A stretch of DNA of 52,133 bases. Source: a bacterium HR17 (GTDB lineage Bacteria; Armatimonadota; Fervidibacteria; Fervidibacterales; Fervidibacteraceae). Below the pieces are notes generated by a model. It did no database searches. It was not told the DNA's origin and saw only the letters and a program-made list of their open reading frames with translations. This document shows positions 1-52,133 of this stretch, one piece after another (positions within the stretch are counted from its first letter, which is position 1; the number at the start of each line of letters is the position of its first letter). The translations under genes and the position numbers were made by a program. Location: the NCBI GenBank assembly GCA_002898575.1, contig BEHT01000025.1, positions 1-52,133 on the forward strand, written 5' to 3'.

Positions 1-1314
1 AGTATCAAGGTGGAAGCGGAAGGTGGAACGCAACCCGAACCTTTCAACGGCAACCCGCAAAAAGGTCGGGTCAACGGCATCAAAGAGAGCCACCATCTCA
101 GCGATGGCTTGGGTTGCGAAAGCGGCGTAACCTGCCAGCCCCTTTTCTCCCGTCACACCATCCACCGCCGTCGCCTTTTGCAGTGTCTCATACAGCAATC
201 GCAAAACCTCATCGCGGTTTTGCTCCCATGACAGCACTGAGAGCAACACGGCTTTAGTGAAAGGTTGGCGGGGGAAGTTGGAGTAAATTTTGTGCTCGTT
301 GCGCAACGGGTCACGCAAGATACCGTCTTCAATGTTGCGCTGAATGTCAGCGAAAGTCGCTTTCGGGTTAGGCAAACGGTGTTCCGTTGCTTTGAGACGG
401 AGAAACCGCACTAACTCATCGTCATCACGCAACGCTTCAAAAAGGGCATCGTAAGCCAACACCAACAATCGTGTCTCCTCGCAAGCATCGTGCCAAATGG
501 ACACATAACCGTTTGAGCCGAGGTGACGCTCGTAAACGACCGCTTGAGTGCGAAAATCAAACTGCGGGTAAAGGTCGGCAACGCGGTCCAGCAAAATGCC
601 TGCTTTGCGAGCGTAAACTTTGTCGCCAGTGATGAGATAAGCCGCTGTCAAGTTTTTAATGCCACCCAAAACAAGTTGCTTCCATTGACCGTAAATCAGG
701 TAAGCACCGATGAACCGCCAACGCTTGTCACCATCCACATAGCCCTCACCATCGTCCACGCCGAACTTGTGCAGAGGGTCGTTAGGGTCAGGGTGCTCAG
801 TATTGAACAACAGCCGTCGGTCTGCTCGCTTTGGGTCAAATATGCCTTGTTCGTTCAATCCTGAACGGTAAAAGGCAGCGAAATCGTTGGTCGGAAACAG
901 TTTTTGACAATGAGGGCACTGAACTTTCCAAGGGTGACGGAAAGCGTCAATGCGCCAGTTATACATCGGCACAGGTTTTCGGCAGGCAGGGCAAAAGCCG
1001 TTGGACCAAACATGCCACGAACGGGTGATGGTGGGACCGAACATAAGCGACCATAGTTCTTCGTCGCTCATCTTGCGCCAAAATTCCGCTGCCTTTACAA
1101 TCCGTTGAGCGGTCTCTTTCGCCCATGCGTAACGAGCAATGTTTTGGCGCAACCTTTGCGCTCGTTCGGCAGTAAAGAAAGTACTTTTTGTGTTTGCCGA
1201 GATGTTCACGCTTTGGCTCACCCCTGTCTCAAACCCTGTCAACACGCGGAACGCGGTGATACCCATCCCCAGCGTCATCACCAAGACGCAACACCTTGCC
1301 CCCTTTTTTACCAT
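1..1314 (-). CDS. Heparinase II/III-like polysaccharide lyase family protein, 3' end cut by window edge
   Basis: The frame stays open from an ATG at 1314 to base 1, giving the first 438 residues of a longer protein. An AAGGTGAC ribosome binding site lies just upstream. The N-terminus has basic residues then a hydrophobic stretch, consistent with a signal peptide and export. Two CxxC pairs (C108/C111 and C133/C136) flank a W/F-rich segment and look like a structural zinc site. They are followed by repeated helical segments with aromatic residues (for example AYLIYGQWK and AAYLITGD), as in the alpha/alpha-toroid domain of heparinase II/III and alginate-lyase-type enzymes. The catalytic and C-terminal beta domains would lie beyond the window. 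It is the last visible gene of a minus-strand cluster that starts with an AraC regulator, so degradation of an acidic polysaccharide is a reasonable inference. The substrate cannot be read from this part. Confidence 0.7.
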   Translation of the reverse strand, partial: MVKKGARCCVLVMTLGMGITAFRVLTGFETGVSQSVNISANTKSTFFTAERAQRLRQNIARYAWAKETAQRIVKAAEFWRKMSDEELWSLMFGPTITRSWHVWSNGFCPACRKPVPMYNWRIDAFRHPWKVQCPHCQKLFPTNDFAAFYRSGLNEQGIFDPKRADRRLLFNTEHPDPNDPLHKFGVDDGEGYVDGDKRWRFIGAYLIYGQWKQLVLGGIKNLTAAYLITGDKVYARKAGILLDRVADLYPQFDFRTQAVVYERHLGSNGYVSIWHDACEETRLLVLAYDALFEALRDDDELVRFLRLKATEHRLPNPKATFADIQRNIEDGILRDPLRNEHKIYSNFPRQPFTKAVLLSVLSWEQNRDEVLRLLYETLQKATAVDGVTGEKGLAGYAAFATQAIAEMVALFDAVDPTFLRVAVERFGLRSTFRFHLDT

Positions 1315-1395
1315 CGTCCCGTCACCTTGCTCTTTGTGGGCGGCTCGTGCTTTGCCGGCGGGCAATTACCCGCTCCGACTTTGGTGGCTGTGTCG

Positions 1396-2469
1396 TCACA
1401 TTGTTTGGGTATTGTGACCCAGCACAGTGCTCACGAACCGATAGGCAGCTTTCCGCACTTCAGGTGGCAAATCATGCTTACAGCACGGATGGTGAACGAC
1501 GACGCCGTGCCCTTCACCGAAAAGGGCATAAACGGGCAATGCTGCCGCGACGCAATCGCCAACACCTGCAACATCAAAGATGTCGTCGTGCAACGGGGCA
1601 TTGATGAACAAAGCGCGAGGCGCAATGGCTCCTAGCACTTCCGAAAACTCAAAGGGCATCATCTTTGGGTTTTTGGCGTAAACCGTTGCGATACGGGGCA
1701 TGTGACCCCGATGGCTCCAGCCTGTTAAATCGCCCCCGCGATACTTGGCAAACGAAGTGAACCCGCAACTTGTCACGACAACTTTCAACCGCTCGTCAAA
1801 GGCTGCGACAAACAGCGCGTTGTAACCGCCCAACGAGTGACCGATGACGCCGATGCGGTTGCCGTCCACAAACGGCAACGCTTGCAAAATATCAATGGCG
1901 CGCATGTGATTCCAGATGCCCTTCATCGTCCCGCTGACATAGCCCAGCGCATAAGGGTCGGTGCGCGATTCACCAAATCCGCCTTTGATTCCGACTTCAG
2001 GGAGGTCACCGCCGATGTAATCGGGCGCTAAGGTCACATAGCCCCGTTCCGCCAACTCTTTGGCGTAGTGCAAATTGGGATTGCCGCCCAACCCCGCCGG
2101 CTCGTCTTTGCCGATTTGTGTTGTTTGGTGCAAACAAAGCATTGCAGGTGCTTTTTTGTCGCGATTGTTGAGTAGCACTTTGGGAATGAGCAACCACGCC
2201 ATCAAGCGGTCATTGGGTTCGGGGGTGAAGGCAATCTTGTGCCGCAAAAAAGTGCCACTATCTTGTTCGTCCACCACCTGCAGGTTGAGCGGTATCTGCC
2301 TTTCTTTGCCTGGAAGATCGCCCATGACTTGTTGCATGGCGGCAAGGATATGTCGGCGGCGCTTTTGCCAATCTATAGGACTGCGAATGGGATGCAGGTT
2401 ACCCTGCTCATCGGCATAGACAAGCAAGTTGAACCGGTCAGGCTCTAAGGGCATCACTCGCCAGTTCAT
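1396..2469 (-). CDS. Alpha/beta hydrolase (dienelactone hydrolase / acetyl-xylan-esterase-like)
   Basis: This 357-residue protein shows the nucleophile elbow GHSLGG (Ser about 212), an upstream oxyanion-type segment (LCLHQTT) and late acidic and His candidates (NAPLHDD and CKHDLPPEV). Together these form a plausible Ser-Asp-His triad. I chose the ATG at 2469 because GAGGGGG sits 9 bases upstream. The longer frame reaching 2559 would run into the preceding gene and lacks a comparable site. No signal peptide is evident with this start. Large two-domain hydrolases of this kind in polysaccharide clusters often remove acyl groups from sugars. Here it sits between a secreted beta-propeller gene and a heparinase-like gene, so a carbohydrate esterase role is inferred. 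A general peptidase or lactonase is the alternative. Confidence 0.8.
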   Translation of the reverse strand: MNWRVMPLEPDRFNLLVYADEQGNLHPIRSPIDWQKRRRHILAAMQQVMGDLPGKERQIPLNLQVVDEQDSGTFLRHKIAFTPEPNDRLMAWLLIPKVLLNNRDKKAPAMLCLHQTTQIGKDEPAGLGGNPNLHYAKELAERGYVTLAPDYIGGDLPEVGIKGGFGESRTDPYALGYVSGTMKGIWNHMRAIDILQALPFVDGNRIGVIGHSLGGYNALFVAAFDERLKVVVTSCGFTSFAKYRGGDLTGWSHRGHMPRIATVYAKNPKMMPFEFSEVLGAIAPRALFINAPLHDDIFDVAGVGDCVAAALPVYALFGEGHGVVVHHPCCKHDLPPEVRKAAYRFVSTVLGHNTQTM

Positions 2470-2531
2470 ATCTTGCCCCCTCGCGAAAAACTGTTTTGTG
2501 CACAGCAAAGGTGCCGTCCTTTGAACACCCC

Positions 2532-4454
2532 TTAAAAAGCAGGGACGCGGAAACTCCAAAGATGTGAGCCGCTGGCGAAATAGAGGTGGTCGTCTAGCAA
2601 ATCGCCGCCAGCGGTGATAGGCACGGGCGATTTGGCGAGCAGTTTGAGCGCAAAGGTGTGCGGGTCAACGGTGGCGATAGCGTTGGCGAGCAAAACGAAC
2701 ACGCGTTTGTCGGGTGCAACGGCAAAAACGCGCGGTCCTTGCTGGTAGCCAGCGCACGGTTCGCTTTCACGGACATAGACGATCCGCTTAGCTTTCGGGT
2801 CAAAGACGAAAAACCGGTTGCGGTCAGCGAACCCGTAAACCATACCGTTTCGCTCGTCGTAGCAAAGGTCGGTGTAAGTTTGCACACCTTCCAGAAGGGG
2901 TGCGTGCCACAGGACTTTTTTGCTTGCCGTGTCCAGCAAATAAAGTTCGGCTTGCTTGGCTTTGCGTTCGCCACCCGTCCCTGGCGCCGTCGTCGTCCCA
3001 CCCAGCAAAGTGCCGTCGGGCAAGGCGACCAGACTCATCGTAGAGTGGTCGGGCAAAATGTCCGTGTGTCGCAGCAACACACGCGTTTGGGTTTGCCGGT
3101 CCCAAAAGAGCAACCCGCCGCCTGTATATCCGTAAGCGGGAGTGCCCGCTAACACGAGCGTTTTGCCGTCAGGATGCGCCAGCAATTCGTGGGGACGACC
3201 GATGTCAGGTTCTGGCGACACGGAGGTCACAAAGCGCGGATTGGATTTTTCGTTACCCTTCACCGTGCCCGTCCACTCAGCGAAAGGGTTCCATTCCAAC
3301 AGAGCACCCTCGGTGTAAGTGCCGATGAAAAACCTATCACCTTGTCGGGCGACGGTGTTCCATTGTCCGTAGCACGGATGGCGCTCCCATTGACCTGCCT
3401 TGGGGTCATAGCGGAAAAAATAGAACGGAAACGCCGTCCCACCACAAACGGTGCCGTCAGGCGCGACAGCGACGCTCATGATGTGCCCGCCTTCGCTTGG
3501 GTAGTCAAACTTGACAGTCTTGCTTTCCCCAGTTTTGGGGTCTTCAACGACCAACACTCGCTCGGATAAATCCAAGGTCCGAATGCGCTTGCCATCAAGG
3601 AAGGGGCGATGGAACAGACCTTGCGAGCCTGCGATGTAAGTTTTGGGCTTGACATCTGTTGGCAATTCTCCAATTTTGCGGGCAACGCCAGCGTGAAACT
3701 CATACCAGTTCCCTTTCTCACCTGTCAGAGGCTGACCGTAAACTTTGCCGTTAGTTGCGCGAAAGACATGAGCCATGCCTCGTCGTCGCTCGCTTTCGTC
3801 AATCATGGGCTTGATTTCTCCCGTCTTTGGGTTGAGAGCGAGAATGTGACTGTTTGTGTAGCCGATAGCGAAGTAAACCCAACCTGCATCGTCAACAGCG
3901 ATGGAGCGGGGATACTGTGCCCAATTCTCTTTGTGCACATGCCCGAAATCGCGAAATTCGCCTGTTTGGGCATTGTAAGCGGCGATGCCGCATTGCGGGT
4001 AAGTTGCTGACCAAATGACGCCGTTGTCGTCTTCCGTCATGCTCATCGCCATCTGCGGGGCAGTTTTGCGGACGAAAGTGAAGGCGCGCTTTGCTGGGTC
4101 AAACTCCACGAAGTGGCTGCCGAAGTGGGAATAGAACCTGTTGGCACTTGACAGTATGGAAGCATATGGTGCATCGCCGCCCCAAGGAAACGGCGTCGGG
4201 AAAACTTCGCTTTTGCCCGTTTCAGCGTCAATTAGCAAAAGCGCGTAGCAACCCCGATGGTCGTAGAGCCAGACCAAAACGATGTTACGCCCTTGACCAT
4301 CTTGCGTGGCGACAACTCCCCTGTGGGTGCTGAAAGGGGCAGCGACACCGTGATCGGTGAAGCCGTTGTTAATTGCGTCTGCGGATGCGTGAATGCCGCC
4401 GACAAGGGCAATTCCCAAACCGAGCAGGGTCAAACTCAGCCACGATGCCCACAC
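2532..4454 (-). CDS. Secreted beta-propeller (WD40/PQQ-like repeat) protein
   Basis: The protein has 640 residues and starts with GTG at 4454, eight bases after AAAGGAGT. A hydrophobic N-terminal segment (about residues 3-25, ending in ASA) is a signal peptide. The rest consists of short repeats with D-x-x-G turns (IAVDDAG, VAVAPDGT, LLAHPDGK and VALPDGT), as in 7- or 8-bladed propellers of the SMP-30/NHL/PQQ type. No clear catalytic residues are visible, so it may be a binding protein, a lyase/lactonase or a sugar dehydrogenase. It follows the pseudopilin gene with a 159-base gap holding small hairpins and precedes the hydrolase by about 60 bases, so all are probably transcribed together. 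Function is unknown, but the export signal and repeat fold are clear. Confidence 0.75.
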   Translation of the reverse strand: MWASWLSLTLLGLGIALVGGIHASADAINNGFTDHGVAAPFSTHRGVVATQDGQGRNIVLVWLYDHRGCYALLLIDAETGKSEVFPTPFPWGGDAPYASILSSANRFYSHFGSHFVEFDPAKRAFTFVRKTAPQMAMSMTEDDNGVIWSATYPQCGIAAYNAQTGEFRDFGHVHKENWAQYPRSIAVDDAGWVYFAIGYTNSHILALNPKTGEIKPMIDESERRRGMAHVFRATNGKVYGQPLTGEKGNWYEFHAGVARKIGELPTDVKPKTYIAGSQGLFHRPFLDGKRIRTLDLSERVLVVEDPKTGESKTVKFDYPSEGGHIMSVAVAPDGTVCGGTAFPFYFFRYDPKAGQWERHPCYGQWNTVARQGDRFFIGTYTEGALLEWNPFAEWTGTVKGNEKSNPRFVTSVSPEPDIGRPHELLAHPDGKTLVLAGTPAYGYTGGGLLFWDRQTQTRVLLRHTDILPDHSTMSLVALPDGTLLGGTTTAPGTGGERKAKQAELYLLDTASKKVLWHAPLLEGVQTYTDLCYDERNGMVYGFADRNRFFVFDPKAKRIVYVRESEPCAGYQQGPRVFAVAPDKRVFVLLANAIATVDPHTFALKLLAKSPVPITAGGDLLDDHLYFASGSHLWSFRVPAF

Positions 4455-4484
4455 TGTTTGCCACTCCTTTCATGAGTTTTAAGG

Positions 4485-4517
4485 GCAGATGAAATCTGCT
4501 CGGACAGCCTTTAAGGC
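4485..4517. repeat. Two small adjacent inverted repeats in an intergenic gap
   Basis: GCAGAT-gaa-ATCTGC (4485-4499) and the 11-base palindrome GCCTTTAAGGC (4507-4517) lie between the pseudopilin gene and the beta-propeller gene on the minus strand. Either could fold in RNA. Neither is followed by a strong T run, so partial termination or mRNA processing between the two genes is only a guess. The remaining bases of this 159-base gap show nothing else that I recognise. Confidence 0.35.
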
Positions 4518-4613
4518 ATTGGGAAGGGCAAACCTCTCGCTGAGCCGACTTTGTTTGGGTTCAGCAGGAGTCTCACCCTCCCGATTGTAGTGGATTTTGA
4601 CTTTCGCCCGCCT

Positions 4614-5369
4614 TTACTGGGCACCGACATAATGCGCCCAGAAGCGGTCAATGAATCCGCCCGAACTGTAGTCGCCGTAGATGAGCGCGCTCTTGCGATA
4701 CCACTTGGAATGCCCATCCAACAAGACAGCGCAAGTGCCCTCAAAATGGTCGTCAGTTACATTTTGCTCCGGCGCTTGGGTGAGTGTGCCTGGGCGCCAG
4801 TGAATGGGGCAGTAGACATAAGTTTTTGACCAAGTAGCAGTGGATGGCGCCTCACTATGCATGGCGACCATCGCTTCCGAAGGGTAGGTGTAGCGCGCAA
4901 GATGAGTGCCCGTGCGGTTGTAGGCGTTGCGGTAGGGCATGTGTGGGTAGTTCCAGCCGTAGGACAAATCAACGGTCGGTGCCGGCGGCAACGCGGCACC
5001 CCACCACGGCTGCAACCGGATGAGCTGTTGGTCGCCAGGGCAGCGATAGAGTTGCCAACTTTTGTGGTAAGGCTGAATGGCGCCCCACCATAGCAAGTAG
5101 TAAGTGCGACCGCCAGAAGGCGGAGTCACAGTGTCGTCTATTTGCGCGTAAGGCAGGATTTCGTCGTGGTCTTGCGTATACATCGCGACCGCCATCGCGA
5201 TTTGACGGCTGTTGTTGGTGCAAGTGGCTTGGTAGGCTTTGGCGCGGGCTTGGCTGAACACGGGGAACAGGATCGCTGCCAGGATAGCGATTATCGCGAT
5301 CACGACCAGCAACTCAATGAGAGTGAACCCCTGAGAGCAAGCCCTCGTCGCTCTCGCCTTGCGCTTCAT
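4614..5369 (-). CDS. DUF1559 prepilin-like protein (type IV pilin N-terminus)
   Basis: This 251-residue protein starts at the ATG at 5369, with GGGAGGTG about 10 bases upstream. A short basic leader ends in G before the [15 protein letters not shown] segment, so a canonical prepilin peptidase site (G/F) is followed by the hydrophobic assembly helix. The C-terminal part is a DUF1559 globular domain and ends with a diverged DGHSKW motif, the usual DGHAKW-type signature of that family. There are no pilus motor or secretin genes in the window, so it is exported and processed by machinery encoded elsewhere. It lies 142 bases after an AraC regulator and upstream of hydrolytic genes. A surface or periplasmic role in substrate capture is inferred, not shown. 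Confidence 0.85.
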   Translation of the reverse strand: MKRKARATRACSQGFTLIELLVVIAIIAILAAILFPVFSQARAKAYQATCTNNSRQIAMAVAMYTQDHDEILPYAQIDDTVTPPSGGRTYYLLWWGAIQPYHKSWQLYRCPGDQQLIRLQPWWGAALPPAPTVDLSYGWNYPHMPYRNAYNRTGTHLARYTYPSEAMVAMHSEAPSTATWSKTYVYCPIHWRPGTLTQAPEQNVTDDHFEGTCAVLLDGHSKWYRKSALIYGDYSSGGFIDRFWAHYVGAQ

Positions 5370-5470
5370 AGCGACGACACCTCCCGTTGTGAGATTAAAC
5401 GACCGCTGCAATTGTGGGTGATGGGGAACGGAAAGGGCAAGGGCACAAATTGACCTAAAGGGGGCGAATT

Positions 5471-5505
5471 TTTGCCCGCAGAAACGACGCCCTTTGGCGG
5501 GCAAA
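5471..5505 (-). terminator. 9-bp perfect inverted repeat just after the AraC gene
   Basis: TTTGCCCGC at 5471-5479 pairs perfectly with GCGGGCAAA at 5497-5505 around a 17-base loop. On the minus strand it starts seven bases after the AraC stop codon and lies before the pseudopilin gene. There is no U run, so it could be an RNA hairpin causing partial termination or stabilising the 3' end. It could also be a protein-binding palindrome controlling the downstream gene. Confidence 0.45.
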
Positions 5506-5511
5506 TGGGCT

Positions 5512-6456
5512 CTACGAGGGGCGAGCGGTCAGGCGACGGACTTGTTGGGGCGTTAGTCCAAAATGGCGGAGAAATTGGCGACGGAAGTGGCGGACATCGT
5601 TGAAGCCGACGAGGATGGCGATAGTTTGCGTGCTCCAACCGGTCTTTGTCAGCAATTGGCGGGCGATGGTCAACCGAATGCGTTGCAAGTAATTGACGGG
5701 CGTTGTGTTGAGGTGCTTGCGAAACAGCCGGCAAAGATGGCTGGAGGTTACACCACAGTGGGATGCCAACACCTTTAACGAGAAGGGTTTGGCGTAGTGG
5801 CGGCGAAGGTAGTCCAACGCCCATTGCAACGGGAAAGGTAAGTCGCTCGGCAGGTCGGCAAACTCGTCGGGCACCGTCACCGTTAACGGCGCTGTTTCTG
5901 TCAGCAAACCGAAGAAGGTCAGCAGCAGATATTTCCCTGTCGGTTGGGGTAGGGGATGGGACGCCCAGCGGCGTGCCAGTTCGCTGAGGGACGAATCGGC
6001 GACGAGGTAAAGGGGACTGCTGCGATGCTCTGTCGGCGTCACTTGACAGCGGTTTAACAAGATGCCCTGCGGGTAGGCGGCGAACCAGAGCCAGTCCGAC
6101 GCCGAAATGAAACTGCCCCGCGTAATGTGCGGAATGTAAGTGACGCCAGGCGGCACCCAAAACCCTTGCCCTGCCTTCAAAGACAAGGCGGTTTGGTGCA
6201 CTAACACCTCACCCGTGCCCTGCACGATAAAACCCCACACGGGCGCCTGTTGTGTCAAGGGCGGATAGAGGCGGCGCAGCAAAGAGAGAGAAGGACGCTC
6301 AGGGACAATCGCTGAAGGCGGAGGGCTCTGGAAAACTTGCGCCCCACTCGCTTCTATCGCAGGTAACAAGTGTCGTCGGATGAGACGGACAATGGTTTCC
6401 CACGCCCCTTCCGTCTCGCTCAATGAAGTCATCACCAAAAGGAGCGACCGACCCAT
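5512..6456 (-). CDS. AraC-family transcriptional regulator with cupin-type sensor domain
   Basis: The protein has 314 residues. The first ~200 form a cupin-like ligand-sensing domain (GTGEVLVHQ ... LKAGQGFWVPPGVTY). The last ~100 hold the two helix-turn-helix motifs of AraC/XylS (LKVLASHCGVTSSHLCRLFRKH, shown in part, and the second ending GFNDVRHFRRQFLRHFG LTP). The start at 6456 has GGTGAG seven bases upstream; an in-frame ATG at 6432 is a less likely alternative. Regulators of this form usually bind a sugar and activate adjacent catabolic genes. It is the first gene of the minus-strand cluster 1-6456, so it is the likely pathway-specific activator of the pseudopilin, propeller, hydrolase and lyase genes. 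The ligand is unknown. Confidence 0.88.
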   Translation of the reverse strand: MGRSLLLVMTSLSETEGAWETIVRLIRRHLLPAIEASGAQVFQSPPPSAIVPERPSLSLLRRLYPPLTQQAPVWGFIVQGTGEVLVHQTALSLKAGQGFWVPPGVTYIPHITRGSFISASDWLWFAAYPQGILLNRCQVTPTEHRSSPLYLVADSSLSELARRWASHPLPQPTGKYLLLTFFGLLTETAPLTVTVPDEFADLPSDLPFPLQWALDYLRRHYAKPFSLKVLASHCGVTSSHLCRLFRKHLNTTPVNYLQRIRLTIARQLLTKTGWSTQTIAILVGFNDVRHFRRQFLRHFGLTPQQVRRLTARPS

Positions 6457-6638
6457 AGGCTCTCACCGCGAGTGAGCGGCTTTCAGGGTTTTAGCGCGCA
6501 CCATCAATGCCTTGTCAATCTCTGGCACAATTCCCCTAAGCACTTTATGGGGAAGATGAACCCAGCGTCATTGCCGTCGCCTCCTTGCGGCGCCGGCACC
6601 ATTAAGGTTAACAGCCAGCCTACCAAATTGACAAGCCT

Positions 6639-6667
6639 TTTACAACGGCGCAAACGGCGCTCAAAAT
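6639..6667 (+). promoter_or_regulatory. Candidate sigma-70-type promoter for the APC permease
   Basis: TTTACA (6639-6644), a 17-base spacer and CAAAAT (6662-6667) match a -35/-10 pair at 5/6 and 4/6 positions. Transcription would start near 6674, about 58 bases before the permease GTG at 6732. The ~275-base gap 6457-6731 separates divergent genes and must also contain the promoter of the AraC gene, which I could not pin down. Confidence 0.4.
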
Positions 6668-6731
6668 AGGGGCTTGAGTGTCAGTGCGCAGCGCATAGCA
6701 CGCGTTGACGGCGTTCAGCAAAGGAAAGGCG

Positions 6732-8102
6732 GTGAACGATTTGGCGACTGCTGCGGGGGCACCGCGTCCGACCTTAACGGTCACGGATGCGGTCGCTTTG
6801 ATCGTGGGCATCGTGGTCGGCGCCGGCATTTTTAAGACGCCGTCCCTTGTGGCGGCGAATGTGGGGAGCGAAGCGGCATTAATCGCGGTGTGGGTGTTGG
6901 GCGGGTTGATCTCTTTGATGGGTGCTCTGTGCTATGCCGAACTGGCGACGACTTACCCGCATGCGGGCGGTGAGTATCACTTCCTTCATCGCGCCTTCGG
7001 TCGGGATATCGCCTTCTTGTTCGCGTGGGCGCGGGCGACGGTCATTCAAACGGGTTCTATAGCGATGCTGGCGTTCATCTTTGGGGATTACGCCAGCCAA
7101 TTGGTCAATTGGGGGCAAACCTCTTCGGCTGTCTACGCGGTCGCTGCCGTCATCGCCTTAACCGTGCTCAATGTCATCGGCGTCCAACAAGGTAAATGGA
7201 CGCAGAACATTTTGACGGCGACAAAAGTGTTAGGGTTGCTGCTTGTCGTGGCAGTCGGGCTATTTGTCGCTGCTCCCACAGAGCCGTCAGTTGCTTCTAA
7301 AAAACCCGCAGCGGGTTCGTTGGGGTTAGCGATGATTTTTGTCTTGCTGACTTACGGCGGCTGGAACGAAGCCGCTTATATCTCGGCGGAGTTGCGCGAT
7401 GTGCGGCGCAACATGGTGCGGGCACTCACTGTCGGCATCGGGGCAATTACCGTTATCTATTTGTCGGTCAACTTGGCTTACTTGAAAGGCTTGGGGCTTG
7501 AGGGCATGGCGCGATCGCAAGTCGTGGCGGCGGATTTGCTCCGCCGCGTGTGGGGCGAAGCGGGCGCGAAATTTATCAGCCTGCTTGTCGCCATTTCCGC
7601 ATTAGGCGCAGCGAACGCCACGATCTTCACCGGAGCGCGCACGAACTACGCATGGGGTACCGATGTGCCTGCACTGCGTTTTTTGGGGGTGTGGAGCACC
7701 CGCACGGACACGCCTGTTAACGCTCTAATCGTTCAAGGTGTCATCGCGCTGGTGCTGGTCGTGTTAGGCGCCACGACGCAAGAGGGGTTTGAGGCGATGG
7801 TGGCTTACACGGCGCCCGTGTTTTGGTTCTTCTTTTTGATCACGGGTTTGGCGCTTTTCGTGTTCCGCGCCATGGAGCCGCAGGTGCACCGTCCGTTTCT
7901 GACGCCGCTATATCCCTTGCCGCCATTGGTGTTCTGCGCCGTCGGTGTTTACATGCTGCATTCCAGCCTCGCTTACGCGTCCAGTCTAACCGTCGGTAAT
8001 ATGGTGAAACTGGGTATCGGTGTCATGCTGGCAGGTGTCCCGTTGGTGTTTTTAGTGCCCCGCGTTCAAGCCAACTCTGCTAAATTCACCGGTGACCGAT
8101 GA
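6732..8102 (+). CDS. APC-superfamily amino acid / polyamine permease
   Basis: This ~456-residue protein has about twelve hydrophobic segments. The first carries the APC hallmark GIVVGAGIFKTP, the unwound helix that binds substrate, and a later segment reads TYGGWNEAAYISAELRD, typical of TM6 and its following loop in LAT/APC carriers. I chose GTG at 6732 because AAAGGA lies six bases upstream. A TTG at 6705 in the same frame lacks a site. It probably sits in the inner membrane and exchanges or imports an amino acid or amine. It is followed by an unrelated outer-membrane-like gene after an 80-base gap, so an operon is not certain. The substrate cannot be predicted from sequence alone. Confidence 0.88.
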   Translation: MNDLATAAGAPRPTLTVTDAVALIVGIVVGAGIFKTPSLVAANVGSEAALIAVWVLGGLISLMGALCYAELATTYPHAGGEYHFLHRAFGRDIAFLFAWARATVIQTGSIAMLAFIFGDYASQLVNWGQTSSAVYAVAAVIALTVLNVIGVQQGKWTQNILTATKVLGLLLVVAVGLFVAAPTEPSVASKKPAAGSLGLAMIFVLLTYGGWNEAAYISAELRDVRRNMVRALTVGIGAITVIYLSVNLAYLKGLGLEGMARSQVVAADLLRRVWGEAGAKFISLLVAISALGAANATIFTGARTNYAWGTDVPALRFLGVWSTRTDTPVNALIVQGVIALVLVVLGATTQEGFEAMVAYTAPVFWFFFLITGLALFVFRAMEPQVHRPFLTPLYPLPPLVFCAVGVYMLHSSLAYASSLTVGNMVKLGIGVMLAGVPLVFLVPRVQANSAKFTGDR

Positions 8103-8181
8103 CTTTCGTATCGGCTGCGTTTAAACTTAGTAGCGCCGCTTTACATCTAAACTTCACGGGCGTGAAGGAGGTTGAGGGCGT

Positions 8182-8889
8182 ATGTGTTGGATGCGGCGCG
8201 GTTTGGTGGCGTTGACCCTTTGCGTGGCGGGCGTAGTGGGGGCGGTCAAAGCGGAGCCATCTTTGTTTGGCTACACAGGGTTGGTGTTCGCGCCGACGGC
8301 TGATACCGTTCCACGCAATCGGTTCAATGCCTCATGGCATGTGGACACCGAGTTTGTTGACACCAGTTCGTCCTACACGATGGCTTACGGGCTGCAAGAG
8401 GGCATTGAAATTAGCGTGAGCCGTTTTCCCCGCGCCATTGCCGGTGCCTCCACGACTTTGCTGAACTTGAAGGTGCGAATCAGAGAGCCGGAGTTGGGGC
8501 GCAATGTCCAAGTCGCTGCCGGCATCACCGATATCACCGACGAAAGCAAGGGGCGCAGATTTTACGGGCGGGTTGAAGGCGGAACGCGCGCTTACCTTGT
8601 CCTCAGCGCCCCGTTGTGGCAGGCGCGACGGCGCCGTCAGGACGCCTCGGACATCCACATCGTGCGCGGGCATTTGGGGTTCGTTGCGGGAAGGGGGCGC
8701 AGCAACTTGTTTGCCGCACTGGAAGCCCAACTCGTTCGCCCTCTGTCCATCTTTGGTGAGGTGTTTGACAACGATTACCATGTCGGGGCGCGTCTGGCGG
8801 TGCTCCCGCGTGTGACGCTGGAAGGGAAAGTCGTGAACTTGCGCGATCCCGATGTCATCATCGGCGTCAGTTACAATCAGCGGTGGTGA
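8182..8889 (+). CDS. Predicted secreted / outer-membrane beta-barrel-like protein (YjbH-like N-terminal motif)
   Basis: This 235-residue protein starts at the ATG at 8182, ten bases after AAGGAGG. The signal peptide is clear (basic start, hydrophobic core, cleavage near VKA/EP). The mature part begins with a GYTGLVFAPTADT-like segment and then shows alternating beta strands with aromatic girdle-like residues, ending in ...GVSYNQRW. The terminal aromatic residue and strand pattern resemble small outer membrane barrels, and the start recalls YjbH-type exopolysaccharide-associated proteins. A small inverted repeat (CTTCACG-gg-CGTGAAG, 8152-8167) overlaps the start of the ribosome binding site and could mask it. 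The next gene follows after 34 bases and probably shares the transcript. The function is not established. Confidence 0.6.
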   Translation: MCWMRRGLVALTLCVAGVVGAVKAEPSLFGYTGLVFAPTADTVPRNRFNASWHVDTEFVDTSSSYTMAYGLQEGIEISVSRFPRAIAGASTTLLNLKVRIREPELGRNVQVAAGITDITDESKGRRFYGRVEGGTRAYLVLSAPLWQARRRRQDASDIHIVRGHLGFVAGRGRSNLFAALEAQLVRPLSIFGEVFDNDYHVGARLAVLPRVTLEGKVVNLRDPDVIIGVSYNQRW

Positions 8890-8923
8890 CACTATTCTTT
8901 ACGACGAAGGAGGCGACGGCGTC

Positions 8924-10057
8924 ATGTTTGGGTGGCGTTGGCTGTCGGGTTTGACCTTGAGCCTGGTGTCCCTTTTGGCGGTGGCTACTGGTGTGGCTTT
9001 CATCGTCAGCATCGCCTCATTACAAGAGCGCCCGCCGGATGTTCCGTATGTGCCGACGCCTTATGAGGTCGTTCGGGAAATGCTCAAGGTAGCGCGCGTC
9101 GGACCCAACGACATCGTTTACGACTTGGGTTGCGGTGATGGGCGAATCGTCATCACCGCGATTAAAGAGTTTCGGGCAAAGCGGGGCGTCGGTGTGGACA
9201 TTGACCCGCAACGCATCCGCGAAAGTAACGAGAACGCTCAAAAGGCGGGTGTCACCGACCGCGTGCGTTTTCTCCAGCAAGATTTGTTCCAAACGGACAT
9301 CGGTGAGGCGACCGTCATCACCCTCTATCTGCTGCCGTCGGTCAACTTGCGGCTGCGCCCCAAGTTGTTCCGTGAATGCCGACCGGGCACCCGTATCGTC
9401 TCCCACGACTTTGACATGGGCGAGTGGGAAGCCGACCGAACTTTGCGGGTGCGAGGTCCTTACCGCGAGCACACGGTCTATTATTGGGTGCTGCCGGCAG
9501 GCGTCGCCGGCACTTGGCGTTGGAGCGTCAGCACCCCGCAGGGCGAACGGCGCTATGCGCTGCGATTGCGCCAACGCTTCCAAAAAGTGAGCGGTGAGGT
9601 CGCCGCTGACGGGCAAGCGACGCCTATCACCAACGCCCAGTTGGTCGGCACGCATTTGCGCTTCACCGTCATCCGAGAAATTGAGGGGCAAAAAGTGACG
9701 ATGCGCTTCAGTGGGCAGGTCAGCGGCGACACGGTGCGGGGCACTGTCACCATTCAAGGTGGTCCGTTTGCTGGCAAACGGGAGTGGGTCGCTAAGCGGG
9801 ATCCGGTGAACTTGGAAGGTACATGGCGCTGGCAAGGTGGGGCGCTGCGGATTGACCGCCGCAACGGGGCTTGGACCGCCACCTACCTGCAAGGTGACCG
9901 CAGGACGCTCATCAGTGACTTCTATGTATGGGGCGCAGGCATCTACCTGACGGTAGAAAACGGCGGCACAGTGACGGCTGAAGGGGTCGTGGACGGCAAC
10001 CGCTTAACAGGCACTTGGGACGGTAAACCGTGGGTGGCTATCCGCGCCAAAGATTAG
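8924..10057 (+). CDS. Membrane-anchored SAM-dependent methyltransferase with C-terminal beta-rich repeats
   Basis: The start is the ATG at 8924, with GAAGGAGG ten bases upstream, giving 377 residues. Residues 8-33 form one membrane anchor. A class I methyltransferase domain follows, with motif I VYDLGCGDGR (about 65-74), an acidic motif II (GVDIDP) and an LYLLPSVN segment as in membrane-lipid or protein methyltransferases. The C-terminal ~170 residues are not methyltransferase. They hold two similar beta-rich units that each begin GTWRW and carry G-x-V/L-x-G-T repeats, like small lipocalin-type or extracellular barrels. This anchor-enzyme-barrel arrangement is unusual. It is probably co-transcribed with the beta-barrel-like gene 34 bases upstream, which suggests an envelope target. 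The substrate is unknown. Confidence 0.75.
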   Translation: MFGWRWLSGLTLSLVSLLAVATGVAFIVSIASLQERPPDVPYVPTPYEVVREMLKVARVGPNDIVYDLGCGDGRIVITAIKEFRAKRGVGVDIDPQRIRESNENAQKAGVTDRVRFLQQDLFQTDIGEATVITLYLLPSVNLRLRPKLFRECRPGTRIVSHDFDMGEWEADRTLRVRGPYREHTVYYWVLPAGVAGTWRWSVSTPQGERRYALRLRQRFQKVSGEVAADGQATPITNAQLVGTHLRFTVIREIEGQKVTMRFSGQVSGDTVRGTVTIQGGPFAGKREWVAKRDPVNLEGTWRWQGGALRIDRRNGAWTATYLQGDRRTLISDFYVWGAGIYLTVENGGTVTAEGVVDGNRLTGTWDGKPWVAIRAKD

Positions 10058-10080
10058 ACCACCAGCGCGTTGCTGCAAAC

Positions 10081-10115
10081 CCCACAGTGTCCGTGTAACG
10101 GCGGCGTTCTGTGGG
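10081..10115 (+). repeat. Nested inverted repeat between methyltransferase and membrane protein genes
   Basis: CCCACAG (10081-10087) pairs with CTGTGGG (10109-10115). Inside the loop CCGT-gta-ACGG (10091-10101) forms a second small hairpin. It sits 24 bases after the methyltransferase stop and 23 bases before the next start. It may act as a weak terminator or a leader structure for the downstream membrane protein. No T run follows. Confidence 0.4.
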
Positions 10116-10137
10116 AACTTTGGACGGGTGAACGGGC

Positions 10138-12096
10138 ATGGCGCGACCGATGACCGCGGTGCTGCCTCTTACCGACCGCCGTACTGTCGCGTGGCAGCGG
10201 GCAGTGGTCGTCGGTTTAGCGTTAGTGCCGTTGAACGTCTACTGGGTCACGATGATGGAACTGGTGCGCTATGCAGGGCATCCCAGCAATATCGCGCCCT
10301 TTGCCAATGTCGTTTTCATCGTCGTCGTCTTGCTTTGTCTTAATCCGCTGTTGGCGCGGGTCACTCAATGGGTGTCTGTCAGTTGGTTGCGCCCTTTCAC
10401 ATCCACAGAATTGATGCTCATCTACCTCATTCTTTCTATCGCCACCGCGTGGGTGGGGCATGACAGCCTGCAGGTGCTCATGCCGCAGATCGTTTACCCT
10501 TTTCGTTACGCGTCAGCGGAAAACCGATGGGATGAACTTTTCTTGCCTTTGCTACCCCGATGGTTGTATGTGAGTGACCGCACGGCGTTGTTCAACGCTT
10601 ATGCAGGTGGACATCGGTTTTGGACGCCGGAAAATTTTGCGCCGTGGTTAGCACCGCTGTTGGGGTGGGGCAGTTTTTGTGTCGCCCTTTCGGCGTTAAT
10701 GGTGGGATTGTGTCTCCTGTTACGGCACCGTTGGATGGATGAAGAGCGGTTGACTTACCCCGTGCTCTATTTGCCACGCGAAGTCGCTCAGCCGCTTAGC
10801 CGCTTTCGGCGGTCGGGTGCCTTCTGGTTGGGTTTGGGAACCTCTGCCTTTGTGGACATTTTGAACGGCTTTGCCGCTCTCTACCCCTTCGTTCCCTCCA
10901 TCAAGGTGCGTGTCTGGAGTTACGACCAATTGCTGGCGTCGCTGTTTGTCGGTTACCCGTGGCAAGCGTTGCAAGGGACCCGCATGAGTTTTTACCCTTT
11001 CGCCATCGGGTTGGGGCTTTTGCTGCCGCCGGATTTGCTGCTCTCGTGTTGGGTGTTTTACTGGTTTGAACGACTACAGCGGTTGATCGGACTGATGGCG
11101 GGTTGGACCCAATTGCCCGGCTACCCATGGACGAACTTTCAAGCCTTTGGCGGCTACGCCGGCATCGGACTCTTCGCCCTTTGGGTCGCACGCAAATCGT
11201 TGGGACAAACGCTGCGGCGAGCGGTGCGGGGAACGGACACCGAGGAACGGTTGGGATTGGGGTTGCTGCTGGTCGGCTTGCTGTTTGTGGCAGCGTTCGC
11301 CCAAGCGATGGGGATGAGTGGCGCCATAACTTGCCTGTTCTTTGCCATCTACCTGTTGCTGCTGATCGCCATCACCCGCATCCGAGCGGAGTTGGGACCG
11401 CCTGCTCACGACTTGCACAACGCAGGACCCGATGAAGTGCTTATCGCCGTGTTCGGACCGCAAGGCTTGGCGAAGCGCGACCTCGTCGTCGCCAAGTTGT
11501 TTTACTGGTTTAACCGCGCTTATCGGAGTTTGCCTTGCCCCCACTACTTAGAAGGGCTCAAGGTGGCGAAAGACGAGGGATTGGCGTTCGGGCGTATGGC
11601 GGGAGTGATGTTGGTGACGAGCGTCGTCAGTATCGCCGCAGCGATGTTGGTGCACCTTTATTGCTTTTACGCCTACGGCATAACAGCAAAATTTGTCGGT
11701 CCGGCGATTACCGCCTTTGGCGGCGAACCGTTTTGGCGGCTGCAAAACCTATTGGCTGCACCGCCGTCACCGAACCCGTATCCCGCGCGGGCGATCGCAG
11801 CGGGAACGCTTTTCACTTTCGCCTTGATGGCGCTGCGGGCGTCGGTCAGTTGGTTTCCGCTGCACCCGGTCGGCTACGCTATCTCCACCAGTTGGAGCAT
11901 GAATGTGCTTTGGATGCCCCTGTTCATCGCTTACTTGGTGAAAATGGGGCTTTTGCGGCTCGGAGGTTACCGCGCGTTTCGGGAGAGCGGGCTACCTTTC
12001 GGCATCGGGTTGGTGTTGGGCGAATGGATCATCGGCAACGGATGGTTAATCTACGGCATCGTGCGGGGCATCCAAACTTACGCGTTTTGGGTGTGA
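10138..12096 (+). CDS. Large multi-membrane protein, DUF6785/DUF6784-type (copy 1)
   Basis: This 652-residue protein is almost entirely hydrophobic, with at least twelve predicted membrane helices. A cytoplasmic-type loop contains TRIRAELGPPAHDLHN, a motif repeated in diverged form in the copy at 14903-16849 (KIRAQIGPPIHEF). The two proteins also match in length, in the aromatic W/Y-rich N-terminal half and in the C-terminal WFPLHPVGYA / FLPLHPAAYA segment, so they are paralogues. From memory these match the uncharacterised DUF6785 and DUF6784 families; the family name is recognition, not a search result. The size and helix count are like a secondary transporter of oligopeptide-transporter size. 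A transport role for a sugar or oligomer is inferred from the neighbouring AraC regulator and pseudopilins. The ATG at 10138 has only a weak binding site. Confidence 0.7.
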   Translation: MARPMTAVLPLTDRRTVAWQRAVVVGLALVPLNVYWVTMMELVRYAGHPSNIAPFANVVFIVVVLLCLNPLLARVTQWVSVSWLRPFTSTELMLIYLILSIATAWVGHDSLQVLMPQIVYPFRYASAENRWDELFLPLLPRWLYVSDRTALFNAYAGGHRFWTPENFAPWLAPLLGWGSFCVALSALMVGLCLLLRHRWMDEERLTYPVLYLPREVAQPLSRFRRSGAFWLGLGTSAFVDILNGFAALYPFVPSIKVRVWSYDQLLASLFVGYPWQALQGTRMSFYPFAIGLGLLLPPDLLLSCWVFYWFERLQRLIGLMAGWTQLPGYPWTNFQAFGGYAGIGLFALWVARKSLGQTLRRAVRGTDTEERLGLGLLLVGLLFVAAFAQAMGMSGAITCLFFAIYLLLLIAITRIRAELGPPAHDLHNAGPDEVLIAVFGPQGLAKRDLVVAKLFYWFNRAYRSLPCPHYLEGLKVAKDEGLAFGRMAGVMLVTSVVSIAAAMLVHLYCFYAYGITAKFVGPAITAFGGEPFWRLQNLLAAPPSPNPYPARAIAAGTLFTFALMALRASVSWFPLHPVGYAISTSWSMNVLWMPLFIAYLVKMGLLRLGGYRAFRESGLPFGIGLVLGEWIIGNGWLIYGIVRGIQTYAFWV

Positions 12097-12100
12097 CACG

Positions 12101-12127
12101 GTAGGGGCGCCCTTTAGGGCACTCTAC
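12101..12127 (+). terminator. Hairpin after the first large membrane protein gene
   Basis: GTAGGGGCGCCC-ttta-GGGCACTCTAC (12101-12127) can fold into an imperfect stem with a four-base loop. It begins five bases after the stop codon at 12096 and lies before the AraC gene. There is no clear T run, so partial termination or mRNA end protection is the best guess. Confidence 0.4.
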
Positions 12128-12211
12128 CAGCAAATCAATCAAAACCTTGACACGACCGGGAGGGCATAAAAGGTGCGGGTGCCATCGCCTACCATCGTGC
12201 GGGAGGAACGC

Positions 12212-13117
12212 ATGGACACACTGGAAGAGGGCGTGGAGCGACTGCGGCAAGTCGTCGCACGACACATCCTGCCGATGCTGACCAGTCGCCGCACCTGCTG
12301 CCCTTTAGCACCACCCCTGAATGCCGGAGCGACACCGCCCCCTGCTGGTGTTGTCCAACGGCACGCTTTTCTGGAACTGGGCATTGTGGTGGAGGGCGTG
12401 ATGGGGATGTGGTGGCGGGGGCAATTGACCCTTTGCCCGGCGGGGACGGTGTTAGTTATCCCGCCTCGCTGCCCCCATTTGCCCCATGTGCCGTCGCCCC
12501 AAGGCGCCGCCCATCGGGTCATCTGGTTAATCTTCCCGCCCCGCCAATGCATCGCCCACCAATGCGCGTGGCGGGACGGCGTGCATTTCGTCGGCACCTA
12601 CTGCGTGATAGACGACGAAGACCTCATTTACCTCGGTCGCAGCATTTGGCGCGAATGGCGTCAGCGAGATGAGCATTCGGCGCTTATCGTGCACGGTTAC
12701 TTGCTATCGCTGCTGGGACGGATGCTGAAGGCGCCAGCGCGCCCCGCCGTCCCTAAATATGAACGCTTAGACATTGTCCCAGCGACGGCAGACCCGCTAG
12801 TGCAAACGGTGTATCGCTTCTTGTGGAGCAATTACAACCGCCCTATCAAGTTGACAGATTTAAGCAGCGCCGTCGCCTATAGCCCGACCTACTTATGTCG
12901 GCGCTTCCGACAACTGACAGGCGAGACGCTTTGGCAAGCCCTGCGCCGCATCCGCATAGAGGTCGCTAAGCGGCTGCTGGGACTGAACATTTCAGTGGCG
13001 ACGGTGGCGGAGATGGTGGGCTTTGCCGACGCTCTTTACTTCAGTAAGGTGTTCTCCAAGGAAGTCGGAATGACCCCGACGGCTTACCAACTCCATTGCC
13101 GGCGTAAGGGGCGGTAG
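12212..13117 (+). CDS. AraC-family transcriptional regulator (second copy, with pseudopilin genes)
   Basis: This 301-residue protein starts at the ATG at 12212, five bases after GGGAGGAA. An in-frame GTG at 12173 lacks such a site. The N-terminal ~190 residues form a cupin-like sensor (LCPAGTVLVIPPRCPHLPH). Residues ~205-298 carry the two AraC helix-turn-helix motifs, the second being the classic VAEMVGFADALYFSKVFSKE followed by GMTPTAY. It lies between the first large membrane protein and two DUF1559 genes, all on the plus strand, and is followed by a hairpin with a T run. It probably senses a sugar and activates this cluster. It differs markedly from the regulator at 5512-6456 in the sensor domain, so the two are likely to respond to different ligands. 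Confidence 0.88.
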   Translation: MDTLEEGVERLRQVVARHILPMLTSRRTCCPLAPPLNAGATPPPAGVVQRHAFLELGIVVEGVMGMWWRGQLTLCPAGTVLVIPPRCPHLPHVPSPQGAAHRVIWLIFPPRQCIAHQCAWRDGVHFVGTYCVIDDEDLIYLGRSIWREWRQRDEHSALIVHGYLLSLLGRMLKAPARPAVPKYERLDIVPATADPLVQTVYRFLWSNYNRPIKLTDLSSAVAYSPTYLCRRFRQLTGETLWQALRRIRIEVAKRLLGLNISVATVAEMVGFADALYFSKVFSKEVGMTPTAYQLHCRRKGR

Positions 13118-13184
13118 AGGGCAAAATTCTCCATGTCAGCGCAATGTATTCCATTGATTCCCTCCCCACGCCCCAGCAAGGTTT

Positions 13185-13204
13185 CCTTTGAAGGCAAAGG
13201 TTTT
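13185..13204 (+). terminator. Small hairpin with T run between AraC and the first DUF1559 gene
   Basis: CCTTTG-aagg-CAAAGG at 13185-13200 is followed directly by TTTT. The six-base stem is short, so it is a weak intrinsic terminator or attenuator at best. It lies 67 bases after the AraC stop and 45 bases before the pseudopilin start. It could uncouple the level of regulator from that of the abundant pseudopilins. Confidence 0.4.
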
Positions 13205-13249
13205 GAGAGCAGCCGAAGAAAACTCCCATTAATGAAAGGGGGACAAGCG

Positions 13250-14053
13250 ATGATGCACCGACGCAGTTGGGGCGCTTTCACTCTCATTGAGTTGTTGGTA
13301 GTGATAGCGATCATCGCCATTCTGGCGGCAATCTTGTTCCCCGTGTTCAGCCACGCTCGTGAAAAAGCGCGACAAATTTCCTGTCTTTCCCACATGAGGC
13401 AGTTGGGCTTGGGATTTGGGCAATATGTGCAAGATTACGATGAACGGCTACCAGGGACAGCCATTATCGCTCCCAACTGCGCCCCATCTGGTTGGTGGGA
13501 TGACCGAGGGTTACCTGGGCATTGGGTGCCCGCTGGGCTGATTCGGCGCTTTCCGGCGTGGACGGTCACCTACGGGGCTATTTACCCTTATGTCCGCAAC
13601 GAACCCCTTTACTATTGCCCTTCGGACCATTGGGTGAGTTCCCCCAATCGGGTTGGCGGTCCGCCGACGCCCGACCCGGTGCTGGTGCCGGGGCGACGCG
13701 TTTATTTCTCTTACTCGCAAAACGGCTATCTTTCCCAACACCGCCCTATCGCCACGATTGACAAGCCCGCTGAAGTCATCAACTTGGTGGACGAGGCGGA
13801 AACGCTCAATGACGGCTTTTTCGTGCCGTTTTGGTGTCCGGGAGACCAAACGCAGTGGCCTCGCGCTTGCTTTTTAATTGACCAGCCGTCTTTCATCCAC
13901 ACGGGTGGCGCCAATTTCCTTTATGTGGACGGGCATGCTAAATGGCACGGCAAGCAGATGATGATTGACCCACAGCAGGTGGTCTTGCGTTACTACTGGT
14001 CAACCCCGCCGCCCACACTTAACTCTTGGTACGCTCGGTGCGGGCAATTTTGA
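13250..14053 (+). CDS. DUF1559 prepilin-like protein
   Basis: This 267-residue protein starts at the ATG at 13250 (followed by a second ATG), with AAAGGGGG seven bases upstream. The leader reads MMHRRSWGA and the hydrophobic helix [20 protein letters not shown] follows. Processing would therefore cut after Ala rather than the usual Gly. The C-terminal signature [18 protein letters not shown] identifies DUF1559, and four or more Cys may form disulfides in the globular part. It precedes a second DUF1559 gene by 47 bases, and the two have similar layout ([15 protein letters not shown] and GGANF motifs), so they arose by tandem duplication. The protein is probably anchored in, or assembled on, the cytoplasmic membrane facing outward. 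The pseudopilin identity is firm; the role is not. Confidence 0.9.
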
Positions 14054-14100
14054 CGGTGATGTTTTGGGAAGAAACAACCTCAAAGGAGGGGTGAGGATTG

Positions 14101-14862
14101 ATGATGCGGCAACGAAATCAGGTCGCCTTCACCCTCATCGAGTTGCTGGTGGTGATTGCGGTAATCGCCATTTTGGCGGCGATTTTGTTCCCCGTGTTCA
14201 GCACGGCACGGGAGAAAGCCCGCCAAGCCGCGTGCCTGTCCAATTGCAAGCAGTTGGGCTTGGCGTTCCAGCAATACCTTCAAGACTACGACGGGCTTTT
14301 CAGCGGTCCGGCGCCTGGCACTACAGAGGTGGGCTGCTGGCCGCGCCCTTGGGGTCCTCCCTACCAATGCACCTCCAATCGGTGGAACCGATGGGGGCAG
14401 TGGGTTTTGGGGCTTTATGTTCTGATACCGCCCTACACCGACCCCAAAACCGCTCCTGTTTCAGACGAAGCCCGTAGCGGCGTCATCGTTACGCAAGGGG
14501 CGCTGTTCACCTACACTCGCAACGCTCCCCTTTACATTTGCCCATCTGACTATCGCGGCAAGGAAAAGAACTTGAGTTACTCGTTCAACCTCTGGTTCGG
14601 TTACATCCCCGACGCACAAATTCAAATGCCCGCCGACGCCGTGATCGTCATTGACGAGGCTGAAACTTTGAACGATGGGCTTTTTGTCCCGCCACCGATT
14701 GACTGGCCGTCGTTCTACCACAACGGTGGCGCGAATTTCATTTATGCCGATGGGCATGCCAAATGGATGCGGCGAGAGCAGATCGTGCCCGGCACAAGGC
14801 AACGCCCGTGGGCACCTTTTGAACCGTTCAGTTGGTCCAGCAGATGCCAGACTTGCCCGTAA
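14101..14862 (+). CDS. DUF1559 prepilin-like protein (tandem duplicate)
   Basis: This 253-residue protein starts at one of two adjacent ATGs (14101 or 14104) after AAAGGAGG. The TTG at 14098 is in frame but less likely. The leader ends in VA before [20 protein letters not shown], so it again has Ala at the -1 position. The globular domain shows [28 protein letters not shown] and the C-terminal [14 protein letters not shown] signature. It shares these blocks with the gene immediately upstream but has diverged in the surface regions between them, as expected if the pair bind different partners or ligands. The next gene encodes the second large membrane protein after 40 bases, so the two are probably co-transcribed. 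Confidence 0.9.
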
Positions 14863-14902
14863 GCGCCTTGAGTTTGCCCCATAATTGCTACGGTGGCTCA
14901 GG

Positions 14903-16849
14903 ATGACGAGAGCGACGGTCGCCGTCACCCTGTCAGGGGTGGAAGCAGCGCGGGAGCGCCTGTCATGGCGCCCGTTTGTGTTGGCGCTCTTGCTGATCCC
15001 CGTTTCTGCCTACTGGATGGCGCGGCGGGCGCAAGACGGTATCATGTCGCTGAGCGTGCCGCCCGTCTCTTTTGTGTTTTTGCTGGCGGTGCTGAACCTT
15101 CCCCTCCTTCGGCTTAGCAGAGTCTGCGCCTTCCGATGGCTAAAATGTTTTGCCCTCACGCAAGCCGATTTGGCGGCGCTATGGGCGATGTTGGCGGTGG
15201 CGACGGGCATCGCCTGCGAATGGGGCGAGGCGCCGGGTTTAACAGGGTTTCTGGCGTGGTTTGACAACCCGACAAACCGCTACCGCGAACTCATCCTGCC
15301 TTATGTGCCGTCGTGGATGGTGCATGACTACAAGGACGCGTTACAAGCCTTTTTTGGCGGTCATCGCCCTTACGACCTTTATCGTCCCGACCATTTACTT
15401 GCGTGGCTTGTCCCCTTCCTCGGTTGGAGCGGACTCATCATCACCCTCGTGTTCTTGATGCTGTGTTTGCTGCTGTTACTGGCGCCAAGATGGTTGGAGC
15501 AAGAGCGTCTCAGTTACCCCATTGCGACGGTGCCCATCTACCTTTCCCACGACGGTTGGGCATCAAAGTTGCTTGCCGATTGGCGCTTCTGGATAGGTTT
15601 TTTTGTTGCAGCCGTTTACGATGTCGTTTACGGCTTGGTCTTTTGGTGGCGGGGGCAAATATCGCAAGCGTGGAAAGGGTTGGACATTTCGCAACTCATT
15701 GTCAGCCGACCTTGGAATGTTATCGGTTGGACGCCTATCCCCCTGTTGCCCTTCATGATGGCACTCAGTTACTTCATCCCCGCTGACATGGCGTTTTCAG
15801 GCGTGTTCTTTTTTTGGTTCCGCAAACTGCAGCAAATTATCGCGGCAACGCTGGGGCACGATGTCGTGCCGCTGTGGGGCGGTATGGCGGGGGCTGCTAA
15901 AGTGCCTTACTTGACCGAACAATCTGTCGGGGCGTTAGTGGCGCTCTTTTGCGTTTACCTCTGGCACACGAAGGATTACTTGCTACACGGGCTGGGCGCA
16001 AACTTGCAAAACCCGGCGTGGTGCCCGCTGTTGCGGTTTGGGTTATCCGGGTTAGGTGTCGGTTGCCTTGCGCTTGTGGCGTTCGTTTGGGCTATGAAAA
16101 GCAACACAGCCTTTTTGCTGCTTTACCTCGTCATCTTCCTCGCCATCAGCACGGCAGTCGCCAAAATTCGGGCGCAAATCGGACCGCCCATCCACGAGTT
16201 TGCCTTTATGGGTGCTAACCGTTGGTTCATTGATTTGCTCGGTGCCGAGCGGTTAGGTGACCGTGTCATCACCATCATGGGCTACCTTTACTTCACCCAT
16301 CGCATCTGGCGGAGCCATCCGATGCCCCAAATGGCGGACGGTTTTAAAGTCGTGCATACAGCAAAGGCGTTGGACATGCGGTTTGTGGCGGCAACGGTGC
16401 TTGCCATCGTGTCAGGCACGACGGCAATGTATTGGGCGCGCACGCAAGTCGCTTACATTTGGGGCAGTGGGGCACCTTGGGGCTACGCAGGTTGGATTAT
16501 GGAGTGGCGCGGGATGAAAGAACCCAACTACACGGCGGCGGCATTTGGGGTCGGCGGGGCGCTTTTCACGCTGGCGCTCGTTTGGCTGCATAACCGCTTC
16601 CCATTTTTGCCGTTGCATCCTGCCGCTTACGCATTGGCGATGAACTTCGGTATTGATTATTGCTGGTTTCCGATGTTGATTTCAGGCTTGTTCAAAACGG
16701 CGGTCGTCCGCTACGGTGGGCAGCGGGCGTATCATGCCCTCGTCCCGTTTGCCTTGGGCATTATCGTCGGTGAATACCTGACGGGCAGCGTTTGGAGTTG
16801 GATTTGGATTGTCACGGGGCGCCCGACTTACAGTTTCAGCATCAACTGA
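14903..16849 (+). CDS. Large multi-membrane protein, DUF6785/DUF6784-type (copy 2)
   Basis: This ~648-residue, highly hydrophobic protein has at least twelve likely membrane helices and is a paralogue of the protein at 10138-12096. The shared motifs are IRAQIGPPIHEF, the following YFTHRIWRSHPMPQMADGFK block (RAYRSLPCPHYLEGLK in copy 1) and a late PLHPAAYALA segment. I prefer the ATG at 14903; a TTG at 14885 is in frame and possible, and neither has a strong ribosome binding site. It closes the AraC-pseudopilin module and is followed by a Gfo/Idh/MocA oxidoreductase after 73 bases. Transport of a sugar or related compound is inferred from context. Nothing in the sequence identifies a substrate or an energy-coupling residue with certainty. 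Confidence 0.7.
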   Translation: MTRATVAVTLSGVEAARERLSWRPFVLALLLIPVSAYWMARRAQDGIMSLSVPPVSFVFLLAVLNLPLLRLSRVCAFRWLKCFALTQADLAALWAMLAVATGIACEWGEAPGLTGFLAWFDNPTNRYRELILPYVPSWMVHDYKDALQAFFGGHRPYDLYRPDHLLAWLVPFLGWSGLIITLVFLMLCLLLLLAPRWLEQERLSYPIATVPIYLSHDGWASKLLADWRFWIGFFVAAVYDVVYGLVFWWRGQISQAWKGLDISQLIVSRPWNVIGWTPIPLLPFMMALSYFIPADMAFSGVFFFWFRKLQQIIAATLGHDVVPLWGGMAGAAKVPYLTEQSVGALVALFCVYLWHTKDYLLHGLGANLQNPAWCPLLRFGLSGLGVGCLALVAFVWAMKSNTAFLLLYLVIFLAISTAVAKIRAQIGPPIHEFAFMGANRWFIDLLGAERLGDRVITIMGYLYFTHRIWRSHPMPQMADGFKVVHTAKALDMRFVAATVLAIVSGTTAMYWARTQVAYIWGSGAPWGYAGWIMEWRGMKEPNYTAAAFGVGGALFTLALVWLHNRFPFLPLHPAAYALAMNFGIDYCWFPMLISGLFKTAVVRYGGQRAYHALVPFALGIIVGEYLTGSVWSWIWIVTGRPTYSFSIN

Positions 16850-16922
16850 GCGCCCGATGCCGCTATCATTGAGGCGCGTCTTGCGCTTGAAGGCTCACCC
16901 CTCGGTGCGGGGTGTATCGCGC

Positions 16923-17951
16923 ATGGTGAAGGTCGGTGTCGTGGGTTACGGTTACGCAGGGCGGGTGTTCCATTGCCCGCTCATCGCGCAAGTGGACGAG
17001 TTGCAGTTGGTGGCGGTCGCATCGCGAGATGAGGGGCGTCGCCATCAAGCCCAGCAAACTTGGGGCGTGCGGGTTTACGCGACGCCCGACGAGTTGCTTG
17101 CCGACCCGCAGGTGGATGTGGTCGTCATTGCGACACCCCACAACACCCATCACCTCCTTGCTAAAGCCGCGCTGCAAGCAGGCAAGCATGTCGTCGTGGA
17201 CAAACCTTTCACGCTGACGGTCGCTGAAGCCGACGATTTGATCGCCGAAGCGCAAAAGCAGCGCCGCTTGCTCACCGTCTTTCACAACCGTCGCTGGGAT
17301 TGGGACTTCCTGACGGTGCGGCGAGCGATTGAGGCAGGGTTACTGGGCGAAGTGTGGCTGGTGGAGTTGAATGTCGGGCGGTTCGGCCCGCCAGGACGAT
17401 GGCGGGCGGAGCGGGCGACGATGGGGTCGCTGCTGCACGATTGGGGCGTGCACCTGATTGACCAGGCGCTGCTGCTGCTGGGCAAACCGCAAAAAGTGGT
17501 GGCGTGGCGGCACTTCCGCGGCTGGCGACTCAGCGTGGAAAGTTTCTTCCGCGTCGTGCTGGATCACGGCGATGGACGCACCGTCACCTTGGAAGTCAAC
17601 TACCTGCGCAAAGCGGAGCGCCCGCGTTGGTTCGTGCTGGGCGACAAGGGAGGGTTAGTCAAGTTCGGTTTGGACCCGCAGGAAGACGCGCTACGGCAAG
17701 GCGATTTGAGCAAGGCGCGGGAAGCCCCTGAACATCGCGCCAAAGTGTGGACGCACATTGACGGGCACGACGCTGAGTTGACTTTGGAAAGCGTGCGGGG
17801 CGATTGGCGCGCGTTTTACCGCAACTTCGCCGCCGCCTTGCTGCACGGTGCAGAGTTAGCCGTCAAACCCGAAGAAGCCCGTGAAGTCATCCGCATCGTG
17901 GAAGCGGCGCTGCGGTCGACGGAAACAGGGCAGATAGTGACGCTGCTATGA
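16923..17951 (+). CDS. Gfo/Idh/MocA-family NAD(P)-dependent oxidoreductase
   Basis: This 342-residue protein starts at the ATG at 16923; longer in-frame starts would overlap the preceding gene. The N-terminal Rossmann fold has GYGYAG at residues 8-13. The characteristic VDKP motif (D93-K94-P95) provides the catalytic Lys, and LLHDWGVHLIDQ carries the conserved Asp/His pair of the C-terminal domain. These enzymes oxidise or reduce sugars, sugar acids or inositols with NAD(P). The gene ends with ATGA, overlapping the start of the large methylase gene, so translation may be coupled even though the functions look unrelated. It is probably the catabolic enzyme of the preceding AraC-pseudopilin-membrane protein cluster. 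Confidence 0.88.
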   Translation: MVKVGVVGYGYAGRVFHCPLIAQVDELQLVAVASRDEGRRHQAQQTWGVRVYATPDELLADPQVDVVVIATPHNTHHLLAKAALQAGKHVVVDKPFTLTVAEADDLIAEAQKQRRLLTVFHNRRWDWDFLTVRRAIEAGLLGEVWLVELNVGRFGPPGRWRAERATMGSLLHDWGVHLIDQALLLLGKPQKVVAWRHFRGWRLSVESFFRVVLDHGDGRTVTLEVNYLRKAERPRWFVLGDKGGLVKFGLDPQEDALRQGDLSKAREAPEHRAKVWTHIDGHDAELTLESVRGDWRAFYRNFAAALLHGAELAVKPEEAREVIRIVEAALRSTETGQIVTLL

Positions 17952-20884
17952 CTGACACAATGTTAACGGTGAACCGGATGCGGACGGAAGGGTTTCGGCA
18001 AGAAGTGCTCAATGTCAAGTTGGCGGAGTTGTTGGCACAACGGGGCTTAGTCGCTTTGCCCGAACAACGGTTGCCTCAAGCGCTGCCCGATGTCCTCGTC
18101 GTCTTCAGGGGTTTGAGGCTGAACATTGAGGGAGAAATCAGTGACCAAGTCGGAGCAGAACGAAAGGCTTGGGGCAAGGCAAGTCACCGGGTGGAGCGAG
18201 ACATCGCCCACATCGCCGTCGCTTTGCTTTACCCACCCCACTTGCGCCGTGAACCGTTGGAAAATTTGCTCCATGCCCTTGAGCGGACAACTTTGAAATT
18301 TGCCGTTTGCATCCCTCCAATTCCCGAGACGCCCCGATGGCTTGAAGGCGACATAGACACACTTTGTCAAGTCTTGCAAACTGCTTGTGAGCAACTCGCT
18401 TCTGAAGACGCTGTGCAAAAGGCAGCGACTTTCCTCAGGGAAGCAATTCAGTTTCCGTCCCTTGAAATGCTTGCCTCTGGCGTTTCTGTTGACCGTGTGG
18501 CTTACCCGTTAGGCATCCCACCTGAAAGTGTTTCCAAGAAAAAGAGCCGACAAGCGATTGCGGTGGCACAAATTGCGTCCCTCGTGCTCGCTAATGCCAT
18601 GTTGTTTCAGGAAGAGTTAGCACAGGTTGATCATCGGGTTAAGCGGCTGCAGCAATGTCTTGAAGCCAAAAACCTTTACGATGAGTTGTCGGAAGTTTGG
18701 CAGTTCATCTTGCACGAAATCAACTACCACGCTGTCTTTGACATCGCCAGAAAGGTCTTACTTGAGTTGCATAACATCCCGCAAATAAATGCCGCTTTGA
18801 GGCATTGTGCCGAGAAAGTTTTGGAAGTTGTCAAGATGCGGGTGGCGACACGGCACGATGTCGCTGGAAGGTTGTATCACTTGCTTTTAGGCGACATCGC
18901 TAAACCGCTCGGCACTTACTACACTTCCGTCCCCGCAGCCACTTTGCTGCTTCGTTTGGCTGTTGACCCTGACCGATGGCAAATCGCATGGCAAGACATC
19001 AACGCCGTCGGCAAATTGCGCGTTGCCGATTTCGCTTGCGGGACGGGCACTTTGCTGATGGCAGCGTTGCAGGCTGTCCTTGACAACTTTTTACGAGTTG
19101 CTTGGCGCAACGGCGATGATTTGCCATCTCAGCGGCGTCAACTGCTCAAACGGTTGCTGGAGGAAGGGCTTTGGGGCATGGATGTCTTGCAATCGGCAGT
19201 GCACTTGACAGCAACGGCACTGACTTTGCCCGTCCCGGAAGTGACTGTCAAGGGCATGAACCTTTACGCGTTGGATTTGGGGGTTGGCAGCGAAGAAAAA
19301 CGGTTGGGCAGCCTTGACTTGATTCGTGGAACGGCTCAAGTAACCGTTGCCTTGCGCCCGTTTCCCGCAACGCGGGCGAAAGGGAAACGGGTGACTGAGA
19401 CGAGACCTCAACAAGTTCAACTTCCATTGCCTCAAAACGGCTTTGACCTTGTCTGTATGAACCCACCATTTACGCGCAGCACGGGCGGCAATTTGCTTTT
19501 CGGCTCCCTTGCTCCGAAAGAGCGCGAGGCTTTGCAGCGAGAGTTGCAACGGCTCATTCAGAACGAGCGCCTTCTCGCTTCAGCGACGGCAGGTTTAGCG
19601 TCCGTTTTTGTGGTTTTGGCTGACAGATACTTGAAGGAAGGCGGACGGTTGGCGCTCGTTTTACCTAAAGCGCTGCTTTCAGGTGTGGAGTGGGAAAGGA
19701 CTCGCAAGTTGCTGATGCAAAGATATGTCGTGGAGTTCGTTGTCGTCAGCCACGACCCACAGCGATGGAACTTCTCGGAAAACACCGACCTGAGCGAAGT
19801 GCTTTTAGTCGCCCGCAAGGTAGCAGGAAACGAACGACCGAAGAACAACCCCACCCGCAGGCACAACCCTTGCTTGCCCTTGGACGACGAAAGCGAAATG
19901 CTTGACAAGACCCTTTGCGTCAACTTGTGGCGCAATCCCCGCAACTCAATAGAAGCCTTTTTCGTTGCCGAACCGATGCGCCGACACGAAGTCCCACACC
20001 TTGACAAAGGTGTTGCCCACCTTTGGGTTAGTGACGAAAAGTTCGGTGAAGCCTTCGCTTTGGACTGGGATGAATTTTGCCGACTTGACCATTGGCTTTT
20101 GCCCGTCGCTTATGCCCAAAGCGATTTGATACGCCAATTGCTTTCACTGACCTCGCAAGACAAATTGCCTCTTTGCCCGTTACGAGAGTTGGGTGAATTG
20201 GGACCACAGCGCCGTGACATCTGGGACGCTTTTGAGCCTGTAAATGCTCCGCCTGGCTATCCAGCCCTTTGGGGGCATGATGCGACTAAGGTCACAACGA
20301 TGCAGCAGCAACCCAACGCTTACTTGCTTCCCTTAGGCGTGCCGCGCAAAGGGCGTCCCTTGCGAGACGCCAAACTGCTGTGGAGTAGAGCGGGGCGAGT
20401 CCTTATCGCTGAACGAATGTGGTTGAAGACCCAGCGGTTGCCTGCCGTGTTGTTGCCTGAACCTGTGTTGAGCAATGTGTGGTGGCCGTTTCAGTTGCAT
20501 GAAAAATTAGGCGAAGATGCCGCAAAGGCTTTGGTGCTTTGGCTCAACAGCACGATGGGCGTTTTCCTCTTTGTCGCTAACCGAGTGGAAACTCGGGGCG
20601 CATGGGTGACTTTCAAAAAGCCGACTTTGCACGCCATGCCTGTTTTGGATGTTCGCAAGTTGACTCGGCGGCAACGGCAAAGGTTGGCTCAAGCCTTTGA
20701 CCAACTTGCCGATAAACCGTTGCAACCTCTTTCTCAACTTGCAAGTGATTCGGCTCGCAAAGCGATAGACGACGCCGTGTGTGCCGCTTTGGGTTTGCCC
20801 GATATAACGCCGTTGCGGGCGTCCCTTGCGCGCGAACCTATATTCACGCTGCAACCGCTTCAGCAAAAATACATTCGCAAGTAA
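17948..20884 (+). CDS. Large N6-adenine DNA methylase, type IIG restriction-modification-like
   Basis: The 978-residue protein starts in the ATGA overlap at 17948. Residues ~25-100 look like a nuclease-type domain (PDVLVVFRG...NIEGEISD...RVERDIAHIAVALLYPP). Related proteins that I recall have IEGK here, so the Glu at that place may mean a dead PD-(D/E)xK site. A helical region follows, then the methylase domain with the target-end motif GTYYTSVPAATLLL, motif I ADFACGTGTLL (360-370) and catalytic motif IV NPPF (505-508). The ~400 residues after that form a recognition and C-terminal region. There is no separate restriction or specificity gene nearby. The gene looks slightly AT-richer than its neighbours by eye, which suggests transfer. 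It could be a restriction-modification enzyme, an orphan methylase or a defence gene remnant. Confidence 0.8.
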   Translation: MTDTMLTVNRMRTEGFRQEVLNVKLAELLAQRGLVALPEQRLPQALPDVLVVFRGLRLNIEGEISDQVGAERKAWGKASHRVERDIAHIAVALLYPPHLRREPLENLLHALERTTLKFAVCIPPIPETPRWLEGDIDTLCQVLQTACEQLASEDAVQKAATFLREAIQFPSLEMLASGVSVDRVAYPLGIPPESVSKKKSRQAIAVAQIASLVLANAMLFQEELAQVDHRVKRLQQCLEAKNLYDELSEVWQFILHEINYHAVFDIARKVLLELHNIPQINAALRHCAEKVLEVVKMRVATRHDVAGRLYHLLLGDIAKPLGTYYTSVPAATLLLRLAVDPDRWQIAWQDINAVGKLRVADFACGTGTLLMAALQAVLDNFLRVAWRNGDDLPSQRRQLLKRLLEEGLWGMDVLQSAVHLTATALTLPVPEVTVKGMNLYALDLGVGSEEKRLGSLDLIRGTAQVTVALRPFPATRAKGKRVTETRPQQVQLPLPQNGFDLVCMNPPFTRSTGGNLLFGSLAPKEREALQRELQRLIQNERLLASATAGLASVFVVLADRYLKEGGRLALVLPKALLSGVEWERTRKLLMQRYVVEFVVVSHDPQRWNFSENTDLSEVLLVARKVAGNERPKNNPTRRHNPCLPLDDESEMLDKTLCVNLWRNPRNSIEAFFVAEPMRRHEVPHLDKGVAHLWVSDEKFGEAFALDWDEFCRLDHWLLPVAYAQSDLIRQLLSLTSQDKLPLCPLRELGELGPQRRDIWDAFEPVNAPPGYPALWGHDATKVTTMQQQPNAYLLPLGVPRKGRPLRDAKLLWSRAGRVLIAERMWLKTQRLPAVLLPEPVLSNVWWPFQLHEKLGEDAAKALVLWLNSTMGVFLFVANRVETRGAWVTFKKPTLHAMPVLDVRKLTRRQRQRLAQAFDQLADKPLQPLSQLASDSARKAIDDAVCAALGLPDITPLRASLAREPIFTLQPLQQKYIRK

Positions 20885-20938
20885 CCCGCTGAAAACTCCC
20901 CAGAAGCAGTGGCAAACTTTGAGGCACGGTGATGGACG

Positions 20939-21352
20939 ATGGCGCGAACCTTTACGCTGGAGGTCGTGACGCCCGAACGGGTGCTGTTTTCGTCCGATCA
21001 AGTGGTCTCGGTGACAGCGCCGGGATGGGAAGGCAGTTTCGGTGTGATGGCGCTCCATGCGCCGATGGTCGTCGCGTTGCGCACGGGCGTCATCACCGTC
21101 AAGTTGGCGGACGGCGAAGAGGTGCACATCGCGACGACGGGCGGGTTTTTTGAGGTCGCCGACAACCGTGCCGTCATCTTGTGTGATGTCGCCGAGCTTG
21201 ACCGTGAAATTGATGTGGAGCGTGCCCGTCGGGCATTGCAGCGGGCGGTAGAGCGGCTGCGCAATTTCCAAGACCCGGCGATTGACCGCGAACGAGCGCA
21301 ACGCGCCAAAGAGCGGGCGATGGCGCGGCTGAAAGCCGCTGGTGCGCTGTGA
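20939..21352 (+). CDS. atpC: F1Fo ATP synthase epsilon subunit
   Basis: This 137-residue protein has the full family architecture. An N-terminal beta-sandwich (LEVVTPERVLFSSDQVVSV, GSFGVMALHAPMVVAL and ATTGGFFEVADNRAVIL) is followed by a C-terminal two-helix region rich in Arg and Glu (residues ~88-135), the part that can inhibit ATP hydrolysis in some bacteria. The subunit belongs to the central stalk at the cytoplasmic face of the membrane. The length is typical. What is unusual is the location: no beta or other subunit gene lies beside it. It is followed closely by an rRNA methyltransferase gene. The start at 20939 is the only one that preserves the conserved N-terminus. Confidence 0.92.
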   Translation: MARTFTLEVVTPERVLFSSDQVVSVTAPGWEGSFGVMALHAPMVVALRTGVITVKLADGEEVHIATTGGFFEVADNRAVILCDVAELDREIDVERARRALQRAVERLRNFQDPAIDRERAQRAKERAMARLKAAGAL

Positions 21353-21368
21353 CGGGCGGCGACCCGTT

Positions 21369-22208
21369 ATGCGGCAGGTCACCAGCCGCCACAATGACAC
21401 CTTCAAATTCCTGAAGGCGCTCACCGAACCTACCAGCCGCAAAAAGCACCGTGCTTTTTTGCTGGAAGGTGCTACCTTCGTCGCCGAGGCGCTGGCTGAA
21501 ACGCCGTCCCTCGTTCGGTTTGTCGTGCTGACGCCCGAGGTCATGCCGTCCGAACGCGGGCAACGCATTATCGCCCTTGCACAACAGCGGGCAGTGCCTG
21601 TCGTGGTGATGGCACCTGAACTGTTTGCTGAATTGTCGGCGACTGCGACGCCGCAAGGGGTTATCGCTGCCCTCGCCCAACCCGAATGGGCGAACTGGCA
21701 GCAACGGGCATTGCCTGAGCGCTGCCTCGTGGTCGTGTTGGAGAGCGTGCAAGACCCGACGAATGTCGGCGCCATCGTCCGCACAGCGGACGCAGTGGGC
21801 ACTTTCGCTGTGCTTTACACGAAGGGCACTGCCGACCCCTTTGCGCCCAAGGCGGTCCGAGCAAGTGCGGGCAGCGTGTTACATTTGCCCGTTTTGCCCA
21901 TCGCCAGCGTCAGCGCCGTCGCCGATTGGTTCAAAACGCACCAAGGGCAACTCGTAGCGACAGTGCCACAAAACGGTGTGGACTGTTTTGAGGCGGCGTT
22001 TGCCGATCGCGTCGCTATCGTCGTCGGTAACGAAGCGCGAGGCGTTTCGGCGGAGACGCTGATGCTGGCGGACTTGAAAGTGCGCGTGCCGATGGACGGT
22101 AAGGCTCGGTCGCTCAACGCCGCTGTCGCAACGGGCATCGTGCTTTACGAGTGGTGGCGGCGTCAGCGCCAAAACAGCGTTGGCGCAGCGTTACGCCACG
22201 CGCCGTAG
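21369..22208 (+). CDS. TrmH/SpoU-family RNA 2'-O-methyltransferase
   Basis: This ~279-residue protein shows a substrate-binding N-terminal domain (RHNDTFKFLKALTEP...FLLEGATFVAEAL) and a C-terminal SPOUT knot. The three SpoU motifs are NVGAIVRTADAVG, IVVGNEARGVS and VPMDGKARSLNAAVATGIVLYEW. They bind SAM and catalyse ribose methylation of rRNA or tRNA in the cytoplasm. I place the start at the ATG at 21369. A GTG at 21342 overlapping atpC is possible. Its last 18 bases overlap the end of the convergent bioY gene. The exact RNA site cannot be predicted; RlmB-like 23S methylation is the usual default. Confidence 0.88.
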   Translation: MRQVTSRHNDTFKFLKALTEPTSRKKHRAFLLEGATFVAEALAETPSLVRFVVLTPEVMPSERGQRIIALAQQRAVPVVVMAPELFAELSATATPQGVIAALAQPEWANWQQRALPERCLVVVLESVQDPTNVGAIVRTADAVGTFAVLYTKGTADPFAPKAVRASAGSVLHLPVLPIASVSAVADWFKTHQGQLVATVPQNGVDCFEAAFADRVAIVVGNEARGVSAETLMLADLKVRVPMDGKARSLNAAVATGIVLYEWWRRQRQNSVGAALRHAP

Positions 22209-22739
22209 GGCAACGACGCTGCTGGCGGCAGCGACGGCTTTGATCAAGTCGCCGGGCACGAACGGCAACAACCCCATCGCCACCACTTTGTCCGCGCCGA
22301 CAAAGGCTGCCAGCCACGGCAATCCGATGGCGTAAATGACCGCGTTGGCGAGCAGCAACGCCCCAAGCGCCGTCGCGAACCGACGGTCGCCACCGCGTTC
22401 CATCAGCCAACCGGCGACGAACGCGGCGGGGATGAACCCGACGATGTAACCGCCTGTCGGTCCCAGCAAACTACTCCATCCGCCGCGCCATCCCGCAAAA
22501 ACGGGCAATCCCACCAAGCCTTCCAGCACATATGCCGTCACGACTGCCGTTCCGTAGCGACTGCCCAACACTGCGCCTAGCAGTAGCACGCCGAAGGTTT
22601 GCCCTGTGATGGGCACGGGCGTGAACGGCAGCGGGATGCGGATTTGCGCGCTCGTAATGAGCAGCAAGTTGGCGACCGCCAACGCTACGATGCGCTCCGT
22701 AAGCGAACGCTGCCGCAACCATGCGCTAACGACCGTCAT
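22191..22739 (-). CDS. bioY: BioY biotin uptake S component
   Basis: This 182-residue protein starts at the ATG at 22739, seven bases after GGAGGTGG. About six hydrophobic helices contain the BioY hallmarks: PFTPVPITGQTFGVLLLGAVLG near residue 45, the LVGLPVF segment and GPTGGYIVGF. The protein captures biotin in the cytoplasmic membrane, either alone or with an ECF energising module encoded elsewhere; no ECF ATPase genes are here. It lies 91 bases downstream of an SDR gene on the same strand. Its 3' end overlaps the convergent SpoU gene by 18 bases. A biotin-repressor operator was not recognised. Confidence 0.92.
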   Translation of the reverse strand: MTVVSAWLRQRSLTERIVALAVANLLLITSAQIRIPLPFTPVPITGQTFGVLLLGAVLGSRYGTAVVTAYVLEGLVGLPVFAGWRGGWSSLLGPTGGYIVGFIPAAFVAGWLMERGGDRRFATALGALLLANAVIYAIGLPWLAAFVGADKVVAMGLLPFVPGDLIKAVAAASSVVALRRVA

Positions 22740-22830
22740 GTCGGCACCACCTCCACCAAAGTCGTCAGGGTCTTCGCTTGTCGTGAAAGCGCCCCGAAAA
22801 TGTAGCATCGTCGGTATTCAGCGGACAGGG

Positions 22831-23580
22831 CTAAGTCGCCAAGTAGCCGCCGTCTAAAATCAGCGCCGTGCCCGTCATGTAGCGGGCAGCGTCGCTGGCT
22901 AAGAAAACGAACGCGTCGCCCAACTCCTCTGGTTCGGCGATGCGTTTGATGAGCAAACGCTCCGTGATGGCGTTGACGACTTCGGGTTTGGCGAAAAACT
23001 CGCGGTTCAGCTCGGTGCGGGTCGCAGGCGGTAGAAGTGCCACGACGCGGATGCCCAACGGCGCCAGCTCTTGTGCGGCGACTTGCGTCAGCGCCAGCAG
23101 CCCCGCTTTGGCGCAGGCGTAATCGGCGTATTGCGGGGCAGGACGAACACCCAGCGCCGATGCGACATTGATGATGACGCCACCGCCTCCCCGTTGCCGC
23201 ACATGGCGGGCAAACGCCACTGTGCACAAAAACGGACCGCGCAAGTTGACGGCGATCACACGGTCAAAGGTTTCGGGCGCTTTCGTCAACAACGGTTCAA
23301 TCTTCTGGATGGCGGCGTTGTTGACCAAAATGTCCACACGTCCCATGTGGGCAACGGCGTCAGCAAACAGACGCTCCACTTGCGCCGGGTCGCTGACATC
23401 GCACGGCAAAGCGATGGCGGTAACGCCTTCGTCAGTCAGACGGCGTGCGGCTTGTTCGCCAGCGGGCGCGTCAATGTCGGCGACGACGATGCTTGCGCCG
23501 ACTTTGCCCATCGCTTTGGCAGCGGCGAACCCGATGCCCCGCGCTGCGCCGGTGATGAGCGCCACTTTGCCCGCTAACAT
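22831..23580 (-). CDS. Short-chain dehydrogenase/reductase (SDR)
   Basis: This 249-residue classical SDR has the cofactor motif TGAARGIG (residues 10-17), an acidic D35 after beta-2 that favours NAD, NNAA at 87-90 and the catalytic set N112, S141, Y154 and K158 (YACAK). The C-terminal region carries the usual DGGYLAT end. A GGAGGTG site lies 11 bases before the ATG at 23580. Such enzymes oxidise alcohol groups of sugars, sugar acids or acyl thioesters; the substrate is unknown. The gene is divergent from glcD with a 91-base gap, and the two could share regulation for oxidation of small hydroxy acids. Confidence 0.9.
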   Translation of the reverse strand: MLAGKVALITGAARGIGFAAAKAMGKVGASIVVADIDAPAGEQAARRLTDEGVTAIALPCDVSDPAQVERLFADAVAHMGRVDILVNNAAIQKIEPLLTKAPETFDRVIAVNLRGPFLCTVAFARHVRQRGGGGVIINVASALGVRPAPQYADYACAKAGLLALTQVAAQELAPLGIRVVALLPPATRTELNREFFAKPEVVNAITERLLIKRIAEPEELGDAFVFLASDAARYMTGTALILDGGYLAT

Positions 23581-23671
23581 CGTGCCTGGACACCTCCGTC
23601 AAAACTTTGCCCGTGTCTATGCGCCGGCGCTATTGCGTCTGCCGACGCTACACTTTCAGCGGTGAGACCGC

Positions 23672-25105
23672 ATGGACCGTGATGCGCTGCTCCGCGACTT
23701 GCAAGCGATTGTCGGTGCGGACGGTGTGATTGCCCACCCAGCAGAGTTGGTCGTTTACGAGACGGACGGTTTGTCCGTGTTCAAGCATCCGCCCGATATG
23801 GTCGTCTTTCCCCGCAGCCGGGAGGAAGTCGTCGCTGTCGTCAGGACCCTGCGGCGTTACGGGTTGCCCCTCATCCCGCGCGGTGCGGGCACGGGGTTGT
23901 CTGGCGGCGCGTTAGCGGAACGGGGCGGCGTCCTTATCGCGACGACGCGGATGAAGCGCATCCTTGAAGTGGACATCCGCAACCGTTGTGCGTTGGTGGA
24001 AGCGGGTGTCGTCAACATCCACATCACCAACGCCGTCAAGCAGTGGCGTTACCACTATGCGCCTGATCCATCCAGCCAAGTCGTGTCCACCATCGGCGGC
24101 AACATCGCCGAAAATTCGGGCGGACCCCACACGCTCAAATACGGCGTGACGACCAATCATATCTTGGGCGTGGAAGTCGTTTTGCCCGACGGTGAAGTTG
24201 TTTGGCTGGGCGGCAAAACGGAAGAGGGAATCGGCTATGATTTGCGGGGCGTGTTCATCGGTTCGGAAGGGACTTTCGGCATCGTGACGCAAGCGTGGGT
24301 CAAGTTAACCCGCGACCCGCAAAGTTACCGCACCTTGCGCGTGTCATTTGCCAGCGTGGACGACGCCGCGCAAGCCGTCTCAGACATTATCGCGGCGGGC
24401 ATCATCCCCGCCGCCGCCGAGTTTGTGGACCATGTGGCGTTGCAAGCGCTCAAAGACGCTTTTGGGTTGCAATTGCCTGAAGGCACGCGGGCGCTGCTGG
24501 TCATTGAACTGGACGGGTTGGAAGCGGCGTTGGACCGGCAGGCGGAGCGCGTCAAAGACATCTGCCGCAAAAACAACGCCGTTGAAATTTTGCTCGCCCG
24601 CACCGAGGAAGAAAGGGCGCAACTGTGGTTTGCGCGCAAACGGGCGTTCGGCGCATTGGGGCGGTTGACGCCCAGTTACATCACCCAAGACGGCATGGTG
24701 CCCCGCAGCCGTTTGCCCGAGATGATGCGGTTCATTTACGCCGTCGGCGAACAATACCGCTTGCGCATCGCCAACATTTTCCATGCGGGTGACGGTAACT
24801 TGCACCCTTGCATTTTGTTTGATGAGCGTAAACCCGACGAAGTGGAGCGGGCTTTACAGGTCAGCGCGGAAATCATCCGCCGTTGCGTGGAGGTCGGTGG
24901 GTCGGTGACGGGTGAGCATGGCGTCGGGCTGGAAAAACGGGCGTTCATGCCCTTCATGTTCACGCCTGACGAACTGGCGATCATGCGCCGCATCAAAAGC
25001 GTTTTTGACCCCGACGGTGTGTGCAACCCCGGCAAAATTTTCCCCGAAGAGCATGAGGGGGCTGAGCCTGTCATCGTCGGCAAACGCCGTCCCGCAGCGA
25101 TGTGA
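23672..25105 (+). CDS. glcD: FAD-linked oxidase, glycolate oxidase subunit GlcD-like
   Basis: This 477-residue protein begins with a PCMH-type FAD domain: VVFPRSREEVVAVV, then PRGAGTGLSGGAL for the pyrophosphate, and GGNIAENSGGPHTLKYGVT. It ends with the FAD-oxidase C-terminal domain motifs HAGDGNLHP and GSVTGEHGVGLEKR, typical of glycolate or D-lactate dehydrogenases. It would oxidise a 2-hydroxy acid and pass electrons to quinone, usually with GlcE/GlcF-type partners, which are not in the window. GGTGAG precedes the ATG at 23672. It could also be a D-lactate or D-2-hydroxyglutarate dehydrogenase. Confidence 0.88.
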   Translation: MDRDALLRDLQAIVGADGVIAHPAELVVYETDGLSVFKHPPDMVVFPRSREEVVAVVRTLRRYGLPLIPRGAGTGLSGGALAERGGVLIATTRMKRILEVDIRNRCALVEAGVVNIHITNAVKQWRYHYAPDPSSQVVSTIGGNIAENSGGPHTLKYGVTTNHILGVEVVLPDGEVVWLGGKTEEGIGYDLRGVFIGSEGTFGIVTQAWVKLTRDPQSYRTLRVSFASVDDAAQAVSDIIAAGIIPAAAEFVDHVALQALKDAFGLQLPEGTRALLVIELDGLEAALDRQAERVKDICRKNNAVEILLARTEEERAQLWFARKRAFGALGRLTPSYITQDGMVPRSRLPEMMRFIYAVGEQYRLRIANIFHAGDGNLHPCILFDERKPDEVERALQVSAEIIRRCVEVGGSVTGEHGVGLEKRAFMPFMFTPDELAIMRRIKSVFDPDGVCNPGKIFPEEHEGAEPVIVGKRRPAAM

Positions 25106-25179
25106 CGGCGTGGGGCAAACGCCCTTTGTCCTTCACGCGCCTCCGTTGGGCGACCGCCTTTTGCCAGCCCTTGTGCGTT

Positions 25180-25854
25180 TCACCTTTCAGCGACCCAGCG
25201 GAGGGCGTTGCCGATAAAGGTGCGGAAGTTGGGGTCGTTGAAGGCGCTGGGACCGTGCCCCAGTTGCAAGTAAACGACTTTGGCGGCGCCGTAGCGGTGC
25301 GCCCATGCCAGCAGCGGCTCGCTGAACTCGCTGTCGGTGCCCAACAGCGGATGAACGCTCGGGGCGACCCAAAAGCCTTTGTAAGTCTCATCCACGATAG
25401 TGAACCGCTCAGGCAAACCCTGCGTGACGGGGTGAGCGGGGTCTAACACCTGCACCGTCAGCGTCACATCCATGTGCCACTGGGAGCGTTCGTAGGGCGT
25501 CCCGTCGGGGGCGACGCCCGGCGCCAAAAAGTAACGGGCACCGATGATGCGCGGATACTCGTCCCAGTGTTGGTAGTTGGCGATGCTGTGGTGGAGCGCC
25601 AATAGCCCTTTGCCCTCATCCCGCAGCCACCGCACCATGCCTTGCTTCTGCGCTTCGGTGATGTCCTGCCACAGGTCGTAAAGCACGACGGCGTCGTAGT
25701 CGCGCAACGCATCGCTTTGCCACATCTCGTTGGCGTCGGCTTGCGGAAACTCTGCCCACGCGATTTCACCCAAACGGTCAAAGACCGCAAAAAAGGCGTC
25801 GCGGTCAAAAGGATGCCCGCCGGTGAAGATAGCGATGCGCATCGGTCGCGCCAT
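25180..25854 (-). CDS. ThuA-domain protein
   Basis: This 224-residue single-domain protein has the class I glutamine-amidotransferase-like fold of ThuA (RIAIFTGGHPFD, YDAVVLYDLW, LRDEGKGLLALHHSIANY and YLQLGHGPSAF). The amidotransferase catalytic Cys is absent, as usual for ThuA. AAAGGAGTG lies eight bases before the start at 25854. ThuA-like proteins occur in sugar catabolism (trehalose, sucrose and 3-keto-glycosides), often with Gfo/Idh oxidoreductases as found in this window. It is 15 bases downstream of the MazG-like gene on the same strand, so the two and the redoxin gene before them form a likely operon. Confidence 0.85.
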   Translation of the reverse strand: MARPMRIAIFTGGHPFDRDAFFAVFDRLGEIAWAEFPQADANEMWQSDALRDYDAVVLYDLWQDITEAQKQGMVRWLRDEGKGLLALHHSIANYQHWDEYPRIIGARYFLAPGVAPDGTPYERSQWHMDVTLTVQVLDPAHPVTQGLPERFTIVDETYKGFWVAPSVHPLLGTDSEFSEPLLAWAHRYGAAKVVYLQLGHGPSAFNDPNFRTFIGNALRWVAER

Positions 25855-25869
25855 GCGATTTCACTCCTT

Positions 25870-26163
25870 TCAGCGCATGGGGCAACGGCACGGCGATGAT
25901 TGGCATTTGGGGCAACCGTTGGCGTAGCGATGGGCGGCGGTTTCCACATCCACGCCGAGCAGGTTGGCGACGCTGAGCAGCCACGCCAGCACATCGGAAA
26001 ATTCCTGCTGCAGCGCCGCTGGGTCACGCCCATCGCTTTTGACCAAGCGCGCCAACTCGCCGACTTCTTCCACGAACCAAAGGAAAGTCCGTTCCAAGCC
26101 CCGCTGTGCGTCGCGCTCAAGGTAAGTGCGCCGAATTTGCTCCTGCAATTCGCGGATGGTCAC
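25870..26163 (-). CDS. MazG-like nucleotide pyrophosphohydrolase with C-terminal Cys cluster
   Basis: This 97-residue protein starts with GTG at 26163, six bases after GAAGGAGG. That ribosome binding site overlaps the codons around the stop of the preceding gene. MazG-type metal-binding residues appear as WFVEEVGELARLV (ExxE) and QQEFSDVLAWLLSVAN (ExxD), enough for a compact all-alpha NTP pyrophosphatase dimer. The C-terminus ends in CPKCQSSPCRCPMR, four closely spaced Cys that look like a small zinc knuckle. The protein probably hydrolyses an unwanted nucleoside triphosphate to the monophosphate. Nothing in the context identifies the base. Confidence 0.82.
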   Translation of the reverse strand: MTIRELQEQIRRTYLERDAQRGLERTFLWFVEEVGELARLVKSDGRDPAALQQEFSDVLAWLLSVANLLGVDVETAAHRYANGCPKCQSSPCRCPMR

Positions 26164-26180
26164 CGCTTGCCCTCCTTCGT

Positions 26181-27998
26181 TCATTGCCGCGCCGCTGTTT
26201 TCGTCGCTTCATCGTCGGGGACGAACCACACGAAGGCGATGCACATCTCGTCGGTCGTTTGCTCGCCCCATCGCACCCACTTGGGCGGTTTGTTAGGGTT
26301 GCGCGGGTTTTCCGCCGAATTGTCGTAGTAAGCGACGACCCGCACCTTTGTGCCCGCTGGCAACCGCGCGGGTTGTTTGAAAAAGTAGGTCTCTTGCCAG
26401 TTGAAGTCCCAGTCCTTGACCCACACCAACGGTTTTTCTGCCCCATCAGGCAAAATTGCCGTCACCTTCATCTCGCGCCCGAGCAAGTGCATGTGAGGCA
26501 TGACCGCCAACACTTTGACATCCCGCACGAAGGTGCTCTCCGCCCGCACTTCGTAACGCTTCGCGCCGGGCGGAATGGCGAACAGAAAGTTGACGACGGG
26601 CAGGACGCGCACGATGTGTTTGGGCGGCGTCTTAGCGAAATAGACGCCGACTTTCGTGCGGTCGGTTTCGGGTCGACCCGACTTGTGGTAGTGCACTTGG
26701 ATGACGATCGTGGCACCTTTGGGCAGCAGATAGGCGATACCGTCGGGCAACGGGTGCGGGCTGTTACCTGGCGCCCAACCGCCCAAACCGCCCGCTGGGA
26801 TGAAGCCGGGTCCGCCAAACGCTTCGTAACCTGGTTGCCCATCCCGTCCGTCCAGTTGCTTGGCGCGCCCTGAGGTGTCAATGAAGGCGATGACATGGTG
26901 AACGACGCGCGGGTTGCCCGGCAACACTTCAATGGCTGTCACATATTTGTCCTCGGCGAAGTCGGTCGGGAAGACGAAGTGGCGGTAGACATCGCGCCCT
27001 GTCGCGTCCAACCGAAACTCGCGGTCGGGCTGCAGCACCAAATCGGGTTCGCCCAGCACCCATTTTTCGGGAAACCGCTTGGGCGGCGGGGCGTCTTTGG
27101 GGTCACCTTCGGGGCAACCTTCATCCACCCACCGAACAAGCGTGGCGATTTCCGCCTCTGTCAAGCGCCGCTCATTGTGATACTCGGCGACCGGTTCCGC
27201 TTTCCAAGGCGGCATCCGCCGACTCTGCACAAACGGTTTGATGAGCGGCGCCCATGCCACTGCTTCGTCGTAGGTCATCAACGGAAACGGTGCTGCACCG
27301 TTGGGGCGATGGCACGATTGGCAGCGCTCCTGCAGGATGGACAGCACATCGCGGTAGAAAGTGACCGCACCCGTCTTGGCGCGCGGCTTCGGAAAAGAAA
27401 TGACGCAACCTTGGGCGGTCGTTTCAGGGTTGGGCACGGGTTTGCCCGCTAAAAGGGCTTCTAAAGCGTCGCGCAAATCGTGCCGGGTCACTTGTGTCGC
27501 GTCGGCGTTGTCGTCAATGCGCCCGCGATAGCGCACCACACCGTCGCTGTCCAGCACGACAACTTGCGGCGTGACGGTTGCCCCCAGCGCCTTTGCCAAC
27601 GCCCAATCTTTGACGAGGGGTATTTGCCAACCGACATCGCGGGCATACTGGCGGAGTTCGTCAAGCGGTTCATGGGACATCGGGTTGACGATGAAGAAGG
27701 CGACGCCCTGCTGGCTAAAGGTGGCGTGCAACTGGGCGATGCGCTGCGGATATTTGCGGCACATCGGGCAATACACCGAGAAGAAGACGAACACGGTGGC
27801 GCGATAGGGTTGCAGGTCGGCGAGCGTGTAAGGAACACCGTCAATGTCGCGGAACGACAGCGCTGTAAGGCGCGTGCCGATGGGCACCGACGGCGCTTCA
27901 GCATTTTCCGTCAACGCCATCCCTGCCACCAACGCAGTCACAAGCATCGCCGCAAAAACTTGCGCCCGCCGCTGCACTTTAGACACCTCCGAGGGCAT
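26181..27998 (-). CDS. Fusion of redoxin, c-type cytochrome motif and copper type II monooxygenase domain
   Basis: This 605-residue exported protein has a hydrophobic signal (about residues 12-30). Next comes a thioredoxin-like AhpC/TSA domain with C77-P-M-C80, then a haem c motif C226-Q-S-C-H230, with candidate Met ligands such as RRMPPW. The C-terminal half resembles copper type II ascorbate-dependent monooxygenases: HHV at 367-368, HYH at 436-438 and HMH at 502-504 would be copper ligands. Fusions of this kind occur in Acidobacteria and planctomycetes as I recall. Electrons could pass from a reductant through haem to copper. The start at 27998 has AAGGAG five bases upstream; an in-frame GTG seven codons later is also possible. 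The substrate is unknown. Confidence 0.85.
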   Translation of the reverse strand: MPSEVSKVQRRAQVFAAMLVTALVAGMALTENAEAPSVPIGTRLTALSFRDIDGVPYTLADLQPYRATVFVFFSVYCPMCRKYPQRIAQLHATFSQQGVAFFIVNPMSHEPLDELRQYARDVGWQIPLVKDWALAKALGATVTPQVVVLDSDGVVRYRGRIDDNADATQVTRHDLRDALEALLAGKPVPNPETTAQGCVISFPKPRAKTGAVTFYRDVLSILQERCQSCHRPNGAAPFPLMTYDEAVAWAPLIKPFVQSRRMPPWKAEPVAEYHNERRLTEAEIATLVRWVDEGCPEGDPKDAPPPKRFPEKWVLGEPDLVLQPDREFRLDATGRDVYRHFVFPTDFAEDKYVTAIEVLPGNPRVVHHVIAFIDTSGRAKQLDGRDGQPGYEAFGGPGFIPAGGLGGWAPGNSPHPLPDGIAYLLPKGATIVIQVHYHKSGRPETDRTKVGVYFAKTPPKHIVRVLPVVNFLFAIPPGAKRYEVRAESTFVRDVKVLAVMPHMHLLGREMKVTAILPDGAEKPLVWVKDWDFNWQETYFFKQPARLPAGTKVRVVAYYDNSAENPRNPNKPPKWVRWGEQTTDEMCIAFVWFVPDDEATKTAARQ

Positions 27999-28159
27999 CG
28001 GACTCCTTGACCTGTCACCCTAAAGCACCATACCCGTCTACAGCCAACTGTTTCGTTCGGTTGCAATTTTGCCGCAGGCGGCAGCGAGCGCGTAGTGGGG
28101 GCGAGAAGCGCCGAGCGAAAATCGCAGAACGCGTGCCCCGTCCCGAAACTCACCGGTCG

Positions 28160-28180
28160 TTGCCAAAATTGCTTTGGCAA
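28160..28180 (+). repeat. 8-bp perfect inverted repeat upstream of the dehydrogenase
   Basis: TTGCCAAA-attgc-TTTGGCAA (28160-28180) lies 35 bases before the dehydrogenase start, in the ~216-base gap between divergent genes (27999-28214). Its position near the start suggests an operator or leader hairpin rather than a terminator. I saw no other recognisable element in that gap. Confidence 0.4.
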
Positions 28181-28214
28181 TAAAGCAAGCCAAATGGGAT
28201 ACGAGGTGATCGTG

Positions 28215-29243
28215 ATGAAGGCGGTTGCCATCGTGGAACATGGTGGCGTTGAGGGTTTGCGCCACTTGGACTTGCCAGACCCAGAACCGCAAGCCGGTGA
28301 AGTCGTCGTGCGGGTGCGGGCTTGCGCCCTCAATCACTTGGACATTTGGCTGCGCGTCGGTATTCCTGCTTATCGGTTGCAGTTGCCCCATGTGCCTGGC
28401 AGCGATGTAGCGGGCGAAGTCGCCGTTGTCGGTGAAGGCGTCACGCAGTTCAAAGTCGGCGACAAGGTGATTGTTAACCCCAACTTGACTTGTGGTGAAT
28501 GCGAATGGTGCCGCATGGGCGAGGACAGCATGTGTCAAGCCTTCGGCATCTTGGGTGCGAAAATTTGGGGCGGTTACGCCGAGTATGTCAAAGTCCCTGC
28601 CCGCAACTTGATCCCGATGCCTGCCAACCTGACTTTTGAGCAGGCGGCGGCGTTTCCGCTGACTTTCCTGACAGCGTGGCACATGCTCATCACCCGAGCC
28701 AATTTGCGAGCGGGCGAGCGCGTCTTGGTCATCGGTGCGGGCAGCGGCGTCGGCGTCGCCGCCGTGCAAATCGCTAAGTTCGCCGGGGCTTTCGTCATTG
28801 CGACGGCGGGCACCGATGAAAAATGTGAGAGGGCAAAAGGGTTAGGCGCCGACGCGACCATCAATCACAGCCGCGAAAGCATCGCCGACAAAGTGCGCGA
28901 GCTGACAGACGGACGGGGTGTGGATGTCGTCTTTGAGCATGTCGGACCGGCAGTTTTTGAGGACTGCGTGAAGGCGTTGGCGAAGGGCGGACGCATCGTC
29001 ACCTGCGGTGCGACCAGCGGACCGAGCGTCACCGTTGACTTGCGTTACTTCTACAGCCGCCAGTTGGCGCTCATTGGGTCTATGATGGGACGAACGAGCG
29101 AACTGTTGACGATCGTGCGGTTGGTGGGTGAGGGGCGATTGAAACCTGTCATTGACCGCACCTTCCCGCTCGCCGACGCCCCTCGCGCCCAACAGGTGCT
29201 GGAGAGCCGCGACTTCTTTGGCAAGTTGGTGCTGGTCGTTTGA
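28215..29243 (+). CDS. Medium-chain zinc-containing alcohol dehydrogenase / quinone oxidoreductase-like
   Basis: This 342-residue protein starts at the ATG at 28215 with GAGGTGA six bases upstream. It shows the GroES-like N-terminal domain, the Rossmann motif VIGAGSGVGVAAVQIAK and a structural-zinc lobe C-G-E-C-E-W-C ... C (CGECEWCRMGEDSMC). The usual catalytic Cys is replaced in ALNHLDIW and the usual GHE by GSD, so the catalytic zinc is probably absent or bound differently, as in several thermophile members of this branch. It would reduce or oxidise alcohols, aldehydes or enones with NAD(P). It faces the GH127 gene convergently and is divergent from the redoxin fusion. Confidence 0.88.
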   Translation: MKAVAIVEHGGVEGLRHLDLPDPEPQAGEVVVRVRACALNHLDIWLRVGIPAYRLQLPHVPGSDVAGEVAVVGEGVTQFKVGDKVIVNPNLTCGECEWCRMGEDSMCQAFGILGAKIWGGYAEYVKVPARNLIPMPANLTFEQAAAFPLTFLTAWHMLITRANLRAGERVLVIGAGSGVGVAAVQIAKFAGAFVIATAGTDEKCERAKGLGADATINHSRESIADKVRELTDGRGVDVVFEHVGPAVFEDCVKALAKGGRIVTCGATSGPSVTVDLRYFYSRQLALIGSMMGRTSELLTIVRLVGEGRLKPVIDRTFPLADAPRAQQVLESRDFFGKLVLVV

Positions 29244-29288
29244 AACGGTCTGGGTGCCTCAACCCTGTGCGCCGTCAAAGGGGTGCGG

Positions 29289-31574
29289 TCATTGCTTCGC
29301 CCGCACCGTGCGGACGCCGAAGACACCGCCTGCGATGGCGTCGGGATGGGCTTGGAAGCGGACGGTCACTTTCGTCTTGCCTTTCGTCAACTCCAGCGGG
29401 ATGGGATAGGTGACATCAAAAAAGCGTTCGGGTTTGTCGCGGCGCAGCCGTTGGGTCGCAATCACTTTGCCGTCCACGACGATGTCAAAGACCCTTGAGC
29501 CCGTATCGCTGCCCCAATAGGTGACGACCAACGCCATCGGGTGATCGGGGTCAACCTGCAGGTCGTAAGCAAACCACCCTCCGTCGGTGGCATGGCGCCA
29601 ATGGCGTCCGGCGAAAGCGCCGCTGTTTGTGCGTTCGCCGCGCAAGTTGTGTGCGCTTTCCGAGGAAGCGTCGCCGATGCGAACGAGGTCAACGGTCCGT
29701 CGCTCCAAGTCCTGCAACCGCTCCTGTTCCGCTCGCCATTCAGCGACCCGTTGCCGCCACTGTTCATTTGTCAGCAAGTCCCAATAGATGGTGTAGCGGC
29801 GATGGTGCATCGCATAAAACGGGACGAGCGTGAAATCGCGGGGGTGACCAACGCCCTTCGTGCGGAAAGTCAATGGCGTTTGGTGAACCATTTCCGCCCA
29901 CTCAGCAATAGGGTGCCCTTGCACTACCAAAGCGGGCGTCGGTGCCGGTTCGGGTTGGTCAATGGGACCCCAGTCGCCCGCAAGCACGATAGGACCGTAA
30001 AGGATGGCTGCCCGCGCAGGGGCATCGGGGAGCGTTTCTAAGCGCAACCCCATCGGCAACCGCACTTCCAACACATCGCCCGTTTGCCACATGCGCCGCA
30101 CCGCAAGGTAGGAGCCAGGGCGCGCGCTGAGGGGTAGCGGCACACCGTTCACTTTCGCTTCTGGTAGATCCGCCAGCCAGCTGGGGCAGCGAACAGAAAC
30201 CGTCAGCAAAGTCGGCTTCTCGCTCGTCACTCTCAGTTGCACCGTGTCGCTTTCAGGGAATGTCGTCTCCATCCGCACTTTGACGCCTTTTTCGCGCCAG
30301 TCCAACTCCGACGGGATGAATAGGTTGACGAACAGTTCGTCACCGGCGTGGAAGTAGATAAATTCGCCGTAGCGGGCATGGCTTTCCATGCCCGTCCCGA
30401 CGCAGCACCAGAACGAATCAAAGGGCGTGGAGTAGGTCTTGAAATGCCCCGGGCGCAGCGGCACATAGTAGCACATCATCCCGTCATCAGGGTTTTGTGA
30501 GGCGAGGATGTGGTTGTAAAGGGCCCGCTCGTAGTAGTCGGCTTTCTCGGCACTCGGCGCCCAACTGAACAGGTGCTTGGTAAGTTTGAGCAGGTTGTAG
30601 GTTTTGCACACTTCCGCCGTGTTAGCACCCAGCCGGTCGCTCAACCGGTCGGGTTCGCCGAAATGCTCGCCGTCGGTGAACCCGCCGATGACATAGACAT
30701 GGTGCTTGACGACCCGCTCCCAGAAAAACTCGGCGATGACCCGATAGGGCACGCGCGCGCCGGTCAACTCGTAAAGCCGTGCCATGCCGATGACTTTCGG
30801 GACTTGCGTGTTGCCGTGCAAACCAGGCAAGCAGTCAACACCCCGTGCCAGCGGGTCCATTACGGCGCGATGGTAAAAGCGTTTTGCCAAACGCAGGTAG
30901 CGTTCATCGCCCGTCCGCGCATAAAGTTCCGCTAGGACTTCCACCATGCCTCCATGTTCGCACGCCAGCATCGCTTGAAACTGTTCATCGGTTAAGTTGG
31001 CGGTGACGCGTTCCGCCCAATCGGCGAGCCGCGTCGCAATTTGCATTGCCTTTGCGTTCTCGCAGTAGCGGTGAGCGTCCAGCAAGCCTGCAAAGAGTTT
31101 ATGCAGCGTATACCAAGGCACCCAAACGCCGTTGAGGTCGAAGGGACGAGCGCGGATGTTACCCGCAGCGACCTCCGCAAACACCCGTCGCCCCTCTGGA
31201 ATGGCAGCGACATAGCCGTCGCCGTGCGCTTTCTGACACAGTTCCAGCTCGTCCACGATGTAGTTGACCCGTTCGCGAAACCGCTCATCCCCCGTCGCTG
31301 CGAACAGCAGCGAGCACGCTGAAAGGTAGTGCCCCAGCGAATGTCCTGCGACGCCCATGCGTTCCCAACCGCCATAAGGGGGGGCTTTGGGGGGCAAGCC
31401 TGCTTCCGCGCGGAAACGCGAGAGCAGCCGGTCAGGCTCTAACCGTAGCAGGTAAGCCGCATCCCGGTCCATCGCTCGCTTGAACGGGCTGTCCAATAAC
31501 CGCACGCGGGACAAATCAAACGGGTGCGCCGCCAAACTCACCGCCATCGCGACGACCCACATCTTTTCCGTCAC
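29289..31574 (-). CDS. Glycoside hydrolase family 127 (beta-L-arabinofuranosidase-type) with C-terminal beta domains
   Basis: This 761-residue protein starts with GTG at 31574 after GGGGGTGAG. The (alpha/alpha)6 barrel has the GH127 active-site set: GEHF with E303, NTAEVC with E321 and C323, and FWCC with C390 and C391. By comparison with the known Bifidobacterium enzyme, these coordinate zinc, and C390 would be the nucleophile. Two beta-sandwich regions follow, with a late carbohydrate-binding-like domain. It would release L-arabinofuranose from plant glycans. No clear signal peptide is visible (the N-terminus is mildly hydrophobic, about residues 5-16), so export is uncertain. Next on the same strand, upstream by 72 bases, is the carboxypeptidase-regulatory-like secreted protein. 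Confidence 0.88.
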   Translation of the reverse strand: MTEKMWVVAMAVSLAAHPFDLSRVRLLDSPFKRAMDRDAAYLLRLEPDRLLSRFRAEAGLPPKAPPYGGWERMGVAGHSLGHYLSACSLLFAATGDERFRERVNYIVDELELCQKAHGDGYVAAIPEGRRVFAEVAAGNIRARPFDLNGVWVPWYTLHKLFAGLLDAHRYCENAKAMQIATRLADWAERVTANLTDEQFQAMLACEHGGMVEVLAELYARTGDERYLRLAKRFYHRAVMDPLARGVDCLPGLHGNTQVPKVIGMARLYELTGARVPYRVIAEFFWERVVKHHVYVIGGFTDGEHFGEPDRLSDRLGANTAEVCKTYNLLKLTKHLFSWAPSAEKADYYERALYNHILASQNPDDGMMCYYVPLRPGHFKTYSTPFDSFWCCVGTGMESHARYGEFIYFHAGDELFVNLFIPSELDWREKGVKVRMETTFPESDTVQLRVTSEKPTLLTVSVRCPSWLADLPEAKVNGVPLPLSARPGSYLAVRRMWQTGDVLEVRLPMGLRLETLPDAPARAAILYGPIVLAGDWGPIDQPEPAPTPALVVQGHPIAEWAEMVHQTPLTFRTKGVGHPRDFTLVPFYAMHHRRYTIYWDLLTNEQWRQRVAEWRAEQERLQDLERRTVDLVRIGDASSESAHNLRGERTNSGAFAGRHWRHATDGGWFAYDLQVDPDHPMALVVTYWGSDTGSRVFDIVVDGKVIATQRLRRDKPERFFDVTYPIPLELTKGKTKVTVRFQAHPDAIAGGVFGVRTVRAKQ

Positions 31575-31646
31575 GGTCGCTCACCCCCGTTGCAATGCGT
31601 TTTTGTCCTTCCGCCAATTTGTCGGCGACGCTTGTCAAAGTGGAGA

Positions 31647-33293
31647 TCACTCCGCTGCCACCCGCACCACAACACCGGTTTGCGCCAGCGATGGCGCCGC
31701 TTGCCATGCCGTTTGTCCGTGCGCATTGCCCGTGTAGGCGCGCACTTGAACGAACGCGTCTGCCGGCGCAAAAAACGCAAAGCGTCCGTGCGCATCCGAA
31801 CGCTGCGAAAGCAGACAGAGGGGGCGGTCGTCGGTTTGCCATTTTGCCCAAAGGCTCACCAGCGTGTTCGGGAGCGGTCGCGCCGCTGCGCCAACCACGG
31901 TGCCGTTGATGGCGACCCCCGTTCGCAGCGGTAACTGCAATGCCGTTGCCGTTCCCGTCACGACTTCCGTCGCCCACGCTCGCTTATCGGCAGACACAGC
32001 GATAAGCCGAACGGGGCGTCCGGGCGGGATCTGCCGGTGTGCTGTGCCGTTGGCATCCGTCGCTATCGTGTCGCCATCGCCGTCAGCGATGAGCGCTTGC
32101 GTCGGTTGTCCTCGTTGGTCAACGACGGTGACATGCACTGTCGGAAACGGGCGGGCGAAAATGAACGGTGCTTCCAAGACGGCGCCTTCGGCGACTTCCA
32201 CCGTGACCGGTTCACTTTGCCATCCGTCGTCAGCGACTTTCAGCAGCCAAATACCGTTGGGCAACCGCAACTCGTAAGCGCCTTCGGGGAGTTGGCAGGC
32301 AACTTCGGAAAGGACGGGGATACGAGGCGTGGGGCGTGGAATAGGGTGCAGCAGTTGCGCGTGAACGAACAGGCGAGGAAGGGGAAAGCGTGTTTGGGCA
32401 TCGGCGACCCAACCTCGCACGATGCCCGCCCGTTGCGCTTTGAGGGTGACAGCGACCGTTGTGTTAGCAGGCACGGATACAATTTGCGGGGCGCTCACCC
32501 ATTCTGCATCGCCCCGCGCCGGCAGCCATATCAACCATTTGCCCGCCGGCGCAGCGACGCGAAAGTTACCTTGAACATCGGTAGTGACTGCTGTGGCGAC
32601 CGGACGGAACCCACTGTCAGGTGGCAGGGGGTCAACCGGAACACAGTGGACGAGGGCGTTAGGCAACGGGGCGCCGTCAGCAGTTTGAACGGTGCCGGCG
32701 ACGATACCCATCGGGGGCAGGCACCATTGGGCGGTGTCACCGACAAGCGCTGTGAAGCGAACCGGCAGGGTCGCCAGTTCCACCTCGGCGATGAAGCCGT
32801 CGGGCAAGGCAGCAAAAGCAAAGCGCCCGGTAGCATCAGTGTGCGCCTGCAAAAACGGGGGCGTGAAACGCGCCAAATGCAACGGCACCCTGTCACCGTC
32901 AAACACACCCAACGGCTTCAACTGCCGCACGAAGAGATGGGCGTTGGGCATCCCGCTCACTTGTCCCGTGAGCGGCACGGTGCGGTGCAAAACGATGCGG
33001 CATGAGGTTGATCGCGTCAGCGTGACCCGCTGCCATCCCAACCCGCCGTCGGTGTGCCGCGCGATGACGAACGCCATCCGGTCGGTGGGGTAGGGAAGCG
33101 ACAACCGGAAGCGCCCGCCTTCGTCGCACTGCGTTTCCTGCCAAAGCAGTTCGCCGACGCCAAAAGGCGGTTCGGCGACCAGCACCACTTGGGCGAGGGA
33201 GGCGGGTATCCCGTCCCATCGCCACACCGTTCCTGTCACCGCCACCGGCTCACGCGCTCCGAAAATGCTCGCCATCAGCAGCCATGTCAGCAT
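31647..33293 (-). CDS. Secreted multi-domain protein with carboxypeptidase-regulatory-like (Ig-like) repeats
   Basis: This ~548-residue protein starts at the ATG at 33293 (a GTG two codons earlier is also possible), with GAGGG close upstream. An N-terminal hydrophobic stretch suggests export. At least four repeats follow the pattern V-x-G-T/V-V ... P-x-x-x-A-x-V ... D-A/T-x-G-R/N-F-x-F/V (for example AHTDATGRFAF and VTTDVQGNFRV). These are beta-sandwich modules found in secreted carbohydrate-binding and adhesion proteins, often at the end of TonB receptors; no barrel is seen here. It precedes the GH127 gene and probably serves in the same operon. No catalytic residues are recognised. Confidence 0.7.
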   Translation of the reverse strand: MLTWLLMASIFGAREPVAVTGTVWRWDGIPASLAQVVLVAEPPFGVGELLWQETQCDEGGRFRLSLPYPTDRMAFVIARHTDGGLGWQRVTLTRSTSCRIVLHRTVPLTGQVSGMPNAHLFVRQLKPLGVFDGDRVPLHLARFTPPFLQAHTDATGRFAFAALPDGFIAEVELATLPVRFTALVGDTAQWCLPPMGIVAGTVQTADGAPLPNALVHCVPVDPLPPDSGFRPVATAVTTDVQGNFRVAAPAGKWLIWLPARGDAEWVSAPQIVSVPANTTVAVTLKAQRAGIVRGWVADAQTRFPLPRLFVHAQLLHPIPRPTPRIPVLSEVACQLPEGAYELRLPNGIWLLKVADDGWQSEPVTVEVAEGAVLEAPFIFARPFPTVHVTVVDQRGQPTQALIADGDGDTIATDANGTAHRQIPPGRPVRLIAVSADKRAWATEVVTGTATALQLPLRTGVAINGTVVGAAARPLPNTLVSLWAKWQTDDRPLCLLSQRSDAHGRFAFFAPADAFVQVRAYTGNAHGQTAWQAAPSLAQTGVVVRVAAE

Positions 33294-33413
33294 GGACACC
33301 CCTCACCGCGCCGTGATTGTGACGCACCAGTCCTTCGGACGGCACGCCATCGGCGGCAAACGCCGCAAACTTTGAAAGCGGTTCGCACGCCGCCTGAAAG
33401 GAGTGGGCAGCGC

Positions 33414-34463
33414 ATGAAACGGCTGATAGCGTTTGTGGTGTCGGTCGGAGTGGGCGGGTTCGTCGCCCTCTCGCGGGTCACCCCACAGCCCGCCCCGCTG
33501 CTGTTGCCCGCAGAGGGCAGACATCTCGCGCGGGTGCGCCAACTAACTTTTGAGGGCACCAACGCCGAAGCCTATTGGTCGCCAGACGGGCAACGGCTCG
33601 TCTTCCAATCCACCCGCCCACCTTACAAAGCCGACCAGATTTTTGTAATGAACGCCGACGGCACTGACCCGCGCGTCGTCAGCACGGGGAAAGGGCGCTG
33701 CACTTGCGCCTATTTCACGCCCGACGGTGACGGGGTCGTGTTTGCGACGACGCACCTTGCAGGGGCTGAGCCGCCCCAGTTGCCCCAATTGGACCTGCCT
33801 CGCTACGCGTGGGGCGTCTTCCCCAGTTACGAACTCTACCTACGCCGCTTGAACACGATGGAACTCATCCGCCTGACAGACAACGACGGCTACGACGCCG
33901 AGGCGACGATTTGCTGGAAGACGAGGCGCATCGTCTTCACAAGTTATCGCGACGGCGACCTTGACCTTTACAGCATGCGCCTGGACGGCAGCGACTTGCA
34001 GCGGTTGACGAGGACATTGGGCTACGAGGGTGGGGCGTTTTACTCGCCGGACGGCAAGCAGGTCGTCTTTCGCGCCTACTTGCCCAAGACGCCCGACGAA
34101 ATCGCCGAATACAAGCGGCTGCTGCACCTAAGTGTTGTGAGCCCGCCGACGATGGAGTTGTTCGTCATGGACTCCGACGGTCGCAACTTGCGCCAAATCA
34201 CGCGGCTGGGCGGAATCAACTTCTGCCCTGCGTGGCTGCCGGACGGCAAGCGCATCATCTTCGCCAGCAACCACCACGACCCGAAGAATTTTGACCTGTT
34301 CGTCATCAACACCGACGGGACAGGGTTAGAACGCGTCACCTACCATCCGGCGCCCGATTTGTTCCCGCACTTCTCGCCCGACGGCAAGCGACTTGTCTGG
34401 TGCAGCGGGCGCAACGCGACCCAACCCCGCCAACTGCATGTGTTCGTCGCCGTATGGCGGTAA
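33414..34463 (+). CDS. TolB-like beta-propeller (PD40 repeat) protein
   Basis: This 349-residue protein starts at the ATG at 33414, ten bases after AAAGGAG. It has a hydrophobic N-terminal segment (residues 3-19). Six or so repeats with W/F-SPDG-x-x-I/L-V/A-F (AYWSPDGQRLVFQS, AFYSPDGKQVVFRA, AWLPDGKRIIFAS and HFSPDGKRLVWCS) and the partner FVMNADGTDPR-like strands identify a TolB / PD40 propeller. It is probably periplasmic or surface-located. TolB partners, such as Pal, are not in the window, and many PD40 proteins in this lineage are of unknown role. It is followed by a Gfo/Idh gene after 46 bases. Confidence 0.82.
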   Translation: MKRLIAFVVSVGVGGFVALSRVTPQPAPLLLPAEGRHLARVRQLTFEGTNAEAYWSPDGQRLVFQSTRPPYKADQIFVMNADGTDPRVVSTGKGRCTCAYFTPDGDGVVFATTHLAGAEPPQLPQLDLPRYAWGVFPSYELYLRRLNTMELIRLTDNDGYDAEATICWKTRRIVFTSYRDGDLDLYSMRLDGSDLQRLTRTLGYEGGAFYSPDGKQVVFRAYLPKTPDEIAEYKRLLHLSVVSPPTMELFVMDSDGRNLRQITRLGGINFCPAWLPDGKRIIFASNHHDPKNFDLFVINTDGTGLERVTYHPAPDLFPHFSPDGKRLVWCSGRNATQPRQLHVFVAVWR

Positions 34464-34509
34464 GGCAAGGCGTGAGGAGGTAAAAGCCCGGCAACGAAAG
34501 GGGGAAAAA

Positions 34510-35685
34510 GTGGTGAGCCGTGAATCTATCGGCATCGCTTTAATCGGCTGCGGGGGCATGATGGGTGCCCATGTGCGGCACGGGTTCCAAGCGCTGTGGG
34601 AGAAAGGTTTTCGCCCGTTCCGCATCGTCGCCTGCGTGGATGTCAACGAGACGGCGGCGCAAAAACTGGCGGATGACATCGCCGCGTGGCAGGAAAGGCG
34701 CCCGACCGTGTTGCGCGATGTGGGGGCGCTGCTAAGGATGGACAGCGTGGACGCCGTGGACATCGTCGTCCCACATCATGAGCACCACACGGTCGCGAGC
34801 GCCTGCTTGGAAGCGGGCAAACATGTGTTGCTGGAAAAACCGCTGGCGATTACGCTACGGGCAGGGCGCCAAATCATGGAGGCTGCCCATCGCAAAGGGG
34901 TCGTGCTATCCATCGCCGAAAACTATCGGCGTTACCCTGACCAGCGCGCCATCCGCTGGGCAATTCAGCAGGGACGCATCGGGCAACCCCAGCAAGTTTA
35001 CTGGTTAGATGTCACCGAACGGCGTTGGTATTGGGGCTGGCGCGACCATGTGGAGTTGGCAGGGGGCGGATGGACGCTGGATGGCGGCGTCCATTTCGCT
35101 GACTTGATGCGCTACCATGTCGGTGAAGTCGTTGAAGTCGCCGCCCAAATGGCAACCTTCAACCCGACCCGCTTCCGCAAGGTCAACGAGCACGAAGAGC
35201 CTGTCACCGCCACGATTGAAGACACAACGCAAGCGCTGCTGCGGTTCGATAACGGGGCGTTGGGCGTTTGGGTGGAAACGATCGCGGCGCCCGCGCTTAA
35301 AATCGGCAACCGCGTCGTCTACGGCGCAGAGGGCGCATTAGACTTGGAAGCGGGTTTGTTCGTGCGGGGCAAGGACGAACCGATTCCGTTGTCCGCGTTG
35401 CGCGAAGAGTTTTTGGCGGCGCTCTCGGCGGACGAGCGCGAGCGGTTGTTCCCGTTGGGCATCATGGACGGTATTGCACAAGAGGTGCACGAGTTCATCG
35501 TGGCGTGCTTGAGCGGCGACCCGCGAGTGGAGGTGGACGGTGAAGAGGGCTACCGCTCCCAAGCGGTGTGCATCGCTGTTTACGAGTCTGCAACACTGCG
35601 GCAACCTGTAAGCGTCGCTGCCGTCATGGCGTTGGCTGTGGAAACTTATCAGCACCCGCTCAACGAACGGTGGCACATCACCTGA
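34510..35685 (+). CDS. Gfo/Idh/MocA-family oxidoreductase
   Basis: This 391-residue protein begins with GTG at 34510 after AAAGGGGG. The Rossmann motif IALIGCGGMMGAHV, the LLEKP motif (GKHVLLEKPLAIT) with the catalytic Lys, and a later AGGGWTLDGGVHFADLM are diagnostic. It would act on a sugar or cyclitol with NAD(P). The second domain is longer than in the enzyme at 16923-17951. Upstream is a TolB-like gene and downstream, after only 13 bases, the small membrane protein that precedes reverse gyrase. This is one of three members of the family in the window, consistent with a carbohydrate-oriented metabolism. Confidence 0.88.
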   Translation: MVSRESIGIALIGCGGMMGAHVRHGFQALWEKGFRPFRIVACVDVNETAAQKLADDIAAWQERRPTVLRDVGALLRMDSVDAVDIVVPHHEHHTVASACLEAGKHVLLEKPLAITLRAGRQIMEAAHRKGVVLSIAENYRRYPDQRAIRWAIQQGRIGQPQQVYWLDVTERRWYWGWRDHVELAGGGWTLDGGVHFADLMRYHVGEVVEVAAQMATFNPTRFRKVNEHEEPVTATIEDTTQALLRFDNGALGVWVETIAAPALKIGNRVVYGAEGALDLEAGLFVRGKDEPIPLSALREEFLAALSADERERLFPLGIMDGIAQEVHEFIVACLSGDPRVEVDGEEGYRSQAVCIAVYESATLRQPVSVAAVMALAVETYQHPLNERWHIT

Positions 35686-35698
35686 GGAGGTGACTGCG

Positions 35699-36070
35699 AT
35701 GGCGGAAGAGCGGCAGGAAGTCTGGCAGAACGCACCGACGCCACCCAGCGACGAACCGACGGCGCAAGCCACGCAGCCCCAGCAAAGGGGCGGCAGCAGT
35801 TTGGTGGGTTTCATCATCGGCTTGGTCGTCGGCGCAGCCGTAGCGCTGTTCATTACATGGATGGCATGGAAAGTCCCGCTGGACAACGCCAACGCCCAAC
35901 TGGCGCAACGCGACCGGATGCTGGAAATATCGCAGCAGCGGGAGCAAAAACTCCGTCAGGCGTTAAACGCCATCCGTGATGCCTTGAACACCGCGACGAG
36001 TGCGCTGGAGGCAGGCAAGACGAGCGGCACGACGGCGTCCCCATCGTCGCCGTCCCCGACGACACGGTAA
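35699..36070 (+). CDS. Small membrane-anchored coiled-coil protein, unknown function
   Basis: This 123-residue protein starts at the ATG at 35699, eight bases after GAGGAGG. An acidic and proline-rich N-terminal tail (about 1-34) is followed by one membrane helix (about 35-58, rich in Gly, Val and Ile). A heptad-like, Gln/Glu/Arg-rich segment (about 62-100) suggests a coiled coil. The Ser/Thr/Pro tail is low-complexity. It ends only 28 bases before the reverse gyrase start, so it is very likely co-transcribed. No family is recognised. It may be a minor envelope protein; a structural link to reverse gyrase is not implied by the sequence. Confidence 0.65.
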   Translation: MAEERQEVWQNAPTPPSDEPTAQATQPQQRGGSSLVGFIIGLVVGAAVALFITWMAWKVPLDNANAQLAQRDRMLEISQQREQKLRQALNAIRDALNTATSALEAGKTSGTTASPSSPSPTTR

Positions 36071-36098
36071 CTCATGGTGCCCCAAGAGGCGGAGACGC

Positions 36099-39000
36099 AT
36101 GAGTTCCTTTGCGACCTTTCGCCGCCTTTGCCCCAACTGTGGCGGGGACATCAGTGCCGAAAGGTTGGAAGCAGGTTGGGCGTGCGAGAACTGCTTGCCT
36201 GACAGAGCGGTGAGCACCTCGTCGGCGCCGTCGGGACTGTGTGACTTTTTACGGCAGCGGGGCAATTTGCACCATTACCGCTGGGTCTGCTACTTGCAAG
36301 ACACAGAACGCGCCTTCGCCGCCTTTTTTCGCCGCCATCTCGGCGTTGACCTTTGGGCGCTGCAACGGGTTTGGGCGCGGCGGGTGCTGTTAGGCGAGAG
36401 TTTTGCGCTGATTGCCCCGACGGGCGTCGGTAAAACGACCTTTGGCATCGCGATGGCGCACTTTTTGCCCGGCACCGCTTATATCGTCGTCCCGACCCGC
36501 TTGCTGGTGGAGCAAGTCGCCGAACGCTGTCGCGCCTTTGGCACCAAAAAGGTCGTCGCCTACTTGGGACGCACCCGCGAACGCAAGGCAATTGAAACGG
36601 GCGACTACGAAGTGCTCATTACGACCAGCATGTTTTTGGCGACAAGTTTTGACCTGCTCAACGGGCGCACCTTTGACTTCGTGTTTGTGGACGATGTGGA
36701 CGCCTTGCTCAAGTCAGGGCGCAATGTAGACAAGGTGCTGAAACTGCTCGGTTTCACCGATGCCGACATTGACGCCGCATGGAAGGAGAGGCGTGGCGCT
36801 CAAACCGCACCGCTTGTCCCCGACGAGGGTGAAGAAGAAGCCGAAGAAGCCGAGATGGACGAGGTGTTTGGTGAGGCGGGTGAAGACGAGGGCTCTGAAG
36901 AGACGCCCTCTGTCTTGCGTCCTGCGTCCCGCCCCAAGGGTGTTCTCGTCGTTTCGTCAGCGACTTTGCGCCCCCGCACAAAGCGCGTGCTGTTGTTTCG
37001 CGCCCTCTTGGGCTTTGAAGTTGTTCCCGTGCGGGTGACGGTGCGCAATGTGTGTGACGCCGTCCAATGGGTGCGCGATGTGAACGACGCCAAGCGCCAA
37101 CTCGTCCGTTGGGTCGAGCGATTTGGCAAGGGGGGCATCGTGTTCGTCTCAGGCGAACTGGGGCGCGACGGCGTCGCAGACATCGTGGCGTGGCTGCAGC
37201 GTCATAAGATCAGTGCCGTCGCTTACGACGAACTCGTCGCAAACAGCGACCAATTGCAGGCGTTTCAACGCGGCGACATCGCCGTCGCCGTCGGCATCGC
37301 TATTCCGACCAACGCGCTGGTGCGGGGGATTGATTTGCCCGAAACCGTCCGCTACGCCATCTTCATGGATGTGCCCAAGATGACTTTTCCGCTGACGGCG
37401 ACCGACGACCCCCGCAGTTTCGTCCCGTTGCTGTTGGCGCTGCGGGAAGTCAGCGACGACAAAGCCCGCATTGACGCCTACCTGTCCACGATGCGTCGCT
37501 ACCGCTTTTGGCGCTCCGACCAACCCCGACCCAAACGGGTTCAGGAAATCGCCGACTACTTGCGCCAACAATTCGCCGATGAAGGCGTGCTGGCGAAGTT
37601 GGAGATAGCGGAAACAGTGGCGCTGCACCGTCAGGATGGGCAACTGTTCATCACCCTCGGCGACGCCGCCAGTTACCTGCAAGCGTCGGGGCGCACCTCG
37701 CGGTTGTTCGCGGGGGGGATCAGCCGAGGCATCAGCCTTATTTTGGCGTGGGATAAAAAAGCCTTCCACAGTTTACAGCGCCGCTTGCGGCTCTTTTACG
37801 ACGAGGTGGAGTTCGCCGACGCCGAGCAGGTGGATTGGGACGCAGAGTTGCACAAGGTAGACGACGACCGCCGACGCATCCGCCAGTTGCAAGCGGGTGA
37901 GGTCGTGGACAGGGTGCACCCCGAAATGCGCACGACTTTGGTCATCGTGGAGTCGCCCAACAAAGCCCGCACTATCGCCCACTTTTTCGGGACGCCTCAG
38001 CGGCGCGTCCTGAACGGGTTGTCGGTGTGGGAAGTGACGACGGGCGATAGGTTGCTCGCTGTCACGGCATCGCTGGGGCACATCTTTGACCTCGTGGAAC
38101 GCGAAGGGCTCCACGGCGTCTTGCAACGGGACGGTTTTTTTGTCCCCGTTTACAGCACCATCAAATCGTGCCCGCAGTGCGGGGAGCAAACGACCGAAGA
38201 CGCTTGCGCCTGCGGCAAACCGCCTGAACGGGACAAGATGACGCTCATCCATGCCTTACAGCGCGTTGCCGTGCAGTTTGACGAAATTGTCATCGCTACC
38301 GACCCCGATGCGGAAGGCGAAAAAATTGGCTACGACCTGATGGCAGCGCTCAAGCCGTTTAACCCCAACATCGTGCGGGCTGAATTTCACGAGGTCACGC
38401 GCCGCGCCTTTTTGCAGGCGCTGCGTTCGCCGCGGCAGATGGAACGCAATCTCGTCAAAGCCCAGATGACGCGCCGCATCCTTGACCGCTGGGTCGGTTT
38501 TGAGTTGTCGCGCCGCTTGTGGCAAGTCTTCCACCGCCACGATCTGTCGGCGGGGCGCGTCCAAACGCCCGTGCTCGGTTGGGTCATTGAGCGCACCGAT
38601 TTGGCACGGCAAAAGAAAGCCCGAATCACCGTCCAATGCGCCAGCGCGTCCCGCAACGAGATCACCGTGCAACTTTCCTTTGAGCACGACGACCTGCACT
38701 TTGCTCGCCAGTTATTTGAGCGATTGGAGCAAGCCCGCATCACCGTCACCGATGCGGGCGAAGAGACGGTCAATCCGCCGCCCCCTTACAACACCGGGAC
38801 GCTCCTTGCAGAGGCGGGCAGTTTCGCCTCTGCGACGAGTGTCATGGATGCGTTGCAAGACCTGTTTGAACGGGGCGTCATCACCTATCATCGCACCGAC
38901 AGCGTGCGGGTGTCCGATGCAGGCATACGGGTCGCGCAGGAGTTGCTGGAACGCTTGCAGGCTGCCGGCGATTTTCAGCCCCGCTCTTACGGGGCGGAAG

Positions 39001-39638
39001 GGGCGCACGAGTGCATTCGCCCGACCCGCCCGTTGACCGACGACGATTTGCGGTTGTGGCTGTCGGCGGGGCGCATCGCGCTGGACAACCCCAAGTTGGC
39101 GTTGCGCCTTTACGGCTTGATTGTCCGCAGATTTTTGGCGTCGCAGATGAAACCCGCCAGCGTGCGCAAGGCGAAGGTCACCTTGCAGTTGGGCGATTGG
39201 CAGCACGAATGGGAAGTGATTGCGGAAGTGTTGGACGACGGTTTTCATCGCATCGCGCCGCTGCGGGTGCAACCTGTCGCAGCGGACATGCGCGTCGTCG
39301 GCAAACAGATGCGGACGGTCAGTAAAGTGCTGCCCTTCACGCAAGGCAGCCTGATTGAAGAGATGCGCCGACGGGGTTTGGGGCGTCCGTCCACTTACGC
39401 CAAAATCGTCCAGACACTGCTGGAGCGCGGCTATGTCGTGGAGCGCAACGGGTTTCTGTTCGTGACGGAGTTGGGGCGACAGGTTTACCGCTGGCTGCGG
39501 TCGCGTTATCCCGAATTCGCCGACGAAGCGCTGACCCGTGAGTTGGAAGAGCAAAGCGACCGCATTGAAGCCGGCGAACTGGACTACCAAGCCGTCTTGC
39601 GCCAATTGCGCCACAGCCGTTTGTTCGCCGATTCGTAA
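36099..39638 (+). CDS. rgy: Reverse gyrase
   Basis: This 1,179-residue protein has the complete architecture. An N-terminal zinc finger (C11/C14/C29/C32) precedes a helicase-like domain with Walker A APTGVGKT (106-113), FVFVDDVD (Walker B, about 195-201), SSAT (286-289) and motif VI QASGRTSR. A type IA topoisomerase follows: Toprim VIVESPNKA (about 615-623), TDPDAEGE (about 734-741) and catalytic Y930 in ITYHRTDS. A second zinc site reads CPQC ... CACG. The length matches known reverse gyrases. A highly acidic insert (about 242-268) interrupts the helicase region after Walker B. The enzyme positively supercoils DNA and is the best marker of thermophiles. The ATG at 36099 has GGCGGAG five bases upstream; a longer frame exists but would overlap the preceding gene. 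Confidence 0.97.
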   Translation: MSSFATFRRLCPNCGGDISAERLEAGWACENCLPDRAVSTSSAPSGLCDFLRQRGNLHHYRWVCYLQDTERAFAAFFRRHLGVDLWALQRVWARRVLLGESFALIAPTGVGKTTFGIAMAHFLPGTAYIVVPTRLLVEQVAERCRAFGTKKVVAYLGRTRERKAIETGDYEVLITTSMFLATSFDLLNGRTFDFVFVDDVDALLKSGRNVDKVLKLLGFTDADIDAAWKERRGAQTAPLVPDEGEEEAEEAEMDEVFGEAGEDEGSEETPSVLRPASRPKGVLVVSSATLRPRTKRVLLFRALLGFEVVPVRVTVRNVCDAVQWVRDVNDAKRQLVRWVERFGKGGIVFVSGELGRDGVADIVAWLQRHKISAVAYDELVANSDQLQAFQRGDIAVAVGIAIPTNALVRGIDLPETVRYAIFMDVPKMTFPLTATDDPRSFVPLLLALREVSDDKARIDAYLSTMRRYRFWRSDQPRPKRVQEIADYLRQQFADEGVLAKLEIAETVALHRQDGQLFITLGDAASYLQASGRTSRLFAGGISRGISLILAWDKKAFHSLQRRLRLFYDEVEFADAEQVDWDAELHKVDDDRRRIRQLQAGEVVDRVHPEMRTTLVIVESPNKARTIAHFFGTPQRRVLNGLSVWEVTTGDRLLAVTASLGHIFDLVEREGLHGVLQRDGFFVPVYSTIKSCPQCGEQTTEDACACGKPPERDKMTLIHALQRVAVQFDEIVIATDPDAEGEKIGYDLMAALKPFNPNIVRAEFHEVTRRAFLQALRSPRQMERNLVKAQMTRRILDRWVGFELSRRLWQVFHRHDLSAGRVQTPVLGWVIERTDLARQKKARITVQCASASRNEITVQLSFEHDDLHFARQLFERLEQARITVTDAGEETVNPPPPYNTGTLLAEAGSFASATSVMDALQDLFERGVITYHRTDSVRVSDAGIRVAQELLERLQAAGDFQPRSYGAEGAHECIRPTRPLTDDDLRLWLSAGRIALDNPKLALRLYGLIVRRFLASQMKPASVRKAKVTLQLGDWQHEWEVIAEVLDDGFHRIAPLRVQPVAADMRVVGKQMRTVSKVLPFTQGSLIEEMRRRGLGRPSTYAKIVQTLLERGYVVERNGFLFVTELGRQVYRWLRSRYPEFADEALTRELEEQSDRIEAGELDYQAVLRQLRHSRLFADS

Positions 39639-39707
39639 CGCAGACCGCATGTAAGCAGCCAAAATTTTTGTTAAGGACATCGCAACGCATGGAGCGGTGA
39701 GGACCCG

Positions 39708-40403
39708 ATGGCGCGCCACAACGACCATGCCGACGCCGCATGGCAACACTACTTTACGGAGCGCCCGACGACGCCCAGCAAACCCAAGCACATCCGTGCC
39801 CGCTTGCGAGGGCGCGAGTTCGTCTTTGAGACGGACAAAAGCGTGTTCGCCAAAGACTATGTGGACTTGGGCACGAAGCGCTTGGTGGAAGTCGCTCACC
39901 TCCCCGATGAAGGCGAGGTGCTGGATTTAGGGTGCGGTTACGGCGCCATCGGTATCGCCATCGCGGCGACGCACCCGCGCTTGCGGGTGTGGATGGTGGA
40001 CATCAACGAACGCGCCGTCGCCTTGGCGCGGCGTAACTTGAAACGCAACCGCATCAAAAACGCCATCGCGCTCAAAAGTGACGGGACGGCGGCGTTGCCG
40101 CCCGACTTGCAATTTGACGCCATCCTGACCAACCCGCCCATCCACGCGGGCAAAAAAGTGCTGGTGCGGCTCATCTGCGAAGCCTTTGAGCGGCTGAAAG
40201 TCGGCGGCACTTTTTGGTTTGTCGCCCGCACGCAACACGGCGCGAAAACGCTGCAGCGCCTCACCGCTGAAATTTTTGGTGACGCCGAGTGCGTGGACAT
40301 CCACGGCGGCTATCGGGTCATCGTTGCCGTCAAAGAACGACCGGCGCCCGCTCCCGACGCAGCGCAAACGGACGACGAAACAATGCAGCGAGGTGAGCGA
40401 TGA
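39708..40403 (+). CDS. RsmC-like SAM-dependent rRNA guanine methyltransferase
   Basis: This 231-residue protein starts at the ATG at 39708, after GGTGAGG. Motif I VLDLGCGYGAIGIAIA, an acidic loop MVDINERAV and the catalytic NPPIHAGKK motif place it with the RsmC/RlmG N2-guanine methyltransferases of rRNA. It has only the catalytic domain (RsmC has an extra inactive domain), as is common in non-enterics. It ends in ATGA, overlapping the purB start at 40400, so translation is probably coupled. Its location beside reverse gyrase and purB suggests a housekeeping operon. Confidence 0.85.
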   Translation: MARHNDHADAAWQHYFTERPTTPSKPKHIRARLRGREFVFETDKSVFAKDYVDLGTKRLVEVAHLPDEGEVLDLGCGYGAIGIAIAATHPRLRVWMVDINERAVALARRNLKRNRIKNAIALKSDGTAALPPDLQFDAILTNPPIHAGKKVLVRLICEAFERLKVGGTFWFVARTQHGAKTLQRLTAEIFGDAECVDIHGGYRVIVAVKERPAPAPDAAQTDDETMQRGER

Positions 40404-41710
40404 GGATGGGCAGCGCCGTTTGGGAACGCTACAGTTACCCCGAAATGCGTCAATTGTGGAGTTTGGAGAGCAAGTTCCAAGCGTGGATGGAAGTGGAGTT
40501 GGCGATTTGCGATGCCTGGGCGGAGTTGGGGGTCATCCCGAAAGACGCCGCACAAAAAATTCGCGAACGGGCATCGTTCACCGTTGAGCGCGTTTTGGAA
40601 CTGGAGCGTGAATATGAGCACGACCTGATCGCCTTCGTGCGGGCGATGACAGAGCACATGGGCGATGAAGCCCGCTATGTGCACATGGGTGTCACGAGTT
40701 ACGATGTAGAAGACACGGCGTTGGGGCTACTGCTCAAACGGGCGTGCGAGATGTTGGAGCGGGATTTGGACGACGCAATGGATGCGGTGCGCAACCGCGC
40801 CGTCGAGCACAAGCACACGCTCATGATGGGACGGACGCACGGCGTTCACGCCGAACCCATCACTTTCGGGTTGAAGTTGCTGGTGTGGCTGTCGGAGTTG
40901 GAGCGACACAGGGAGCGGTTGCGGGCGGTGAAAGAGCGCGTGGCGGCGGGCAAAATTTCGGGCGCAGTCGGCACTTACGCGACCGTTGACCCGCTCGTGG
41001 AGGAGATCGTTTTACGCCGCTTAGGGTTGAACCGACCGCAAGTCAGCACGCAAATTTTGCAGCGCGACCGTCACGCCGAGTATCTGTGCGTGCTGGCGCT
41101 GATAGCGGCATCCATTGAGCAATTCGCCACCGAAATCCGCAACTTGCAGCGGACGGAGATCGCCGAGGTGGAAGAGCCGTTTCGGACGGGGCAGCGGGGC
41201 TCATCGGCGATGCCCCACAAACGCAACCCCATCCGCAGCGAACGGTTGTGCGGATTGGCGCGCTTGGTGCGCGGCATGGTCATCCCCGCATTGGAAAACA
41301 TCGCCACCTGGCACGAACGGGATTTGACCAACTCGTCGGTGGAGCGGGTGATTTTGCCCGAAGCGTCCATCCTGACCGACTACATGCTGCGACAATTTGC
41401 CGCTATCGTGCGGGGTTTGGTCGTCAAGCCCGAGAATATGCGGCGCAACTTGGAGGAGACGCAGGGTGTCGTCTTTTCGCAACGGGTGCAACTGGCACTG
41501 CGGGAAAAGGGATGGTCGGCGGATGAGGCTTACAAGGTCGTGCAGCAATGCGCTTTTGAAGCCCTCCAACAACGGCGTCCGCTGCAGCAGGTGTTGCGGG
41601 AGCGTCCAGAAATTCGGCGCACGCTGAGCGATGCGGAGTTGGATGCGCTGTTTGACTACAGTTACTTTGTGCGCCATGTGGACACCATTTTTCAGCGGTT
41701 CGGGTTGTGA
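40400..41710 (+). CDS. purB: Adenylosuccinate lyase
   Basis: This 436-residue protein is of typical length for the short bacterial form. It shows the three conserved regions of the fumarase/aspartase superfamily: the first around TSYDVEDTALG, the second around MMGRTHGVHAEP, and the SSAMPHKRNPIRSE signature. The last carries the flexible loop Ser that acts as the catalytic base. It catalyses two steps of purine synthesis, forming AICAR and AMP with release of fumarate. The start at 40400 overlaps the end of the RsmC-like gene and follows AGGTGAGCG; an ATG two codons later is possible. The neighbouring purine genes are not in the window. Confidence 0.95.
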   Translation: MRMGSAVWERYSYPEMRQLWSLESKFQAWMEVELAICDAWAELGVIPKDAAQKIRERASFTVERVLELEREYEHDLIAFVRAMTEHMGDEARYVHMGVTSYDVEDTALGLLLKRACEMLERDLDDAMDAVRNRAVEHKHTLMMGRTHGVHAEPITFGLKLLVWLSELERHRERLRAVKERVAAGKISGAVGTYATVDPLVEEIVLRRLGLNRPQVSTQILQRDRHAEYLCVLALIAASIEQFATEIRNLQRTEIAEVEEPFRTGQRGSSAMPHKRNPIRSERLCGLARLVRGMVIPALENIATWHERDLTNSSVERVILPEASILTDYMLRQFAAIVRGLVVKPENMRRNLEETQGVVFSQRVQLALREKGWSADEAYKVVQQCAFEALQQRRPLQQVLRERPEIRRTLSDAELDALFDYSYFVRHVDTIFQRFGL

Positions 41711-41772
41711 GCCGGCGCTTTGGCGGCTTTCCCTTTGTGCGCCGCGATGCGGTCGGGCTTTGCCCTCGCCCC

Positions 41773-41792
41773 AACCTTCTGAAAAAGGTTTT
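41773..41792 (+). terminator. Small hairpin with T run between purB and cdsA
   Basis: AACCTT-ctgaaa-AAGGTT (41773-41790) is followed by TT, giving TTTT with the last two stem bases. The six-base stem is weak. It lies 62 bases after purB and 13 bases before cdsA, overlapping the region just before the AGGTGAC ribosome binding site, so it may reduce read-through or shape the cdsA leader. Confidence 0.3.
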
Positions 41793-41804
41793 AGGTGACC
41801 GAAA

Positions 41805-42665
41805 ATGGTGCGGTGGCGGTTGCTGAGCGCGGCAGTCGGCATCCCCGTCGGCGTAGCGTTGGTGTGGGTGGGAGGGGTGCCGTTCGCCGTCGCAGTTTGG
41901 GCGTTGGCGGCGATGGGGCTGTGGGAGTTGGCGCAGGGATTACGCCAGCGCGACATCGTCGTGCTCAAAGAAATCGCTTTCCCCTGCACGCTTGCGTGGC
42001 TGGTGGGCGCCCATCGGGCGCACGATGCGCCGGCGGCGTTGTTTCACCTTTGGGTAGGCATGGCAGCGCTGACGCTGTTTGGCAGCATGACAGCGCACAT
42101 TTTCTGGCGGCGCGGTGAGCCTGTCCCCGCGGGCTGGCGTCTCCACAGCATCGCCGCGACAGTGTTCAGCGCCCTTTACATCAGCATGTTCGCGTTCCCG
42201 CTCCTGCTGCGCCATTGGAGCGCCCAAGGTGAAGGGGCAGGGCGCGCCATCGTTTTGACCCTGCTCGCGACCGTTTGGGGCACGGACGCGACGGCGTTTT
42301 TCGTCGGAACGCATATGGGCAAGCACCCTATCGCCCCGCAGGTCAGCCCAGGCAAGACCGTTGAAGGGGCGTTGAGCGGCATCGCCGGCGGGGTGGTGGC
42401 GGCGGTTCTTTGCTGGTGGGTGTTGAGCGCTTTTAAAGCGGCGCCGTCGGTGCCGCTACCGACCGTCGCGCTGTTTGCCGTCGTTGTGAGCGCGGTGGGG
42501 CAACTCGGTGACTTGGGCAAAAGTGTCTTGAAGCGCGATTTGGGCATCAAGGATTTCGGCGCCCTCATCCCAGGACACGGCGGCGTTTTAGACCGGTTTG
42601 ACAGTTTACTCATCACCGCGCCGCTCGTTTACTTTACAGCGCTATGGCGTTGGGGTGCTCCGTAA
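41805..42665 (+). CDS. cdsA: Phosphatidate cytidylyltransferase
   Basis: This 286-residue protein has about seven to eight membrane helices and the CDP-alcohol family signature near its end: SVLKRDLGIKDFGALIPGHGGVLDRFDSL, split here as SVLKRDLGIKDFG then IPGHGGVLDRFDS. The acidic pairs in TDATAFFVG and in the signature bind the metal. It makes CDP-diacylglycerol, the branch point for phospholipids, in the cytoplasmic membrane. AGGTGACC lies just before the start at 41805. The usual partners (uppS, dxr, frr) are not seen, so the gene sits apart from its common cluster. Confidence 0.93.
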   Translation: MVRWRLLSAAVGIPVGVALVWVGGVPFAVAVWALAAMGLWELAQGLRQRDIVVLKEIAFPCTLAWLVGAHRAHDAPAALFHLWVGMAALTLFGSMTAHIFWRRGEPVPAGWRLHSIAATVFSALYISMFAFPLLLRHWSAQGEGAGRAIVLTLLATVWGTDATAFFVGTHMGKHPIAPQVSPGKTVEGALSGIAGGVVAAVLCWWVLSAFKAAPSVPLPTVALFAVVVSAVGQLGDLGKSVLKRDLGIKDFGALIPGHGGVLDRFDSLLITAPLVYFTALWRWGAP

Positions 42666-42857
42666 ACTTCGGTGGCGATGTTGTGGTAAAGTTATGACGG
42701 GCAGCAGTAAATTGTGAAGCCGCTCGTTGCCGACCGTCACGGCTTTGGGCGCAAGGAAACCCTTCTCGCCCTTTCGTCGCCGTTCGTGGGGGAATGACGC
42801 GACGGATGGTCGGCGGAGAGACAGCGGCGCAACTACGCTGCTCGGGGGCGAAGAACG

Positions 42858-44276
42858 ATGTGGACCAACCCTGCTAACGAATGGCAGCGCCGCCGGCGTT
42901 TCCGTAGGCTAAGGCGAATAGCCTTGGTGGCGGGTCTTGTGGTGCTCAATGCCCTGGCGTGTCTGGCGGGCGTTTCGGTTTACTTGCATCGGCAGGGTAA
43001 GGCGACACCCGTTCAGCGTTTAGTGGAGCGCGTCGCCGATTGGGTCGTCCCGTCTGATTACGCCTTTGCCGGGCGGGATCGCTTGAACATCTTGATCGTC
43101 GGTGCAGACCGCGATTACGACAACCGAGGGCGTCCCATGCCCACGCCGGCGCGCTCTGACACAATTTTGGTCGCCAGTTTGAGCCGCGACGGCACGGTCG
43201 CCCTATTGTCCATTCCCCGCGACACTTTGGTGCGTTACAACGGGCGGTTGCACAAAATCAACGCCGTTCACGCCATAGGCGGTCCGCAGGAGTTGCAAAA
43301 GGTTTTAGCCGACGAATTCGGCATTGACACGCACCATTTCGTTCAAGTGACTTTTGACGCGTTTGTCAAACTCGTGGATTTAGTCGGTGGCGTGGACTTG
43401 TTCGTGGAGTATGACATGCACTACGACGATAATTGGGGCAACTTGCACATCCATTTGCAGCGGGGTTGGCACCACCTGAACGGCAAAGACGCCATCGGCT
43501 ATGTGCGCTACCGCGGGAAAGGCTATCGGCGGTTTTGCCCTAAGTGTAGGGTCAAGATTGAGCATTGGGACCCAACCGGCGACTTAGGACGGGTGCAGCG
43601 GCAGCAAAAATTTCTCAAAACGCTGGCGCAAAAATTGCTGCAGTCCAACATGGTCACCAAACTGCCGCGCCTGGTGGCTATTGCGCGGGAATATTTGGCG
43701 ACGGACATGGATACCCGAACCATGTTGAGTTTAGCGAATTTCGCCCGCACGGTATCTTTGGACAAGATGAAAACGGCGACGCTCCCGGGCAATTTCGCCC
43801 GCCATCCTCGCTTGGGCAGCATTCTCATCCCCGACCGCGAGAAAGCGCCGCAAGTGTTGGCAGACCTATTGGGACCGACTTTTCTCATCGCCCAGTGGGA
43901 GCATGGGGCGGGAAGTATTGAGGGGCTGCTGCGGGTCGCGTCTCGCCCTGAACGGAATGGGAGGCGGATCGCGCCTGCCAACCGCACCGTTGGCGCCGTC
44001 CCCGAAACGACGGAAACGCCTGAAGAGCAGGAGCCGACGACGCCTGACGAAGGTGTGCCGATCGGTCACGAACCCGTGGAAGTCATTCCGATGCCGACAC
44101 CGCATTCCGTGGCACCTCCGCCGCCACCTGTCAAGCCCGACACGACACCGTCGCCATCGTCATCCGGCACGACGACCGAAAACAACCCTTCAACCCCTTC
44201 CAATTCCAGTCCGTCCCCGCCTTCGCCGCCCAACAATACAGGGACCGGTGGCGGAACCGCGTCTCCGTCCGGATAG
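42858..44276 (+). CDS. LytR-CpsA-Psr (LCP) family envelope glycopolymer transferase
   Basis: This 472-residue protein has a short basic N-terminus, one membrane helix (about 20-43) and an extracytoplasmic LCP domain (about 70-310). Family landmarks are RSDTILVASL, SIPRDTLV, KINAVHAIGG, GGVDLFV and RYR ... GDLGRVQRQQ, with conserved Arg and Asp residues that bind the polyprenyl-pyrophosphate head group. Between RYR and GDLGR there is an extra ~18-residue insert with FCPKC. The C-terminal ~110 residues are Pro/Ser/Thr-rich and likely unstructured. The protein would attach glycopolymers to the cell wall or envelope. The ATG at 42858 follows a weak GGGGGCG; nothing else is recognised in the 192-base gap before it. 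Confidence 0.88.
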   Translation: MWTNPANEWQRRRRFRRLRRIALVAGLVVLNALACLAGVSVYLHRQGKATPVQRLVERVADWVVPSDYAFAGRDRLNILIVGADRDYDNRGRPMPTPARSDTILVASLSRDGTVALLSIPRDTLVRYNGRLHKINAVHAIGGPQELQKVLADEFGIDTHHFVQVTFDAFVKLVDLVGGVDLFVEYDMHYDDNWGNLHIHLQRGWHHLNGKDAIGYVRYRGKGYRRFCPKCRVKIEHWDPTGDLGRVQRQQKFLKTLAQKLLQSNMVTKLPRLVAIAREYLATDMDTRTMLSLANFARTVSLDKMKTATLPGNFARHPRLGSILIPDREKAPQVLADLLGPTFLIAQWEHGAGSIEGLLRVASRPERNGRRIAPANRTVGAVPETTETPEEQEPTTPDEGVPIGHEPVEVIPMPTPHSVAPPPPPVKPDTTPSPSSSGTTTENNPSTPSNSSPSPPSPPNNTGTGGGTASPSG

Positions 44277-44293
44277 TGGCAAAGGGACGGGTG

Positions 44294-45529
44294 TTATGCC
44301 GATGCCAGACGCGCCCGTTGGGCGTCAAAAGTAATTCGCCGTCCCGTCCATAGCGCTTGCGCCGCCATGATGCACGCGATGGAGTGTTGATAGCCGTGCT
44401 CTACTGTCGCGTTGGGTTGCTGACGGGTGCGAAGGCATTCCAACCAGTTGCGCATGTGTGAGACGCTGGGTTTGGGTTGAATTTTGACGGCGTCTTTCAA
44501 GCGATGTTCGCCCCCGCCGCCGGTGCCCGCGATTGTCCAACTGTCGCTGTCAAAACTGCCGTTGGTGCCTCGCACGGTCAGTTCAGGTCCGCCCGCGCTG
44601 TTGGTCAAACTGGCGCTAAAGGTGCACAAAAAACCCTTGGGATACTCCAGTGCCACAACGACGACATCCTCGTTTTCGCGACCGTCCTTCCAGAGGAAGA
44701 TGCCGCCATGCGCAACGACGCTTTTAGGGAAGCGCTCGCCTGTAAGCCAGTGGACGACATCAATCATGTGGCTCATCCACTGGTCAATCAAGCCGCTGGA
44801 GTAATCGCGGTAGAGCCGCCACTCCAAAAAGCGGTGGGGGTCAAAGGGGTGATAGGGTTTGCCCATCAAAAAGCGCTTCCAGTCAATCTGTGACGGATCT
44901 TTCAGCGCGTCCTTGACATCGCCGGGGCGGCGCCAGCGGGGTCCGAAAAAGTGCCATTGGCTTTCCACGCGGGTGACGGTGCCCAAGATTCCCGTTTGCA
45001 GCAGTTCTGCGGCTGCCGCCCATCGCCCGTCGCTGCGCCGTTGCGTCCCGATTTGCACGACCTGTCGCGTCTGTCGCCACACCTGTAAGCACTCGTTGGC
45101 ATCCTTGAGGTCGTTCGCCATCGGCTTCTCACAGTAGGCGTCTTTGCCCGCCTTCATGGCGTCAATGAGGTGACGGGCGTGCTGGAAATCGGCGGTAGCG
45201 ATGATGACCGCATCCACTTCCTTGCTGGCGAGCAAATCTTCGTGGGCGACGAATTTGAGCGGGTCGCGGCCATACCATTTACGCACCGTGTCAGCGGCAC
45301 GGTCCAAGTTGCGGCGCCACACATCGCAGACCGCGACGATTTCAACATTCAGTTCCTTACCCACCTCGTAGGCTTCACGCATCAGCGCCGAACCGCGTTG
45401 CCCGGCGCCGATGATGCCGACACGGATACGGTCGTTAGCGCCCTTCACGCGCTCAGTCAGCACCAACGGACCGAGTCCCAACGCTGCAGTAGCCGAGCCC
45501 GTCACGCGCAGCCATTCCCGTCGCGTCAT
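44294..45529 (-). CDS. Tat-exported Gfo/Idh/MocA-family oxidoreductase
   Basis: This 411-residue protein starts at the ATG at 45529, with GGAGGTG nearby upstream. The N-terminus MTRREWLRVTGSATAALGLG is a twin-arginine signal for export as a folded enzyme. The Rossmann motif VGIIGAGQRGSALM, CEKPMAND with the catalytic Lys, and the C-terminal beta-domain motif GLIDQWMSHMIDVVHW follow. Secreted members with bound cofactor are common in planctomycetes and related phyla and act on sugars. It converges with the LCP gene (17 bases apart) and is divergent from the phosphatase gene. The substrate is unknown. Confidence 0.88.
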   Translation of the reverse strand: MTRREWLRVTGSATAALGLGPLVLTERVKGANDRIRVGIIGAGQRGSALMREAYEVGKELNVEIVAVCDVWRRNLDRAADTVRKWYGRDPLKFVAHEDLLASKEVDAVIIATADFQHARHLIDAMKAGKDAYCEKPMANDLKDANECLQVWRQTRQVVQIGTQRRSDGRWAAAAELLQTGILGTVTRVESQWHFFGPRWRRPGDVKDALKDPSQIDWKRFLMGKPYHPFDPHRFLEWRLYRDYSSGLIDQWMSHMIDVVHWLTGERFPKSVVAHGGIFLWKDGRENEDVVVVALEYPKGFLCTFSASLTNSAGGPELTVRGTNGSFDSDSWTIAGTGGGGEHRLKDAVKIQPKPSVSHMRNWLECLRTRQQPNATVEHGYQHSIACIMAAQALWTGRRITFDAQRARLASA

Positions 45530-45682
45530 CGCACAGCACCTCCCTCCGGCGAGAGTGGTTTTCATATGAAGTTTGGCGCAAGGGGTTCGTGCTGTGGCAG
45601 CGGCAATGGCGTCGGTGCCAAGACCATGACAGGATTTTGAGACAACGCAACTGAATCAACCGAATGTGCGAGGTGCTGTTGC

Positions 45683-46171
45683 ATGATACCGCGCAGGGTT
45701 CTTTTCGTGTGCACGGGCAATTTGTGCCGTAGCCCGATGGCGGAGTATTTGCTGCGGGATTTGGCGCGTCGGCGCGGGTTAGTGGTAGAGGTGCGGTCGG
45801 CTGGCACCCATGCTGTCACCGGTGCTCCGCCGACGCCGGACACCATCGCTGTCCTTCAAGAGTGGGGCATTGACGCTTCCAGGCACCGCTCGCAACCCCT
45901 TTGTTGGGAATTACTGGATTGGGCAGATGTCATCTTGACGATGACGCGCGACCAGAAGGAATATTTGCTGATGATGGATGCCGAACTGTGCGGGCGCGTG
46001 TTCACGCTGCCTGAATATGTGGGCTTGGCGAGGGAAGAGGTGTCTGACCCTTACGGTAACACGCGTGAGGCATATCGCAAAGTGCGTGACCAATTGGCGG
46101 ATTTGGTGCAACGCTTGGTCGCCCAATGGGTCGGTGCGGCTGCACCGGCGCATCGGGGAGAGAAGGAGTGA
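45683..46171 (+). CDS. Low-molecular-weight protein phosphatase
   Basis: This 162-residue protein has the P-loop VCTGNLCRSPMAE with nucleophile C10 and R16, and the general acid in DPYG (D122). These define the LMW protein-tyrosine phosphatase fold. The loop residue before the second Cys is Leu rather than the Thr seen in the protein-arginine phosphatase YwlE, which slightly favours Tyr over Arg as substrate, although many bacterial members remain untested. GAGGTG lies about eight bases before the ATG at 45683. It is the first gene of a tight row with moaB (seven-base gap), a dehydratase and ubiE, so it probably shares their transcript. Confidence 0.88.
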   Translation: MIPRRVLFVCTGNLCRSPMAEYLLRDLARRRGLVVEVRSAGTHAVTGAPPTPDTIAVLQEWGIDASRHRSQPLCWELLDWADVILTMTRDQKEYLLMMDAELCGRVFTLPEYVGLAREEVSDPYGNTREAYRKVRDQLADLVQRLVAQWVGAAAPAHRGEKE

Positions 46172-46178
46172 AAAGGCG

Positions 46179-46706
46179 ATGGCGCATCCCCCGACGCACG
46201 AAACCCATCGCGCCCACGCTGAGCGCATCCAGTGCGTGCGGTGCGGTGTGTTGACTGTCAGCGATTCGCGCACAGAAGCCACCGATACAGGCGGACAATT
46301 AATCCGTAGTTTGTTGGTGAACGAAGGGCATCAAGTCGTGCGTTACCAAATCGTCCGTGACGACCTGTGGCAAGTGCGCGCGGTCGTTACCGGTTGGTTA
46401 GTAGACGACGAAGTGGATGCAGTTATCACGACCGGGAGCACGGGGATCAGCTATCGCGACATCGTTGCGGAAGCCCTTTTGCCCCTGTTGGACAAGCGCT
46501 TGGAAGGGTTCGGTGAACTGTTTCGGCAACTCAGTTACGCTGAGATCGGCAGTGCCGCGCTGATGAGTCGTGCCTTTGCCGGCATTGCCAACGGGAAGCC
46601 GGTCTTTTGCTTGCCAGGGTCGCCTCACGCTTGTCACCTGGCGTTGCACCGACTCATCTTGCCCGAACTGCGCCATTTGGTCTGGACGGCACGCGGTCAG
46701 CGCTGA
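46179..46706 (+). CDS. moaB: MoaB/MogA-like molybdopterin biosynthesis protein
   Basis: This 175-residue protein starts at the ATG at 46179, after AGAAGGAG. It has the MoCF-binding fold: CGVLTVSDSRTEATDTGG at the start, ITTGSTGISYRDIVAEALLPLLDK for the pterin and nucleotide site, and ALMSRAFAGIANGKPVFCLPGSPHACHLAL at the end (split as ALMSRAFAGI and GKPVFCLPGSPHAC). It would adenylate molybdopterin or have a related role in cofactor synthesis. This agrees with the molybdate-type ABC ATPase at the right end of the window. A preceding N-terminal CxRC-like pair (CVRC) is unusual but short. Confidence 0.9.
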   Translation: MAHPPTHETHRAHAERIQCVRCGVLTVSDSRTEATDTGGQLIRSLLVNEGHQVVRYQIVRDDLWQVRAVVTGWLVDDEVDAVITTGSTGISYRDIVAEALLPLLDKRLEGFGELFRQLSYAEIGSAALMSRAFAGIANGKPVFCLPGSPHACHLALHRLILPELRHLVWTARGQR

Positions 46707-46720
46707 AAGGGGGACAGAGG

Positions 46721-47719
46721 GTGGCGGAAAAAGCCGAGTTAGCCTTTAAAACCGTCGCCGGTTCGGTCAGTTGGCGAATGGTGCAACAAGCCCGCCAATG
46801 GGTGCGCCAACATTTGCGCCGAACGCCGTTGGTTGAATGCCCCGAACTTTGCGCTCTGACGGGTCTGCGGGTCTTGCTGAAGTTAGAAAATTTGCAACTT
46901 ACAGGGGCGTTCAAGGTGCGGGGTGGGTTGGTGAAACTGCTCAGCGTTCCGGAAGCAGTGCGCCGACGTGGTGTCGTCTGCGCCTCAACGGGCAATCACG
47001 GTAAAGGTATCGCATGGCTGGCGCGCCAGTTTGGCTTGTCAGCGTGGGTCGTTGTGCCGGAAGGAACGCCGAAAATCAAGACGGAAGCGGTTGAAGCGTT
47101 AGGGGCGCGGCTTATCCGTTTCGGTGACACCTACACGCAAGCGGAAGCCTTCGCCAAAGCGTTAGCTGCCGAGCGGGACCTATTGTTTGCGCCCAGTTTT
47201 GACGACCCTTGGGTCATCGCCGCTCAAGCGACCGTCGCGTGGGAAATTTTGGAAGACGCTCCAGAAGTGGACGTCATCATCGTGCCTGTCGGCGGTGGCG
47301 CCTTGCTGGCAGGGAGCTTGATAACTGCCCGCCACCTCAAACCGTCGTTGCGTGTCTGCGGGGTGGAAGCCGCAGGGGCACCGGCACTGTCCGTCTCGTT
47401 AAGGGCAGGGGAGCCTGTCACGCTGCCGTCAGTGCAAACGCGCGCTGAAGGTATTGCTGTGGCGCGACCGGGGGCGATCCCTTTCGCCATCATCCGACAA
47501 TTGCTCGTTGAACCTGTGGCGGTGGTCACCGACGAAGAGATGACCGAAGGCGTGCGGCTCTTGGCGCGCCACGCAAAGGTCGTCGCTGAATTGGCGGGGG
47601 CTGCATCGCTTGCGGCACTATGTGCGGGCAAATTTGATCTGCCGACCGATGCGGTCGTCGCGTGCGTTATCAGTGGCGGCAACATTGACCTCGCGGTGCT
47701 GCGGGACATTTTGTCCTAA
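46721..47719 (+). CDS. PLP-dependent threonine/serine dehydratase family protein
   Basis: This 332-residue protein starts with GTG at 46721, with AAAGGGGG a few bases upstream. It has the fold-type II PLP motifs: TGAFKVRGG with Lys65 as the Schiff base, STGNHGKGIAWLARQ for the substrate and VGGGALLAGS for the phosphate. No ACT regulatory domain follows the catalytic part, so it resembles the catabolic or TdcB/serine-racemase type rather than allosteric IlvA. It would convert threonine to 2-oxobutyrate or serine to pyruvate. It lies 14 bases after moaB and 21 bases before ubiE, within a likely operon. Confidence 0.88.
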   Translation: MAEKAELAFKTVAGSVSWRMVQQARQWVRQHLRRTPLVECPELCALTGLRVLLKLENLQLTGAFKVRGGLVKLLSVPEAVRRRGVVCASTGNHGKGIAWLARQFGLSAWVVVPEGTPKIKTEAVEALGARLIRFGDTYTQAEAFAKALAAERDLLFAPSFDDPWVIAAQATVAWEILEDAPEVDVIIVPVGGGALLAGSLITARHLKPSLRVCGVEAAGAPALSVSLRAGEPVTLPSVQTRAEGIAVARPGAIPFAIIRQLLVEPVAVVTDEEMTEGVRLLARHAKVVAELAGAASLAALCAGKFDLPTDAVVACVISGGNIDLAVLRDILS

Positions 47720-47740
47720 GTTTTAGATTGGGGTGGGAAT

Positions 47741-48442
47741 GTGGATCGCTTGCTGCAACGCCAACGGGATGCTATCGCCCAAATGTTTGGGGCTATCGCT
47801 CCCCGTTACGATTTCCTTAACCACTTGTTGAGCCTGGGCACAGATGTCCGTTGGCGTCAGTTCGCAGTCCGATGGCTGCCGGCTGCCGCTCGGCTTATCG
47901 TGGACATCGGCACAGGCACCGGCGATTTTGCGTTTGCTGCCCTGTCCCGTTGCCCTCAGGCACAAGTTATCGGTGTAGATGTGTCGCTGCCGATGCTGCG
48001 GATCGCGCGACACAAAGCGGCGCGTCACGCCCCTCACCGCTGCACATGGGTGCTGGGCGATGCCCTGCAGTTGCCTTTACCGGACCAATGCGCCGACGCC
48101 ATTTTGTGCGCTTTCGCTTTGCGTAATTTCAGCGACATTGATCAGGGGTTGCGCGAGATGGTGCGGGTGTTGGTGCCTGGGGGCGTTGCAGTGATGCTGG
48201 AATTTTGCCGACCGCCGACAAGTTGGTGGCGCACACCAATCGGTGTCTTTGTTCGCTACGCTGTCCCACTGATGGGTCGGTGGCTCAGCCAACCCCTCGC
48301 TTACGCTTACCTGACGGCGTCTATCAGCACTTTTGCCTCTGCTGAGGAAATTGCCGAACGGATGCAAAGAGCGCAATTTCGTGCGGCGTTTTGGTTACCT
48401 CTCACTTTCGGTGTGGCGACCCTATTCTGGGGCGTTCGGTAA
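47741..48442 (+). CDS. ubiE: Demethylmenaquinone / ubiquinone methyltransferase (UbiE/MenG)
   Basis: This 233-residue protein begins with GTG at 47741. The UbiE signature is clear: MFGAIAPRYDFLNHLLSLGTDVRWR at the start (split as FGAIAPRYDFLNHLLS and GTDVRWR), motif I VDIGTGTGDFAFAAL and the late ALRNFSDIDQGLREMVRVLVPGG. It catalyses C-methylation of the quinone ring, most likely of demethylmenaquinone in this lineage, at the membrane. It is the last gene of the row with the phosphatase, moaB and dehydratase genes, and is closed by the strong hairpin at 48450-48492. Confidence 0.92.
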   Translation: MDRLLQRQRDAIAQMFGAIAPRYDFLNHLLSLGTDVRWRQFAVRWLPAAARLIVDIGTGTGDFAFAALSRCPQAQVIGVDVSLPMLRIARHKAARHAPHRCTWVLGDALQLPLPDQCADAILCAFALRNFSDIDQGLREMVRVLVPGGVAVMLEFCRPPTSWWRTPIGVFVRYAVPLMGRWLSQPLAYAYLTASISTFASAEEIAERMQRAQFRAAFWLPLTFGVATLFWGVR

Positions 48443-48449
48443 GAGGGCG

Positions 48450-48492
48450 CTGCCCCAGAAAGGAGCGCACTCATCACTCCTTTCTGGGGCAG
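48450..48492. terminator. 16-bp perfect inverted repeat, bidirectional terminator candidate
   Basis: CTGCCCCAGAAAGGAG (48450-48465) pairs perfectly with its complement at 48477-48492 around an 11-base loop. It starts eight bases after ubiE and ends eight bases before the csp stop codon, exactly between two convergent genes. No long T run follows on either side, so termination would rest on the stem itself, helped by any short T stretch. Confidence 0.7.
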
Positions 48493-48499
48493 AACAAGG

Positions 48500-48715
48500 T
48501 CAGAACTCGCGCATGACACGCACCTTGTCCGCCCGCGGGCCTTTGGGCGAATCCACGACATCAAACTCCACGCGCTGCCCTTGGCGGAGGGTGCGGAACC
48601 CTTCGCCCTCAATCGCGCTGTAGTGAACAAAGATGTCCGTCCCGTCGTCACGGGAAATAAACCCGTAACCTTTGGACTCATTGAACCACTTCACTGTGCC
48701 TTTGAACTTCGCCAT
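48500..48715 (-). CDS. Cold-shock-domain nucleic acid-binding protein (CspA family)
   Basis: This 71-residue protein is the usual CspA size. RNP1 is KGYGFI (residues 15-20) and RNP2 is DIFVHYSAI (27-35), and the fold closes with [15 protein letters not shown]. It binds single-stranded RNA and DNA as an RNA chaperone. The ATG at 48715 has GAAGGAGG nine bases upstream; a longer frame to 48925 is not expected, since it would enter the preceding gene. The promoter at 48823-48851 would give a leader of about 100 bases, as in cold-inducible csp genes. Its presence beside reverse gyrase in one chromosome shows that a thermophile still keeps a cold-shock-domain protein. Confidence 0.95.
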
Positions 48716-48822
48716 AGCGACCGAGCCTCCTTCGGCAGATTTAATCACCACGGTGCGGATTGCGTCCTCTGCCTCCGGAAGCCCGGCGTGGCAGCGGCAC
48801 ATCCGACCGTGTGGCATTTGCC

Positions 48823-48851
48823 AGTGTAACACGCCACTACGGCTGAAGCAA
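48823..48851 (-). promoter_or_regulatory. Candidate promoter of the cold-shock gene
   Basis: Read on the minus strand, TTGCTT (48846-48851), a 17-base spacer and TACACT (48823-48828) form a good sigma-70-type promoter. Transcription would start near 48816, giving a leader of about 100 bases before the csp ATG. It lies immediately after the stop of the secreted-protein gene. The same -35 box and spacing occur at 49586-49614 with TACATT. Confidence 0.55.
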
Positions 48852-48855
48852 GGGA

Positions 48856-49518
48856 TCAACTGCTGGCGCCCCGTCGCGTGCGTTTTTGGTAGGCTTGCCA
48901 TTCTTGCTCCCCGTAAACTTTCCACGACACCGCATCAAAGACGGCACGGGCGCGGTCTGGCGCAGCCAAAACGACGACCACTGCCTCACCGCCTTTTAAG
49001 GCGGCTTCTTTGCCGCGATGCCCTTTACCCGCCAAGAAACAGCATGTGCCCCGTCCTGGCAGAGTCACTTTGTGTTCTTTGCCATCGGCTTCTACGACGA
49101 GGGTCAAAGTGGCGGCGTCAAATGACTTGACTTTGCCCCGCAGGGTCGGGTAGCGCAGGAAAGCGAAGAAGGTTACGGGATCGGCGAGGGCGTTGATTTC
49201 TTTCATGCCGCGTTTCCACGAGACGAGCACTTGGTCGCCTTCTTTGAAGTCGGCTAACTTTGCGTCTTTGCCGTCTTTCATGATGCGGCTATCGGCGGCG
49301 ACTTTTAACACCCATTCTCGCTCCGTGCCCCGATAGGTGCCTTTGAGGGTGATGGTGTTAGCGGCGGTATCAACTTTGACGACCGTCGCAAGGGTGTGGG
49401 ACAACGGACGGAACGTTGTCGGTTTTGGGGGTGCTGTAGGTTGTTGCGCTTGCTGTGCCACCCCGATCCCCAACGCAACGAGGCTCATCACTCCACCAAG
49501 CAGCCATGACCGCACCAT
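48856..49518 (-). CDS. Secreted protein of unknown function (DUF5666-like repeats)
   Basis: This 220-residue protein starts at the ATG at 49518, nine bases after GGGAGGTGA. It has a signal peptide (hydrophobic to about residue 20, then QQ). Two beta-rich units with related wording follow ([15 protein letters not shown] and [16 protein letters not shown]), each followed by residues that set binding strength such as GDQVLVSW. This pattern recalls DUF5666/OB-fold-like secreted proteins, but the match is weak. CC at about residues 160-161 is notable. It ends just before the csp promoter. Function is unknown. Confidence 0.6.
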
Positions 49519-49585
49519 TTGGGATCACCTCCCTACCAAATTGGTCGCTTAAAATTTTGCCCACCAGCGGCTTTGTTGTCAACCG

Positions 49586-49614
49586 TTGCTTCACCGCAAA
49601 GGCTGCTTTACATT
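49586..49614 (+). promoter_or_regulatory. Candidate promoter for the xylose-isomerase-like gene
   Basis: TTGCTT (49586-49591), a 17-base spacer and TACATT (49609-49614) form a close sigma-70-type pair. Transcription would start near 49621, about 78 bases before the ATG at 49699. The remaining part of the 180-base divergent gap holds the ribosome binding sites and no other recognised element. Confidence 0.5.
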
Positions 49615-49698
49615 GATAAGGCGGTAGCGTCGGTCTGTTCTCGTGAACTCGTGAAAGGGACGATGCGACACTGGCTGCATTTTGGAGGTGGGTTTGGT

Positions 49699-50829
49699 AT
49701 GCACATCACACCCGAAAAATTGGCGAAGTTGACGACGGAATATGTGGGCTACTTGGAGGGCGACCGCTTGGACGCGTTCTTTCACGAATTTGGCATCAAG
49801 TTTGCGGCGGGGCATTGGTGCGCCGGCGAATTCTACGACCGCTTCAACCCCTTTGGTTACAACCGCCACCGCCCCGATTTTCGCGATACCGTCGTAGACC
49901 AGATTGCCCGCGTCGCGCAGGCAGGCATTGAAGGCATTGAGTTCCACGATGTGCTGTTTCTGGACGCTAACGGGCACATTGACGACGCCAAAATCGCTGA
50001 GGTCAAAGACGCCTTAGCCCACTACAAAGTCACGCCGACCAACATGAACATCAATGTCTGGACGGACTCCCGCTACCGCTTAGGCGGTGTGACCAACCCT
50101 GACCCTGTCGTCCGTCAACGGGCGCTAGAGCAATGCTTGCAAGCGATAGAAATCGCTCAGCGTGTCGGTTGCAGCAGTGTGGCGCTTTGGCCTGGTGCGG
50201 ACGGTTGGGACTACAACTTGGAGGTCAATTACGGGCAACAACTGGACTGGTTCATTGAAGCGTGCGTGGAAATCAACCGCAAGGCGATGGCAGCGGGGTT
50301 GCGGTTCGGGACGGAAGCGAAACCGAAAGAGCCCCGTGAGGGGAACATGCTGACATCCACGACGGCGAAAGCGGCGCTGGTCGCCAAAGAGGTCAACGCC
50401 CTCTGCGGCGGCACAAACATGGGCGTCGCCATTGACTACGGGCACGAGCAAATGTATGGCGACGAACCTGCCGCGCAACTTTACATGCTCAAACGCTTTG
50501 GCGTGCCCATCGTCAACTTCCACCTGAACGACGCCAAATACCGCAGTAACGATGAAGACCGCGTGGCGGGCACCAGCGATGTCTGGCGGCTAGTGGATTT
50601 CTGCTACGCCGCCATCGATGTCGGCTACGACGGTTGGTTTGGCGAAGACCAGTTCACCTACCGCATGGAGCAAGTGCAAGCGATGCGTTTGAGCAAAGAG
50701 TTTTTCGGCAACGCCATGAAAAAGGCGCTGCTCATCTATGCCCAAAAGGATGCGCTGGAACGAGCCCGCCAAAGTGGCGACCAAGCTGCCGTCCTGCATC
50801 TGGTTAAGCGGATCATCTACACGGCGTAG
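49699..50829 (+). CDS. Xylose-isomerase-like TIM-barrel sugar isomerase
   Basis: This 376-residue protein starts at the ATG at 49699, ten bases after GGAGGTG. It keeps the xylose isomerase pattern: EFHDVLF (catalytic His), FGTEAKPKEP (metal Glu and catalytic Lys of the EPKPxEP motif), DYGHEQM (as in EVGHEQM, with Asp instead of Glu) and FHLNDAKYRSNDEDRVAG, whose acidic residues complete the second metal site. It would interconvert an aldose and ketose using two metal ions. The Asp substitution and overall divergence leave open xylose, rhamnose-type or another sugar. It is transcribed with its own promoter. Confidence 0.82.
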   Translation: MHITPEKLAKLTTEYVGYLEGDRLDAFFHEFGIKFAAGHWCAGEFYDRFNPFGYNRHRPDFRDTVVDQIARVAQAGIEGIEFHDVLFLDANGHIDDAKIAEVKDALAHYKVTPTNMNINVWTDSRYRLGGVTNPDPVVRQRALEQCLQAIEIAQRVGCSSVALWPGADGWDYNLEVNYGQQLDWFIEACVEINRKAMAAGLRFGTEAKPKEPREGNMLTSTTAKAALVAKEVNALCGGTNMGVAIDYGHEQMYGDEPAAQLYMLKRFGVPIVNFHLNDAKYRSNDEDRVAGTSDVWRLVDFCYAAIDVGYDGWFGEDQFTYRMEQVQAMRLSKEFFGNAMKKALLIYAQKDALERARQSGDQAAVLHLVKRIIYTA

Positions 50830-50966
50830 CCAGCGAGGGCGGGCAGGAGCCGCAAAGCCGTCGCATCCTTTGGTCGTTGCGGGAGGCTGACCGTCGTGGG
50901 CGTGCTTGCCGGTGTCGCCTTTGTGGCACCCTATCGCGGTCGCGCCGTCCCGAAGAGGTGACAGCG

Positions 50967-52124
50967 ATGCTGCGTGTGGAGCACCTGAGTATCCGGCTGG
51001 GGGAGTTTGACCTGCGGGATATTTCGCTGGAGGTGCGGGCGGGTGAGTATTTCGTCTTACTCGGTCCGACGGGCACGGGTAAAACGGTGCTGATTGAGTG
51101 CATCGCCGGCTTACATCGTCCCCGATCGGGGCGCATCGTTTTGAACGGGTGCGATGTGACCGACTTGCCACCTGAGGAGCGGGGTATCGCTTATGTCCCG
51201 CAGGACTACGCCCTTTTCCCCAACCTGACGGTGTTTGAGAACATCGCCTTTGGTTTGCGCGTCCGCAAGTTGTCCGATGTAAAGGTGCGGGCGAGGGTGC
51301 ACGAACTCGCTGAGTGGCTGCGCATCACTTATTTGCTGGACCGCTTGCCCTTGACGCTTAGCGGAGGCGAGAAGCAGCGGGTCGCGTTAGCACGGGCGCT
51401 TGCCGTTGACCCACAAATTTTGCTCTTGGACGAACCCCTTGCCGCCGTTGACGAGCAAACACGCGAACGGTTGTGCCGTGAACTCAAGACAATCCAACGC
51501 CAAACGGAGGCAACCTTCATCCATGTCAGCCACAACTTTGAAGAGACCTTAGCCGTTGCCGACCGCATCGGCGTGATGAATTTCACGGAAGAGGACGCAG
51601 GGCGTGGGATGCGGTTGCGGGTTGGTCGGTTGCTGCAGGTCGGGACACCCGAAGAGATTTTCTACCGTCCCGCTAACGAGTTCGTGGCGCAATTTACGCG
51701 TGCAGAAAACATCTGGCGGGGCGTAGTGCGTGGGCAAACGGCGGGGTGGGTGCAAGTCTGGCTCAACGGGGCGGTGCTTTGGGCGCAAGTGCCTGAAGGG
51801 CGGCAAGTGCCTAAAGGCGAAGTCACAGTTGTCGTGCGCCCCGAACGAGTGCGGTTAATGCCCGCTCAGACCCAACTCAGCGAGCAGATGAACTCGCTGC
51901 ACGGTGAGGTCGTAGCGCTGACGGACAAGGGGGCGATGTGGCGGGTAGAAGTAGCGACGGAAGCCAGCGTCACCGTCGTCGCCTTGCTGTCCAAGCGGGA
52001 AGCGGAGCAATCGGGCGTGACCTTAGGGCAGTCAGTCGCTGTTGCCTTAGAGCCGTCGTTCATTCACTTGTGCCCCACAACCGTCACAGGAACTATCGCT
52101 GAGCCTATCGGCGTTGAAAAGTAA
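50967..52124 (+). CDS. ABC transporter ATP-binding protein, molybdate/tungstate/sulfate type
   Basis: This 385-residue protein starts at the ATG at 50967, after GAAGAGGTGA. It has Walker A GPTGTGKT (33-40), Q-loop Q79, signature LSGGEKQR (131-138), Walker B ILLLDEP (151-157) and switch His189, so it is a complete ATPase. The C-terminal ~130 residues carry a TOBE-like domain (GVVRGQTAGWVQVWLNG and VVRPERVRL), as in ModC, WtpC and CysA. The neighbouring moaB gene favours molybdate or tungstate. The cognate binding protein and permease are not in the window; they may lie beyond either end. A start codon for another gene may lie at 52131, right at the window edge. Confidence 0.88.
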   Translation: MLRVEHLSIRLGEFDLRDISLEVRAGEYFVLLGPTGTGKTVLIECIAGLHRPRSGRIVLNGCDVTDLPPEERGIAYVPQDYALFPNLTVFENIAFGLRVRKLSDVKVRARVHELAEWLRITYLLDRLPLTLSGGEKQRVALARALAVDPQILLLDEPLAAVDEQTRERLCRELKTIQRQTEATFIHVSHNFEETLAVADRIGVMNFTEEDAGRGMRLRVGRLLQVGTPEEIFYRPANEFVAQFTRAENIWRGVVRGQTAGWVQVWLNGAVLWAQVPEGRQVPKGEVTVVVRPERVRLMPAQTQLSEQMNSLHGEVVALTDKGAMWRVEVATEASVTVVALLSKREAEQSGVTLGQSVAVALEPSFIHLCPTTVTGTIAEPIGVEK

Positions 52125-52133
52125 GGGCACATG

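Follow-up and report, generated by a model that had tools for sequence, protein, structure and literature searches.

A complete reverse gyrase gene of bacterium HR17, probably acquired by an old transfer and carrying a lineage-specific acidic loop

Reverse gyrase overwinds DNA and occurs almost only in heat-loving microbes. A gene for it (rgy) was located in the window, the whole 52,133-nt stretch of DNA analysed here, which is the entire contig C25 of a 3.15-Mb assembly (75 contigs, estimated contamination of 2.6%) from a phylum that we take to be Armatimonadota. The locus raises the questions of whether the enzyme is complete, how it reached this lineage and what an acidic insert within it may do. 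The preferred reading, to which a probability of roughly 0.88 was assigned, is a functional reverse gyrase of ordinary mechanism, acquired by old transfer from a pool common with a WOR-3 bacterium, with a lineage-specific loop that probably tunes the enzyme if it has any effect.

The reading frame starts with ATG, is uninterrupted and encodes a product of 1179 aa. The product matched TIGR01054 with 1232 bits (cut-off of 472) over profile positions 5-1165 of 1172. Pfam domains were found in the expected order of zf_Rg (49.7 bits), DEAD, Toprim and Topoisom_bac, so that one polypeptide holds both the N-terminal helicase-like module and the C-terminal type IA topoisomerase of a reverse gyrase. 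A phmmer search against the PDB matched the product to the Thermotoga maritima reverse gyrase 4DDT with an E-value of 5e-203. The AlphaFold2 model was confident (mean pLDDT of 87, pTM of 0.87) and was searched with Foldseek, giving 7FSF and 4DDT as the top matches (E-value of 3e-96). The model aligns with the enzymes of T. maritima and A. fulgidus along their whole length, and shares domain order, motifs and fold with the T. maritima enzyme (4DDT, 7FSF) at TM-scores of 0.83/0.89 and 35% identity. The sequence-only reading had called the gene a complete reverse gyrase, and the frame, profile score and fold match bear this out.

Helicase, Toprim, tyrosine and zinc motifs had likewise been claimed, and each was located (Table 1). 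Helicase motifs I, II, III and VI start at aa 109 (GVGKT), aa 198 (DDVD), aa 286 (SSAT) and aa 528 (QASGRTSR), respectively. The topoisomerase motifs are VESPNKART at aa 617, DPDAEGEK at aa 735 and TYHRTDS, which contains Tyr930. Residues E618, D735, D737, E739 and Y930 are invariant in the 39 aligned sequences. In the alignment with 38 relatives no catalytic residue was absent, nor any conserved residue of the N-terminal zinc finger (zinc 1); the product departs at three columns conserved at ≥92% (A406, S1075, S1153), none of them catalytic. A second zinc finger is also present. Zinc 2 is optional in reverse gyrase, and only 62% of family members conserve it (PMC6878951).

Table 1. Coordinates in the window of rgy, its motifs and its flanking genes.
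Feature	Position	Strand	Basis
rgy, reverse gyrase gene	36099..39638	+	ORF, profile, domain, PDB and Foldseek searches
N-terminal zinc finger zf_Rg (C11, C14, C29, C32)	36129..36194	+	Pfam, motif reading
Walker A GVGKT, helicase-like domain	36423..36437	+	Motif reading
Motif II (Walker B) DDVD	36690..36701	+	D198, D199, D201 invariant in 39 sequences
Acidic insert core, aa 243-270	36825..36908	+	Composition; inside predicted disordered aa 235-275 (36801-36923)
Motif III SSATL	36954..36968	+	Motif reading
Motif VI QASGRTSR	37680..37703	+	Motif reading
Toprim start VESPNKART, catalytic E618	37947..37973	+	Pfam, alignment
Second zinc finger (C691, C694, C703, C705)	38169..38213	+	Motif reading
Toprim DPDAEGEK motif (D735, D737, E739)	38301..38324	+	Alignment
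Active-site motif TYHRTDS, Tyr930	38883..38903	+	Alignment
Upstream flank, Gfo/Idh/MocA oxidoreductase (longest frame from 34393)	34516..35685	+	Orthologue beside empty site in G003
Upstream flank, small protein with hydrophobic segment	35690..36070	+	G003 orthologue directly abuts methyltransferase
Downstream flank, methyltransferase (MTS, RsmC-like)	39708..40403	+	Orthology
Adenylosuccinate lyase purB	40400..41710	+	Orthologues 72-85% identical in G002, G003, G004

Assignment of the product to DNA topoisomerase I (TopA), a type IA enzyme without a helicase-like module, was rejected on the presence of that module. The genome carries topA and gyrA besides rgy, which is its sole full-length reverse gyrase; its second type IA enzyme, of 834 aa, is the product of an ordinary topA on contig C5. 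The gyrA product (1269 aa; L244:222-4028, minus strand, contig C2) is interrupted at about residues 149-578 by an intein that includes a LAGLIDADG homing-endonuclease domain. Judging from family knowledge and the complete residue set, the rgy product would couple ATP hydrolysis in its helicase-like module to strand passage, which Tyr930 and the Toprim acids would perform. The SF2-type helicase-like module (zinc finger, H1/H2 and latch region) would use ATP to drive the topoisomerase module, and the type IA module (Toprim and Tyr930) would, at high temperature, introduce positive supercoils or re-anneal DNA that has come unwound.

An acidic insert of about 27 residues after Walker B had been reported from the sequence alone and is real. 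Its core comprises 28 residues, 15 of them D or E and none K or R, and lies about 45 residues past DDVD. The span between motifs II and III is 88 residues, more than in any other of the 71 reverse gyrases scored by motif spacing (median of 62, range of 46-88), a pattern that missed 12 sequences, mostly archaeal or truncated. The loop is also the most acidic of the 71 (16/27 against at most 11). Residues 228-273 lie opposite only about 11 residues in the T. maritima enzyme, and in the alignment of 39 sequences most of the insert occupies columns filled by few or no others. Archaeal reverse gyrases have longer stretches of mixed charge at this position, so the spot tolerates insertions and the unusual aspect of the window protein is the composition of its insert. 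The sequence-only reading had proposed a check of whether the insert is conserved in the nearest relatives. It is not: none was found in the other sequences scored, including the nearest relative (L034, with a span of 50, 38 residues shorter), nor in L033, one of the 12 missed sequences, which was read by eye.

The loop is a feature of this lineage and not of the family. It would be an insertion, probably disordered, in a part of the H1 domain where length varies; its role may be none, and its effect, if any, is probably on tuning rather than on catalysis. A stronger proposal gives the loop a regulatory function: it could, for instance, mimic nucleic acid and so tune how H1 binds DNA, or recruit a basic partner. 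Its extreme acidity, the lack of any basic residue in the core and its position between motifs II and III are in favour of this. Against it stand its absence from the relatives and its predicted disorder (aa 235-275 unstructured in the AlphaFold2 model with pLDDT below 50, block values of 28-46). The site is moreover variable in length, so neutral expansion fits equally, and a weak internal repeat in the coding DNA (36822-36849 against 36873-36900, 71%) is consistent with such expansion. A regulatory role was therefore judged unlikely, although it keeps some weight. A more specific version is decidedly speculative: that the disordered loop gates the helicase-like domain of a transferred enzyme, either by mimicking DNA or as a tail that binds a partner, perhaps in adaptation to a host that retains gyrase and topoisomerase I. 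If true, the window protein would represent a regulatory variant new to reverse gyrases.

The origin of the gene was approached through its distribution. Reverse gyrase scored above cut-off in 3/291 genomes of the phylum, namely the window's genome, G219 and G030. None was found in a same-family (90% complete) or a same-order (96%) genome, or in the two same-genus genomes G001 and G002, which are only 61 and 63% complete and may hold a copy elsewhere. In three trees the window copy was sister to L034, from the uncultured bacterium S1_Bin_METABAT__176_1 of the WOR-3 phylum, with support of 100/100 and 60-63% identity over the full length. The L034 gene differs in lying on a contig of 32% GC, in a genome of another phylum and among other gene neighbours. 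Its genome, G291, shares a phylum set with the WOR-3 genomes G292 and G293, and 28/147 genomes of that set have the gene. Beyond L034 the window branch joins an unresolved fork among bacterial reverse gyrases.

The gene tree was compared with a species tree built from rpoB, in place of the ribosomal proteins suggested by the sequence-only reading, and the two are incongruent: in the rpoB tree G291 groups with WOR-3, far from the window's genome, which groups with its own phylum. This conflict, together with the tests and the empty site described below, supports the earlier proposal of transfer from another thermophilic lineage.

The two other copies belong to the same family and the same host phylum as the window's but differ in placement. 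The G219 copy (L033) lies inside an Aquificaceae clade and is 44% identical to the window protein; the G030 copy (L004) lies beside an Aenigmatarchaeota sequence in the archaeal part of the tree and is 35% identical. A single clade for the three copies was rejected by the AU test (p of 2e-34, at a cost of 739 log-likelihood units), and so was a group of the window and G219 copies (p of 7e-67). As read from these trees, the three genes are separate acquisitions. The G030 contig is native, the gene adjoining its reverse gyrase having orthologues 84-87% identical in its genus; the check by neighbour orthologues covered this contig. The G219 reverse gyrase is the end gene of a 13-kb contig; downstream of it, at L161:7832-12965, lie genes of restriction-modification-like type that were read as res and mod. 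One genus-level group contains G219 (L033/L161) with an Aquificaceae-like copy, G030 (L004/L162) with an archaeal-like copy and G017 with none.

The acquisition site is unusually clear. In G003, of the same family, the three flanking genes have orthologues that lie side by side in the order seen in the window: oxidoreductase, small protein, methyltransferase. About 18 bp separate the end of the small gene there from the start of the methyltransferase gene, and no reverse gyrase is present. In G002 a GH1-like beta-glucosidase gene comes after the oxidoreductase and small gene, and the methyltransferase of G001 is located elsewhere. A mobile element was sought at the rgy site and none was seen; the repeats there were short and chance-like, and RNA genes were absent. 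The gene would have entered the lineage horizontally, from a reverse gyrase pool on which a WOR-3-phylum bacterium also drew, and would have inserted between the small membrane-protein gene and the RsmC-like methyltransferase gene. Clean loss in G003 and others, instead of gain in the window's lineage, also fits the site, but the tree favours gain.

Vertical inheritance from a thermophilic ancestor of the phylum, followed by many losses, would explain why three members still have the gene and why its codon usage is host-like. A single origin within the phylum is rejected by the AU test, however, with the copies in three clades, and so few carriers and a clean site in a same-family genome also stand against it; this history was considered very improbable.

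The GC content and codon usage of rgy match those of its neighbours (GC3 of 0.742, codon score within the neighbours' range). Since the codon usage is host-like, a transfer would not be recent but old enough for amelioration. The purB orthologues within the taxonomic order (72-85% identical) mark the contig as native, and the nearest kin of the neighbours are close (purB 85% in G002, methyltransferase 78% in G001, oxidoreductase 69% in G002). Misbinning of a contig from another community organism, for which the 75 contigs and 2.6% estimated contamination leave room, is barely credible and was rejected, given same-genus and same-family kin for neighbours on the same 52-kb contig, gene order kept in G003 and a composition matching the neighbours rather than the 32% GC of the L034 contig.

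Other loci in the window were noted. The gene at 17948-20884 (plus strand) encodes a 978-aa protein with weak similarity to N6-adenine methylases (Eco57I, type I and PglX-like). Its GC content of 0.536 is low and its codon fit is the poorest of the genes scored, so it is possibly a recent acquisition. Two copies of the DUF6785/DUF6784 family lie in one neighbourhood at 10138-12096 and 14885-16849 (plus strand). The gene at 26181-27998 (minus strand) combines a redoxin domain and a copper type II monooxygenase C-terminal domain with a weak haem-binding match.

Growth at high temperature, as proposed from the sequence alone, is likely for the host. The 16S G+C content is 64.6%, the highest of 15 genomes compared (63% in G003, about 60% in Thermodesulfobacterium, 57.1% in G291 and down to 54% in other phylum members). 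The 16S gene (L156, contig C9) is about 1625 bases, longer than usual. The IVYWREL rule, which was designed for whole proteomes, gave about 61°C for 28 window proteins, lower than the 16S signal suggests. Among species with reverse gyrase and known optima, 89% grow above 65°C, with exceptions in a few moderate thermophiles and in one species at 40°C (PMC6878951). The 16S value and this association support thermophily indirectly; given the exceptions, the gene by itself is no proof of it.

Armatimonadetes are not mentioned in the main text of a 2019 reverse gyrase survey (PMC6878951). In a 2022 metagenome study, three Armatimonadota bins (genus HRBIN17) are not listed among the bins without the gene and are thereby implied to carry it (PMC9789041), so that reverse gyrase in bins of this phylum was already implied by a published hot-spring survey. 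Our literature search did not find it named in Fervidibacter itself. 'Candidatus Kryptonia' is likewise a hot-spring bacterium with a transferred reverse gyrase; its inferred donor was a Thermoproteales archaeon, whereas the window gene is of bacterial type (PMC4737851).

Acquisition by transfer is a common history for reverse gyrase, and the window is a further example, not one new in kind. What it adds is an acquisition by a bacterial lineage that is documented by an empty site in a sister genome, beyond the tree alone, and a phylum whose three reverse gyrases each have a separate source, with two of the three in a single genus-level group. The empty site and the separate sources fit the view that transfer is the main route by which bacterial reverse gyrase spreads (PMC6878951). 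Close relatives with and without the gene offer a system for asking whether its gain raises growth temperature.
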